Part shown: piece by piece, positions 1 through 64,000 of the stretch
Position numbering within the stretch: position 1 is the first letter of the stretch
Layout of the letters: every line of letters begins with the position of its first letter
Origin: Prorocentrum cordatum
Taxonomy: Eukaryota > Sar > Dinophyceae > Prorocentrales > Prorocentraceae
Assembly: GCA_963575745.1 (NCBI GenBank)
Contig: CAUYUJ010020545.1
Location: 30,001-94,000, forward strand
Reading direction: 5' to 3'
Length of the DNA: 64,000 bases
Made by a program: the position numbers and the translations under genes
Notes under the pieces: model-generated
Databases searched by the model: none
What the model was told of the DNA's origin: nothing
The model's input: only the letters and a program-made list of their open reading frames with translations

Positions 1-9
1 CCATCCTTT

Positions 10-207
10 GATACCTTGGGCAAGCCGTAGCTTGCAAGCGAGGCATGCCGCTCCAGAGTGCCCGCGTGATGAGATTGGTGTGACGATCCTTTTCCCATAG
101 CATTCGCAGATACCTTGGGCAAGCCGTAGCTTGCAAGCGAGGCATGCCGCTCCAGAGTGCCCGCGTGATGAGATTGGTGTGACGATCCTTTTCCCATAGC
201 ATTCGCA
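10..207. repeat. 99-bp tandem repeat, two copies
   Basis: Two consecutive copies (10-108 and 109-207) read essentially identically, each starting GATACCTTGGGCAAGCC and ending CATTCGCA. The unit contains a short inverted repeat (GCAAGCCGTAGCTTGC). No coding potential is apparent. Confidence 0.9.
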
Positions 208-330
208 GTTGAAGTCCGAGTAGGGCTCTCAGAATTGAGAGTCCGCGTGATAGACCAGGCAAATCCGTTCACAATGAGGCCGAATGATGATGATGAGGAG
301 GAGGAGGCGGAGGAGGACGACGACGTCAGT

Positions 331-864
331 CGCCTGGCGCTGAACCCTTCGGGGCTCGTGCCAGGTGCGAGCAGCGCTGAACCCTTCGGGGCTCGTGCTA
401 CTCCAAGTGGGAGCGCTGAACCCTTCGGGGCTCGTGCTCCCAGTCACCTGGCGCTGAACCCTTCGGGGCTCGTGCCAGGTGCGAGCAGCGCTGAACCCTG
501 CGGGGCTCGTGCTACTCCAAGTGGGAGCGCTGAACCCTTCGGGGCTCGTGCTCCCAGTCACCTGGCGCTGAACCCTTCGGGGCTCGTGCCAGGTGCGAGC
601 AGCGCTGAACCCTTCGGGGCTCGTGCTACTCCAAGTGGGAGCGCTGAACCCTTCGGGGCTCGTGCTCCCAGTCACCTGGCGCTGAACCCTTCGGGGCTCG
701 TGCCAGGTGCGAGCAGCGCTGAACCCTGCGGGGCTCGTGCTACTCCAAGTGGGAGCGCTGAACCCTTCGGGGCTCGTGCTCCCAGTCACCTGGCGCTGAA
801 CCCTTCGGGGCTCGTGCCAGGTGCCAGCAGCGCTGAACCCTGCGGGGCTCGTGCTACTGAGTCG
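331..864. repeat. Tandem array of 14 UUCG-loop hairpins (114-bp higher-order unit)
   Basis: A core GCTGAACCC-TTCG-GGGCTCGT starts at 339, 376, 415, 453, 490, 529, 567, 604, 643, 681, 718, 757, 795 and 832. Three different core contexts make a 114-bp unit repeated almost five times. Each core is flanked by arms that differ between contexts but stay complementary: CCTGGC/GCCAGG, TGGGAGC/GCTCCCA and GAGCAGC/GCTACTC. The core itself closes on CCC(TTCG)GGG, or TGCG in copies 5, 11 and 14. Because 114 is a multiple of three, long frames are open on both strands; this follows from the periodicity and is not evidence of a protein. Confidence 0.9.
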
Positions 865-1117
865 TGTTGTACCGTCTTGATTATCATTCATACACTCATT
901 GTGCCTTGTGAATAAGGGGCCACTAACGCCAATTTTTTTTTTAGGTCCCGGGGCCCGCCTTTGAAAATCTGAAGATTTTGCATTGAAGCGCTGCCAGGGC
1001 ATTTCCAGCCACGAATTCCTGACGCGTTTCGTATGTTTTGTCTCGTTGATTTTTGTTGCACGGTATTTGGGGTTCCGGAGCATTGTTTCTCACTCCCGGG
1101 AGCCCTCCGGTGCCCGA
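865..1117. other. No feature recognised
   Basis: Non-repetitive sequence between the hairpin array and the GAT/GGA tract. I see no exon, RNA gene or repeat here. Confidence 0.4.
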
Positions 1118-1383
1118 CAAAAATGACGATGACGATGACGATGCTACGCCGAGGACGATGACGATATTACGCCGAGGACGATGAGGATGATGATGCGGAT
1201 GCTGATGCTGATGATGATGATGCCGATGCGGATTATGATGATGGTGATGATGATGAGGAGGAGGAATAGGGTGACGATGGTGATGCTGCCGATTATGCTG
1301 CTGATGATTCTGCTGATGATGCTGCTGATGATGAGGGAGGAGGAGGAGGAAGAGGAGGAGGAGGAGGAGGAGGAGGAGGAGGA
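1118..1383. repeat. Degenerate GAT/GAC tract passing into a GGA microsatellite
   Basis: GACGATGACGATG-type triplets (1118-1340, with two copies of a CTACGCCGAGGACGATGA-like motif) run into pure GGA triplets at about 1338-1383. Reading frames through it encode Asp/Met/Glu or Ser/Ile runs only. Confidence 0.85.
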
Positions 1384-1894
1384 ATGAGAAGTATGAGGAA
1401 CGAGGAGCGAGGAGCGAGGAGACATCAGGAAATCGTTCTCGCACGCTTTCTCCGAGCATATCTCGTGGCGGATTCTGAAGTGCCGCTTTGTCTACCGCGC
1501 TTGTCATATAATGCATCTTTGAAACCCCGACTCCGACGTCACCCCCAGGGGCGCGAAGATAATCGCGCCTCGCGCCTCGAGGCCTGGGCTGGAGGGCTGG
1601 GCATAACAGAAACGAGAGCCAGTGAACACATTTATGTATGGTGTGGGTTTTTTTATTTTCTCGGGGTGAAGCCGTGCACGAAACCCTATACATGTCAAGC
1701 GGCTCTGGGATCTCTAATCCAGACTTGCCCGAGGCCAGAGCATAACTCGCCTCCTCGACTCGCAGCTTCCCAGCCCGCTGAGCTCGGATCTCGGCCGACG
1801 GAATACACAGGGGCCCAAGCTTAGGAGGTGGGGTTAAAGTCGAATTCGGATAGAGGCTTCTCCTGATCCTACTACGCTGGGTGCCTAACCCAGG
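1384..1894. other. Unassigned stretch of about 500 bases
   Basis: Mixed-complexity sequence with short frames in several phases. No motif, exon signal or repeat was recognised. Confidence 0.35.
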
Positions 1895-2010
1895 ATAGAA
1901 GAGGAGGAGGAGGAGGAGGAGGAGGGAGAGGAGGAGGAGGAGGAGGAGGAGGAGGAGGAGGAGGAGGCGGAGGAGAATGAGGAGTAGCAGGAGGAGGGGA
2001 CGGAGGATAT
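1895..2010. repeat. GGA microsatellite
   Basis: Nearly uninterrupted GGA/GAG triplets with occasional GGAG interruptions. Confidence 0.85.
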
Positions 2011-2049
2011 TAAGGAGAGATTTTTGAGGCCTCCTGCGAGCCTCTTAGG

Positions 2050-2215
2050 GTCCGCACGGCGGCCGAAAGGCCACCGAAAGACTACCGAAATGCTACCGAA
2101 GGCTATTGGAGGGCTGCGGAATGCGACCGAAGGCTACGGAGGGCGACCGAAAGGCTACGGAGGGTACCGGAACGCTACCGAAGAGCTACCAGAGAGTTAC
2201 AGGCGAGCTGCCGCA
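2050..2215. repeat. Degenerate 11-12 bp repeat based on GCTACCGAAAG
   Basis: About a dozen imperfect copies of CTACCGAAAG/GCTACGGAGGG follow each other. Just downstream (2462-2530) lies a cluster of GTAGCACTAC/CGTAGC motifs with local inverted repeats, immediately 5' of the transposon gene. Confidence 0.7.
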
Positions 2216-2359
2216 AGATCGGCGAGGCAATCGAAAATCAAAAACTCTCCTTGTAATGATGTAGTGTTGTGTGTTGCTTGGGTGTGTGGGGGTATTCTAT
2301 GGAGATCGCCGCGGATGCGTTGAGTTGTTAGCATTGTTAGTGGAAGCTGTAACGTTGAA

Positions 2360-4358
2360 GTGCATTTCTATTGCAAATGTGTAGGCCTCAAACCACTAGG
2401 GAAATTTTCTTCTGCGAAGGGGGAAACGCTCGCAAATTTTCAAAAACGGTGTTTTTCACACCGCCGTAGCACTACAACGTGCTACGTAGCACTACGCAGC
2501 GCTACGGTTAAGATACGTAGCATCACAAGGGCGCTGTTTGGAGCTACGGGAGCAGATGCTGCGTTATATGTGCATCACCCCCATGAGCACCCGCCCCCCC
2601 CAACACAAGCATTACGAAGTGCTGCTACGACTAGTGCTATTACTACCACTAGCGAGCTGGCGAGCAGCCAACCAAGCGAATCCGTGTACGTAGATAGACA
2701 CGGTGCACAGCGATACCACGCTGCAGACGGCGAGCAGCGGCCACTGAAGAGTCTCCTTCGAAAGTACGTGAAGCAAGGTTATGGGCGACTTCATACAGTG
2801 GGCCCTTCTCTGCAGAAGATAACCAGGGAAGCTCGGTGCGCCGCTCTGGCTGGGATTCCAGGAGGCGTTTTAGAACTTGACATAAAGGTTGCGTTCTTCA
2901 GCTTGTTGGTTGTGGCCTTAAAGCGGCACGAGCAGATCTGCGTCGAGGCAGAGTTCCCACTGCTGTGCGACATCGCCAGCAACTGGGGCGGGTGGAAGAG
3001 TTTTGCCTCTGGGTACTTCGACGTCGGGGTGGACGTCGCCAAGAAGCTTCTCATCTCGGCGACCAGTCCCTACGGGCGGCAATCGCCAGATCCAGCGCAG
3101 CGGCCTGACTGGCTTCCGCATTTGGATTGCGTGCAAACAGAAGTATCGAATGCCTGTCGATTTCTTCTCGAGCACGACGCTCTTTATCAGGAAGTTGCGA
3201 AAGCAAGGCCTGAATGCAGCTCGCTCCACATCTTTCTGGGCGAGCTGGAGTGCCGGGTGATGATGAGCATGAAGCATATTTTAGAGGAAGCAGGGGCCGT
3301 GCCAATTTCTCTGGTCTACGACGGCATCTACTTCAGGCCAATGGGGCTTGACGTGCACGACGAGGGCTTCATCGGACTTGTGACTGCAGTCGAAGCCGAG
3401 CACGGCGTATCCTTGCATCTGAAAGACCTAAGCGGCGCGGAGATACCCTGGAGGAGTTCCGCTCCCGAGCCTGGAGAAGGGGCCCGAGGTCAGGGTGGCG
3501 CCCCTCCTTCGCCGCCGTACCACAACGATTTCTCTTCTCTCCTGGCGGCAGCTTGCGAGAAGTCGCAGCAGAAGCTCCAGGCTGTCCCCGGAGAAAATAT
3601 GTGCGCTGTGAGCGCGCTCGCCAATATGGATTTGGTTGCGGGGGGGCCGAGCCAGTCAAAGTTCGCCTGTGGACCATATTCTTACCGACAGTTGCAACAT
3701 ATTTATCCTTCTCTGGCGTTCCAAGAGGCGCAGCTGAGCGACGTGATCTGCGCCGACGCCGCCCACTTCTTCCTGTTGCACATTGGGGCGCCAGGAACTC
3801 GCGGCCACGCTGTTGGTCTTCGCGCCCACGGGGACTCGCAGCAGATGCTGGTGTTCGACTCGCACCAGGACTTCGTGATGCAGATTGGCGATGAGGCCTT
3901 GTGCGACCTGGTTACCCAATGGGACGAGGGCCGACGCCATGCTCGCCTGCTGCAAGTTACCGAAGACGGGCCTGTCGATGGCAACGCCGAGTCAGATTTG
4001 TTGGAATTGATTGCTGGCTCCTCTCGGCCGTGCGTGAAGAAGCCTGCGGGTCAAGGTTGCTTGAGGCGGCCCGCCGAAGCTCCGAGTTCCCCGACGCCCA
4101 AGCAAGGGCGGGCAAGGGCCGCCGCCCGCAGCCTGGTCGGGCGAACGGCAAAGGCGTCAGCGAAGTCTAAGGCATACAGGAACACGAAGTACGTGCGCCA
4201 CGGCAAGCCGACGACGAAGAGCAGGGGCGACCGCGACAAGTGGAGCATCGACCTTGAATCCATCTTGGAGATGCCTGACGATAAGCTCTACCGCCGGTGC
4301 ATCCGCGATAACATCCTGGACAACAAGGAGGGCAAGATGTGTCTTCACTGCTGCAAAG
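2360..4358 (+). CDS. Exon 1: polymerase-palm-like and papain-like protease domains
   Basis: The region around residue 144 reads YGRLHTVGPSLQKI, followed by R and then LELDIKVAF with Asp174. This matches the layout TGRL..PNLQNIP..R..D of family A DNA polymerases before catalytic motif A. A KKLLISATSPYG segment (Lys228/Lys229 to Tyr238-Gly239) resembles motif B (K..YG) of that superfamily, including T7-type RNA polymerases. LVYDGIYF (Asp321) sits where motif C (HDE/HD) belongs, preceded by ELECRVMMSMKHIL. Spacing A-B-C is 55 and 82 residues, somewhat compact. Further on, NMCAVSAL (Cys415), GHAVGL (His483) and VFDSH (Asp500) give a Cys-His-Asp order seen in papain-fold peptidases. A Lys/Arg-rich linker follows, then the first half of a zinc ribbon (Cys661, Cys664). 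The polymerase call is inference from motif order and could be wrong; the protease could also be an OTU- or Josephin-like deubiquitinase. Confidence 0.5.
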
Positions 4359-4473
4359 GTTTGGCGGCTGGGAATCAACGCAAACACGCTCGCTGCAGAC
4401 GGGGGGAGGGGGCTTGGGGATGAGGGGTCGCGAGGTTGGCGGGCGTGGCCGTTGATTCCCACTGCGCCTAGAG
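4359..4473 (+). other. 115-nt intron with terminal inverted repeats (introner-like)
   Basis: The donor is AAAG|GTTTGG and the acceptor is CCTAGAG|GTAGAC, both within a shared AGGT direct repeat. TGGGAATCAACG (4369-4380) is the reverse complement of CGTTGATTCCCA (4450-4461), with GGCG/CGCC extending the arms. Exon 1 otherwise stops at 4421-4423. Splicing restores the frame and places CLHCCKGRLG in continuity with the rest of a zinc ribbon. Confidence 0.75.
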
Positions 4474-5399
4474 GTAGACTCGGCTGTCTCCGCAAGGTGA
4501 AAGGCCGCGGCCTTCGGTACAGGTGCAACCGCAAGGGCTGTCAGAAGTTCACTGTTCCACATGCTCATCACCCCGTCTTCTCTACTGGGTGGGGGGCCAC
4601 GCATTCGCCTTTCAAGAAGCAGGTGGCCATCTTGTTCAGCATTCTAGCAGGAGGAAGCAATCCCACGATTCGCAGATTGATCTCGTCCGCAAACCACAAG
4701 GCGATCGAAAGGATCTCGATTGCCGTGAAGAAGCAGCGCGAGAAGTTTGTCAAGAAGCGAGAGAAGACGATCGTTTTCGGGGTTGGCAACGACCGCGACT
4801 GGAGGGACGCTGAAGCAGATGAAGCAGTCTTTGGAAGGGCAGCCAAGGCGGACGACCCCGAGAGCGTGGAATGGGAGCAATGGGCGGGCATCGTGGAGCG
4901 AGGCCGGCCCGAGTCGCTGGTGCTGGCGAAGACTACCGCGGCTCCCACGGTGAAGAGGGCTCCTGGGCCAGGCGCAATCAGGAAGGTCGATTGGGCGCCT
5001 CTGGCAAACCGCTACTTGAAAGGTAGGCGCATTATTTTGCATACGGACCGCGCTAAGAGCTACGCCATGCGAGTTGAGGGAGTGTTGCACGATTCAGTGC
5101 GGCACTGCAAAAAGAGAGTGAAAAAGAATGGCAAGTGGGTGTGGATGAAGCCGTGCTACGCGCGCTTGGCAACTCATAAGCTTCCATGTGGTAGGAAGTT
5201 GCGCACAAAGGCCGGCTCCCAGGTTATCGACAGCGCTTGGAAATACATCCGCTCAACCTTGGGAGGCCAGACAATGGTGCCCAATTCTGAGACGGCCGCC
5301 ACTGCAATTCGCAGCGCCCAGTGGCTTTACTGGCACAGGGGCAAAGACCTTTGGGCCGAGATGGGATCCACGTTCTGTGCCAACTTTTGGCGGAGGTAA
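4474..5399 (+). CDS. Exon 2: IS1595/Merlin-like (ISXO2-type) DDE transposase
   Basis: This encodes the second half of a zinc ribbon (RYRCNRKGC, Cys684 and Cys689 of the spliced protein), followed by a helical region and the catalytic core. The first acidic site is in EADEAVFGR (Asp782/Glu783, at 4818). The second is in ILHTDRAKSYA (Asp858, at 5046), where the usual pattern is hydrophobic-TD...Y. The third is in VIDSAWKYIR (Asp919, at 5229), which takes the place of the family's IEGFW..LK. Upstream, WEQWAGIVERG fits the W.G.VERG strand of the family. Asp rather than Glu at the third site is the notable deviation. The transposase would cut and rejoin DNA ends. The stop is TAA at 5397-5399. No indels are visible, so the copy may be recent. 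Confidence 0.8.
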
Positions 5400-5488
5400 A
5401 TTGTTACTGCAAACTTGGACAGCGATGGTGTCCTCGTACTTCTTTGCTTTGAAAAGGGCTTCAAGGTAGATCTCAGAGGGGGGCACGC

Positions 5489-5525
<37 letters not shown>

Positions 5526-5620
5526 CATACATATATATATATATATATACATACATATAAACATATATGTATATGCACAGCATATATATAATACAAGCAG
5601 ACCTGTATATACATAAATAA
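5489..5620. repeat. TA/ACATA microsatellite
   Basis: Long runs of TATATA interspersed with CATATA and TACATA, immediately 3' of the transposase stop codon and about 90 nt of unique sequence. Confidence 0.9.
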
Positions 5621-5769
5621 GTATGTCTGTATATTCCCACTCCGCTCCCCCAAAGGGGGGAGGTGTCCGGCCGATTCAGTGTGGATCCGCGTTTGAGGGC
5701 TCGGCCGCGCGTCTGCTCCTGTGCCGCCTGCTCGACTTGCTCCACCTCGCGCCGCGATCGCCAAGAGGT

Positions 5770-5850
5770 GCGTGCGTGTGCATGCGTGTGCGTGTGTGTG
5801 TGTGTGAATGTGTGTGTGTGTGTGTGTGTGTTCGTGTGTGTTCGTGTGTG

Positions 5851-5882
<32 letters not shown>

Positions 5883-5892
5883 CGTGTGTGTG

Positions 5893-5924
<32 letters not shown>

Positions 5925-5966
5925 CGTGTGTGTTTGTGTGTGTGTGCGTGTGTGTGTGTGCTTCCG
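5770..5966. repeat. GT microsatellite with GC and TT interruptions
   Basis: About 200 bases of TGTGTG interrupted by GCGTG and TTCGTG. Frames through it read VCVCV or HTHTH and are not genes. Confidence 0.95.
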
Positions 5967-6051
5967 TGTCCCTGCCCTTCTTCCGCGGCCCCTCTCGCGC
6001 CCCTTCTGGGCCTCTAGCGTGTGGTTCCTCGCCGCCCGGGCCGCCGCCTAC

Positions 6052-6072
6052 CCGTAGCCATTTGGGCTCAAC
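6052..6072 (+). other. Relic of the dinoflagellate spliced leader (DinoSL)
   Basis: The 21 bases starting CCGTAGCCATTT match the conserved dinoflagellate trans-spliced leader at 19 positions. The fourth T of the TTTT run is G, and the final G is C. It is not followed by a GT donor as in an SL RNA gene, so it is best read as the 5' end of a trans-spliced transcript copied back into the genome. Eight bases later the E1 leader module begins. Confidence 0.75.
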
Positions 6073-6079
6073 CACTTTT

Positions 6080-9000
6080 CCTGGCAAGGGCGTCGGCCCA
6101 GTTCTCGTTTAGCTCTTTACCCCCAGAGCCGAGTTGAGACGGGCCGGCGAAAGTCTCCTGCGATAAATTACGAGGTCGCGCAGGGTTGGCGAAGTACAAA
6201 TTTGAGGATGTCTCGAGCGAGCCGTTGGTTTTCCCGGAAAAGGCCTGAGCCTATGGGGTTCTCTTTCAGATGACTCCCCCCCCGGCCTCGACTTGCGTAG
6301 GGCCGGCGAATTTAATTTATGATAAATAACGAGGTCGCGCAGGGCCAGCGAATTCAATGTTGAGGATGTCCCTGGCGAAACGCTGGCTTTTCCCAGAAAG
6401 GGCATATGCCCAGGGCTCTCTTTTTCTCCCTCTGGTCCCGACGGCTGTAGGGCCGGCAAAAGTATTCTGCGATAAGTAATGAGGTCGCGTAGAGCCAGCG
6501 AGTTGAAAAGTTGAGGATGTCCCTAGCGAAACGGCTGTTTTATATAAGTTAGTTGAAGATGTCTCAGGCGAAACGGGTTTTGCAGAGATTCGAGCGGGGG
6601 CCTCGTGGGGGGCCAGAATTCAGAGCATGTCTCAGGCGAAATGCTTGTTTTCACGTGCCCAAGTCGGCAAGGGGGGTATCTAACATGGTTGTCCCTCGCT
6701 GGCGCCCCAGACGACCGCATGTTGGATATGCCCCCTAGATGGGCTGGAACCAAAAGTTTTTACGTGTACAGGCCGTCAGGGGGGTATCTAACAAGGTGGT
6801 CTCGAGCTGGAATCACGTGTTGTCACATGTCCAGGCCAACCAGGGGAGTATCTAACAAGGTGGTCCCGAACTGGAACCACTTGTTTTTACATGTTCAGGC
6901 CACCCAGGAAGGCTATCTAACATGGTGGTCCTGCGCTGGAACCGCGTGTTTTACGTGTCCAGGCCACCCAGAGGGGTATCAAACATGGTGGTCCCGAGCT
7001 GGAACCACGTGTTTTCACGTGCCCAGGCCACCCAGGAGGTATCTAACATGGTTGACCCCAGCAAGGACCACGTGTTTCCACGTGTCCAGGCCACCCAGGG
7101 GTGAATCTAACATGGTGGCCCAGAGGTGGATCCACGTGTTTTTAGGTGTCCAAGCCACCCAGTGGGGTATCGAACATGATTGTCCCGAACTGGAACCATG
7201 TGTTTTTATGTGTCCAGGCCGCCCAGGGGGGTATCTAACATGGCGTCGGGCCCAACGCCGAAGTATCAGGAAACGCATGGGGGACCGAAAAACGCCACCC
7301 GAACACATATCCCAATGCAGAAAAGTGGTGTTCCCTTGCTCTGGACAGGGGGTGGCGCTTTAGGGGCCTCTCCAGGGAAGACGTTGTGAGGATGTCTCGA
7401 GCGGGAGCGCGAATTCAGCGTATCCAGGCCACGCAGGAGGGTATCTGACATAGCTGTCACGAGCAAGGACCATGTGTTTTTACCTTTCCAGGCCACCCAG
7501 GGGGGATTCAACATGGTCGCCTCGAGCTGGAACCATGTGTTTTAACGTGCCTAGGGGGTATCTACCATGGTTGTCCCGAGCTGCAGCCACGTTTTTTTCC
7601 AGGCCACCCAGGTGGATATCTAACATGGTTGTCCCGAGCTTGAACGACGTGTTCTTACGTGTCCAGGCCACCCCCGGGGTATCTGACATGGTTGCCCAGA
7701 GCTGGCACCATTTGTTTTTACGCGTCCAGGCTACTCAGGGGTGTATGTAACATGGTTGTCCCGAGTTGGCACCACGCGTTGTTACTTATCCAGGCCACCC
7801 AGGTGGATTTCTCACATGGTTGTCCTGGACAAGGACCCCGCGTTGTCACGTGCCCAGGCCACACAGGGGTGTATCTAACATGGTTGCCCAGAGCTTTGTC
7901 CCACGTGTGTTTACGTGTCCAGACAACCCAGGGGGGTATCTAACATGATTGTCCCGGATTGGAGCCACATGGTTTTACATGTCCAGGCCGCCCAGGGGGG
8001 TATTTAACATGGCGGAGCCAAGTGCTTTAATGTGTCCAGGCCACAGGGGGGATCTAACATTGGCCTCCTGTGGCCTTCCTGGGGGCCTGGAACGGACGTC
8101 TAACATGAAGATGTGTTGAGGATGTTTCGAGCGAACCACTTGTTTTCACGTGTCCAGTCTGCCCAGGCAGACGTCTAGCATGAGGATGCGTTGAGGATGT
8201 GTTGAGCGAAAAGCTTGTTTGCACGTGTCCAGGTCGCCCAGGCGGATGTCTAGCATGAGGATTTGGGCAGGATGTCTCGAGCGAAACGCTTGTCCCCAGC
8301 ACGTTCCGTAGTGTGTCCCCTTGGCACGTCCCGCGGTGCGTCCCCGTGTCACGTCCCTGGGCACGTCGCTTGGCGCGTCCATTGAGACGTTCCGCGGCGC
8401 GTCCCCCTGGCATGTTCCCTTGTCAATTAGTTTTAGGGCAGCTACTATGTGCTCAGGCAGCTCGAGCTTAAGATCCAGATCAGTTCGGCCAGGACTCGGA
8501 TGCAAAGGAGGACTCGATCCACAACACTGTAGAACACAATCGCGACATGGCACATCGCAGTTCAGCATGGCGCAGCACAGCACAGCCTCCGGCACGGTAC
8601 ATCAAGATCGATACACTCAGCATTGCAATTTGGCACGTTCTTTGGCACGTTCCGTGGCGCGTCCCGTGGCGAGTCCCCTTGGCACGTCGTGCGGTGCGTC
8701 CCCTGGCACGTCCCGTGGCACGTCCATTAGCACGTTCCGTAGCGCGTCCCTTTGGCACGTCCCGCGGTGCGTGCCCATGGCACGTCCCTGGGCACGTCGT
8801 GGTGCGTCCTTTGGGACGTTCCGCGGCGCGTCCTCCTAGCATGTCCCCCTGTCAATTAGCTGTGGGGCAGCCAGCTACTATGTGCTCAGGCAGCTCGAGC
8901 TTAAGATCCAGATCAGTTCGGTCAGGACTCGGATGCAAAGGAAGACTCGATCAGAACGCTATAGAGCACAATCGCGGCATGGCACATCGCAATTCAGCAC

Positions 9001-9622
9001 GGCGCAGCACAGCACAGCTTTCGGTACGCAACATCAAGATCGATACATTCAGCATTGCGCTTGCCCGTCGCCCAATCAGGTGTCTTTGAAACGTTGCCAT
9101 GCCTTACATTTCTATCTTCCTTTCTGGGTTCGTGGGTCGATCATTTACATACGTGCCTATGGATTGGCCCTCCCCAGGGGCGCGCATCTGGTGGTTGAGC
9201 AGAAAAATAGGCTTGCCTGGGAGCGCGGTCCCGTGCCACGTCTTGTGGCACGTTCCCTGACGCGTTGCCTGGCACGTCCCCTGGCGCCTCGCCTGGCACG
9301 TTCCCTCGCACGTTCCGTGGCGCGTCCCGTGGCGAGTCCCCGTGGCACGTCGTGCGGCGCGTCTCTTGGCACGTCCCGTGGCACGTCCATTGGCACGTTC
9401 CGTAGCGCGTCCCTTTGGCACGTCCCGCGGCATGTCCCCATGGCACGTCTCCTGGCACGTCCGCTGGCGCGTCCCTTGGGAAGTTCCACGGCGTGTTCCC
9501 CTGGCATGCCCTCCTGGCATCGCCCAACTGCGTATGCGATTGAGGTCCTTAGAGACGGTTCCATGCTTCGCAATTCTCGATCCTTCTCCGGGTTCGTGGG
9601 TCGATCATGTTCGGCTCACACC
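6080..9622 (+). mobile_element. E1 modular repeat, copy 1 (longest)
   Basis: Module order is the leader three times in succession (about 6080-6545; CCCGGAAAGGGC..GAGCCCAGGG.TTCTC, then GATAAATAACGAGGTCGCG), the 64-bp array (6640-8060), a few copies of the 75-80 bp R1 unit (8105-8310; TTGAGGATGTCTCGAGCGAA), CACGTCC-type R2 units (8300-8425, 8635-8845 and 9235-9510) and tails (8430-8635, 8860-9155 and a remnant near 9540-9615). The tail carries CAGCTCGAGCTTAAGATCC, a CACATCGC..TTCAGCACGG segment, and ends near GGGTTCGTGGGTCGATCATG. No protein is evident. Confidence 0.7.
6640..8060. repeat. 64-bp minisatellite (about 21 degenerate copies)
   Basis: The unit is approximately ACGTGTCCAGGCCACCCAGG, GGGTATCTAACATGGTTGTC, CCGAGCTGGAACCACGTGTTTTT. 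It resembles the R1 unit (ACGTGTCCAGGTCGCCCAGG..GTCTAACATG), so the two arrays share an origin. Interrupted at about 7240-7425 by non-repeat sequence. Confidence 0.85.
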
Positions 9623-9689
9623 GTTTGGGCTCCAGCATCGTATTCCGCTGGTTCCAGAGGCTATACAGTTACGACCGGGTTGCGGTCGT

Positions 9690-11540
9690 CGTCTTTCCCG
9701 GAAAGGGCATGAGCCTACGGTTCCTTTTTTCTCGGAAAGTGCATGAGCCCAGGGTTCTCTTTTTCCCGGAAGGGACATTGGCCCAGGATTCTTGTTTAGA
9801 TATGGCTTCCCCCTGGCCTCGACTTGCGTAGGGCCAGCGCATTTGAATGGCTATAAATAATGAGGTCGCGCAGGGCCGGCAAATTCTAAAGTTGCGAATG
9901 TCCCGCGCGAAACGCTGTTTCTCGAGATTCCGATCGATAACATACGTTCTAAAGTACACATTGTCGTGTGTTGCTGATATCTCGAGCGACACGCTTGTTC
10001 TGCAGAATTTGTTGGAGATGTCTCGAGCGAAACGCATGATTTGTGTTATATGTTGCTCCTCTCCTGGGGGCCAGAATTCAGAGGATGTCGCAGGTGAAGT
10101 GCTTGTTTTCACGTGCCCAGGTCTTGAGGATGTCTCGAGCGAGACGCTTGGTTTCACGCGTCCTGGTTGCCCAGGCAGATGTCTAGCATGAGGATTTGTA
10201 GAGGATGGCTCGAGTGAGACGCTTGGTTTCACGTATCCACGTCGCCCAGGCGGATGTCTAGCATGAGGATGTGTTGAGAACGTCTCGAGCGAAACGTTGG
10301 TTTTCGCGCTCAGGTCGCCCAGGCGGATGTCTAACATGAAGATGTGTTGAGGCTGTCTCGAGCGAGACGCTTGTTTTCACGCGTCCAGGTCGCCCAGGTG
10401 GATTTCTAACATGAAGATGTGTTGCGGATGTCTCGAGCGAACTGTTTCTTCTCACGTGTCCAGGTCGCCCAGGCGGATGTCTAGCATGAGGTGAAGAAAA
10501 CGTCTCGAGCGAGACGCTTGGTTTCACGTATCCAGGTCGCCCAGGCGGATGTCTAGCATGAGGGTTTGGTCAGGATTTCTCGAGCGAACCGCTTGATTTC
10601 ACGCGAAACAGTTGCCCATGCAGATGTCTAGCATGAGGAGGTGATGAGAACGTCTCGAGCGAGACGCTTGGTGTTCACGTGCCCAGGTCGCCCAGGCGGA
10701 TGTCTAACATGAGGATGTGTTGAGGGTGTCTCGAGCGAGACGCTTAGTTATACGTGTCCAGGTCGCCCAGGTGGATGTCCGTGTGTTGAGGATGTCTCGA
10801 GCGAAACGCTTGTCGCGGTAGAGTGAATCGCATTCCAACCCCACCCGTCCGTGGGGCGTCCCCGTGCGCGCTGGCGCGTCCCCTCGCGCGTCTCTTGCGA
10901 CGTTCTGGCGTGACGTGCCTTGGCACGCCTCCTAGCACGCCACTCAGCGTGGCACGTTCCCTGGCCCGTCCTCTGTCGCGATTCCTGGCTCGTCCCCAGG
11001 CGTTTCCCCTGCCCGTTCCGTGGCGCGCCCCTTGCAACGTCCTTTGGCATGGCGTCCTCTGGCCGTCCCATGGCACGCGACTTGGCACGTCCCGTGGCAG
11101 GTCCCTGACACGTTCAGGGCACCTCCCCACAATGATACGTCCCCTGACACGCCCCCTGGCGCATCCCCTATTGCGCCCCTAGTACATCCTGTGGCGCGTA
11201 CGTGAGCCTGTGCCCCGTGTCGTGTCGCGTTCCTTGTCGGAGCTGAGTCGGATTTTGAGGTCGAGTTGATTGAACGTCCCGCACGTTTCCACTTCAACTA
11301 GCGCTGGGGCAGCTACCATGTGCTCAGGCAGCTCGGGCTTAAGATCCAGACAAGTGCGGTCACGACACGGATGCAAAGGAGGACTCGATCCACAACGCTA
11401 TGGAGCACAATCGCGGCATGGCACATCGCAATTCAGCACGGCGCAGCACAGCACCGCCCTGGGCACGGTACATCCAGATCGATACACTCAGCACTGCAAT
11501 TGCCCGTCTAGGTTCTTTTCTGGGTTCGTGCGTCGTTCGT
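9690..11540 (+). mobile_element. E1 modular repeat, copy 2, ending at the propeller gene
   Basis: Leader (about 9690-9900), roughly 12 R1 units (9895-10810), R2 CACGTCC-like units (10855-11220), then the palindromic tail. CGGATTTTGAGGTCGAG (11249-11265) pairs with GCTCGGGCTTAAGATCC (11331-11347). The tail ends at GGGTTCGTGCGTCGTTCG (11523-11540). The start codon of the next gene lies only 23 bases further on, so this element forms its immediate upstream region. Confidence 0.75.
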
Positions 11541-11562
11541 GTTGCACAGGCCAGGGTCCCCA

Positions 11563-13882
11563 ATGGCCGCTCGCGCAGTCTGGGCCGTGGCGCAGCAGGT
11601 GTCGCTGGCGGGGGCGATCGCCGTGGCCCTCGACCGGGAGGCGGGGGCCGGGCACGGAGGGGGGCAGGGCAGATCGGCCGCCCGCCTCGGCGTGATGAGC
11701 CGGTCCGGGGTCACGCGGTACAGCGCCCTGCAGATTGGGAGGGCCCGCAGCACCGAGGGGGCCTTCTGGCCAGACTCCAGCAGCCGCGGCAACTCGCTCT
11801 ACGCCGGCGCGGCGGACCTCACGGACAACGTCTCGTGGGGGTGGCACCACCCGAACGGGGTCTACAGCACCATCCCGGTCGGAGCGCCTCTCATCGACAG
11901 CGAGCTGAACATTTACGTCGGGTCGGACGACGCCATCCGGAAGTTCGACGTGTCCGGGGAGTTGCTCTGGAGCTACGCCCCCCGCGGCCAGCTCGCCGCC
12001 GCCCCGTCCATCGCCATCAGCTCGGCGTCTAGGCGCATGGCGGTGGCCCCCACCGAGGTCTCCGCCGAGGAGGAGGCGGCCCTCCGGCCAGACTGGGCGC
12101 AACAGGGGGACGACCCCAAGGTCCCGTACGAGACCTTCTTCGCCCAGGTCAAGGTCGGCGACCGCCTTAAGGTGCGCCCGGGCAAGGCGTTTGTCGGGGA
12201 TGGCGGCAAGGACCTCTACAGGGACGGCGACCAGGGCAGGATCGTCAAAGTCCTAAGGCAGGGAGGCGACGGCGAGCGGGTGGTCATCCAGTGGCCGCGC
12301 ACCGGCCACGAGAGCGTCGCGAGCCTCGCCTCCCTGGGCAAGAGGTTCGTACGCGTCGCCAGCGAGGTCAGTGTGGCCACCCTGCCGCCCATGCTCGTCG
12401 GGAGCACCACCTCTGGCTACGTGTTCGCGGTCGGGCTCAGCGACGGGGAAGAGATCTGGGCGACCCAGGCCTCCGAGCAGATCGCGGGCGTCAAGGGGGC
12501 CGTTGGCGCCAAGGACGGGGTGGTCGTGGTCGCGACCAACCGCTGCACGGACCGTTACTGCTATAGGTACCGCAACCAGACGAACCCACTCACGCCGAGC
12601 AACTCCATCGTGAGGGGCCTCAGCGCAGCGGACGGCAGCGCCCTCTGGTCCTACAGGACGCGGTCGCCCGTGTGGAACATGGTGCCGCAGTGGGGCCCCA
12701 ACGACACCGTCATGTTCCAGGACTTCGAGGCCAACGCGTACTGCCTCAACTTCAAGACCGGCGCGCTGGTGTGGAAGTTCCGCGCCTCCAAGGGCATGGG
12801 CACCTACACGAACGCGGCCGCCGTGTACGACGCAGCGTCCGAGCGGTTCTTCTCCATGGGCGCCAAGGAGTACGAGCACAAGTATTGCAATCCGTACCCC
12901 GCGCCAGGTGTCCTGCCCCACTGCAACACGTGGCCCGGCTCCGCAGGCATGATTTACGGCCTCAACGCGACTTCGGGCAGGAAGCTGTGGGAGTTGGAGA
13001 CCCGCGAGCCGCCGGCGAGCGGCGCCGTCGGCTTGCTGAACAGCCCCCCGGGCCACACCAGGTTGGTGGTCACGCTGGGCTACAACTGCAGGTACAACTC
13101 CCCCTCCGGCATCCTGTCCGTCGACCCGCACAATGGCCACCTCCGGTGGGAGAGGGAGGGCCCGACGCTGTGGTCCGGCATGTGCGCGGGGGACAAGGAA
13201 GGCGGCGACATCCGCAGGGCGATGGGCGGCCGCGCCGCGTGCGTGCCGAACTCCTGGTCCAGCCCAGTCATCGACTCCAACGGGGACCTCTACGTCGGCA
13301 ACCAGGTGGAGGGTTCCTCTGAAGGGCTTAGGCGACCCGTGGTCCTCCTCCTCCTCCTCCCTCCTCCTCCCTCCTCCCTCCTCCTCCTCCTCCTCCTCCT
13401 CCTCCTCCTCCTCCTTCTCCCTCCTCCTCCTCCTCCTCCTCCTCCTCCTCCTCCTCCCTCCTCCTCCTCTCCCTCGTCCTTCTCCCCCTCCTCCTCCTAC
13501 TCCTCCTCCTCCTTCTCCTCTTCCTCTTCCTCTTCTTCTTCCTCCTCCTCCTCCTCCTCAACCTCCTCCATCTCCTCCTCCCCCTTCTCATGCTCCGCCT
13601 CCTCCTCCTCCGCCTCCTCCTTATCCTCCTCCTACTCCTCTCGGGTCGCCTACGGCCCTGGGGGAAACCGTGCACAACCAGGTGGGGGTGCTGCAGAAGT
13701 GGGGGTCTCCCACGGGGCGGACCCTCGACGTCCAGCTGCTCTCAACCCTGACCACGGGGGTGGCGTTCCAGGACTCGGCAATCGCGGTCGGGCCCGGCAT
13801 CATGGCGGTGTCGACGTGCACCTCCCTCATCGTCATGCGGACTTCAGAGGGGGACAACTTCACGCTTCCGCTCGAGTACTGA
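11563..13882 (+). CDS. PQQ-repeat beta-propeller protein (quinoprotein-dehydrogenase-like fold), two exons
   Basis: Exons are 11563-13305 and 13682-13882, giving about 647 residues. The N-terminus (MAARAVWAVAQQVSLAGAIA) is hydrophobic and could be a signal peptide. Propeller blades of the type NIYVGSDDAIRKFDVSGELLW, YVFAVGLSDGEEIWA, AYCLNFKTGALVWKF, IYGLNATSGRKLWEL and DSNGDLYVGNQ show the G..xALD..tG...W signature of PQQ repeats. Between blades 1 and 2 (residues about 190-255) lies an SH3/KOW-like insert (VKVGDRLKVRPG..YRDGDQGRIVKV). I see no enzyme-specific active-site signature, so a dehydrogenase activity should not be assumed; a binding or scaffold role is equally possible. ATG 11563 (CCCCAATGG) was preferred over 11539 because AG at 11548-11549 (TTGCACAG) would suit trans-splicing of the leader. 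The stop is TGA at 13880-13882. Confidence 0.85.
13306..13681 (+). other. 376-nt GT-AG intron with direct and inverted repeats around a TCC microsatellite
   Basis: A 10-bp direct repeat AACCAGGTGG spans both splice sites (13300-13309 and 13676-13685). Inside, AGGGCTTAGGCGACCCG (13323-13339) is nearly the reverse complement of CGGGTCGCCTACGGCCCT (13642-13659). The space between is TCC/CTT microsatellite (13340-13640). Splicing CAG|GTG to CAG|GTG keeps frame and continues the last propeller blade (YVGNQ then VGVLQKWG). Confidence 0.85.
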
Positions 13883-15149
13883 GCCTGCGAGGCGAGAGCA
13901 GGCGGAGGGGAGGAGGAGGTAATGAAGGAGAGAAGAATGAAGAGAAGGAGGAGGGGGGTCGTCAACTGATGTTGTAGACGCCCATCTTCGTGCAGCATTG
14001 CTTTCCTACCTCTCTTCATCCTGCTGATGCGTGAGCAGGAGTCATCAGGGCCCTTACTACGCCGAGTTGGCCCAGGCTTTCATTTCAGGCCTGGCAGCCA
14101 ATCTCCAGGACAGCCTCGCGCAGCGATCAACATCGCGAGGCACGGGAGGGCCCTGTGATCCCCAACCATTTGCATTGTGTCATTCCTTTTCATGTTGAGT
14201 TTGTCTTCATGAAGACAGTCGCCATCTGTACTTTTTGGGGCCGCGTGCGCATACAGCGAGCGGCACGTCGGACGTCCGTGCTGATAGGACGGCACCCGGG
14301 CCGCCGCTTCACCTTTTTGTCCGTCTTTCTTTCGTGTTTTGTCTGCGCTTCAGTCCCACACTCACTGTGGCCGCCACGGAATTGCGTTTCGCGCGTGCCC
14401 ACTCCAAAAATGTGCCCCCCCTTTCGGATCCTCGTTACCTAACGCGGTCCGCAGACCCCCGCTTTCCTTCGTGAGAAGAGGGTGCGGAGAGTCTTCGCAC
14501 AACCCCAGCTACATAACGACGTCCGGAGATCCTTGGAGTCGATGTTTTCTGATAATACATGGAGAAGATAGCGTTTGGCGTGCCCGCTCGAGGATGGCGC
14601 GTCCTGCGCGCAGGAATTTCGAGGATGTCTCGAACACCGCGCTTGTCTTGCAGAAGGACTGTCCCCAGAAGGGCAGAGGCCCAGGGTTCTCTTTTGGTAG
14701 GTCAGCCTGTCCCCAGGTCCCACGTACGACGAGGGCCGCCCCTCCCATCAAAACAGGAGGCGCGTAGACGACGCATGGGAGCAGACATGGGTACGAGACC
14801 AATGGATTTACGCACTTGTTGCGTTGATTATTATGTTAGGGGGAAACAAGCCTACCTCGCTTTTGACCACCCTCGCCCAAGAGATACCAAGCGATGCCAA
14901 ACTACGGCCTGTACTTGTCAGGCCGCTTGACGAGAAGGCACGTGGTATGACTTGGTTTTTCCTGGAAGCGAAAGCGGGGTAGGTAGTTCACGCTCTGATG
15001 TGTGCATTTTGAATTTGATTATGCATCGTCTCCGCTAGATCTGCACAGTGCCTTGTTGTACGCATGCATCGCTGGCAACAAAACCATGTCATAGACATAC
15101 CGTCGTCGAAGAGGGCCAGCTGATTGAACTCTGAGGATGCCCCTGCGCG
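13883..15149. other. Downstream region of the propeller gene; no gene recognised
   Basis: Probable 3' untranslated sequence (a purine-rich stretch at 13890-13970), then unique sequence. A fragment of the E1 leader (CCCAGAAGGGCAGAGGCCCAGGGTTCTC) lies at about 14664-14695, and a GAGGATGTCTCGAAC fragment precedes it at about 14620. No exon was identified. Confidence 0.4.
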
Positions 15150-16100
15150 AGACGCTGGCTTTTCCCGGAGAGGGCGTCGGCCCAGGGTTCTCTTTTAGCT
15201 GTTCACCCCCGGACTCGACTTGAGACGGGCCCGCGAAATTCTGCTGCGATCAATAACGAGGTCGCGTGGGGCCGGCGAATTGAAAGTTTGAGGATATCCC
15301 GAGCGAACGCTGGTTTTTGAAATTCCGACGGGTAGACCACAGGGTAGAGTAAGCATTCCCGTGTGTTGCGGACGTCTCGAGCGAAATACTTGTTTTGCAT
15401 AATGTGTTGAGGATGTCTCGAGCGAAACGCTTCTTTGGGAGACTTCCAAGAACCTGGACGCCCAAGGATGCCCCAGGGGGCCCTGGAAGTGCGGACGCAG
15501 CGTAATTTTCGAGGGGTCGTGTGGCCCTGGGATTGTGGACGCAGCTTATTACCAGGGATCGCGGCCCAAGAAAAGCGGACGCAGCGTACTTTACAATGGA
15601 TCGTGCCCTGGGAGCGTGGACGCAGCGTAATTTATTGGGGATCGTGGCCCAGGGAGAGCGGACGCAGCGTAATTTATCATGGATCGTGGCCTTAGGAGCG
15701 CAGACGCATTGTAATTTAAGATGGGTCCTGGCCCTGGGTCAGGGACGTCCCGCGACATGTTCCCTGACGCGTTCCCTGGCACGTTCCCTGGCGCGTCGCC
15801 TGGCGCGTTCCCTGTCACGTTCCGTGTCGCGTCCCCTGTTCAGTCCCCCTGGTATTTCGCGCGGCGCGTCCCTTGGCACGTCCCGTGACACGTCCAGTGG
15901 CACGTTCCGTAGCGCGTCCCCTTGGCACGTCCCGCTGTGCGTCCCCATGGCACGTCCCCTGGCACGTCCCTTGGCGCGTCCCTTGGGACGTTCCGCGGCG
16001 CGTCCCCCTGGCATGTCCCCCTGTCAATTAGCTCTGGGGCAGCTACTATGTGCTAAGGCAGCTCGAGCTTGAGATTTAGATCAGTTCGGTCAGGACTCGG
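15150..16100 (+). mobile_element. E1 modular repeat, copy 3 (truncated tail)
   Basis: Leader at about 15155-15290, two to three R1 units (15290-15445), an unrelated 42-bp array, R2 CACGTCC units (15745-16015), and the first 85 bases of the tail. The tail breaks off at TCAGGACTCGG (about 16100), where a GGCCGTCTTGG array takes over. Confidence 0.7.
15480..15735. repeat. 42-bp tandem repeat, about six copies
   Basis: GCGGACGCAGCGTAATTTA-type units with GGATCGTGGCCCAGGGAG between them, spaced about 42 bases apart. Confidence 0.8.
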
Positions 16101-16215
16101 GCCGTCTTGGGAGCCTCCTGTGCTGTCTTGGGGCCCTCTTGGCTGTCTTGGGCCATCTTGAGCCGTTGTGCTACCGTCTTGGTTGTCGTGGATGTCGTCT
16201 TGGAGGCCATCTTGG
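16100..16215. repeat. R6 short repeat (GGCCGTCTTGG type)
   Basis: Consecutive imperfect copies of an 11-12 base motif, GGCCGTCTTGGG or GGCCATCTTGAG. The same motif forms larger arrays near 48.2-48.8 kb (opposite strand) and 49.5-50.3 kb. Confidence 0.75.
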
Positions 16216-16433
16216 CCGCCTGGAGGCCGAAAAGTCCGCCAGAAAATTACCCTGCGACGTACCCAACCCACGTGCATCAAGTGGCAAGAGGAGTAGGCCA
16301 ACATTAGCAGGAACAACGATAGTGTAGGCGATGTGAATTGCTGTGCAGACTACATGGGATTCGCACGCATTGCACGGCTCACAGGACGACGATCGAAAGA
16401 ACGAAGATTAAAGCCCCAGGCTCGCGTATGACG

Positions 16434-17825
16434 TCACTCCGCTGGGCCACCCAGCAGCCCTCGAAAGTGGTGACAGTTTCGCAGATCGCAGCCCCCCAAG
16501 GATGGCGAGATCTAATCTGAATCCGAATATGTCCCCACTCCGCTGGGCCCTCCAGCAGCCCTCGAAAGTGGCGACAGTTTCGCAGATCGCAGCCCTTCGG
16601 GGATGGCGAAGTCGAGCCTGAGTCTGCGTAGGACCCACTCCGCTGGCCCCCCAGCAGCCATCGAAAGTGGCGACGGTTTCGCAACTCGCAGTCCCCCAGG
16701 AATGGCGAGGTCGAATCTGAGTACCCCACTCCGCTGCCCCCCCCCCCAGCAGCCCTCGAAACTGGCGACAATTTCGCAAATCGCAGCCCCCCCCCCAGCG
16801 ATGGCGAGGTCTAATCGGAGTCCCCGTGGGGGCTCACTCCGCTGGTCACCCCAGCAGCCCTCGAAAGTGGCGACAATTTCGCAGATCGCAGCCCCCCAGA
16901 GATGGCGAGGTCTAATCTGAGTCCCCGTGGGGCCTCACTCCGCTGGGCCCCCCAGCAGCCCTCGAAAGTGGCGACGGTTTCACATCACAGATCGCAGCCC
17001 CCCACGTATGGCGAGATCTAATATGAGTCCTTGTGGTGCCTCACTCCGCTGGGCCCCCCAGCAGCCCTCGAAAGTGGCGACAGTTTCACAGATCGCAGCC
17101 CCCCCAGGGATGGCGAGGTCTAATCGGAGTCCCCGTCCCCGTGGTGCCTCACTCCGCTGGACCCACCAGCAGTCGTCGAAAGTGGCGGCAGTTTCACAGA
17201 TCGCAGCCCCCACAGATGGCGAGGTCTAATCTGAATCCCCGTGGTGCCTCACTCCGCTGGACCCACCAGCAGCCCTCGAAAGTGGCGACAGCTTCACAGA
17301 TCGCAGCCCCCCAGAGATGGCGAGGTCTAATCTGAGTCCGCGTGGTGCCTCACTCCGCTGGGCCCCCCAGCAGCCCTCGAAAGTGGCGACGGTTTCACAG
17401 ATCGCAGCCACCCCCAGAGATGGCGAGGTCTAATCTGAGTCCCCGTGGTGCCTCACTCCGCTGGACCCACCAGCAGCCCTCGAAAGTGGCGACAGTTTCA
17501 GAGATCGCAGCCCCCACAGAGATGGCGAGGTCTAATCTGAATCCCCGTGGTGCCTCACTCCGCTGGACCCACCAGCAGCCCTCGAAAGTGGCGACAGTTT
17601 CAGAGATCGCAGCCCCCCACAGATGGCGAGGTCTAATCTGAATCCCCGTGGTGCCTCACTCCGCTGGACCCACCAGCAGACCTCGAAAGTGGCGACAGTT
17701 TCACAGATCGCAGCCCCCCAGCGATGGCGAGGTCTAATCTGAGTCCCCGTAAGACGTCACTCCGCTGAACCCCACAGCAGCCCTCGAAAGTGGCGACAGT
17801 TTCACAGATCGCAGCCCCCCAGGGA
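16434..17825. repeat. 103-bp tandem array, about 14 copies
   Basis: Each unit reads CACTCCGCTGGGCCCCCCAG, CAGCCCTCGAAAGTGGCGAC, AGTTTCACAGATCGCAGCCC, CCCAGAGATGGCGAGGTCTA, ATCTGAGTCCCCGTGGTGCC in order, with unit lengths of 98-107 owing mainly to C-run changes. It is well conserved and so probably recently amplified. Confidence 0.92.
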
Positions 17826-18159
17826 TGCAAGAGAAAAGAAGAGGAGGAGGAGAACGGAGGAGAGGAGGAGGACGGGAAGGAGGAGAAGGGAAGACGCGAC
17901 CGCAGTGCTCTATTCAAAACGAGTGCCCAACGCAGGAGGGTTGGGAATCATTTCAGAAGGGGCGTTGTTTTAAGGGTGCGTGCACCGAGGGGGGGCCCTT
18001 TAAAATTTGATTGCGGAAGCTCTTAGACAACAGACGAGCATTCTAACACGCCCGCTCCGTGCAGGCACGGTGGCGAATTTGACAGGGATGAGGAAGGGGG
18101 GGTCGATACTGGGATTGCTTGGGATGGCATGGTTTCATCAATGGAAAAGGAGCGATTCG
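17826..18159. other. GA-rich segment and unassigned sequence
   Basis: GGA-type purine tract at about 17830-17890, then a sequence similar to the constant 'CTCTTCAAAACGAGGACCCAAC' border of the E2/R3 elements (17908-17935). No gene is seen. Confidence 0.4.
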
Positions 18160-18316
18160 GTTGCACGTGAGCGTGACCCTTCGCCGGAGTGGATTTTGTT
18201 GCGGGCCCACCGGGGCCCCCCAGCATTGGCTTGCGTGCTTGAGTCTGACCCGCACCGCGGCCTCCGAAAACCGCGCACCAATGGTCACTCCTGCACGGGG
18301 TCACTCTTGCGCGTAG
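18160..18316 (+). mobile_element. Intergenic copy of the Mpv17-gene intron (introner copy)
   Basis: This begins GTTGCACGTGAGCG and ends CTCTTGCGCGTAG. It shares with the intron at 34006-34349 the blocks GTTGC.CGT, GAGTGG.TTTTG.TGCGGGCCC, CCCCAGCA.T.GCTTG and CGCGCACCAA.GGTCACTC, in the same order. The intron is longer because a foldback element interrupts it after GGGCCC. GT and TAG ends are preserved here although no exons flank it. Confidence 0.7.
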
Positions 18317-18394
18317 GCGAGCGATGCGGCACAACCACACGTACTCCGTAATGCGAAAGGGCGAGCGGATAACCCCAGCCTAGAGGGAGGCGTC

Positions 18395-19732
18395 TGTGTT
18401 TTTTCCCGGAAAGGGCGTAGGCCCAAGGTTCTCTTTTAGCTGTTTACCCCCGGGTCTGACGGGAAGAGGGCCGGAGGATTTCTTTTACGATAAATAACGA
18501 GTGGGAAGAGGGCCTGCGAATTAAAATTTGAGGATGTCCTTAGCGAAACGCTTGTTTTCCAGAATTTGTTGAGGAGGTCTCGAGCGAAACGCTTGTTTTG
18601 TGTGATAGATTGTTCTCTCCTGGGGACCAGAATTTAGAGGATCTCTCAAGTGAAATGCTTGGTTTCACGTGCCCAGGTCTTGAGGATGCCTCGAGCGAGA
18701 CGCTTGGTTTCACGCCTCCAGGTTGCCCAGGCAGAGGTCTAGCGCCAGGATTTGTTGAGGATGTCTCGAGCGAGACGCTTGGTTTCACGCGTCCTCGTCG
18801 CCCAGGCGGATGTCTAGCATGAGGAGGTATTGAGGAAGTCTCGATCGAGATGCTTGTTTGCACGTGTCCAGGTTGCCCAGGCGGATGTCTAGCATGAGGA
18901 TGTGTTGAGAATGTCTCGAGAGATACGCTTATTTTCACGTGTCCAGGTCGCCCAGGCGGATGTCTAACATGAAGATGTGTTGAGGATGTCTCGAGCGAGA
19001 CGTTTGCTTTCACGTGTACAGGTCGCCAAGGCGGATGTCTAGAATGAGGAGGTGTTGAAAACGTCTCGAGCGAAACGCTTGTTTTCACGTGCCCAGGTCA
19101 CCCAGGCGGACGTCTCACATGAAGATGTGTTGAGGATGTCTCGAGCGAACTACTTGTTTTCACGTGTCCAGTTCGCCCAGGCGGATGTCTAGCATGAGAA
19201 TGTGTTGAGGATGTGTTGAGCGAAACGTTTGTTTTCACGTGTCCAGGTCGCTCAGGCGGATGTCTAGAATGAGGATTTTGACAGGATGTCTCGAGCGAAA
19301 CGCTTGTCCCCAGCACGTTCCGTAGCGCGTCCCCTTGGCACGTCCTACGGTGCGACCCCATGGCAGGTCCCCTGGCACATCGCCTGGTGCGTCCCTTGGG
19401 ACGTTTCGCGGCGCGTCCTCCTGTCATGTCCCCCTGTCAATTAGCTCTGGGGCAGCTTCTATGTGTTCAGGCAGCTCGAGCTTAAGATCCAGATCAGTTC
19501 GGTCAGGACTCGGATGCAAAGGAAGACCCGATCCACGACGCTATAGAGCACAACAGCGGCATGGCACATCGCAATTCAGCACGGTGCAGCACAGCACAGT
19601 CCTCGGCACGGTACATCAAGATCGATACAATCAGCATTGCATTTGCCCGTCACCCAATCAGGTGTCTTTGAAAACGTTGCCACGCGTTACATTTCTATTC
19701 CTTTCCGGGTTCGTGGGTTGATCATGTTTTAG
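18395..19732 (+). mobile_element. E1 modular repeat, copy 4
   Basis: Leader (18395-18540), ten or so R1 units (18540-19310), a short R2 stretch (19315-19430) and a full tail (19437-19732) ending GGGTTCGTGGGTTGATCATG. Confidence 0.8.
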
Positions 19733-19734
19733 GA

Positions 19735-20305
19735 GGAGGAGTCGTGCTCGAGCAAACGTCCTACCCACCCACACGCACCTGTTCGCAATACTCAACATGC
19801 TGTGAGTGCAGTTACTTGCCGTAACTTGTGAGCACACCCCAGCAGGTGCGAAGACGCGCGGGTCCTTCATGAACTGGGCGGGCGAGTGACGATGATGCCG
19901 GGGGGGAACATGAACCACTTCACATCGAGACGAAGTTTGTGTTTACACGTGTTTCAAGAGATCTCTGCCGACTTGCGTTAAGCCAAAGATAGTGGCATGC
20001 GCGTGTGCATGTGGCCCGCATGGTGTTATCTGACAGGGATGACAGGGCATGCTTGTGCTCTCACACGTTTGGCAGTTGCGCGCGCGCTGGAAGTACTCAG
20101 CATGGGCATACATATCTGTATGTATGCATGCGTGGCTACTGAAGCCTCTGCACATGTGCGCGTGCTACAGGTCTTGCAGTGGCCCGGCAATGCTTCCGAG
20201 GTGTGCGCGCGGGGAGGCGCGCGCACGGGCGTGTGTTCCGGCATATGAACTATTGGTCTTGGATTCGCACGACACGCGCCTGCCATACCAACGCGTGGAT
20301 GACGG
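19735..20305. other. No gene recognised
   Basis: Unique, mixed-complexity sequence with small unrelated frames. I could not assign anything. Confidence 0.35.
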
Positions 20306-20307
20306 GG

Positions 20308-20595
20308 GGGGGGGGGGGGCAGTCGATGCCAGCCTGACTGGGGTGGTACCTCAAATCCCTTCTTCATCGACCCCCCCCCGAAGCAACGGGACCCCCCTCC
20401 AAATGCGACCTAAGATTCCGGACCCCCCTCTTCGACGGCTTGCCTCTTTAATCCAGACCCCCTAAGCTCCGATCCAAAGAAAGCGCCCTAATAAACCGAA
20501 CCACCACAGTTGCAAGAAAAGGCGCCCGAAAAAACCGGACGAAGGGGGGGCAGTCGATGCCAGCCTGACTGGGGTGGTGCGATTTCTTGTCGGAG
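20308..20595. repeat. Duplicated poly-G plus GCAGTCGATGCCAGCCTGAC motif
   Basis: The poly-G run followed by GCAGTCGATGCCAGCCTGAC and TGGGGTGGT occurs at 20308-20347 and again at 20545-20579, with C-rich sequence between. Confidence 0.7.
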
Positions 20596-20809
20596 TAACG
20601 ATCGTGCAACACGGGCATGTAAAAAAAAACATGCGCGGAGGGTTCTAAACAAGATCAGTTTCGACGTGACAGTGCAGCTGAATCTGTTGTAGGAGAAGAC
20701 CTCTTGCCATATATGTGGTGCGACCGATGTTGCAAAACACTCATCGGATTCGGAATGGTAACAAGGCGAGTCGTCGTACTAACTCTTGATCTTCTTGAAC
20801 ATCCTGTCT

Positions 20810-20955
20810 CTCGGAGGCCCCCTGGGAGGCTCTGGCCACCGCGGGCCATCCTGAAGCCGTCATGGGACATCTCTGGGCCAGAAGGGGCCACCGTGCACAG
20901 TCTTGGAGGCCGTCTTGGGCTGTCCGAGGCCATCCCGAGCCATCTGGCGGCAATA
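20810..20955. repeat. Degenerate R6-type repeat
   Basis: GGCCATCCTGAAGCC, GGCCGTCTTGGGCTG and related motifs show a decayed version of the GGCCGTCTTGG array. Confidence 0.5.
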
Positions 20956-21069
20956 TCCAAGGGCGCTCTCGAGGGTGCGAAGTTATTCGCGCTTCGCGGT
21001 TCGGCTTCGATTCCTCCTCATCCTCCTCTTCTCCCCTGGGAGGCGGCGCGAGAGCGCGAAGTTATTTGC

Positions 21070-21102
21070 ACTTCGCGCTTCGCGCAGCGCGAAGCGCGAA
21101 GT
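21070..21102. repeat. 33-bp near-perfect palindrome
   Basis: ACTTCGCGCTTCGCGC (21070-21085), one spacer base, then its exact reverse complement (21087-21102). Related GCGAAG/CTTCGC motifs lie at 20978-21005. DNA or RNA of this region could form a 16-bp hairpin. Confidence 0.9.
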
Positions 21103-21167
21103 TGGGAGCCATTGGTATCCGGCCCCTCTGCCAGCCCGCGGCCCCCCGTTCAGGGCCTGCGGCAAAC

Positions 21168-22012
21168 AGGCAGGTGCAGAGGGGGGCTGAAGGGAATGAT
21201 GGGAATTGTTGGGAGATTCAGGAGGGGACAAAACACACAGACACAATTAATCGTCAACTACCGAGAAAATATTAGAAAATATCGGGAAACGTATTATTTC
21301 CCTACCTAGGCTCCGCCTAGAAGGGTTCTGACTCGGTTTGCTTAAAGGGCCGGGCAGTGGGGCCCGCCCCGGGCGGTTCCCCCAGTATCCGCCCCCCGGT
21401 TCCCCAAGTTACGTCCCTTTAGCGTAGCGTTGCGTATCTCATCTTAGCTTAGCTTATTTCATCTTAGCTTAGCTTATATTCATCTTAGCTCAGGTTTATC
21501 TTAGCTAGCTAACCTTTATCTTAGCTTCGCTGAGCTTTAGCATAGCAGAGCACAGCATAGCATAGCGTAGCGTAGCGCAGCATCGCATATCATAGCATGG
21601 GTGTAATACCATACCTAGGCTCTGTTTAGAGGGTTAGCTTAGCTTAGCTTAGCAGAGCACAGCATAGCATAGCAGAGCGTAGCACAGCGCAGCACAGCAT
21701 ATCATAGCAAAGCCCAGCATAGCACAGCATAGCGCAGCATAGCACAGCATAGCTTAGCATAGCAGAGCGCAGCATGACATATCATAGCTTAGCATAGCAT
21801 AGCATAGCATAGCGCAGTAAAGCATAACATAGCATAGCGTAGCATAGCATAGCATAGCATAGCATAGCAACTAATGCTGTTTTCCTAGGGGCTCCAACTT
21901 CTAGGCAGGGTCGCACTGGGGTAATTGTGTATTTTTTGTGTGTCCCAGGGCCCCTTTGAAATAGGCAGGGGCAGAGGGGGGCTGAAGGGAATGATGGGCA
22001 CTGTTGGGATAT
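21168..22012 (+). mobile_element. E3a: TAGCA/AGCTT pentanucleotide element flanked by about 48-bp direct repeats
   Basis: The core (21298-21926) starts TTCCCTACCTAGGCTC, carries a GGGCCGGGCAGTGGGGC segment and long TTAGC/TAGCATAGCA arrays, and ends CCAACTTCTAGGCAGGGTCGC. Flanking direct repeats AGGCAGG.GCAGAGGGGGGCTGAAGGGAATGATGGG.A.TGTTGGGA lie at about 21168-21216 and 21963-22010. An opposite-orientation copy is at 29451-30143. Confidence 0.75.
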
Positions 22013-22059
22013 GTCCGTCACAAAATATACTGACATCCTCCACTGGATTGTTCCTGGGC

Positions 22060-22240
22060 CTCAGTCGGGGGTGGACAGACCTCCTTCCCTGACACGTCGA
22101 TTAGTGAATTGCCCGTTTTCGGTTCTCGAGAGGGCGCCGCGGCCGTCATTTTCCAGGTTTGCGCCCACCAGGTTTGGGCCCGATGTTGTTTTCACGAAAC
22201 CACGTTTTACTAAAGGGAGGTCTGTCCATCCCCGACTCAG
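22060..22240. mobile_element. Short inverted-repeat element (MITE-like), about 180 bp
   Basis: The left arm CTCAGTCGGGGGTGGACAGA and following CCTCCTT (22060-22086) is the reverse complement, with two differences, of AAGGGAGGTCTGTCCATCCC and following CGACTCAG (22213-22240). No coding capacity. Confidence 0.7.
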
Positions 22241-22249
22241 GGGAGGGTG

Positions 22250-23004
22250 GTGGTGGGGATTGTTCGGATATGGGGGGTTGGGCCGCGGAGGTCCGACGGG
22301 TTGATTTCAGTCACCGATCGTCTGCCTTACGTGATGGTGCGCGCAGGGTTTGGAAGGGGTCCTCAACAAGCGTTGCAGCCGAGACTTGAACCGAAGCTTC
22401 TGCCCGAGCTGGCAGCGCTGAGAGAGTTCGTTCATCTTGCGTTTTGAGTCATCACGCGCTTCCCAATGAAAAAGAACTTACGAGAGCATTGTTTGGAAGA
22501 GCTGGTGCGCCAAACCACCTGCGCCCTGGGGGCTGGTCGGATTTGGCAGCGCATCTCAATGTTTTCAGCGTCGTTCCCGCTGGACGCAAACCGCTTCGTT
22601 CTATGCGAGTGCGCTTCATCATTCTCAAAATATGGATGGGGTGATGGATGCCCGCGTCATGAAACGAAAGGGTGTCGATTGTGAATTCGTGTCAGGTGTA
22701 TGTCGCAATGATGAGGCAATCGAGGAGGTCATCTCTGGACGTGCCAACGCGAAAGCAGAGTTCGGGTAGGATTCGGATGGTATTCCTGCGGCTGCTTGTG
22801 GATATCGGCAGCCCTGCGCTTGCCTAGCACTGACGACATCTGGGACCCGAGAGGCTCCCAGCATATTCGCCCCGAAAGCGATGTTGTCAAAAAACCTGAC
22901 CACCATTAAGACTTCAACACTACACGACTATTACCATCACTGCCATTGGTACCATTTTTGTTGTCATTGTTATTGTTATCATTACGAGTACGATTACTAC
23001 TGTT
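22250..23004. other. No gene recognised
   Basis: Mostly unique sequence. Two small frames (to about 22445 and 22466-22684) have protein-like composition, but no family was recognised and there is no splice evidence, so they are not called. Confidence 0.35.
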
Positions 23005-24420
23005 ATTCCGGGAAAGGGCTTAAGCCCAGGGTTCTCTTTTAGATGGCTTACCCCCGGGTTTGATTTGAGGTGGGCCGGCGAATTTCTTTTGCGATCAATA
23101 TCGAGGTAGAGGTGGGCCAGCGAATTGAAATTTGAGGATGTCCCTAGCGAAACGCTTGTTTTTCAGAATTGGTTGAGGATGTCTCGAGCGAACCGCTTGT
23201 TTTGTCTTATAGACTGTCCTCTCCTGGGGACCTCAATTCACAGGATCTCTCAAGTGAAATGCTTGTTTTCACGTGCCCAGGTCTTGAGGATGTCTGGAGC
23301 GAGACGCTTGATTTCACGCCTCCAGGTTGCCCAGACAGAGGTCTAGCGCCAGGATTTGTTGAGGATGTCTCGAGCGAGACGCTTGTTTTCACGCGTCCTC
23401 GTCGCCCAGGCGGATGTCTAGCATGAGGATGTGTCGAGGAAGTCTTGATCGAGACGCTTGTTTTCACGTGTCCAGGTTGCCCAGGCGGATGTCTAGCATG
23501 AGGATGTGCTGAGAACGTCTTGAGCGAAATGCGTGTTTTCACGTGTCCAGGTCGCCCAGGCACACTGGCATGTTCCGTAGCGCGTCCCTTTGGCACGTCC
23601 CGCGGTGCGTGCCCATGGCACGTCCCCTGGCACGTCGCCTGGCGCGTCCCCTGGGACGTTCCACGGCGCGTCCTCCTGGCATGTCCCCCCTGTCGATTAG
23701 TTCTGGGGCAGCTACCATCTGCTCAGGCAGCTCAAGCTTAAGATCCAGGTCAGTTCGGTCAGAACTCGAATGCAAAGAGGACTCGATCCACAACGCTATA
23801 TAGAGCACACTCGCGGCATGGCACATCGCAGTTCAGCACGGCCCAGCGCAGCACAGCCCTCGGCACGGTACATCAAGATCGATACACTCAACATTGCACC
23901 TTGACACGTTCCTTTGCGCGTTCCGTGGCGAGTCCACCTGGCACGTCGCGCGGCGCGTCCCCTGGCACGTCCCGCGGCACGTCCATTGGCACGTCCCGTA
24001 GCGCGTCCCCTTGGCACGTCCCGCGGTGCGTGCCCATGGCACGTCCCCTGGCACGTCGCCTGGCGCGTCCCCTGGGACGTTCCGCGGCGCGTCCTCCTGG
24101 CATGTCCCCTCTGTCGATTTGTTCTGGGGCAGCTACCATCTGCTCAGGCAGCTCGAGCTTAAGATCCAGATCAGTTCGGTCAGGACTCGGATGCAAAGAG
24201 GACTCGATCCACAACGCTATATATATATATATAGAGCACAATCGCGGCATGGCACATCGCAGTTCAGCACGGCGTTGCACAGCACAGCCCTCGGCACAGT
24301 ACATCAAGATCGATACGTTCAGCATTGCATTTGCCCGTCGCCCAATCAGGTGTCTTTGAAACGTTGCCATGCCTTACATTTCTGTATTCCTTTCCGGGTT
24401 CGTCGGTCGATCATGTTTTC
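23005..24420 (+). mobile_element. E1 modular repeat, copy 5 (R2-tail unit duplicated)
   Basis: Leader (23005-23125), five to six R1 units (23130-23570), then R2 plus tail twice (23570-23892 and 23893-24420). The second tail contains an AT microsatellite (24219-24233) and ends GGGTTCGTCGGTCGATCATG. Confidence 0.8.
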
Positions 24421-24823
24421 ATTGCTACAACGATTGCCACTCCTTCTGCTACTTCTGTCGCAACCGCTGCGCCTCTTCGTGCTCCTACTGCTGCTCGTCC
24501 TCCTGAGTGTGCCTGATCCGATTCTTCTTGACGCCAGGACACGGTTTGACTTAATTTGGCGCGCCGATGCCATGCGAAATGATAAGACGAACAATTCACA
24601 ACCAGTATCCCGATCTGTGCCAGACGTGTCAGGCAAGCCGTCACGTACCACCGCGTTAGCCAACACTGCCGCGTCCGAAGCCTGGGTAGCCCGCCGTGCC
24701 CGGGTCAGCATTGTGGGACGCCCCATCGCCGACCATGAATACGCATGAAACTCAATCGCGTCAGTGAGAAGGCAGTGTGAACATCCATGCCTCATTCGAT
24801 GTGTTTGCCGAAGCAAATGAGCA
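24421..24823. other. No gene recognised
   Basis: CT-rich triplets (24425-24515) followed by unique sequence. A hydrophobic frame from ATG 24413 exists but its leucine run comes from the CTC/CTG triplets. Confidence 0.35.
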
Positions 24824-25003
24824 CTCCAGATTTCGTAATAAAGGGAGGGGGGTCTCATTTCGGGGGGGGTCTCTTCCAGGCTATCTTGGAGGGCCTGGGG
24901 GGTCTGGGGACGATGTTTTGGAGGGTTCTCCCACGGGGGGGGGGTCTGAAATGGCTTGTCTTGGAGGATCCAGACCCCCTCCCTTTTATTACGAAATCTG
25001 GAG
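24824..25003 (+). mobile_element. 180-bp MITE with about 32-bp terminal inverted repeats, copy A
   Basis: This starts CTCCAGATTTCGTAATAAAG and ends with the reverse complement (TTATTACGAAATCTGGAG). The dinucleotide CA flanks both sides. Copy B (36739-36917) is the same sequence in the opposite orientation. No coding capacity, so it needs a transposase in trans. Confidence 0.92.
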
Positions 25004-25190
25004 CAATGAATTGTTGCCCCGCCCCCTCTGCCCATATGGCGACTAATGCTGGAAGTCTTCGCTGCCGACCGCACGGCCCTCGGGCTTCCTCCGCGACGCA
25101 AGGATGTGCAGCATTCGGTTGTGTACCGCAATCGTAGTTGTTTGGCTCAGGAGCCCACGCTTTCCATCGAATGTTCTGGAAGCCGACAGG

Positions 25191-25378
25191 ATGGCCGGAA
25201 TAGTGTCCACGGCTCGGAAGTCTGTGGCTGCCGTCGCGAAAGTTGGTTCTAGGCACCCCGTGTTGTTCGGTTGCGTGATCTCCGCGGTCAAGACTGGGTC
25301 GTCGGATTACGTGGCGCAGATGTACGTGGAGAAGCGGGAAAAGTTGGACAGGAGGAGGAATGCCATTTTCATTATCCA
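25191..25378 (+). CDS. Mpv17-like exon 1
   Basis: ATG at 25191 follows GACAG, a possible trans-splice acceptor. It encodes MAGIVSTARKSVAAVAKVG, then the HPVLFGCVISAVKTG segment and ends near RRRNAIF. The donor chosen is CCA|GTTGTG (25379), which fits the phase of exon 2. The open frame extends upstream to 25104, but that part looks unrelated to the family. Confidence 0.7.
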
Positions 25379-28300
25379 GTTGTGTTGTCGCGCACATTTG
25401 CCGTAGTGGCGCGTGTTTGTGTGTGTGTGTGTGTGTCTGTGTGTGTGTGTGCGGGGAGTGGGGGGGGTGCGGGCGTGTATGCGTGGTGGAGGGCGTGTCG
25501 GGCTGGAGAGGGGCCGTGAAAATTCTCACCTGAGACGTTGTGGGCACGTTCCCGGAAACGGTTCCGGCCCAGGGGTTTCATTTAAGACGGTAATCTGTCC
25601 CCGGTGCCATGGTGGGGGTGCGCCGGCGGATTTCTTGTGGATGAGAAACAAGGTGACCATCCATTCGGCGTGCAAAAACAAAGCGTTTCCAGGAAAATTC
25701 GCCTCCCGTGTCGGATCCTCGGTAGATATCTAGGTCCGCTGACCTTCGTTTTCCCTTGTTCTATTAGCCTGGCGAAGGACCCAACCATATGCAGTTGTGA
25801 TCATCGTCTTTATATGCACCACATTCGGAGGACCTCCATATAGGGCCGCGAAACGTGTGAGGACTGTGCCACAATTTGTCTGGTCATGCGAACGCAGCCA
25901 TTGGGGCCGTCGGTGGAATTTCTCATGGGGCCACGAAGCGCGTGACAGGTGTGCCGAAATTGGCGCGGTGGGCGCATGCGAACGCAGCTATTGGGGCCGT
26001 CGGTGGAGCTCCCTATGGTGCCGAGAAGCGAGTGATGGGTGTGCTGAAATGGGTGCGGTGGGCGCATGCGAACGCAGCCACTTGCGCCTTCGGTGGGGCT
26101 CCCTGTGGGGCCACGAAACTTGTGAGGGGTGAGCTGGAACGGGCGTGGGTGACGCATGCAGGCGGTGGCACTGGGGCTGTCGGTGGAGCTCCCCATGGGG
26201 CCACTTTGCGTGCGTGCGTGACGCATGCGGGCGGTGTCACTGGGGCCTTCGGTGGATGGGGCCACGAAACGTGTGAGGGGTGTGCCGAAATTTGTGTGAG
26301 TGACGCATGCGGGGGTGGCACTGGGGCCTTCGGTGGAGCTCCCCGTGGGGCCACGAAACGTGTAAGGGGTGTGCCGAAATTGGTGTGCGTGACGCATGCG
26401 GGCGGTGGCATTGGGGCCTTCGGTGGAGCTCCGTGTGGGGCCACGAAACGTGTGAGGGGTGTGTCGAAATGGGTGTGCGTGACGCATGCGGGCGGTGTCT
26501 TTGGGGCCTTCGGTGGAGCTCCCTGTGGGGGCCACGAGACGTGTGAGGGGTGTGCCGAAATGGGTGTGCGTGTCGCATGCGGGTGGTGGCACAAGGGCCT
26601 TCGGTGGAGCTCCCTGTGGGGGCCACGAAACGTGTGAGGTGTCCGCCCAAGTGAGGGGGGTGACGGGAGGAGGGAGGAGGAGGAGGAAGAGGAGGAGGAG
26701 GAGGAGGAGGAGGAGGAGGAGGAGGAGGAGCAGCAGTTTAAAGCCAAGGGTCATCTTCGATGTTGGAATTAACTCGCTCTTCATAGGCTCCCACATTGGT
26801 TCATTTTCATGGAGGGAACTGCCTCGTTGGAAGGCAACCGTTTGAAGATCTGGAATCATGTCAAAGCATTGTTCTCTGGATTCCGACGCCACGTATCAAC
26901 CTGACTTCTGTGTCTTGGCAATCCGGAATCGTGCCAGAGCGCCATTTTGGAGATTTCGACACCGCGAAACAGCATGATTGTTGCACCCGCGTGATCCTGA
27001 ACCCTTTCAAAACACCGTTTCTGGTACGTTGATCATGGGAATTCGTGAAACTCTGGCAAATGTTGAAATCAAATGCGCGCGGCGCTAGGGCGAGAGCCAC
27101 ATTTCGAAAACGACCCGCCCTCAATTTGCAAAACGTTTGCAACGAATGTGCGCGGCGCTTAGGCGAGAGCCACATGGTGAAAACGACCCACCCTGAATCC
27201 GCGAAGCTCTTGCACATGTTGAAAACGAATGTGCGCGGTGCTAAGGCGAGAGCCACATTTTGAAAACGGCCCGCCCTCAGTCAGTGAAGCTTTTGCAAAT
27301 GTTGAAAGCGAATGTGCGCGGCGCTGAGGCGAGAGCCACATTTCCAAAACGACCGTGGACTTATTGCAAATTATCGAAGCGAATGCGCGCGACGCTAAGG
27401 CGAGAACCACAGTGTGAAAACGACCCGCCTTCGATCCGCGAAGCTCGCGCAAACGTTTAAAACGAATGCGAGCGGTGCGAAGGCGGGAGCCACATTTTGA
27501 AAAGGAGCCAACCTCAATCAGTGAAGCTCTTGCAATTTGTTGAAAACAAATGTGCGCGGTGCTCAGGCGAGAGCCACATTTTGAAAACGGCCCGCCCTCA
27601 ATCCGTGAAGCCCTTGCAAATGTTGAAAACGAACGCGGGCGGTGCCAAGGCGAGAGCCACATTTTGAAAACTACCCGCCCTCCATCCTTAAAATTCGTGC
27701 AAGCTGCTGAAGCGAATGCGCGCGGCGCTGAGGCAAGAGCCACATGGTGAAAACGACCCACCCTGAACCCGCGAATCTCTTGCAAATGTTGGCAACGCAT
27801 GTGCGCGGCGCAAAAGCGAGAACCACATTTTGAACACCACCCGCCCTCGGTCCGCGACGCTCTTGCAGCTTCTTGAAACGATTGTGCGCGGCGCTGAGGC
27901 GAAAGCCACATTCTGAAAACGGCCCGCCCTCCATCTGTCAAAATGTTGCCATTGCTTAAGCTTCAGAATCATACATGGTGAGGAAGTCTCAGGCGAAACG
28001 CCCGGCCTGCCCTGAAAAACTTGCCTCGGGGTGCGACAGGGAGGAGGAGGAGGAGGAGGAGGAGGAGGAGGAGGAGGCGGAGGAGGCGGAGGAGGCGGAG
28101 GTTGAGGCTGAGGCGGAGGCGGAGGCGGAGGCGGAGGCGGAGGAGGAGGAGGCGGTGGAGGAGGAGGAGGAGTAGGAGGAAGAAGAGGAGGAGGAGGGAG
28201 GAGGAGGAGGGAGGAGGAGGAGGAGGAGGAGGAGGGGGAGGAGCAGGATGATAAGTGGAGAGGAGCGCGGGGACCGTCTCTTCAAAACGAGGACCCAACA

Positions 28301-31300
28301 CCACAGGATGGTCGGGAAAACAGACATTGTGTTTGAAGCGTCTTGCGTTCAATCCTCGATGAATAATTCAACTCGAAGACATTCAGTTTCTCAAATATTC
28401 GAACAGTTTACTTTTTGCCTACCCGCTCGAGGGGCGCGCCTCCTGCGCGCAGAAATATGGAGGATGGCACGAGCGAAGCGCTTTTTTTGGGGGGAGAAGT
28501 TGAAAGGCCGTCTCTGTCGCCCCAGTTCTAGTCGCTTCAGGGCGGAACAAGCGTGCAGACATGTGGGTCCTTTTCGCCTCAGGGCGGAGCAAGCGTGAAA
28601 ACACTTCTTTACGCTTGCTCCGCTTTGGGACGAAGGGGGCTCACGTGCTCTCACGCTTGCTGCGCTCTTGGGCGAAAGGGGCCCACGTATGTTCACGCTT
28701 GCTGCGCTCTAGGGCGGCATGGGACCACGTGCGTTCGGGCTTGTTCCGCTCTAGGCGAATGGGACCCACGTGTTTTCATGTTTACGTGTTGTGCTCTGGA
28801 GCGAAAGGGGCCACGTGATTTCACGCTTGCTGCGCACTGGGTCGAAAAGGACCCACGTGTTGTCACGCGTCCTGACTACCAAGGGGTGGTCCCCCCCTCC
28901 CAAATGTGAGGGAGGATACCACAGCAGAGCAAACTCAACGAACTGGCACTAGATGCGTCGTCTTTTGACACGTTCCGTCCTGGGGCTCCAGGGAGGCCCC
29001 CTCTGTGGTTTCCTCGAGGGGGGGGGGGAGCAGACGTTTTCACGTTTATTGTATTCTGGGACGAAAGGGACCCACGTAATTTCACGCTTGCTCCGCCTTG
29101 GGGCGAAAGGGGCCCATGTAGTTTTACGATTGCTGCGCCCTGGGCGAAATGGGCCCACGTGTTTTCACGCTCGTTGCGCTCTGTGGCGAAAGGGGCCCAC
29201 GTGCTTGCCCGCTTGCGCCGCGCTGGGTCGAAAGGGACCCGCGTAAGTTCACGTTTGCTGCGCTCTGGTGCTAAAGGGGCTCACGTGATTTCACGCTTGC
29301 TGCGTTCGGGGGCGTGAGGGGCCCATGTGTGTTTCACGCGTGTTCCGCTCTGGGTCGAAAGGGACCCACGTGTTTTCACGTTTACTGTGCTCTGGAATTG
29401 AGCTGCGCGGACGATCACCATATCGGACGATCACAGAATTCAGCTAATCAAATTACCCCAGTGCGACCCTACCTAGAAGTTGGAGCCCCTAGGAAAGCAG
29501 CGCTCGTTGCTATGCTATGCTATGCTACGCTATGCTATGATATGCTATGCTGCGCCATGCTACGCTATACTATGCTGTGTTATGCGATGTTAAGCTATGT
29601 TATGTCATGTTGCGCTGTGCTATGCTATGCTATGCTGTACTAAGATGCGCTATGCTATGCCATGCTATGATATGCTATGATATGCTTGGCCATGTCATGC
29701 TATGCTATGCTATGCTAATGCAGCACTGCGCCATGCTAAGCGAAGCTGAGCTAAGCTACTCTAAGTTAAGCTAACCCTCTAGGCAGAGCCTAGGTAGGGA
29801 ATTACACCCATGCTAATTACCCGAACAGAAGACTAAACTGGCAACGCGGTTGGCACACACGAGCGCCACAAAGTACACCCACAGATCCGGGGCAGGAGGA
29901 CCAGGAGCTGGATGACGGTGAGGATGACGAGGAGGCGCAGGTGGCAGCGGCGGCTGGCAGCTAAGCTAAGCTAAGATGAGATAAGCTAAGCTAAGATGAG
30001 ATAAGCAACGCTAAGCTAAGGGGACGTAACTGGGGGAACCGCGGGGCGGATACTGGGGGAGCCGCCCGGGGCGAGTTGCACTGCCCGGCCCGCCCTTTAA
30101 GCATACCGAGTAAGAACCCTTCTAGGCAGAGCTTAGGTAGGGAATAGACATGAAATAAAGTCCTCCGCGGTGTGTCCCGGTATTTTTTCGGGAAGTTGCG
30201 TTCCGCGTGGCTGTTGGTAGTTTATTAACCTCAGGTATATCCTGGTGTTTTTTTCTCTGCGGGTGCCGGTATTTTTGGAAATTACCATATTCATGACTGT
30301 TGGTACTTTTTTTGCTCCCGGTATTTCCCAGATTTTTCTCAACCATCCCGTGGTGTTGGGTCCTTGTTTTGAAGAGACAGCGCCCCGCGTCACTCCTCTC
30401 CGCTTTCCCCTCTTCCCTCCTCCATCACCATCATCATCACCCGTTTCAGCACACCCCTCACACGCTTCGTGGCCCCATGTGGAGCTCCACCGAAGGCCCC
30501 AATGGGACCGCCCACATGCGTCACGCAACCCCCAATACACCGCTTCGTGGCCCCAAAGGGAGCTCCACCGAAGTTCCCAGTCGGACCGCCCGCATGCGTC
30601 ACGCACCACCCAGTACAGCGTTTCGTGGCCTCATAGGGAGCACCACCGACGGCCCCAGTGGCACCGCCCGCATGCGTCACACACCACCCAGTACAGCGCT
30701 TCGTGGCCCTATGGGGAGCTCCACCGAGAGCCCCGGTGCCACCGCCCTCATGCGTCACGCACCACCCAGCCCAGTACAGCGCTTCGTGGCCCTATAGGGA
30801 GCACCACCGACGGCCCCAGTGGCACCGCCCGCATGCGTCACGCACCACCCAGTACAGCGTTTCGTGGCCCTATGGGGAGCTCCACCGAGAGCCCCAGTGG
30901 CATCGCCTGCATGCGTCACGCACCACCCAATACAGCGTTTCGTGCCCTATGGGGAGCTCCACCGAGAGCCCCAGTGGCAAAGGCCGCATGCGTCACGCAC
31001 CACCCAGTACAGCGCTTCGTGGCCCCATAGGGAACTCCACCGACGGCCCCAGTGGCATCGCCTGCATGCGTCACGCACCACCCAGCACAGCGCTTCGTGG
31101 CCGCATAGTGAGCCCCACCGACGGCCCCAGTGGCATCGCCCGCATGCGTCACGCACCACCCAGTGCAGCGCTTCGTGGCCCCATAGGGGGCTCCACCGAA
31201 GGCCCCAATGGGACCGCCTGCATGCGTCCCGCACACCCAGTACAGCGTTTCGCGGCCCCATATTGAGCTCCACCGAAGGTCTCAGTTTGACCGCCCGCAT

Positions 31301-34300
31301 GCGTCCCGCACACCAAGTAAAGCATGTCGTGGCCCCATAAGGGACCCCACCGAAGGTCCCAGTGGGACTGTCCGCATGCGTCGCCCCCACCCAATACAGC
31401 GTTTCGTGATCCCATAGGGGCCCCCAGCGAAGGTCTCAGTGGGACCGCCCGCATGCGTCCCGCACGCCCAGTGCAGCCTTTCGCGGCCCCATTGGGAGCT
31501 CCACCGAATTGTGGCCCCATAGAGAGCTCCACCGAAGGCTCCAGTGGCAAAGTCTGCATACGTCTCCCCCTCCAGCACAAGGTTTCGTGGCCCATAGGGA
31601 GCTCCACCGAAAGCCCGAGTGGCAAGTCCGTATGCGTCACGCAGCATCCAGCACAACCTTTCGCGGCCCATGGGTATCTCCACCGAAGGCCCCAGTGGCA
31701 AAGTCCGCATGCGTCACGCACCACCCAGCACAGCGTTTCGTGGCCCCATAGGGAGCCCCACCGACGGCCCCAGTGGCACCGCCCGCATGCGTCACGCACT
31801 ACCCAGTGCAGCGCTTCGTGGCCCCATAGGGAGCTCCACCGAATATTATACCCATAGTTATTGCATTCGCAACTGCATAAGGTTGGATCCTTCGCCAGGC
31901 TAATTATATTGTTTGTTATTCTTATTGATGTGTATTTTTATTGTTTGAAAGGTCCAACAGGATGTCGTCGTCCGCGCACCTCAACTCTGGAGCGAAAGGG
32001 ACCACGTGATTTCACGTTTGCTGCGCTCTGGGTCGAAAAGGGACCCACATGTTGTCACGCGTCTTGGCCACCCAGGGGTGTCCTCCCCCTCCCTAATGTG
32101 AGGGAGGACACCACAGCAGAGCAAAGTCAACGAACTGGCACTCGTTGCGTAGTCACTTTACACGTTCCGTCTTGGGGTTCCGGGGAGGCCCCCCTGGGGC
32201 TTCCTGGGGGGGGGGGGGCACGCATTTTCACGCCCATGTATTAGGGGGCCACATGTGGACCCAACCCCTACACCCCACGATTTCTGGGGGGGGAGGGGTA
32301 GGGTTCGCTTGTGGTCCCCTAACAAGGGACCCACGTGTGTTCACGCTTTTTTTATGCCGCCCAGGCGGATCTTTGACATCAGGGTTTAAGTCGGGCCTGT
32401 CCCCCTAAAGGGGGGCTTCCGACGAAAAATTCAAAATACCCCAGAAATGATCAACACATAATCAAAAAATAGTCTGGGGACTATTTGTTGGACATTGTTT
32501 GACCTTTTTGGGGTATCTTTGATGTATTTTTTATTTGTAGTCGAAAATCCCCTTGTAGGGGGACAGGCCCGACTTAAATCAGGGTGTGTCGAGGGTGTGC
32601 TTCGAGCGCAGCTCGGGCCTCCACGCGCCCATGGCCGCCCGGGCGGGTCCTTCGAGGACGTCTCGGGCGAAGCGCTCGCTCTGCGGGCTCCGTCGAGGCT
32701 GCCTCGAGCGAGGCCCTGGCCTGCAGCACAGGGCTTCTTCTGTACGGGAAGTGAAAACGACCACAGCGATTGCTTTTCTTTTGTTGCCGCCTTCCAGCCA
32801 GCAGCAACAAAGCAGTGGTTGTGGTCATGTTCGTTAAGCTTGGCACCAGGGAAATGACCACAACCACTGCTTCTTTTTCGGTCGGCTGGAAGGCGGCGCA
32901 AACAAGAAGCAGTGGCTGTGGTCATTTTCCCGTCCCCCATTCTGCAGGATGTGTTGAGGATGTCTCTTGCGAAACGCTGGCCTTTGTATTGGTTGAGGAG
33001 GTGTCGAGCGGGGGACTTGTCGTCGTCTCGGTGCTGTTCGTTTCGGTTCGGACTCGCCCCTTGATGGTCTCGTCCCGCTCCTAACTTAACTGGATCTTGA
33101 GTTCGAGCTGGTCGAACGCCCGCTTGTCGTGCTCGCGTTCGGTTCGCTCCTTTGCCAAGCTGAATGTCTCGGGCGATGGCTTCAGAACTGAGCCGGATCT
33201 TGAGCTCGAGCTGGTCGAGCGCCCCGCGCGTCTCGTCTAGAACCAGCCTGAGCTATGCGTTCAGGCGGTTCGAGCTTAAGATCCATATCAGTCCGGCCAC
33301 GATTCAGACGCCAAGGACGGCTTGATCCACAATGCAATAGGGCGTGGCACGGTTCAACGTGGCGTGACACGCTGAACTCAGCACAGCACGACACAGCCTG
33401 TGGCACGGTACATCACGATCGTTACCTTGAGCAATGTAGTTGCCCGTCGCTCAAGTTTTGACGTCTTGGAAACGACGCCATGCTGCACAGTTTTCGATCC
33501 CTTTTCTGGGGTCGCGGGTCGATCATGGTTTCCCCGACGGGAAGCCCAACCCCGATAGACATCGCGGAAGACGCCGACGCATGCTGGCACCGATGCGCCA
33601 GATGGGCAATTGCAAGAAGCACGAAACAAGTCGACATCGATTCGCGAGCGCCAGTACGGACTACAAAGACAAGGTGGCCAACACTTGCCAGCCGCGGCAC
33701 TGCGCGGTGGCGGACTTGGGGGCTCCTTTATTGATGGGCCTTTTTTCCACCACCACCACCACCATAAGTTGGAGAAGGGAAGGAGGTGGAGGAGGCGGAG
33801 GAGGAGGATAAGGACGAGGAGGAGGAGGCGGAGGAGAAGGAGGACGAGGAGGAGGATGAGGATCCCCTCCCCCTCCTACTTATGGTGGTGGCGGAGGTGG
33901 AAAACAAGCCCACCATTAATCTGGGCGGCGTGCAGTATTTTATTTACGTGAATCTGTTCGCGAGGCGCCTCTTCCCCGGGTCCGCCGCGTTCGCTGCGAA
34001 GCCCGGTTGCGCGTACGAGTGGCGCGTCGCGCTAGAGTGGCTTTTGCTGCGGGCCCGCAGGGATTTTTGGTTTGTTTTCCACCATCACCACCTATATATG
34101 TTGGAGGGGGAGGAGGTCCTCCTCCTCCACCTCCGCCTCCTCCTCCTTCTCCTCTTCGTCCTCCTCCTCCTCCGCCTCCTCCACCTCCTTCCCCCTCCAG
34201 CTTATGGTGGTGGTGGTGGAAAACAGGTCCATCAGTGATCACCCCAGCACTAGCTTGAAGCGGCTTGCGCGCTTGGATTTGGCATCCACATTGCCCCCGA

Positions 34301-35232
34301 AAGTCGCGCACCAAAGGTCACTCTTGCCTACGGCCATTCTGACGTGTAGCCGGTGAGCCCGTGAGCGAGAAGTTGGCCGACAAGGCTGGGCAGAAGGCTG
34401 TCTTGCAGCAGGTGTTCCTGGATCAGTTTGTTCACCATCCTTTTGTTCTCTTCCCGGCGTTCTACCAGGTGAAGGAATTCATCGAAGGGGGCACACCCCA
34501 TGACGCCCTCATGAAGTGCTGGACCAACTGGGGCGAAGACCTGCGAGTCTGCTGGGCCACGTGGATCCCAGTGTTCCTGTTCAACTTCTCGTTTTGCCCC
34601 CTCTGGATGCGAGTCCCTGCCGCTGACTCAGTCCGCCTTGATCCTTGATCTCGAAAGGGAAAAACTGCATAAACATAAACTTTCGGAGCTTCGCACGGAT
34701 TTCTTGATCGGCGCTGGGCCCCCTTGGCGGCGCCTCCAGCGCCGCCCCTGTCACCTGGCACGCTCCGCGCGCCAGCGCGCCCGGGAGCGGGCGGGTTTCT
34801 GCGCCGATTCAAGAAATCCGCGCGGCCCTCCGAAAAGGTGGTTGATGGCACGCCGACCCGCTGGTGGCGTGGTGGGCCAGGAGGAGGAGGAGGAGGAGGA
34901 GGAAGAGGTGGAGGAGGAGGAAGAGGAGGAGGAGGAGGAGGGGGAGGGGGGGGAGGAGGAGGAAGAGGAGGAGAAGGAGGAGGAGGGGAGGAGGAGAGGA
35001 GAGGAGGAGGAGGAGGAGGAGGAGGAGGGAGGAGGAGGAGGAGGAGGAGAAGGAGGAGGAGGAGGAGGAGGAGGAGGAGGAGGAGCAGGAGGAGGAGCAG
35101 GGTCAGGCCGGGGGTGAGCCCGAAGAGAATTCCCGCAGGGAGGGTGTCCTGACCTGTTTTTTTTCACTTTCTGTCATCCTCTTGGGGGCACCTTCTGGGG
35201 CCCAGGTGCCGTCAGAAGACGGCTCGGGGTGA
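25191..35232 (+). CDS. Mpv17/PMP22-family membrane protein, five exons, about 227 residues
   Basis: Proposed exons are 25191-25378, 33692-33731, 33921-34005, 34350-34630 and 35143-35232. Joined, they keep one frame to TGA at 35230-35232. The product has the hallmarks of the family. HPVLFGCVISAVKTGSSDYV followed by AQ..VEK and a D.RR segment corresponds to P..T....GD..AQ...D..R. LGGVQYFIYVNLFARRLFPG corresponds to the G(P/G)..HYWY..L segment. LDQFVHHPFVLFPAFY matches DQ...P......F. WIPVFLFNFSFCPLWMR matches W..WP..Q..NF..VP...R. Family members are small four-helix proteins of mitochondrial, peroxisomal or other organelle membranes; the exact compartment cannot be read here. The first intron is 8313 nt of nested repeats. 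Three of the four interruptions hold inverted-repeat cassettes. The 33732-33920 interruption lacks canonical splice sites. The exon 1-2 junction adds about eight unusual residues and is the least certain point. Confidence 0.7.
25408..25455. repeat. GT microsatellite inside intron 1
   Basis: GTGTGTGTGT with CTGTG interruptions near the 5' end of the long intron. Confidence 0.9.
25765..26735 (+). mobile_element. E2/R3 minisatellite element, + orientation (in Mpv17 intron 1)
   Basis: A constant end (AGCCTGGCGAAGGACCCAAC, 25769-25788, then CATATGCAGTTGTGA) is followed by about nine R3 units (25850-26640) of 85-95 bases. These read GGGGCCACGAAACGTGTGAG, GGGTGTGCCGAAATGGGTG, ACGCATGCGGGCGGTG, CTTCGGTGGAGCTCC. 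A GGA microsatellite closes it (26667-26730). Confidence 0.8.
26740..27044. other. Unassigned intronic stretch
   Basis: About 300 bases of unique sequence between the GGA tract and the R4 array. No exon was identified. Confidence 0.4.
27050..27960. repeat. R4: about 82-bp tandem array, 11 copies
   Basis: The unit reads GAATGTGCGCGGCGCTAAGG, CGAGAGCCACATTTTGAAAA, CGGCCCGCCCTCAATCCGCG, AAGCTCTTGCAAATGTTGAA in order. Copies vary at many positions, so this is an older array. It lies inside Mpv17 intron 1. Confidence 0.9.
28030..28335. repeat. GGA/GGC microsatellite with E2 border sequence
   Basis: GGA and GGC triplets (28040-28245) pass into GACCGTCTCTTCAAAACGAGG and ACCCAACACCACAGGATGGT (28270-28310). 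This is the constant outer border seen, in reverse, next to the R3 arrays at 30.34, 40.09 and 55.39 kb. Confidence 0.85.
28530..29400. repeat. R5: about 50-bp repeat (two arrays with a spacer)
   Basis: Units read TGCTCCGCTCTGGGACGAAA, GGGGCCCACGTGTTTTCACG, CT in order at 28530-28880 and 29040-29395. The spacer (28885-29030) holds CACAGCAGAGCAAA.TCAACG, AACTGGCACT and is repeated at 32100-32215. Confidence 0.85.
29451..30143 (-). mobile_element. E3b: inverted copy of the pentanucleotide element
   Basis: This reads, in reverse, the landmarks of E3a: GCGACCCTACCTAGAAGTTGG at one end and CTTCTAGGCAGAGCTTAGGTAGGGAA at the other, with TATGC/TAGCT arrays between. About 150 bases of unrelated sequence (29815-29965) are inserted. 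It lies within Mpv17 intron 1. Confidence 0.85.
30340..31905 (-). mobile_element. E2/R3 minisatellite element, - orientation, about 15 units
   Basis: The border CATCCCGTGGTGTTGGGTCC (30346-30365) then TTGTTTTGAAGAGA is followed by R3 units in reverse (30450-31850: CGCTTCGTGGCCCCATAGGG, AGCTCCACCGA, CCCCAGTGGCACCGCCCGCA, TGCGTCACGCACCACCCA). It ends with AAGGTTGGATCCTTCGCCAG (31878-31897). Complete element with both constant ends. Confidence 0.85.
31975..32230. repeat. R5 units plus repeated spacer
   Basis: Two R5 units (31985-32060), then the CACAGCAGAGCAAAGTCAACG spacer module and a TCTTGGGGTTCCGGGGAGGC segment, both parallel to 28885-29010. Confidence 0.75.
32385..32578. mobile_element. 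194-bp MITE with TTTAAGTCGGGCC ends and a 6-7 bp target duplication
   Basis: The left end TTTAAGTCGGGCCTGTCCCC is matched by the right end GGGGACAGGCCCGACTTAAA, with arms of about 40 imperfect bases. ATCAGGG flanks both sides (32378-32384; 32578-32584, sharing the last A). The interrupted sequence is an E1 R1 unit (GCGGAT..GACATCAGGG then TGTGTCGAGG), so the empty site can be read from other R1 copies. Confidence 0.88.
32746..32933. mobile_element. Foldback element of about 188 bp with 75-80 base arms
   Basis: ACGGGAAGTGAAAACGACCA to GTGGTCATG (32746-32830) is nearly the reverse complement of GAAATGACCACAACCACTGC to TCATTTTCCCGT (32859-32933). Shared internal blocks include GCCGCCTTCCAGCC/GGCTGGAAGGCGGC. 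Almost the whole element is palindromic. Confidence 0.85.
33090..33530 (+). mobile_element. E1 tail fragment with palindrome (in Mpv17 intron 1)
   Basis: CGGATCTTGAGCTCGAGCTG (33192-33211) pairs with GGTTCGAGCTTAAGATCC (33266-33283). The rest of the tail follows to GGGTCGATCATGG (33516-33528). It ends about 160 bases before Mpv17 exon 2. Two short R1-like motifs precede it (32590-32720 and 32950-33020). Confidence 0.75.
33692..33731 (+). CDS. Mpv17-like exon 2
   Basis: Acceptor is CACTTGCCAG|CC. Forty nucleotides end in TWGLLY, the residues that should directly precede LGGVQYF in the family. A TGA follows immediately at 33732-33734 unless the next segment is removed. Confidence 0.55.
33732..33920 (+). 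mobile_element. 189-nt inverted-repeat insertion between Mpv17 exons 2 and 3 (non-canonical intron candidate)
   Basis: The left end TTGATGGGCCTTTTTTCCACCACC matches in reverse the right end GGTGGAAAACAAGCCCACCATTAA. Both arms continue through CCATAAGT.GGAG into a GGA microsatellite. Removing exactly 189 nt joins codon TAT to CTG and gives WGLLYLGGVQYF. No GT, GC or GA donor paired with AG gives this join. Confidence 0.7.
33921..34005 (+). CDS. Mpv17-like exon 3
   Basis: Encodes LGGVQYFIYVNLFARRLFPG, then SAAFAAKP and ends AAGCCCG|GTTGCG (GT donor at 34006, phase 1). It holds the central aromatic segment of the family. Confidence 0.75.
34006..34349 (+). other. 344-nt GT-AG intron that is a dispersed introner
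   Basis: Starts GTTGCGCGTACGAG and ends CTGACGTGTAG. It is collinear with the intergenic copy at 18160-18316, interrupted by the foldback element at 34064-34240. Taking that insertion out leaves about 167 nt, close to the 157 nt of the other copy. Confidence 0.75.
34064..34240. mobile_element. Foldback element with GGA/TCC core, nested in the introner
   Basis: The arms GGTTTGTTTTCCACCATCAC..TATGTTGGAGGGGG and CCCCCTCCAGCTTATGGTGG..GGTGGAAAACAGGTCC are of the same family as the 33732-33920 insertion. Confidence 0.8.
34350..34630 (+). CDS. Mpv17-like exon 4
   Basis: Encodes the most diagnostic part: LDQFVHHPFVLFPAFY, then WIPVFLFNFSFCPLWMR, ending RVPAADS before donor CA|GTCCGC (phase 0). An alternative donor GT at 34613 would end the exon after PLWMR. 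Confidence 0.82.
34684..34832. mobile_element. Foldback element, 149 bp (related to 43313-43612)
   Basis: CGGAGCTTCGCACGGATTTC..TTGATCGGCGC pairs with GCGCCGATTCAAGAAATCCG..CGCGGCCCTCCG. The inside is GC-rich with further small hairpins (GGCGGCGCC...). It lies in Mpv17 intron 4. Confidence 0.75.
34875..35100. repeat. GGA microsatellite (Mpv17 intron 4)
   Basis: About 225 bases of GGA with GGG, GAA and GCA interruptions. The three frames read poly-Gly, poly-Glu and poly-Arg. Confidence 0.92.
35143..35232 (+). CDS. Mpv17-like exon 5
   Basis: Acceptor is CAGGGAG|GGTGTC (phase 0). It encodes GVLTCFFSLSVILLGAPSGA, then a short hydrophilic tail and TGA. Position and hydrophobicity fit the last helix of the family. 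Confidence 0.6.
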   Translation, partial: GVLTCFFSLSVILLGAPSGAQVPSEDGSG

Positions 35233-35321
35233 AGCATCCATTTTGAGGCAGGCCCCGGGGCCGAGAACAGGTCTCCCTCACGACCTCTTCTCCCCCCCCC
35301 TGTCAAATCAGACCGTGAGTG

Positions 35322-35581
35322 AGCCTGGACCTCCCTGGGCCCCGGAAGCGGCAGGGCTGTTTTTTCACCGTATCCGACAAAATCCCATTGAAAATGGAAA
35401 CGGCAAAAAAACGGCCACCGGAAACGGAAAAAAACGGCTCGTGGAGCTGGAGCCGGAACCGGTCAAACAACGGCGACGGAACCGGCAACAAAAACGGCGT
35501 CGGGACCGGCAGAAAAACGGCAAAACGGAACCGGTAAAAAAACGGCCCTGTCGTTTCCAGGGCCCACTAAGGCCTGGACCG
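35322..35581. mobile_element. 260-bp inverted-repeat element with AACGGC-rich core
   Basis: GCCTGGACCTCCCTGGGCCC..GGCAGGGCTGTTTTTTCACCG (35323-35370) pairs imperfectly with GGTAAAAAAACGGCCCTGTC..CCAGGGCCC..GGCCTGGACC (35533-35580). Between lie many AAAACGGC/GGAACCGG motifs. Confidence 0.7.
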
Positions 35582-35584
35582 TTG

Positions 35585-36212
35585 GGAAGGATTTGGCAAT
35601 TAGGCTGGGACGTCGGTCGATGCATTCCGAAGGAGACGCTATGAACTGCAGCCTGTCCCGTTCTCCTCCTGGCCCTTGAATTCGAGAAATTGTTTCGTGA
35701 ATTCCCTGAAGAAGCTGGTTCTTGAATTAGAGAAACTGATTTTAGAATTCATAAAATCGGGGGCGGCCAAGAGGGGGGGAGGACTAGGGGGGGGATAGCA
35801 TGGCGGAGGCCATATATATATATACATATATATATATATACCCAGATGTCCTGGCTCCTCTTCTTATTTCAAAGCGTTTCCTGGCCCCCCTGGTCCGCGC
35901 ACATGCCTCGGGCCATGATTTGCACCCCCCCTCTTGGGCGCCCCCGACAAAAACCAGTCTCCTCCTTCCCCTCCCCGTTTCTGCCGTTCCCCCCCTCCGC
36001 AAGCTCGGGGCGCTCGTGGACAGTGGGCCGTGGCGGCGGACGTCGGCCACGGCACATCTTCGAGAGGTCAGCGCCTGCATGCCGGCTTTTGCCGGAGCCT
36101 CTGCGGCGAGACATCCGCGGACGACTCGTGTGCACCACGCCGCTGTTTGCTTCAAAAGACTGTAGCAAGGGGAATGCCGATTTGTATTCTTGCGGAGAAC
36201 GAATGCCAGCAG

Positions 36213-36245
<33 letters not shown>

Positions 36246-36438
36246 TAGTATCTCCCGACATGTGTGGTCGCTCCTCGTCCCAGGGACGGTACGGTGCACC
36301 GCTGTTCGGCCCCGAGGCCGAATGACTATGGCACCGTGCCGCGGTGGAGCGGGGCCCGATGGGGCGCCCAAACATGGTGCGGTGCTCTGGCGCCGTTCTG
36401 GTGTCCGTTGCTTCGGCGTGGCACGCTAAGCATGTCCC
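35585..36438. other. No gene recognised; two TA microsatellites
   Basis: AT repeats at about 35813-35842 and 36213-36248 flank about 370 bases of unique GC-rich sequence. Several overlapping frames exist on both strands with no recognisable family. Confidence 0.45.
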
Positions 36439-36439
36439 G

Positions 36440-36545
36440 GAGGAGGAGGAGGAGGAGGAGGAGGAGAAGGAGGAGGAGGAGGAGGAGACGGAGGAGGAGG
36501 AGGAGGAGGAGAAGGAGGAGGAAGAGGAGGAGGAGGAGGAGGAGG
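36440..36545. repeat. GGA microsatellite
   Basis: GGA triplets with AAG, ACG and GAA interruptions. Confidence 0.9.
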
Positions 36546-36738
36546 CGTCAACGTCCCAGGGTTCTCCCAGCCTCCCGCCTCGCGGAGCGGGGCAACGCGC
36601 CATCCGCTCGCAGGGCACACCGTGCCGCAGGGGCCGCCGCCGCCGCCACAGGCTGAGCCTCAGCAGCAGGAGCTTGTGGCCTTCTCTGGGGAGACCAAGA
36701 GGTACCGACACCGCTGCTCTCTGGACCTCTCCAGGATA

Positions 36739-36917
36739 CTCCAGATTTCGTAATAAAAGGGAGGGGGTCTGGACCCTCCAAGACAAGCCATTTCAGACCT
36801 CCCCCGTCGGAGAACCCTCCAAAACACCGTCCCCAGACCCCCCCAGGCCCTCCAATATAGCCTGGAAGAGACCCCCCCCGAAATGAGACCCCCCTCCCTT
36901 TATTACGAAATCTGGAG
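36739..36917 (-). mobile_element. 179-bp MITE, copy B, with TA target duplication
   Basis: Reverse-orientation copy of 24824-25003 with the same terminal CTCCAGATTTCGTAATAAA. TA flanks each end (36737-36738 and 36918-36919), as for Tc1/mariner-type insertions. Confidence 0.92.
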
Positions 36918-36919
36918 TA

Positions 36920-37262
36920 CGTTCTGACCAACATTTCGAAGCGAATCCAACGGTGGCGACGCGGGCCTTCGAGGAGGCCCAAAAGAGGGGAAAACGGGCG
37001 AAGGGTAGCGGTATGGGTACATGTTCCTCCTCTGGCTATCGTCGGAGATCTCAGTCTGAGGTCGTGGCCGCCGTGTCCTTCGGCTTCACGGCCGTCCTGT
37101 CCGCCATGCGGGGGGCACCGCAGGAGCAGCCCTGCGCGCGCGCGCGAGGGGGCTTGCGCTGCGAGGGGGCGTGGCACTCTCCCGAGAGGGCCGGGAGTGC
37201 CCCTCGGAGGGCGGGGGCCGTCGTAGAAGCGCCCATCTCAGATATACGAGGCCCAAGGGTAT
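36920..37262. other. No gene recognised
   Basis: Unique GC-rich sequence with open but unidentified frames on both strands. Confidence 0.35.
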
Positions 37263-37354
37263 ACACCACCACCACCACCACCACCACCACCACCACCACC
37301 ACCACCACCACCACCACCACCACCACCACCACCACCACCACCACCACCACCACC
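37263..37354. repeat. CAC microsatellite
   Basis: Thirty uninterrupted CAC triplets. Confidence 0.97.
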
Positions 37355-38243
37355 TCTCAAACAGTGGCGAAGCGTCCTGGTTCGCCTATAGGCCCACCAA
37401 AGGATGTTCTAAGGACCTTTGGTGGTCTGCACGAAGTGTTCTAAGAACATGCCTGGCCAGTATTGTCTTATTTTAACACGTCGGGCTTATGTTCTAAGAA
37501 CATGGCTTCGGTATTAAGAGCATTGTGGGGGTTCTAAGAGCATTCCCGGTAGGCCTATAGGAATGCTGGGACGTTCGGTCCTTGCTTAAACCTCCCTCAT
37601 TCCCTCCCTCCTCCAGGAAAGAGGAGAGGAAGAGGAGGGTGGAGGAGGGAGGGGGAATCGACGAGGTGGTGGTGTCTATGCCTGGGGCCCGCCAGACGTG
37701 CTCGCGTGGTGACACGCAAGCACGGCGGAGGGTTCTCGGGCCGCTGCTGCTCTCTGGGGCCCCCGCCTGGCCCTAGGGCCACACACGGAAGGGCGGCTCG
37801 GGCCGAAGAAGCCTGCCGGCCCCCGGAAGGTGGTCGGGATTTCCAGGGTCAGGGGCAACGATACGGGGGGACAGGCATAAGGGGGGGATGCATCGATCCC
37901 CAATCGCCCGTTGATCGCCGATAGGGGCCCGATAGCCCAGCCTGCAGAGGAGGGCGCGGAGTCACTCTCGGGGGCCCATCGCCGATCTGGCGGCGATGGA
38001 TTGCCGATGCCAGGTCGATGTGTCCCCCCCCTATGCCACAGTCCCCGCCTGTCGTTGCCCCTCACCGGGGAGGGGGGTTCCCGGGGCGCTCGTGGTTCGT
38101 CTTGAATTCCATTTAGGGGCTCCCAGGAAGCCCGCAGGAAGCCCACAGGAAGGCCTCAAGGCCTCTTTTCCCTCCTCTCCCAACTCCCCCTCGTCCTCGT
38201 CGTCCTCCATCTCATCCTCCTTTTCCTTTCTTGCACAAGGATT
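37355..38243. other. No gene recognised; small hairpins
   Basis: CCACCAAAGG (37394-37403) and CCTTTGGTGG (37416-37425) form a hairpin. TTCTAAGAAC-like palindromes recur at about 37405, 37440, 37494 and 37533. A pyrimidine-rich run (38160-38243) ends in TTGCACAAG. Confidence 0.45.
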
Positions 38244-38453
38244 ACCCCAAGAAAATCAAGACGTCGTACGTCTGGTATGGGGTGTGGCAACCCCAGGGGG
38301 GTGCGAAGTGTGCTGCGTGCGGCTGGTTCCGGCTCCTCCGCCAGGCGCTCTCCGCGAGACGCAAGGACACCTGCGTCGTCGTGGGGCGCCGGGGAACTCG
38401 GCTGCGTGCAGCCACCGTGTGGGAGGGGGCCTTCTTGGAAGAGCCACTGGGCT
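38244..38453 (+). CDS. Candidate exon of an unrecognised gene
   Basis: A long polypyrimidine tract ending TTTCTTGCACAAG|GATTAC looks like a 3' splice site. From it one frame stays open and reads DYPKKIKTSYVWYGVWQPQG, then a C..C pair (KCAACGWF) and on to AFLEEPLGFQ. Composition is protein-like and not repeat-derived. I do not recognise a family. The 3' boundary is placed at the foldback insertion that follows, where TCCAATC begins a direct repeat. Confidence 0.3.
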
Positions 38454-38686
38454 TCCAATCAGAGCCCCGATCAGGGGTAACTCGGGTCAGGGCTAACTCG
38501 GGTTCGTTTTTCGGGATTCCGAACCCGAGTTACCCCGGACCCGAGTTACCCCAGATATTTCGGGCGTCCAGAGCCCCGAATCATCAGGGGTAACTCGCGT
38601 CAGGGCTAACTCGGGTTCGTTTTTCGGGAACCCAAACCCGAGTTACCCCGGACCCGAGTTACCCCGGATAATTCGGGCGTCCAATC
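38454..38686. mobile_element. Double foldback insertion flanked by TCCAATC
   Basis: Two successive copies (113-bp period) of a hairpin. GGGGTAACTCGGGTCAGGGC..TAACTCGGGTTCG (38474-38506) pairs with CGAACCCGAGTTACCCCGGA..CCCGAGTTACCCC (38520-38552). The second copy's arms are at 38587-38619 and 38635-38665. TCCAATC occurs at 38454-38460 and 38680-38686. Confidence 0.85.
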
Positions 38687-38689
38687 CAA

Positions 38690-40084
38690 GAAGGCTTCTT
38701 AGAAGCCAGGAGTGCTCCTGAGGTCAGAGTGGAGACATGCACCGAGATCGCTACCCGCTCCTTGTCGCGACGGATGGGTTCGCGTCGAAATCCTGGTCAG
38801 AACGGATCTCGGGAGACGTCCCTGCAGCTGTGGTATCGGTATCGTCCTGTTCCCCAAAAAGAACTCCCCGCCTTCTCATGAAGGCGCCTCCCTTCTCAGG
38901 AGGGCTCCTGAGAAGCATCCCCTGCAACCTCAGAGGTTGGAATGCAGCTCCTGAAAGGTTAACTTCAGCATCGGCGCTCGTATATTCGCGGTCGAGAACT
39001 GGCCGAAGCCTGTGTAAGCTGGACCCGCGTGATGCTGCTAAACACCAGCCTTTATGGCCTCACCGTTCTCACGAGTTCTCCCCAGGAAGTGCTTCCTAAC
39101 CCAGACATGCGATGCCTTCACTTTCCAGTGCGGGGCTCCCCGAGGTGTCGAACTTTCCCCAGGGCCCGTGTTTCGTCGTGAGCCCCTTCTTGACGCCCTC
39201 CCCGCCCCTTGCGGGCGTGCCCTTCCAAAGGCGCGCAGATGTCTGGGTCGGGGGTACGTAGGAGCTCGGGTTAGCCCAAGGTTTGGTTAGGGAGCGACCA
39301 AGCTGATATTTCCCTTCTCTAGGGGCCGTCCTGGGTGATCTTCCCCTGATCCCACCGCTGGGCTCACCCCACCCCTTCGCCCCCTCGACTGGGGGAGACG
39401 CTTCCTGACAGAAGCCTGAGCCGGGGGAAGGAGAAGCGAGACACCACCACCACCAGGCAGCCCACCTCCAGAGAGGAGGTCCGCGATGCTTCCCCGAGCT
39501 GGGGATGGGGGACGTCTCGAGCGAGGGGGGGGGAGGGGACCACATCACCAGGGGGCACCCCCCTGGCTCCCTCCTCCCGTTCGCGGCCCCTTGTGGTGGT
39601 GGTGCCGCTTTCCCTTGTTCCTGCCCGGGGCAATTTCTTTCTGAGTTGTTCCCGCCTCTGTTGCATTTCCCGCATGTGGCAAGCATGGCGCTTAGACCCC
39701 GTAAGCATGAAACCGCCAACGGGTACATCACGGGCCCGTTCGCGTCCAGACATGCGCCCACGGCGAACCCCATGTACAGCCGGCCCAGATTCGAAGGCCG
39801 ACTCTGCCAAATCCAGGGTACACCTCTGTGTCCTGTGTCTCGCGACCCGTGCCTCCTGCATCCCTCTGGCAGTGTGGCCCTCGGAAGGGTCTCGTGTCCT
39901 CTCGCGTGCCCTGCCCAGTGAAGTCCGACCGCAGCAGGCGTCGCACGTGGGTGCGCCCAGGAGCGCCGACTGGTCCTCCTCCGCCGTCTGTGCCTCCACT
40001 CGCTCCCGGCGTGTCCTGCCCGTGGCCCGGCCATCGCCTGCACCGGCCTCGGCGCGCCCGCGCCCGCCGAGCTGCTCTTGTTCC
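38690..40084. other. About 1.4 kb with no recognised gene
   Basis: GC-rich unique sequence. Large frames on the minus strand (39096-40328) and others overlap in several phases without a recognisable domain or repeat structure. Undetected exons are possible. Confidence 0.35.
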
Positions 40085-40432
40085 CGACACCAGCCTGCGG
40101 TGCTGGGTCCTCGGTTCGAGGAGGGCGCCCCGCGTTCTCCTCCTCTCCCCCTCGCCATTCCCCTCTCTCTCTCTCCCACTCCTGTCTCTGCGCGCCGCAG
40201 GTCTGTGTTGGGGCACACCCCCTCAGACGCTTCGTGGCCTTGGAAGGGCTTCGTGGCCCCATGGGGAGCTCCATCGAGGGTCCCAGCGGCGCCGCCCGCA
40301 TGCGCCCGCGCCACCAAGTCCGGAACACCCCTCACACGTTTCGTGGCCTCATGGGGAGCTCCACCGAGTGCTTCAGCGGCGCAGCCCGCACGCGCCCGCG
40401 CAACCCATATCGGAAAGAGCGTGCTGCTGGCG
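40085..40432 (-). mobile_element. E2/R3 element, - orientation, truncated
   Basis: The border CCTGCGGTGCTGGGTCCTCG is followed by a CT-rich stretch and two to three R3 units in reverse (40205-40410: TTCGTGGCCTCATGGGGAGC, TCCACCGA..CCGCCCGCATGCGCC). The opposite constant end is missing; the repeat gives way to the poly-G/C element. Confidence 0.75.
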
Positions 40433-40464
40433 CACAACCCGGGGGGGTCACAGGGGTTTCCCAA

Positions 40465-41405
40465 AACGTCCCCGTCCCCCCCCCTCGAAAACCGGGGGGG
40501 GGTCACTACGGGTTCGAACCCCCCCCCTCGCCGCCAGCAAATGATTCCCGCTCCTCGGGACAGTTGGACACTGGTGGAACAGTAGTACAGTGGGGAGAAT
40601 GGCGGGGACAGTGGGGACAGTGGGACAGTGGTGGGGACAGTGGGGACGGTGGGACAGCACAGTGGGATAGCGGCGGGGACAGTGGGACAGTGGTGGGTAC
40701 AGTGGGGACAGTGGGATAGTGGTGGGGACCGTGGGGGAAGTGTGGAGACTGAGACCGTGGTGGGACAATGATGGGGAGAGTGGGGACAGTGCGACAGTTG
40801 TGGGGTTCACTGGTGGTCACAGCGGGGACAAGGGTGGGTACAGTGGGGGCAGTGGGACGGTGGTGGGGACTGTGGGACAATGGTGGGGACGGTGGTGGTG
40901 GTGGGGACAGTGGTGTGGGGACAGTGGGAATGTGGTGCGGGAAGTGGGACAGTGGTGGGGACAGTGGTGGTGGGGACAGTGGGGGCGGTGGCGAGGACGG
41001 AGGTGGGACAATGGGACAGAGGTACTGTGGGGACAGTGGTGGGGACAGTGATGGGGACAGTGGTGGGAACAGTGGGACAGCTCAGTGGGACAGCGGCGGG
41101 GACAGTGGGACAGTGGGATGGTGGTTGGGGCCGTGGGGAAAGTGGGGAGAGTGGGACCGTGGTGGGAACAGTGGTGGGGACAGTGGGGACAGTGCGACAG
41201 TGGTGGGGGCATTGGTGGGGACTGGGGACGGGACGGTGGTGGGAACAGTCGGGACAGTGGTGGTGAGGACAGTGGTGCCGGGGACAGTAGTGGGTGATGT
41301 GGTGCGGACGGTGGTAGGGACCCGGGAGTCGTTTGCCGGCGGTGAGCGTAGGGGGGGGAGGGGTTCGAACCTGTAGTGACCCCCCCCGGTTTTTTGGAGG
41401 CTGCG
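40465..41405. mobile_element. Inverted-repeat element enclosing a GTGGGGACAGT minisatellite
   Basis: The left arm (40470-40560: AAAACCGGGGGGGGGTCACTACGGGTTCGAACCCCC and GCCAGCAAATGATTCCCGC in order) pairs with the right arm (41320-41400: GGGAGTCGTTTGCCGGCGG, GGTTCGAACCTGTAGTGACC, CCCCCGGTTTTTT). Between them about 750 bases repeat a 9-12 base GTGGGGACAGTGG motif. Confidence 0.82.
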
Positions 41406-41600
41406 GGGGGATCGAACCGGTAGTGCCCCCCCCCCGGTTTTCTTGGGGGGGGGTCTCGAACAGGTAGTGACCCCCCACGGTTTTCCAGAGGGGGGGGGTT
41501 CGAACCGGTGGCGACCACCCCCGGTTTTCCGGAGGGGGGTGGGGGCTCAAACCAGTAGTGACCCCCCCCCCCGTTTTCTGGAGGGTGGGGGGGGGGGCCT
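41355..41600. repeat. About 48-bp tandem units with GGTTCGAACC and poly-G
   Basis: Five units read GGTTCGAACCGGTAGTGACC, CCCCCCGGTTTTC, GGAGGGGGG with variations. GGTTCGAACC is identical to the consensus T-arm (B box) of tRNA genes, but no tRNA fold surrounds it. Confidence 0.8.
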
Positions 41601-41744
41601 AGGGGGGGGGGTTTGCCGGGGGGCAGGGTGGGGGGGGATTCCAGCAGGGGAGGGGGGATTTTGTCGGAGGGGGGGGGACCCCCGGGTTACGGAGGAAAAG
41701 GGGGGGGAAATTTCCAAGCGACGGTGGATCACGCTCTCTCCCAT
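41600..41744. other. G-rich low-complexity sequence
   Basis: Runs of 6-10 G separated by short spacers; could form G-quadruplexes. No gene. Confidence 0.6.
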
Positions 41745-42405
41745 ATCGGCACACTCACACGCGCTGTGGCCCCATAGGGAGCTCCACCGAAAGGTCCCAG
41801 CGGCGCAGCCCGCATGCGTCCGCGCCGCCCAGTTTGGTACACCCTCACACGCTGTGTGGCCCCATTGGGAGCTCCACCGAACGGTCCCAGCGGCGCCGCC
41901 CGCATGCGTACGCGCCATTCAGTTCGGGAGCCGAAGTTCGGCACACCAATCACATGCTTCGTGGCCCCATGGGAGCTCCACTGAAAGTCCCAGCGGCGCA
42001 GCCCGTATGCGCCCGCGCCACCCATGTCGGCGCACCCCTCATACGCTTCGTGGCCTCATGGGTCATGGGAAGCTCCGCCAAAGGTTCCAGAGCCCCCATG
42101 CGTCCGCGCCACCCATGTCGCCGCACCCCATCACACGCTTCGTGGCCCCATGGGGAGCTCCATCGAAAGGTCCCAGCGGCGCCGCCCGCATGCGCCCGCG
42201 CCACCAAGTCCGGAACACCCCTCACACGTTTCGTGGCCTCATGGGGAGCTCCACCGAACGGTCCCAGCGGCGCAGCCCGCATGCGTCCGCGCCACCGGTT
42301 TCGGCGCACCCCTCACACGTGTCGTGGACGCACAGGGAGCTCCACCGAAGGCGATATTCACACTTGCAGCACTCACAACTGCAGATGGTTGGATTCTTCG
42401 CCAGG
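41745..42405 (-). mobile_element. E2/R3 element, - orientation, about seven units
   Basis: R3 units in reverse (41755-42350), then ATGGTTGGATTCTTCGCCAG (42382-42401), the same constant end as at 31878-31897. Confidence 0.82.
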
Positions 42406-42449
42406 CTGATTTTAAACGTGTTCCTGCCTGGGGCCCGCCGCTTTCTCAG

Positions 42450-42530
42450 AGGAGGCCCCCGAGGCTTCCGGAGGCCCGAGACAGGTCAGACACACTTCCA
42501 GGAACACACCATCTTCGACCCCACTTCCTC
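42450..42530 (-). repeat. Copy of the outer flank of the 43.3-43.7 kb foldback
   Basis: GAGGCCCCCGAGGCTTCCGG..ACAGGTCAGACACACTTCCA..ACCCCACTTCCTC is the reverse complement, with very few changes, of 43600-43680. Confidence 0.8.
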
Positions 42531-42539
42531 ATATATATA

Positions 42540-43312
42540 TAACAGATGGAAGAACGACACCCTGTCTGATGATGTAGACGCTCACGTAGAGGAAACCTCT
42601 GAATTAATTGCTGCATGCCACCGGAGTGTTAAACACGCAGCGTGCAGCTGTGGCCTACTCAGGTGGGCGCGCCAACACAAAAGAGACAATGCACGTAGAT
42701 CGTCCTCCGTAGTTCCATGCGCACGGCAGCTCAGCGGTCCAGCTGCGCGTGGGACAGGCTTCAAAGCGCCAACACAGGTGGCGGGCGCGCGTTCAAAAGG
42801 AAACGGAAGACGGTACGGGCGCCTACCGTGCAGCGATAAAAGAGTCCTGCAAACGTGCGTGGCCGTACACGTCAGGATGCGTTTGGAGTCTGGGACGCGA
42901 GTGCATCGAACAGACTCAGCTCGCCAATTAGCCGAATTGGTGAGCGGCTTGTGAAAGCGTGAAAACGGGAAAGACGGCATGGTCAGACTTATGCCAGAGG
43001 TGTCCGACCCACGCAGGTCCGACCCGAACCCACAGAGCCCAAGCAGCAAACAGGCATACCGGCCAGATGCCGTAAGGGTGGTCCTAGGGCCCGGCGACCA
43101 ACGTGTGCCGAGAGAGCGGCGATCGGTGCCCGAACACAGCTTTGCGTCACCTGGACTCGGCGCCATTAACTAAAAGCTTTGCGGAGCACATTGGCTCCAG
43201 TTCCGGATGCCACTCCCCGTAGAGCAGCTCTGTAGACGCTGCGGTCTGGCTAGGACCCGCAGCCGCGGCCGTCCGGAGCGGCGTAGGGGGTGAGCGCTGG
43301 TGCGCCGCCCCC
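42540..43312. other. No gene recognised
   Basis: Unique sequence with a frame open from upstream to TGA near 42954. The composition is not obviously repeat-derived, but no family is recognised. Confidence 0.35.
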
Positions 43313-43612
43313 CGACCCCACTTCCTCCATCCCTTCTCCATCCCTCCCCCTCCTCCGCCTCCTCTAGGGGAACGAAGAATGGCATAAACACGGAAACTCG
43401 GAGTTCCCCGCGGCTTTCTTAGATCCGCGCTGGACCCCCCTCCCTGGCGCGCGGAGCGCGCCAGGGGCGGCGCTGGAGACGCCGCCAGGGGGCCCAAGCG
43501 CGGATCTAAGAAATCCACGCGGAACTCCGAGTTTCCGTGTTTATGCCATTCTTCGTTCCCCTAGAGGCGGAGGAGGGGGAGGGATGGAGAAGGGATGGAG
43601 GAAGTGGGGTCG
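43313..43612. mobile_element. 300-bp foldback element with about 115-base arms
   Basis: The left arm (43313-43430) and right arm (43498-43612) are inverted copies differing by a 3-base indel and a few substitutions. Landmarks are CGACCCCACTTCCTCCATCC, TAGGGGAACGAAGAATGGCA, ACGGAAACTCGGAGTTCC and TTCTTAGATCCGCGC. The 67-base centre holds a perfect hairpin, CCCTGGCGCGC-GGA-GCGCGCCAGGG (43442-43466), and GGCGGCG/CGCCGCC. A relative lies at 34684-34832. Confidence 0.9.
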
Positions 43613-43674
43613 AAGATGGTGTGTTCCTGGAAGCGTGTCTGACCTGTCTCGGGCCTCCGGAAGCCTCGGGGGCC

Positions 43675-44090
43675 TCCTCCCTCCTCCTCCTCCTCCTCCT
43701 CCTCCTCTTCCTCCTCCATCCTTCTCCTCCTCCTCCTCCTCCTCCTCCTCCTCCTCCTTCTCCTCCTCCTCCTCCTCTTCATCCTTGCTCCTCCTCCATC
43801 CTCCTCCTCCTCCTCCATCCTCCTCCCCCTCCTCCCCCTCCTCCTCCCCCTCCTCCCCCTCCTCCTCTCCTCCTCCTCCTCCTCTCCTCCTCCTCCTCCT
43901 CCTCCTCCTCCTCCCCCTCCTCCTCCTCCCCCCCTCCTCCCCCTCCTCCTCCTTCCCCTCCTCCTCCTCCTCCTTCTCTTCCCTCCTCCTCCTCCTCTCC
44001 TCCTCCTCCTCCTCCTCCTCCTCCGCCTCCTCCTCCTCCTCCTCCTCCTCCTCCCTCCTCCTCCTCCGCCTTCCTCCCCTCCGTGCTCCT
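43675..44090. repeat. TCC microsatellite, over 400 bases
   Basis: TCC/CCT triplets with TTC, CAT and CCC interruptions, directly abutting the foldback flank. Confidence 0.95.
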
Positions 44091-44269
44091 GCCCGGGGCC
44101 CGCCGCCGCCTCCGGGGAGGCCCCCCCCCCCGTCGGCGCGCGCCGCGCCGCGAGAGGAGCTGCCAGGCGCGGAGGTCGCCGGTGAGGCGCGGCCGCGCCA
44201 GCAGCGGTGAGAGGGGGCGCCCCCCCGTAGCGCGGGCGCCCGCTCCCGAGGCCACGTCGGGAGGCTCAG

Positions 44270-44314
44270 CGCGGACGCCGACGGCGACGACGACGGCGGC
44301 GACGACGACGACGA

Positions 44315-44347
<33 letters not shown>

Positions 44348-44348
44348 A

Positions 44349-44379
<31 letters not shown>

Positions 44380-44392
44380 GTCCAGGCCTGCT
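44270..44392. repeat. GAC/GGC triplet microsatellite
   Basis: ACGACGACGGCGACGACG pattern throughout. Confidence 0.9.
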
Positions 44393-44479
44393 CGCGTCAG
44401 GGACAAAACCAGCGGCGGCAGTTCGTGTTGCCGTTCTCGGCCTCCCCGGGGCCCTCCCCTGGCCCCAGCACCGAACAAC

Positions 44480-44665
44480 GACTCGTCCTCCTCCTCCTTC
44501 CTCTTCCTCCTCCTCCTCCTCCTCCTACTCCTCCTTCCCCTCTCCTCTCCTCTCCTCCTCCTCCTCCTCCTCCTCCTCGTCTCCTCCTCCTCATCCTCAT
44601 CCTCCCCCTCATCCTCCCCTTCCTTCCTCCTCCTCCTCCTCCTCCTCCTCCTCCTCCTCCTCCGC
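44480..44665. repeat. TCC microsatellite
   Basis: TCC triplets with TCTCC and CATCC interruptions. Confidence 0.93.
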
Positions 44666-44751
44666 GGGATGAAAAACCGGCCCTGGGGAAGTGGTTGACA
44701 CCTTTGTGGGCCCCGCATTCAAACATCAAGACATCGCATGGAGATTGCCTG

Positions 44752-46402
44752 TTTGTTTTACCAGAAAGGGCAGAGGACCAGGGCTCTTTTGTAGATGTTG
44801 TTTACATCCGGCCTCGACTTGAGGTGGGCCGACGCAAGGATTCTGGTATAAATAACGAGAAAAGGATGGGCCCGCGGATTTGTTTGAGGATGTCCCGAGC
44901 AAAGCGCGTGTGTTGCATACTTTGTTGAGGACGTCTCGAGCGAATCGATGTTTTGCAGAGTTGGGGGAGGTTCAAGCGAAACGCTGTGTCCAGGGTGCTC
45001 AGGCAGATTTCTGACATGAGTAGTTGTTGAGGATGTGTTTAGCGAAACGCTTGTTTTCACATGTCCAGGTCGCCAAGGCGGATGTCTAACATGAAGATGT
45101 GTTGGGGATCCCTCGAGCGAAACGGTTGCTTCGACGTGCCCAGGACGCCTCGGCGGATGTCTAACATGAGGATGTGTTGAGGATGTATCGAGCGAAACGC
45201 TTGTTTTCACGTGTCCAGGTCTCCCAGGCGGATGTCTAGCATGAGGTTTTCTTGCGGATGTCTCGAGTGAAATGATTGGTTTCACGTGCCCAGGTCGCCC
45301 AGGCGGATGTATAATATGATGGTGTGTTGGGAATGTCTCGAGCGAAACGATTGTTTTAACGTGCCCAGGTCGCCCAGGCGGATGTCTACCTTCAGGATTG
45401 TTTGAGGACGTCTCAAGCGAGACGCTTGTTTTCACGTGCCCAGGTCGCCCAGGCGACTGTCTAGCATCAGGATTTCTGGAGCATGTCTCGAGCGAAACGC
45501 TTGTCGCAGTAGAGCGCGTCGAAGTTCAACCCCACCCGTCCGCGGGGCATCCCCTGGCGCGCTGGCGCGTCCCCTGTGAGGCCGTCTCGTGCGCGTGACT
45601 GCACGGCGTGCGCGTTACAGAGCGTGGCCCGCTGTTGGCCCATTCGCCGAGGTGTTCCCCCGAAGTGACGTTGGACAACCGTTTCTATGGCGCGCCTTTT
45701 GCGACATTCTGGCGTGACTTGCCCTGGCACGTCCTCTGGCACGCCCTTTGGCGTGGCACATTCCCTGGCTCGTCCTCTGTCGCGTTTCCTGGCTCGTCCC
45801 AAGGGGTTTCCCCTGTCCGTTCTGTGGTGCGCCCCTCACCGCGTCCCCTGGCATTACGTCCTCGGGCCCGCCCCATGGCCCGCCCCGTGGCATACGTTAT
45901 GGCACGCCCCGTGGCAGGTCCAAGACACGTCCAGGGCATGTCCCCTAATACGTCCCCTGAAACGCCCCCTGGCGCATCCCCTGATGCCCCTGGCACATTC
46001 TGTGGCACCTTCGTGAGCCTGTGCCCCGTGTCGTGTCGTCCCTTTGGGGAGCTGAGTTGGATTTTGAGCTCGAGTTGAATGAACGTCTCGCGCGTTTCGG
46101 CTTCAACTACATAGCTCTGGGCCAGCTGCAACTTGCTCAGGCAGCTCAAGCTCAAGATCCAGATCAGTTTGGCCAGGTCTTGGATGCTAAGGAGGACTCG
46201 ATCCACAAAGCTACAGAGCACAATCGCGGCATGGCAAACCGCAAGTCAGCACGGGACAGCACAGCACAGCCGTTGGCACGGTACCTCAGGTCGATACGTT
46301 CAGCATTGCGATTGCCTGTCGCCCAATCAGGTGTCTTGAAATCGTTGCCATGTTTCACATTTTTATATTCCTGGGTTCGTGAGTCGATCATGTTTGCATT
46401 GT
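44752..46402 (+). mobile_element. E1 modular repeat, copy 6
   Basis: Leader (44755-44885), about eight R1 units (44885-45505), R2 CACGTCC-like units (45535-46010), palindromic tail arms GGATTTTGAGCTCGAGTTGA (46048-46067) and CAGCTCAAGCTCAAGATCCA (46142-46161), then the tail to GTGAGTCGATCATG (46379-46392). Confidence 0.8.
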
Positions 46403-46915
46403 TTGGCGCGTGGCGGGCGGTACCGTAATTACCCGGGCCACCCCCTTCTCCCCGGGTAGTGGTAACGACCGCACGTTTTGAGGGGGCATGGCCGGGGCTC
46501 GCCAGAGCCAGTGTCAGAGCTCGCAGGCGCCCTGCCTGCGTTTTCAATTTGCGCAGGCGATCGAATCGCAGGCCCCTGCTTCGCTCGCAGGCACACCGTG
46601 GTGTTCGCGTGCATACTATGACGATCGCAGTGCAACCCCGCCCCGACGCGCTCCCCTCCGCCCGAGCCTGACCGTTATCCCCCCCTGGGTAACGACGGTT
46701 ACGTGGAAATGGTAAGAACAATGCACGTTTCCTTCATGCCAATTTGGACACTGCACGACCTCCTGGTTGCGCTGTCGTCCACCCCCAGATTCTCCTTCCG
46801 CCACGAGCTTGCAGCATTGCTAGCGCTTCGGCTTCTCGTGTTTTCTGGTCGCGCTCGAGCGCGGGCCTTGGAGCTGTGGATTGCGGACCCACGTGGCTCC
46901 TCCTTCGTTGCAAGA

Positions 46916-46948
<33 letters not shown>

Positions 46949-47340
46949 CTCCTCCTCATCCTCCTCCTCTTCCTCACCCACCGTTCTTCCGTTCTGCCTC
47001 GGACTATTGCTCTACGAGGTGCGAGCGTGGCCAACCCACAGCCGTAGAATCCCGGAGTCCTCATCTTCCCGTTGGACTCCCTTACGCTATGCTCTTCATC
47101 ATCCTCCCTCTGTGCCTCCTTCCTCCTCCGTCTCCTCCTCCTCATCCTCCTCTTACGTCTGCATGTCTCTCTCTCTCTCTCTCTATTTCGCTTTCTTTGT
47201 ATGTTATGATTTTCCTCTCTCTCTCTATCAGTGTATTGCCCCACTTCCATAGCGGGGTTCTTGTTTCCTCTGGACACCCCGCGCAGGAACAGGAACACCC
47301 CCTCCCTTCTTTGTTACACACTCACAGACTCACACACTCA
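46403..47340. other. No gene recognised; short TCC tract and CT repeat
   Basis: TCC-rich stretch at 46915-46985 and CTCTCT at 47167-47186 within otherwise unassigned sequence. Confidence 0.4.
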
Positions 47341-47509
47341 CAGCACCTTCATCATTATCATCATCCTCATCATCATCACCGCTGCATCCCCACTTACACA
47401 CTCGCACACACCCTCATTCTCCAACTCACTTACCCACAACTATTACTCACCATTCACCATCATCATCACCATCATCATCAGCAGCATAGTCATCATCATC
47501 AGCATCATC

Positions 47510-47571
<62 letters not shown>

Positions 47572-47622
47572 GTCATCGTCATCATCATCATCTTCATCAT
47601 CATCATCATCACAACACCATCG
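47341..47622. repeat. CAT microsatellite (degenerate, then pure)
   Basis: CATCATC arrays, pure from about 47508 to 47568, with CGTCATCG interruptions. Confidence 0.93.
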
Positions 47623-47636
47623 TCAACAGAGTCTCG

Positions 47637-48045
47637 ATTGTGAGTGAATTGCGAAGAAGTCTCAGGCGGGAGCCCCCTCCCCATGGGGCCCGCCGCTCAT
47701 GCTTTGAATCCGAGCGGGCCATCGGAACCTTGTAATTGTCGTCACTTTTGGGCCCTTGAGGCTTGGAGATGGAGGAGGAGTCAGGCAAGAGCCTCGTCTG
47801 TGAGTGAAGTGCGAAGAAGTCTCAGGCGGGAGCCCCCTCCCTATGGGGCCCGCCGCTCATGGTTTTAATTCGAGCGGGTCAACGGAACCTTGTAATTGTC
47901 GTCATTGTTGGGCGCCTGAGGCTTGGATATGGAGGAAGTATCAGGCGGAGGCTTGGATATGGAGGAAGTATCAGGCGGAGCCTCGTCTGTGAGCGATTTG
48001 CGAAGACAGGCGGGAGGCCCCTCCCTATGGGGCCCGCCGCTCATG
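47637..48045. repeat. R8: 160-bp tandem repeat, about 2.5 copies
   Basis: The unit starts GTGAGTGAATTGCGAAGAAG and contains TATGGGGCCCGCCGCTCATG, GGAACCTTGTAATTGTCGTC and GAGGCTTGGATATGGAGGA. Copies begin near 47640 and 47800; short fragments follow. Another copy lies at 50505-50725. Confidence 0.85.
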
Positions 48046-48047
48046 TT

Positions 48048-48215
48048 GTGTATATATGTATATTTATATATGTATACATATATATATATAGATATATATG
48101 TATACGTGTGTATATACATATGTATACATATATATATATACATATATGTATAAACGTACAGATTATATATGTATATATGTATACATTTATATATATATAT
48201 ATATATAAATACATA
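48048..48215. repeat. TATA/TACATA microsatellite
   Basis: TATATATGTATACATATATA-like sequence throughout. Confidence 0.93.
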
Positions 48216-48239
48216 TCGGAGTAGGCCGGGGGGGGCCTG

Positions 48240-48835
48240 GCTGGTGCCTCTGGTCGCCATGGGGGCCCCCCTGGGCCATTTCTGGCACCCCTCACGAGGA
48301 TCGTGGCTCCCTCGGCCCTCAGTCTCCAGAAGCTTCCGAAGAGGGCACAAGAGGCCCCAAGTGGCTTCCATGAGGCAACCACGACAGCCTCCGCGAGGCC
48401 CCAGAGGGCCCGAGATGGCTTGGAGATGGCCGAAGAGGCAAACATCGCCCCATTTCCTTTGTAAAACGTCCATTTTCAGCACGCCCGCTGGCATCGTCTT
48501 CTCAGCGCCCCAGACGCCCCCGCGGAGCCCCAAGACAGCCCAAGAGAGACCCAAGAGGGCCCCAGACGGCCCAAAAGGGTCGGCCTCTGGGGCTCAACGA
48601 ACCCCCCGAGACGGCCCAAGGGGCCCCGAAGCCGGCCCAGGAGGCCCCCAAGACGGCCTCAGGGAAGCCCAAGAGGGCCCCGTTCGAAATCATGTTCCCA
48701 GAAGCCTCTCCGGGAACATGACTTCCGGGTTCCGAGGATGCCTTAGAGGGCCCTAGGACAGCCTCAGCAAGGCCCAAGAGGGCCCGAGATGGCTTCAAGA
48801 TGGCCGAAGAGGGCCCCAAGAGGGCCTTCAAGAGG
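48240..48835 (-). repeat. R6 array (CCAAGAGGGCC type)
   Basis: Imperfect CCAAGAGGGCCC/CAAGATGGCC motifs of about 11-12 bases, the reverse complement of the 49.5-50.3 kb array. Confidence 0.75.
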
Positions 48836-49032
48836 CAAAAATCAGCCCGGTCCCGTAGTAAAACGTACGGACTCGGCGCGAGACAACTGGCGACCGCAGC
48901 TGCCGTCCCTTCGTGCTGGGCGCATTCGAACCTGGCGTTCAGTTTGGACGGAACGTGTCGGATCTGTTGCCAATCGGGGCTGCGCCAGGTTAGGCCACCC
49001 CCAAGGTCAGGTTCTGTAATGGATCGTAGCAG

Positions 49033-49037
49033 CACGA

Positions 49038-49082
<45 letters not shown>
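49033..49082. repeat. ACG microsatellite
   Basis: Sixteen or so consecutive ACG triplets. Confidence 0.95.
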
Positions 49083-49274
49083 CACGCCCCAACAGGCTCC
49101 CCAAGACGCCCCAAACCCATGCTCCCAGAAGGTCTTCTGGGAACCCGATTCATACGGCCTCCGCCCCCCTACACAACCATTTTCCTCGAAGGCCTTTCGG
49201 AATGCAGATCGGTATGCGTGGACTGTGGTCCACTACTTCAGTGGAGCAGTGAATTCGGCAAGGCCTGGGGCCTG

Positions 49275-49342
49275 CTAGAACCACCGCGCGCGCGAAGCGC
49301 GCGCGGTGGTTCTAGTGTGTGTGTATATATATATATATATAT
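49275..49342. repeat. 41-bp perfect palindrome next to a TA run
   Basis: CTAGAACCACCGCGCGCGC (49275-49293), spacer GAA, then its exact reverse complement (49297-49315). GTGTGTGTATATATATAT follows to 49342. Confidence 0.93.
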
Positions 49343-49525
49343 CGAAGACGCCTACGGCGAATCACCGCTGTCCCTTGCCGTTTTGGAAGCGCTTGCGTGG
49401 TCGGCAATTGGGTTTGAGCTTGGCCAAGGTATCGGGCCACGCGTTCCCCGCGTGGATTTCGAAAGTTTTCGGGGAACACGGAATCGGGCGAGCTATCGGA
49501 CCAGGTGGTTTCCGAGTTTTCGGGT
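49343..49525. other. Unassigned
   Basis: No feature seen between the palindrome and the R6 array. Confidence 0.35.
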
Positions 49526-49529
49526 TTGG

Positions 49530-50265
49530 GTTTCCTTTGGGCCGTCTTGGAGGCCTCGTGCGGTCCGTCTGGGCCGTCTTAGGCCATCTTGAGGCCATCT
49601 TAGGCAGTCATGGGTTCATATTGGGGCCATCTTCGCCGTCTTGGAGGCCATCTTGGCCGTGTTGGAGGCATCTTGAAGGTCATCTTGGCCGTCTGGAGGC
49701 CATTTTGATCATTTCGGCCCTTCCTGGAGGCTGGAGGACCTCTTGGAGGACTCCTGGGCCGTCTTGGAGCCCCCTTGCGGGCCTCTTGGGCGCTCTAAGG
49801 CCATCTTGAGGCCATCTTGGGCCGTCTTGGGTGCATCTTTGGGCCATCTCCGCTGTCTTGGAGGCCTTCGTGGCCGTCTTGGAGGCATCTTGGAGGCCAT
49901 CTTGGCCATCTTGGAGGCCATCTTCGGCGTCTTCGGGGCCATCTTGGGCCGTCTTGGGCTCTTTTGGGGGCCCTCTTGGGGGCCTCTTGGGCTGTCATGG
50001 GGCCATCTTGGAGGCCTCTTGGGCGCTCTTGGGACGATGTTGGGGGCCTCGCCATCTTGAGGCCATCTTGGGCCGTCTTGGGTGCATCTTGGGGCCATCT
50101 TGCATATTGGCCGTCTTGGAGGCCTTCTTGGCCGTCTTGCCCTTTGGGGCCTTTTTGGGGCCGTCTTGGGGGCCTCTTGGGCCGTCCTGGAGCTGTCTTG
50201 GAGGCTTCTTGGGCACTCTTTGGGCGATCGTGATGGCCTCTTCGGCAGTCTTGGGCCGTCGGAAG
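49530..50265 (+). repeat. R6 array (GGCCATCTTGG type), largest
   Basis: Some sixty imperfect copies of GGCCGTCTTGG/AGGCCATCTTGG in head-to-tail order. Long frames arise on both strands from the short period. Confidence 0.85.
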
Positions 50266-50504
50266 GCCGAACAGGAGCCAAAGCCAAATCCTTCAAACAC
50301 CTAAGGACAATCAATGATGTTGACCTCTTCGGGCTGTCCTTGAAGACCCTGGCGGAGCCGAAAAACCCTTTGCAACCACCTGTTGTGCATATTTGCGCGC
50401 CTTTCCGGGTGGCCGGCTGGACGGGCCGAAACCCCAGGGGAGTTTTGTCGGAAAAGAACCAAAACTCAAACCGAAAGGGTCTAGCACGCCGGGCAAGCCG
50501 ACAA

Positions 50505-50725
50505 GGGACGGCGGATCCGAGCGGGCCATCGGAACCTTGTAACCGTCGTCGCGTTTGGGCACCTGAGGCTTGAATATGAAGGAAGTATCCAGCGGGAGCC
50601 TCGCTTGTGAGTGGTTTGCGAGAAAATCTGAGGCGGGGGCCCTCTCCCTATGGGGCCCGCCAATCATGATTTCAATCCGAGAGGGCCCCTGAGGCTTGGA
50701 TATGGAGGAGGTATCGGGCGGGTGG
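50505..50725. repeat. R8 copy upstream of the helicase relic
   Basis: GGGCCATCGGAACCTTGTAA, GAGGCTTGAATATGAAGGAA, TATGGGGCCCGCCAATCATG and GAGGCTTGGATATGGAGGAG match the 47.6 kb array. The helicase frame begins within its last bases, so the repeat marks the 5' truncation point. Confidence 0.8.
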
Positions 50726-50726
50726 C

Positions 50727-51880
50727 GGCCGCTCTGGACCTTCGCGCGTGCCACGGACGCAGTGACACGCATGACGTGCAGGAGTCCAAATACGAGCGGC
50801 CGCATTATAACTCCGGGTGCGTCCCCATCGTTTTGTACCTCGGCGATTTCCTGCAGCTGAAGCCCACGGGCAGCATCGTTCTCCTGACGGACGTGAACGA
50901 GCTTTTGGACGACGGGTCGTACAAGTACGCGGAGCCGCCGACGGTGGAGATTCAGCACGCAATCGAGGTCTGCTCTCAGATCCCCTGCGTCTTCGAGTTG
51001 ACAGGCACGAAGCGCTTCGAGCCCAGGGACCCTCTGATCACGTTCTTGGGCTGCACGCGCGAGGGCGAGCCCTTCCCGCCAGAGGTCTGGTCCGCCTGGG
51101 AAGCGACGTTGGCCTCGGACAACCACGGCGTCCTGGACCCTCGGCGCCAGAGCGAGAACTTTCGGCTTGGCCACGGCATGGTGATCCACCGGGAGACGCT
51201 GGCGAGGTGGATCAGCGCGCTCGTTTTTCGCGACGCACGGCGTCTGGGCGCGCCCCTCGTTGTCTTGCAGGCCGTGGACAACTGCAACGCGATTCAGGGC
51301 GATCCCTGCCCGGGCCGGCGCCTCCTGACGTCCCAACACGCGCGCGACGGGGGACATCCACGGCGTCTTACCGGCCCACGTCTGCACGGGCGTGCGACTC
51401 ACGGCAGCGCAGGAAGAGCTCCACCGTCGCGTCATTCGAGTTTCACCCCGAGGAAGAGCAGCGGCGCGAGGGGTGCTCGCCGGGCCAGCTTTCTCGCCAT
51501 CGCTACCTACTGCAGGGAATCTGGCTGCACGTGCGCGGCTTCAAGGGCCCCGATCTACCGGGAGGTCGCCGAGGTGCTGCTGCAGGGCGCCGAAGGCGCC
51601 GACGACGACGGCGAGGCCGAGGCGCGGTCGAGAAGTTCGCTCACGTTCAGGCCCAGTGAGCAGGAGCTCGCGCGGCAGAGCTCGGGGCCGCACGCCGCGC
51701 GCCGCTCGGGGTTCACCGCGGCGCGCACGTCGCGCCTCACCTCCGCGCCGTCGCAGGGCCAGACGCTGCGCGAGGGCGTCACCATCGAGTGCGCGAGGGG
51801 CGATGACGCCCGTCGCACGGGCATGTCGGACGAGCATCGTCGGCTGCGCCTCTCTCCAGGGCGGAGGCGGAGCACGCGGC
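50727..51880 (+). pseudogene. Pif1-like helicase relic (transposon-type), frameshifted
   Basis: The first 600 bases in one frame encode VPIVLYLGDFLQLKPTGSIV, the SF1B motif III region (GDF.QL), then FELTGTKRF.PRDPLI and VVLQAVDNCNAIQG. Continuing similarity jumps frame near 51340 (GDIHGVLPAHV..RLT), near 51440 (FEFHPEEE..RHRYLLQGIW) and near 51555 (EVAEVLLQ.., VTIECARG). Three single-base shifts make it non-functional. Walker A and the DE.SM motif are absent because the 5' part is lost at the R8 repeat. It probably came from a Helitron-like or other helicase-bearing mobile element, or from a member of a large helicase family; this cannot be decided here. Confidence 0.7.
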
Positions 51881-51884
51881 GGAG

Positions 51885-53060
51885 CTGGGCTTCGTGCTGC
51901 CCCCCGCCTGAGCGCGGCGGCGCCCCGCCCGGAGCCCGCAGGGTTGCCCCTGCGGCCTGGCCCGCGGGGCTGTCCCCGACGGCGGCGCGATTTCGCTGTC
52001 GGAGAACACGCCCCTGTCAGGCGCGGCGGCGAGGGCGCCGAGGAAAACCTGCGCGCGCCCCTGCCAGGAGGAAGGAGTGGCGCAGGAGGAGAACGAGCGG
52101 GGCGGCGATGAGGAGAAGGAGGAGATGGAGGTGGGCAAGGGAAAGGCCGAGGAGGAGGATGAACGCGAGGAGGAGAGGGAGGAATTGGATAGGGGGCGGC
52201 GGACGAGGAGGAGGCGGGAGAGGCAGATGATGAAACATGCAACGAGTAAGACGAGAAGGAACAGGATGATGATGAGGAGGAGGAGGAGGAGGAAAAGGAG
52301 AACAAGGACGGAGAGGGCGGAAGAAAGCCTCCGCCAAACGAAGTAGAAAAGGCCAGGGGCAAGTTAAATATATTACCGAGTTGCGGTATACCGTCGGAGT
52401 ATTTTCCTCTATCTCGCTTTATTTTCAATTTGGCAGGCCAGGGGGACGATGATCCACCTCCTTGCCCGACTGCTTACTTGCGAGCGTCCCCATGTAGCTT
52501 CATTGAGAGAGGATCGCTCCATGTTTGTCCACGGGGTCAGGCTAGTTTGGTGGCGTGTCACCGCCGTTGATCATGGAGTCCTCGCTGAACGCAGCTATCC
52601 AGCGCTCTCTCCCAAGACGGCCAAAAGCCGCCGAAGACAACCGAAAACAACCACAGACCGTCCGAATACCGCCGAAGACTGCACCGAGCCGATGGGCAAC
52701 ACGGGGCCCATGGTCGAAAACATACGGTCGGGGCGCTGGTCAAGGAATGTGCCTGGGAAACTTCAATCCGCGGGGGTTGGGGGGGCCCTTGCCCGACGAG
52801 GGCGGCAGTGATGTCCACGACCAGTCCACGACTGGAGATCCTCTGGTTTCCAGCTCCTGGACCTTTTGTCTAGATGCCGTGTTGCTGCTGCTGGCCCCGC
52901 GGCCGCGCCGCGCGCCCCTGGGAACGACCCGTTCCCCTGAGCAGCCCCGGCCCGCCTCTTCCTCCCCTTCGCTCGTCGTTTCGTTGCCTCCTCCCCACCC
53001 TCTTGCATGGTGGCTCCATGCGTTTCACGGCAGCCCGCTTCGCTTTTTCGCCAGCGCAGT
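51885..53060. other. No gene recognised; GA-rich tract
   Basis: GAGGAGAAGG-rich low-complexity sequence at 52085-52330, then unique sequence. Confidence 0.4.
52735..52875 (+). repeat. Dispersed repeat, copy 1 of 2
   Basis: GGAATGTGCCTGGGAAACTT, GACGAGGGCGGCAGTGATGT and TCCAGCTCCTGGACC parallel 53722-53835 in order and spacing. Confidence 0.7.
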
Positions 53061-53064
53061 GATT

Positions 53065-53235
53065 CTGGCTGGGGAGGAAGAGGGGGAGGAGGAGGAGGAG
53101 GAGGAGGAGGAGGAGGAGGAGGAGGAGGAGGAGGAGGAGGAGGGAGGAGGGGAGAGGAGGAGGGGAGGAGGAGAGGAGGAGGAGGAGGAGGAGGAGGAGG
53201 AGGAGGAGGAGGAGGAGGAGGAGGAGGAGGAGTGT
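53065..53235. repeat. GGA microsatellite
   Basis: About 170 bases of GGA with few interruptions. Confidence 0.95.
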
Positions 53236-53397
53236 GGATGCTTCCGCCGCAACCTATCTGAGCCCTCCGGCGCGAGTCCCCCCTCCCGGAGCAGGCGTCG
53301 CCCCCGTCGTCTCGGGGCGGGACATGGTCTGGGACGGGCGCCGCTGCGTGTGGCTCGGGAGAGTGGCCGCGCTGAAGGACGCGGGGTGGTGGTGGGG

Positions 53398-53525
53398 GAG
53401 GAGGAGGAGGAGGAGGAGGAGGAGGAGGAGGAGGAGGAGGAGGAGGAGGAGGAGGGCGGGGGAGGGAGGAGGGAGGGAGGAAGGAGGATGGAAGGATGGG
53501 GGAGGGAGGGAGGGAGGGAGGAGGG
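53398..53525. repeat. GGA/GGGA microsatellite
   Basis: GGA triplets passing into GGGAGGGA. Confidence 0.93.
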
Positions 53526-53719
53526 GGTCGCCTCCCTGTTCCCAGACGTGCTCGCGTCGTGAGAACATCCCGACGGGAGGCTCTTGGTCGTTTTCGGCCC
53601 TCCGTAAGCCCTCGCCGGGCCCCGGGGCTGTGAGACAACGTGTCGCGGTGGGGAACTGGCATTGGAGAAGCGGAAGAGGGTCGGGTTTTCTGGGCACCCG
53701 TACCTTGGGGGCGTCGATT

Positions 53720-53845
53720 CAGGAATGTGCCCAGGAGGCTGCAGACCCTGGGGGATTCCTTGTTTGATGAGGGCGGCGGTGATATCCATGGCCAAGCCTC
53801 CATTGGAGCTCCCACCAGCTTCCAGGCCCTGGATTCCCCATCGAA
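53720..53845 (+). repeat. Dispersed repeat, copy 2 of 2
   Basis: GGAATGTGCCCAGGAGGCTG, GATGAGGGCGGCGGTGATAT and TTCCAGGCCCTGGA correspond to the copy at 52735-52875. Both lie about 130-250 bases from GGA tracts. Confidence 0.7.
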
Positions 53846-53849
53846 GGGC

Positions 53850-54265
53850 CCCGTGTCCAAAGGCCCTCCCGCACCGTGCTGAGCAGCCCAGGCGTCGCCC
53901 GCTTGGGCTCCCTGTGCGGGTGCTGCCCGGGGTGCTCCTGGCCCGGGGTGTCCCCTGCTGCTTCCGCGCCGCCCCGGGGCACCTGCGGCCCCCCCGTGGG
54001 CCTCGCGCGGGGCGCTCTGGAGGCCAGCCCGGGCGAGGGAAGGTCACGGGCTGGACTGCGCCGACCCTCGCGCGTGAGCTTCCCACGTGGCGTCGCGCGT
54101 GAGCGCCCTCTCCTCCACGCGGCGTGCGACGCTGGCGTAAGGCCGCCGAGTCGGCGTACGTAAGATCCGTGTCCTCTCGTCGTGCATCCGGGCCTCTCCC
54201 CAGACATCCTGGGAACACCTTCCACCAGCACCTGTGGCAGGACCCGACCTGTTGATGGGGGGCAG
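53850..54265. other. No gene recognised
   Basis: GC-rich sequence without a recognisable exon. Confidence 0.35.
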
Positions 54266-54267
54266 GA

Positions 54268-54378
54268 CGATGATGAGATTGATGCTGATGCTGGTGCTGA
54301 TGCTGATGATGATGATGAGGAGGAGGAGGCGGAGGAGGCGGAGGAGGAGGAGGAGGAGGAGGAGGAGGAGGAGGGGGA
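54268..54378. repeat. GATGCT/GAT then GGA microsatellite
   Basis: GATGCTGATGCTGG passes into GGAGGAGGCGGA. Confidence 0.9.
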
Positions 54379-54509
54379 AGATCGAACATGGAGTTTGATC
54401 GTCGTCCTTTGGTTTCTATGGGACCACGGGGAGGTCTCTCCAGAGGCCTTTGGTGGCCCGTTGGGGACGTCGATAGACATCTGGAGATCCTGAGGGACCT
54501 CCGTTGACC

Positions 54510-54940
54510 TCGGGAGGGAGGGAGGGAGGAGGAGGAGGAGAAGGAGGAGGAGGAGGAGGCGGGAGGCGGGAGGGGGAGGGGGGAGGAGGGAGGGAGGGAA
54601 GGAGCGAGGGAGGGAGGGAGGGAGGTGGGGAGGTGGGGAGGGGAGGGGGGGGGGAAGGGGGGAAGGGGGGGGAGCGGGGTGCAGCGTTTGGGCGACATCT
54701 CGAGGGGCGGGGGAGGGATGTGACAAGAGGGGCGTGGGGAGCCCTCAGGAAGCTCAGCAAGCCAAATGCGGAGGAGGAGGAGGAGGAGCAGGAGGAGAAG
54801 GAGTAGGAGGAGGAGGAGGAGGACGAGAAGGAGGGGAGACGGAGGAGGTCGAGGAGGAGGACGAGGAGGAGGAGGAGGTCGAGGAGGAGGAACGAGGAGG
54901 AGGAGGAGGAGAGGAGGAGGAGGAGGAGGGGACTCCCGCT
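54510..54940. repeat. GGGA and GGA microsatellite complex
   Basis: GGGAGGGAGG, GGGGAGG and GGAGGACGAGG tracts with a short unique island at 54675-54765. Confidence 0.88.
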
Positions 54941-55384
54941 TTAGGTCAGGGGGGCCTTCCTCGTGGCCGGGGCTCGCGGTGGCTAGGAACGCCCCTTCGT
55001 CGCCCATCTGGCTGTAGTCCCTTCTCCTCCTGAGGGTTGGGGTCAGGACCGCTTCTGGGCGGGAATACAAGGCTGGGGTTGCTGCGCGCGCTCGGTGGGG
55101 GTTGCTCAACGACCGCACCGTGTCAGTTCGGAGCCCACGTGCCGAGACATCAGCGCAAGCGTTCGAGCGCAGCGCATTGCAACAGCACAGGAACCACGGT
55201 CGGGAGCCTTGGCTTAACGTGTCGCGCCGCCAGGTCTGGCCCACCACGTTTCGGCGTGCCACGCGAACCACGGCCAACCGGAATCAAACGGAATCAGTAT
55301 GTGGGTTCCCCGAAGATGTATCCCCTTTGAAAGGGAGTCGGGGTAAGTTTGGAGGCTCTCCCAAAGTGAACCGATCTCCTTCCC
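54941..55384. other. No gene recognised
   Basis: Unique sequence; nothing assignable. Confidence 0.35.
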
Positions 55385-56415
55385 ACCCATCATGTGGTGT
55401 TGGGTCCTCGTTTTGAAGAGAGCGCCCCTCGTCCACATCCCGTCCCCTCTCCTCTCCTCCTCCTCTCCTCTTCTCCTCCTTCTCCTCCTCTTCCTCCTCC
55501 TCCTCGCTCCTTCTCCTCCTCGATCCTCCTCCTCCTCCTCCTCCTCCTCCTCCTCCTCCTCCTCCTCCTCCTCCTCCCCCCTGGCACGCTCGACTTCTCC
55601 TCCTCCTCCTCCTCCTCCTCCGCCTCCTCCTCCTCCTTCTCCGCCTCCTACCCGCAATCCCTGCCTCTGCCCCCCCGCATGTCTATTTCGGCACACCCAT
55701 CACATGTTTCGTGGCCACAGGCAGCTCCGCCGACGGCCCCAGTGGCAGGGTCCGCATGCGGTCGACATGCCCCTCAAACGTTTCGTGGTCCTTGAGGGAA
55801 CTCCGCAGAAGGCCGCAGTGGCAGCGTTCGCATGCGGTTTCAGGTTCATTTCCTCGATCCCCTCACACGTTTCGTGGCCCCATAGTGGCTGTGTTCGCAT
55901 GCGTTTTCATGTCGTCACACTCCTCACACGCTTCGTGGCCACATAGGGATCGCCACCGAACGCCCCATCCCCAGTTCGGCACACCACTCACACGTTTCGT
56001 ACCCCAATAGGGGGTTCCACCGAAGGACGCAGTGACAGGGTTCGCATGCGGTTCCACTTCAATTTCGGCGCACCCCTCACACGCTCCGCGGCCCCATTGG
56101 GAACTCACCGAAAGCCGCAGTGGCAGGGTTCGCATGCGGTTCCAACCAGATGTCAGCGCACCCCTCACACGTTTCGTGCCCCAACATGGAGTCCCACTGA
56201 AGGCCGCAGTGACAGGCGGTTCCACCCCAATGTCGGCGCACTCCTCACACGCTTCGCAGCCCCATGGAGATTTTCACCGACAGCCGCAGTGGCTGCGTTC
56301 GCGTGCGGTTCCACCCCCGCATGTCGCCGCACCCCTTACACAATTTGTGCGCCAACAGGGAGCTCCACCGAAGGCCGCAGTGGCTGCGTTCGCGTGCGGT
56401 TCCACCCTCCATCTC
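55385..56415 (-). mobile_element. E2/R3 element, - orientation
   Basis: The border CATCATGTGGTGTTGGGTCC (55388-55407) with TCGTTTTGAAGAGAG, a TCC microsatellite (55440-55670), then about eight diverged R3 units in reverse (55690-56410). It runs into a partial E1 leader (AGAAAGGGCATAGGCTCAGGG, 56450-56470). Confidence 0.8.
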
Positions 56416-56431
56416 GGCGAACCCCTCGCGC

Positions 56432-56665
56432 GTGCTCTTTTGTCCCAGAAAGGGCATAGGCTCAGGGTTTCCTTTTAGTGGGTAAGCCCTGCCCCCCAGC
56501 GCCATGTCTGAAGAGGGCTGGCGAATTTCCGTTCGACGAAAAATAAGGTGAAGTATATTTCTGGGTGGGGGAAGTGCGTTTCGCGCGTGCCCGCTCGGTG
56601 AAAGTGTGTCCCCGATCTCGGATCCTCGATGCTTACCGGGGTCCAGCTCTCCATCGTAAACCATC
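56432..56665. repeat. Partial E1 leader and unassigned sequence
   Basis: CCCAGAAAGGGCATAGGCTC..GGGCTGGCGAATTT marks a leader fragment (56447-56530); no R1 array follows. Confidence 0.6.
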
Positions 56666-56667
56666 TC

Positions 56668-56960
56668 GACGAGAGGCCCAACCAGATACAATTGTGAATA
56701 CCGCGTTGTGAGTACCGACCGCTTTCGGTGGAGTTCCCTGTGGGGCCACACAATGTGTGAAAGGTGTGCCGAAATGGGCGCGGTGGTGCCATGCGGGCGC
56801 TGCCACTGGGGCCCTCGGTGGAGCTCCCTGTGGGGCCACGAAGCGTGTGATTGGTGTGCCGAAACGGCAGCGGTGATGCCATGGGGGCGCTGCCTCTGGG
56901 GCCTTAGGTGGAGTTCCCCATTGGGTCGCGAAGCGTGTGAAGGGTGTGCAGAAGCAGCGT
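56668..56960 (+). mobile_element. E2/R3 element, + orientation, short
   Basis: The constant end GAGGCCCAACCAGATACAAT then TGTGAATACCG..GTTGTGAGTAC (56672-56716) is followed by three R3 units up to 56955. Confidence 0.8.
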
Positions 56961-57221
56961 CGTCCGACCTTCCAGCGCCAGCCCCAGTACTGGGAGGTCG
57001 CGAGCAGGTGCCACATCTGCGAGTGGAGGTGAAGCGCGCTGAGGCCTTCTGCGTTCAAGACGACAAGCGGCGCATGAAGAGGCGCCGTGCTCGGGCGCCA
57101 GCACCCGCGAGTTGGCATCGACCAGGACACCACTGCCACTTATCTGCAGCGCAGCCCCGACAAGCGTCGTGGCCTCGTGGTCGAGGTGCGGATTGACGAC
57201 GCTGAAGCATCGGCTGATGAG

Positions 57222-58953
57222 CCAGCCGTTGAACCCGCCAGGGCCGAAGGCTTTCGGCGAGCTGACCGAGCTTATCCCGTCGAGTCTCTCATCGGTTCAG
57301 AGGGCTCAGGTCATCAACCTCGTGCAGCAGGACGAGGATTTCTCCGACAGCTACGCGGCGCGTGGGTTCCTACGGCGGTGTGAGGACGCGAGCCAGAGCA
57401 TCCCAAATGAGCAGATGTACAAGGGTTTGAAAACCGAGTTCGCTGCACGCTTTGTCGGAGGACGGCAGGCCTTGAGGATGATGGGTGGCTATAGCTATCG
57501 CGACGGACTGCCCTACCAGGACGAGTGGGGCCCGATCGAGTTGAGCTTCGCGCCGAAAGTGGTGTCCCGAAGGGCGGCCCCTGCGCCTTCCGGTACAATG
57601 CTCGCATGTACGACTCCCTCTCAGGCGCCAGCTGCTTTGCTACTACCACGACTCCGAGTCGATGGGCATTCACAGCAACGCCGAGGACACTTTGAGCAAG
57701 TTGAGCAAGCAGTTTTTTTCTGGCTGGGCATGGAGCGCGATGTCTGGAAGTGGGTCAGCTCATGCAGCGTTTGCAGGTCGGTCAAGCCTGTACGCGGCCT
57801 CTCGGCGGACGCCCGCATGGAGCTGTACGATCGACCATTTCGAGTTTTTGGCATCGATGATATTGGGCCCACCTCGCCCGAGAGTGCTGGCAATCTCGCG
57901 CACTTTGCACGCCGAGTGCGCGTTCTCCCGCTACGCGTGGCTCAAGGCCGCTCCAGACAATTCTGCAGCGACCTGGGCCAAGTTTTTGCTGGAGGACGTG
58001 ATGTTCGATTTGGCTAGTTTTCCTCCAGCACTTCGCAGCGACCGAGGCGCAGCTTTCACGGGCGAGATTGTGGCGCAGCTCAGCCAGCTCCTGAACGTCA
58101 CTTACAGCCTGGGCTCCGCCTGCCACCCCGAGTCGCAGGGCTTCGTGGAGGCGAGGCACCAGAAGGTGAACAGGATCTTGGCGAGCTAGTGCAGTGCGCA
58201 CCCGGAAAACTGGGCGCGTGGGGTACCATTGTGCCTGTGGTTCTTGCGAGCGACTCCGATGCCATATTGTTCGGATCGCAGCACTTTCGCGATCGTGACG
58301 GGCATGCTGTCGCAGGGCCCCATCGAAGAGATCCTCAGGTGTCTCGGGCTGGGGAAGATGCTGGACCCCGGGCGCTACGTCAAGGATTTAGCCGAGCACC
58401 TGGAGACGACGCACAATACCGTAAGCCGCAGCACGGCGAGGAGGCGCACGCCAGGGCCTCGCAAGCGCCAGGCGGGCGAGCATTACATGCATAAGATGTT
58501 GCATTTCGTCGTGCTCCTCCTGAGCTGGTCGTTCGTGCAGTCTGCGCCGTGGACGGCACCGGCACGAGGCTCTTGCCACCCCTTCGCCCGCAGACGTTCA
58601 AGGTCCACAAGATGGCGGGGCCCCAGTCGGCACTCTTCGCAGACCCCGACAATGGCTCGACTACGGTGGGATTCGGCCAGCCGGTGCACGTGGGCAGGCT
58701 TCGCCTTCTCGACTCGGGCGCCGAGCTTGACGTGCCGATCAAGGACAAGACCTTGCAGCTGGAGCTGATGCGGGGCTCGTCGTGGGCCAAGGCTGACATC
58801 CGCAGCCAGTCTGTGACAGGCAGGATGGAGGTCGTCTTCGCCGACACGCCGAACGACAGTGCGGGGCTGGACTCAGCCAAGGAGCACCGCTGGCTCGACC
58901 CTTCGAGCGGAGCGGCAGCAGGCCAGGCACGCCGGCGCGCGCGAGTAGCCTGA
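57222..58953 (+). pseudogene. Decayed LTR-retrotransposon (Ty3-like) integrase region
   Basis: An upstream open part (57222-57600) precedes a zinc-binding HHCC module: His codons at 57647 and 57671, Cys codons at 57763 and 57772 (CSVC). The catalytic core has GIDDIGP (first Asp, 57856), LRSDRGAAF (second Asp, 58040) and QGFVEARHQK (Glu, 58148). The last two are 35 residues apart, the classic DD35E spacing of retroviral-type integrases. Similarity continues to a C-terminal domain (TFKVHKMAGPQSALFADPDN, near 58600) and ends at TGA near 58953. The reading is broken by frame changes near 57605, 57715 (poly-T run), 57895 and 58500, and by TAG at 58187-58189. No reverse transcriptase, RNase H or LTR is visible in the window, so this is a fragment. 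Normally the enzyme inserts element DNA into the chromosome. Confidence 0.75.
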
Positions 58954-58954
58954 G

Positions 58955-60038
58955 CAGCCACAGGATGAGGGCCAGGGTGGTGGTGGGCGTTAAATGCACC
59001 CCAATCGTGTTCTCCACACTTCTGTACATGATAACCTTCACCTGTGCCATCACATGCGTATGCACCCAATTAGGCCTTACATTAAGAACGCGTTTGCCTG
59101 TGCTAAAGTTTGATAGTCATCAGCGTCGCATTCGGATTCGTAGGTTTCCCATGGCGGCGTGCTGCTTAGGCCCCTGTCGGCGCCAGTCTGGCAGCAATCT
59201 CTTTTTTTAAGCTTCCAGAACATATTCGAGTGCACGAGTACACCGGTCGAGGGTCCATGCGCCCTAGGAGCCGACATCCGCACAAGAAGCCCGCATTGTG
59301 AGATGTGCTGGCGCGTTTGGTTTTAGTCTCAGGCCGCAAGCCTCACTCTAGCAGATGTTCGAACTTCGGCCAAGCGTACCGACGCACTGGTTGGTACGGT
59401 TGGGCCGCGTGAGGTTTTGCAATTTTCAGGCATTGTTTCACTTTGTTGGTCCCGGGGCCGCCCCAGTCGAATGCGTGCGGTTGCGCTGTTGAGTTTTCGT
59501 TGTCTCGCAGCTTGCTAGCAGTACTATGGCACGAGAGTGGCGTAGCAGAGCATTTGCGCACGCGCGAGCGTAAGGCAGAGCAGGTGTGCAGGAAAGGTCT
59601 GTGGACTGCAACTACATTGGCTCAAGGCCGAAGCAAAAAGAGATATTGCCATTGCGTTGTTCGCCCATCCGTTCGTCGGTCGATTGCAAACCTGCCTGTC
59701 CAAACCAGCGTTGTCTACAAGTTTGGGCGTTTGCTTCGGTCTATCAGGATTACTGGACCTTGCAAGGAGAAGAAGCAGAGGGCGAATAATTTTCGCGGGG
59801 CGAGGGGAAGGAGGGGGGAGGGGGCGAAAAGCAGCAGGAGGGAGAATATAGGGCACCTCAAGGAGAGAAGGGCGGCATATGCAAAGCAGGGGGATGGCTG
59901 TGGCAGCATTTCATCATCGGCATGGTGGCACGCGCTACAACCACATTTGCTGGACAGAATTGAACGTGCACCTTGCTTCTCTTCTTTACGTTGTCTCCCA
60001 CGCATACCCCCCAGTGAGCAATGGGCGGATGAGGAGGA
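58955..60038. other. No gene recognised
   Basis: Unique sequence of moderate GC content. A frame open from 59443 into the following GGA tract gets most of its length from that tract. Exons of an unknown gene cannot be excluded. Confidence 0.35.
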
Positions 60039-60280
60039 AAAGGAAGAGGAACAGGAACAGGAGGAGGATAAAGAGGAACAGGAGGAGGAGGAGGAGGACG
60101 AGGAGGAGGAAAAGGAGGAGGAGGAGGGGGAGGAAAAAGAGGAGGAGAAGGAGGAGGAGGACGAGGAGGACGAGGAGGACGAGGAGGAGGGTCAGGAGGA
60201 CGAGGAGGACGAGGACGGCGAGGAGGAGTTGGAGCTGGAGGAGGAAAAAAAGAGGAGGAGGAGGAGGAGGAGAAGAGTGA
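60039..60280. repeat. GGA/GAC microsatellite
   Basis: GGAGGA with GACGAG and AAAAAG interruptions. Confidence 0.93.
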
Positions 60281-60439
60281 GGAGGCGCCCCGTCGGGGAG
60301 GTGCGCGAGGGCCACGTGGCGTTCGTGGGGCCGCACTGGTACTGTGCCCTCGCCCTCCCTTCCAGCACACACGGCCACCGTGCCCGGGAGGAGTCAGGAG
60401 TCTAGAGCCATCTGTGTCTGGTAAGCCACGCCCATCCCT

Positions 60440-60645
60440 CATCTCTCCTTCTTCTCCTCCTCTCCCTCCTGCTCCTCCTCCTCCTCCTCCTCCTCCTCCT
60501 CCTCTCCTCCCCCTCCTCCTCCCTCCTCCTCCCTCCTCTCCCCCCCTTCCTCCTCCTCCTCTCCTCCTGCTCTTCCTCCTCCTCGTCCTCTTCCTCCGCC
60601 TCCTCCTCCTCCTCCTCCTCCTCCTCCTCCTCCCCTCCCTCGTAG
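60440..60645. repeat. TCC microsatellite
   Basis: TCC triplets with CCC and TCTCC interruptions; 160 bases after the preceding GGA tract, so the two tracts are in inverted orientation. Confidence 0.93.

Positions 60646-64000: not shown

Follow-up and report, generated by a model that had tools for sequence, protein, structure and literature searches.

Only a few DNA transposons are known to be self-synthesising, and in eukaryotes they have been associated with a family-B polymerase, with a retrovirus-like integrase and with the evolution of viruses. Casposons are prokaryotic, with a Cas1 integrase and a family-B polymerase. The element described here, from the dinoflagellate Prorocentrum cordatum, resembles Merlin/IS1595 (ISXO2-like) transposons in its terminal inverted repeats (TIRs), in its 8-bp target duplications, within the 8–9 bp of that group, and probably in its zinc ribbon and acidic transposase. 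It differs from them in that the transposase forms the end of a protein of more than 1,400 aa that also contains a helicase, a polymerase and a peptidase-like domain, and in that its third acidic residue is Asp, that of Merlin/IS1595 being Glu. Membership of the Polintons (Mavericks) was considered and rejected: the polymerase is of family A by predicted fold, not the protein-primed family B; the transposase is IS1595-like, not a retrovirus-like integrase, for which no match was obtained in the frames scanned; and the domains would form one polyprotein, with duplications of 8 bp as against 5–6 bp in Polintons. Polintons, too, are large transposons of eukaryotes in which a DNA polymerase occurs with an integrase (PMC4642659) and with a cysteine protease, the last of which would be represented here by the peptidase-like domain.

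Merlin-related proteins have been reported from Symbiodinium and other dinoflagellates, those of S. microadriaticum being 181–445 aa long; in the text of that report the word "helicase" is absent and "polymerase" occurs once, as RNA polymerase II (PMC8101967). The TVpol-S3H proteins of virophages and Polinton-like viruses are similar in joining a TV-Pol-like polymerase and a superfamily-3 helicase in one protein. In the present element, however, the helicase comes first, Pfam found no virion genes and the transposase is IS1595-like, whereas theirs are accompanied by a tyrosine recombinase or RVE integrase (PMC3671162, PMC12220804, PMC4642659). Bacterial TV-Pol elements, which may have RNase H-fold transposases as neighbours and in some cases lie beside IS630 or IS605 transposases, have been proposed to be replicative transposons (Iyer et al. 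2008, PMC2579912); the same source indicates that linkage to a D5-like helicase is not obligatory across TV-Pols. Unlike these, the element studied here is eukaryotic and spliced, and appears to encode the polymerase together with a helicase, a peptidase-like domain and an IS1595-like transposase as one polyprotein. As self-synthesising transposons, casposons are comparable (PMC4046053). Among open-licence papers, we found no description of a helicase, a TV-Pol-like polymerase, a peptidase and a Merlin-type transposase in combination.

The window (the whole 64,000-nucleotide stretch analysed) maps to contig C19696 of the 4.13-Gb genome. The locus of interest is probably an internally deleted copy of a Merlin/IS1595-type DNA transposon that encodes its own replicase. 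As judged by sequence, the family has ~27-bp TIRs, 8-bp target duplications in AT-rich DNA and a length of up to 14.5 kb. Its polymerase is of family A (TV-Pol-like), and it further encodes a D5/superfamily-3 helicase, a zinc-ribbon DDD transposase and a domain resembling papain-like peptidases; in one subfamily a single open frame holds all four.

A sequence-only reading of the window had described a 974-codon frame interrupted by a 115-nt intron, and the letters confirm it: the frame and its stop run on the plus strand through 2360–4358 and 4474–5399, and the GT...AG intron (4359–4473) has identical length and ends in 8/8 near-identical copies, the window included. Many alternative splice choices also leave the frame open, and it is homology that singles out the splice at 4359–4473. 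Removal of the intron restores a CxxC...CxxxxC zinc ribbon that is unbroken in four relatives (P0003, P0006, P0007 and P0008). The stop-free run here is 699 codons, compared with a maximum of 453 codons in 60 sequences of 64 kb simulated under a first-order Markov model; frame length by itself is a weak argument, because the window has two longer stop-free runs (821 codons at 11512–13974, plus strand, and 752 codons at 53028–55283, minus strand). The case for a real coding frame rests on homology. The spliced protein is 56% identical to P0003 and 40% identical to P0006, each over 98% of the query, and the nearest named proteins in a protein search are from P. cordatum (92% and 95% identity). 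Pfam gave no match to the window's two frames. Elsewhere in the window, dispersed repeats at 9672–10376, 18543–19097 and 44761–45525 have similar translated units of the SLETFSTHPHARHPPGRPGHVK type on the minus strand; they are probably a non-coding repeat family.

The first coding exon with homology to relatives (2726–4358, plus; residues 123–667) covers the polymerase, the peptidase-like domain and the first half of the zinc ribbon, with similarity to P0003 and P0006 from 2720–2732; seven sister copies also carry it. Asp174, Lys229, Tyr238, Asp321, Cys415, His483 and Asp500 fall in the spliced frame where the sequence-only reading had placed them. The polymerase domain (2777–3451, plus) contains Arg143 (2786–2788), Asp174 (2879–2881) and Lys228 (3041–3043), each invariant in 5/5 aligned rows, and Asp321 (3320–3322), present in 4/5, P0015 having Gly at the point where its similarity ends. 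The RxxxK motif of the fingers was not found: the residue at −4 is Val, Val, Lys, Ser and Lys in the five rows, never Arg, and a Microcystis-phage TV-Pol candidate likewise has no Arg there. The proposed family-A-like palm was borne out by predicted structure and not by profile alignment. All 50 of the 50 matches listed by VIA-align for an AF2 model (mean pLDDT 60, pTM 0.50) are family-A polymerases, with the palm/fingers fold of that family, and the best BFVD match is a Zamilon virophage DNA replication protein. When the palm was compared by hhalign with E. coli PolA (E 0.15) and with the phage candidate (E 0.16), neither alignment was significant, although in the second the Arg hairpin and the first Asp lined up. 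Neither the protein nor the palm profile gave a PDB sequence match up to E 10, and the six rows obtained with a full-length profile (E 0.12–0.91) were taken as chance. By its modelled fold the polymerase is of family A. A protein search centred on the polymerase and peptidase of P0014 returned only P0014, P0003 and P0015, and no match was confirmed when contigs from prokaryote genomes were scanned with the phage candidate. In Microcystis phage LMM01, a hypothetical protein with TV-Pol-like motifs lies beside transposase genes (L002:22749-24266, minus); its tblastn matches are nine phage records including its own (eight Microcystis, one Cyanophage) and two plasmids.

The peptidase-like domain (3572–3964, plus) matches the papain-like fold weakly. 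It could be deubiquitinase-like, or an inactive papain-fold domain, rather than a polyprotein-processing protease; we consider this doubtful, with a real but minor chance of being right. Against it, Cys415 (3602–3604), His483 (3806–3808) and Asp500 (3857–3859) are kept in 7/8, 8/8 and 8/8 of the near-identical copies, the Cys and His are also kept in P0003, P0006 and P0014, and a polyprotein layout would be expected to call for cleavage.

The transposase exon (4474–5399, plus, with the stop at 5397–5399) and the intron-split zinc ribbon C661-x2-C664 ... C684-x4-C689 (4340–4541, plus) contain the ribbon and acidic core that had been read from the letters as IS1595/Merlin-type: the ribbon is kept in the four relatives named above, and Asp782 (4818–4820), Asp858 (5046–5048) and Asp919 (5229–5231) are invariant in 9/9 aligned sequences. 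The NCBIfam IS1595 model matches six of nine members (best 3.2e-7), and Pfam PF12762 (IS1595) matches one of nine, at 0.13; the window member is without a match to either. IS1595 scores of 20–24 bits were seen, against a cut-off of 75. Taken with the TIRs and 8-bp duplications, these matches are best read as a distant relationship to Merlin/IS1595. In P0009–P0013, from Prorocentrum, Symbiodinium natans and Effrenium, transposases of this clade are accompanied by another type of P-loop ATPase, GxxxxGK[ST]P (e.g., P0012 residues 294–301), and no part of these proteins matches the polymerase, which suggests that Merlin-like elements with an ATPase are of at least two kinds.

The longest copy, on contig C14253, starts with GGGAGCCCCCCCCTCTGAGATCTACCT and ends with the complement of GCGTGCCCCCCCCTCTGAGATCTACCT, and the two pair at 25/27 positions. 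Its 3' end corresponds to the 3' TIR of the window copy, AGGTAGATCTCAGAGGGGGGCACGC (5464–5488, plus). Beyond this lies an AT-rich microsatellite flank (5489–5574, plus), and sister copies have similar flanks. Both ends were located in six of the eight near-identical copies (hereafter A copies, the window counted); a search for a TIR pair inside the window alone found none, because the 5' end lies outside it. Exact 8-bp target duplications were seen in three of the six copies (ATATATTT, AAATAAAT and ATTTATTT); the flanks are of low complexity. The other three target sites lie in AT repeats and lack an exact 8-bp match, but at one of them, on C9824, the 12 bases flanking one end are the same as those flanking the other.

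The seven sister copies are 98.6–99.7% identical to the window in DNA over the two coding stretches. The 5' part of the element (1–2721, plus) is taken as non-coding; it has ~114-bp tandem repeats around 327–858, seen as 114-bp offsets within the alignments, and its 5' terminus falls before the window start. Its main aligned pieces are 98.1–100% identical in C14253 and C11292, and in C2636 up to window position 1380. Window 327–2721 aligns to 2689–5077 of C14253 and window 2719–5509 to 12549–15341, so that the ~7.5 kb separating the two parts in C14253 is missing here; the junction, read directly, is 3 bp (CGC, 2719–2721) common to both sides. The window therefore holds an internally deleted transposon copy, with codons 1 to ~122 being element DNA put in frame by the deletion. 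A natural N-terminus at 2360 is rejected because homology to P0003 starts at ~2720 and the copies show a deletion junction, and an intron border near 2720 is likewise ruled out, since the genome copies show a deletion instead. Of the single spliced frame described from the letters, the joined polymerase, peptidase and transposase stand and the N-terminal part does not. The six A copies with both ends seen are 14,546, 8,342, 4,957, 5,086, 7,322 and 6,077 bp long, and alignments show that these lengths arise from differing internal deletions. The copy number in the genome, counted as matches, is at least 69, the window included.

The helicase has no match in the window; it is linked to the polymerase in sister copies and relatives. 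P0003 has a Walker A motif, GEGGDGKG, N-terminal to the polymerase, and the P4-type primase C-terminal helicase model matches P0003 (1.6e-4), P0006 (2.5e-4) and P0014 (1.4e-3), with scores far under the curated cut-off. The helicase region of the relatives also matches PHROGs named DNA primase. Matches to this region also lie ahead of the polymerase in sister A copies, and in C14253 and C2636 its reading frame shifts near P0003 residues 184–209, through an intron or damage. All four domains lie in one frame in P0003 (1,467 aa) and P0006 (1,698 aa), and also in a second group of genomic copies, subfamily B, in stop-free frames of 1,474–1,483 codons (three copies representing two insertions, C18189 and C16384 being counted as one on account of common flanks). 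All 11 of the 11 motifs searched for are present in the subfamily B copies. Because P0003 is ~92% identical to these copies, the two are one subfamily and not independent witnesses. P0007 and P0008, more divergent in sequence, retain the polymerase, the peptidase-like region and the transposase. Frames of 2,431 and 2,461 codons were not used, and one of them crosses unread bases. Among sequences of named host, the polymerase-bearing form is from P. cordatum. The 5' TIR was not located in the three subfamily B copies; one C13211 fragment holds B-like inverted-repeat sequence, and the C13211 fragments gave no alignment to the element above the limits used. The C18189 (1–16000) and C16384 regions are 99.9% identical, extend at least 5 kb past the 3' side of the element and, on this identity, appear to be a recent segmental duplication. 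Subfamily B has a further frame upstream, of 664 codons (605 in C18189). This frame (L028:2446-4437, 664 codons; L015:8311-9303) has apparent repeated Cys/His-containing domain units, is without a Pfam match at curated level, and by eye resembles at its end the region N-terminal to D5-type helicases.

The earlier proposal of a possible self-synthesising transposon is supported by the anatomy of the element. The observation behind it stood in part, the helicase and the inverted repeats having been missed. It may still be asked whether the helicase and polymerase serve only gap repair or donor-site priming in an otherwise ordinary Merlin transposon, and not the copying of a free element. The transposase, TIRs and 8-bp duplications would be enough for cut-and-paste, and the transposases of P0009–P0013 occur without a matched polymerase. 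However, palm and transposase remain together in relatives as divergent as P0006, and between the window and subfamily B the polymerase and peptidase region has a dN/dS of 0.246 (520 codons, dS about 1.0), which indicates purifying selection between subfamilies; for the transposase, silent sites are saturated in this comparison. We regard the ordinary-transposon explanation as unlikely. Individual recent A copies (n = 8) show no visible constraint: in exon 1 (polymerase and peptidase) 30 of their private changes are replacements and 2 are silent, and in exon 2 the numbers are 14 and 5.

An integrated relative of Polinton-like viruses or virophages, using a Merlin-like transposase as integrase and with capsid genes lost, unrecognised or elsewhere, is improbable. 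Virophages and Polinton-like viruses have a replicase made up of a TV-Pol and a superfamily-3 helicase, and a cysteine protease is likewise encoded by virophages (PMC3671162, PMC12220804, PMC4642659); the best BFVD match is to a virophage protein; and the longest copy, at 14.5 kb, is inside the 14–40 kb reported for Polinton-like viruses (PMC12220804). Yet a Pfam scan of nine frames matched no capsid protein, packaging ATPase or other virion protein; no relative came to light when viral contigs were scanned four times, with the palm, a second type of palm, the transposase and the helicase as queries; and the helicase is N-terminal to the polymerase, opposite to the reported virophage order (PMC3671162). 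That unrelated genes were joined by chance fusion or a faulty gene model, as did happen with the 122 N-terminal codons of the sequence-only reading, is refuted for the polymerase–peptidase–transposase part and is very improbable overall, since the same order recurs in the eight near-identical copies, subfamily B, P0003, P0006, P0007 and P0008.

For a Merlin/IS1595-type transposon with its own replicase, we envisage that a polyprotein is produced and that the peptidase-like domain cleaves it. Priming and copying of the element would then fall to the helicase and polymerase, and the transposase would recognise the inverted repeats and insert the copy. The window copy, because it has lost the helicase, could move only with help in trans from fuller relatives. 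The varied internal deletions among copies would fit incomplete copying or gap repair.

More broadly, and with somewhat less assurance, we favour the view that these are a class of eukaryotic self-synthesising transposons, Merlin-type elements whose polymerase and transposase are unrelated to those of Polintons, with helicase, TV-Pol-like polymerase, peptidase and transposase as one polyprotein. They would be abundant in one dinoflagellate genome, have divergent relatives, and may connect simple TIR transposons with virophage-like replicons. If this is true, self-synthesis evolved in transposons on more than one occasion and out of different components, and the TVpol-helicase replicase of virophages may have come from such transposons or passed into them. 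The element may also add to the growth of DNA in a very large dinoflagellate genome.
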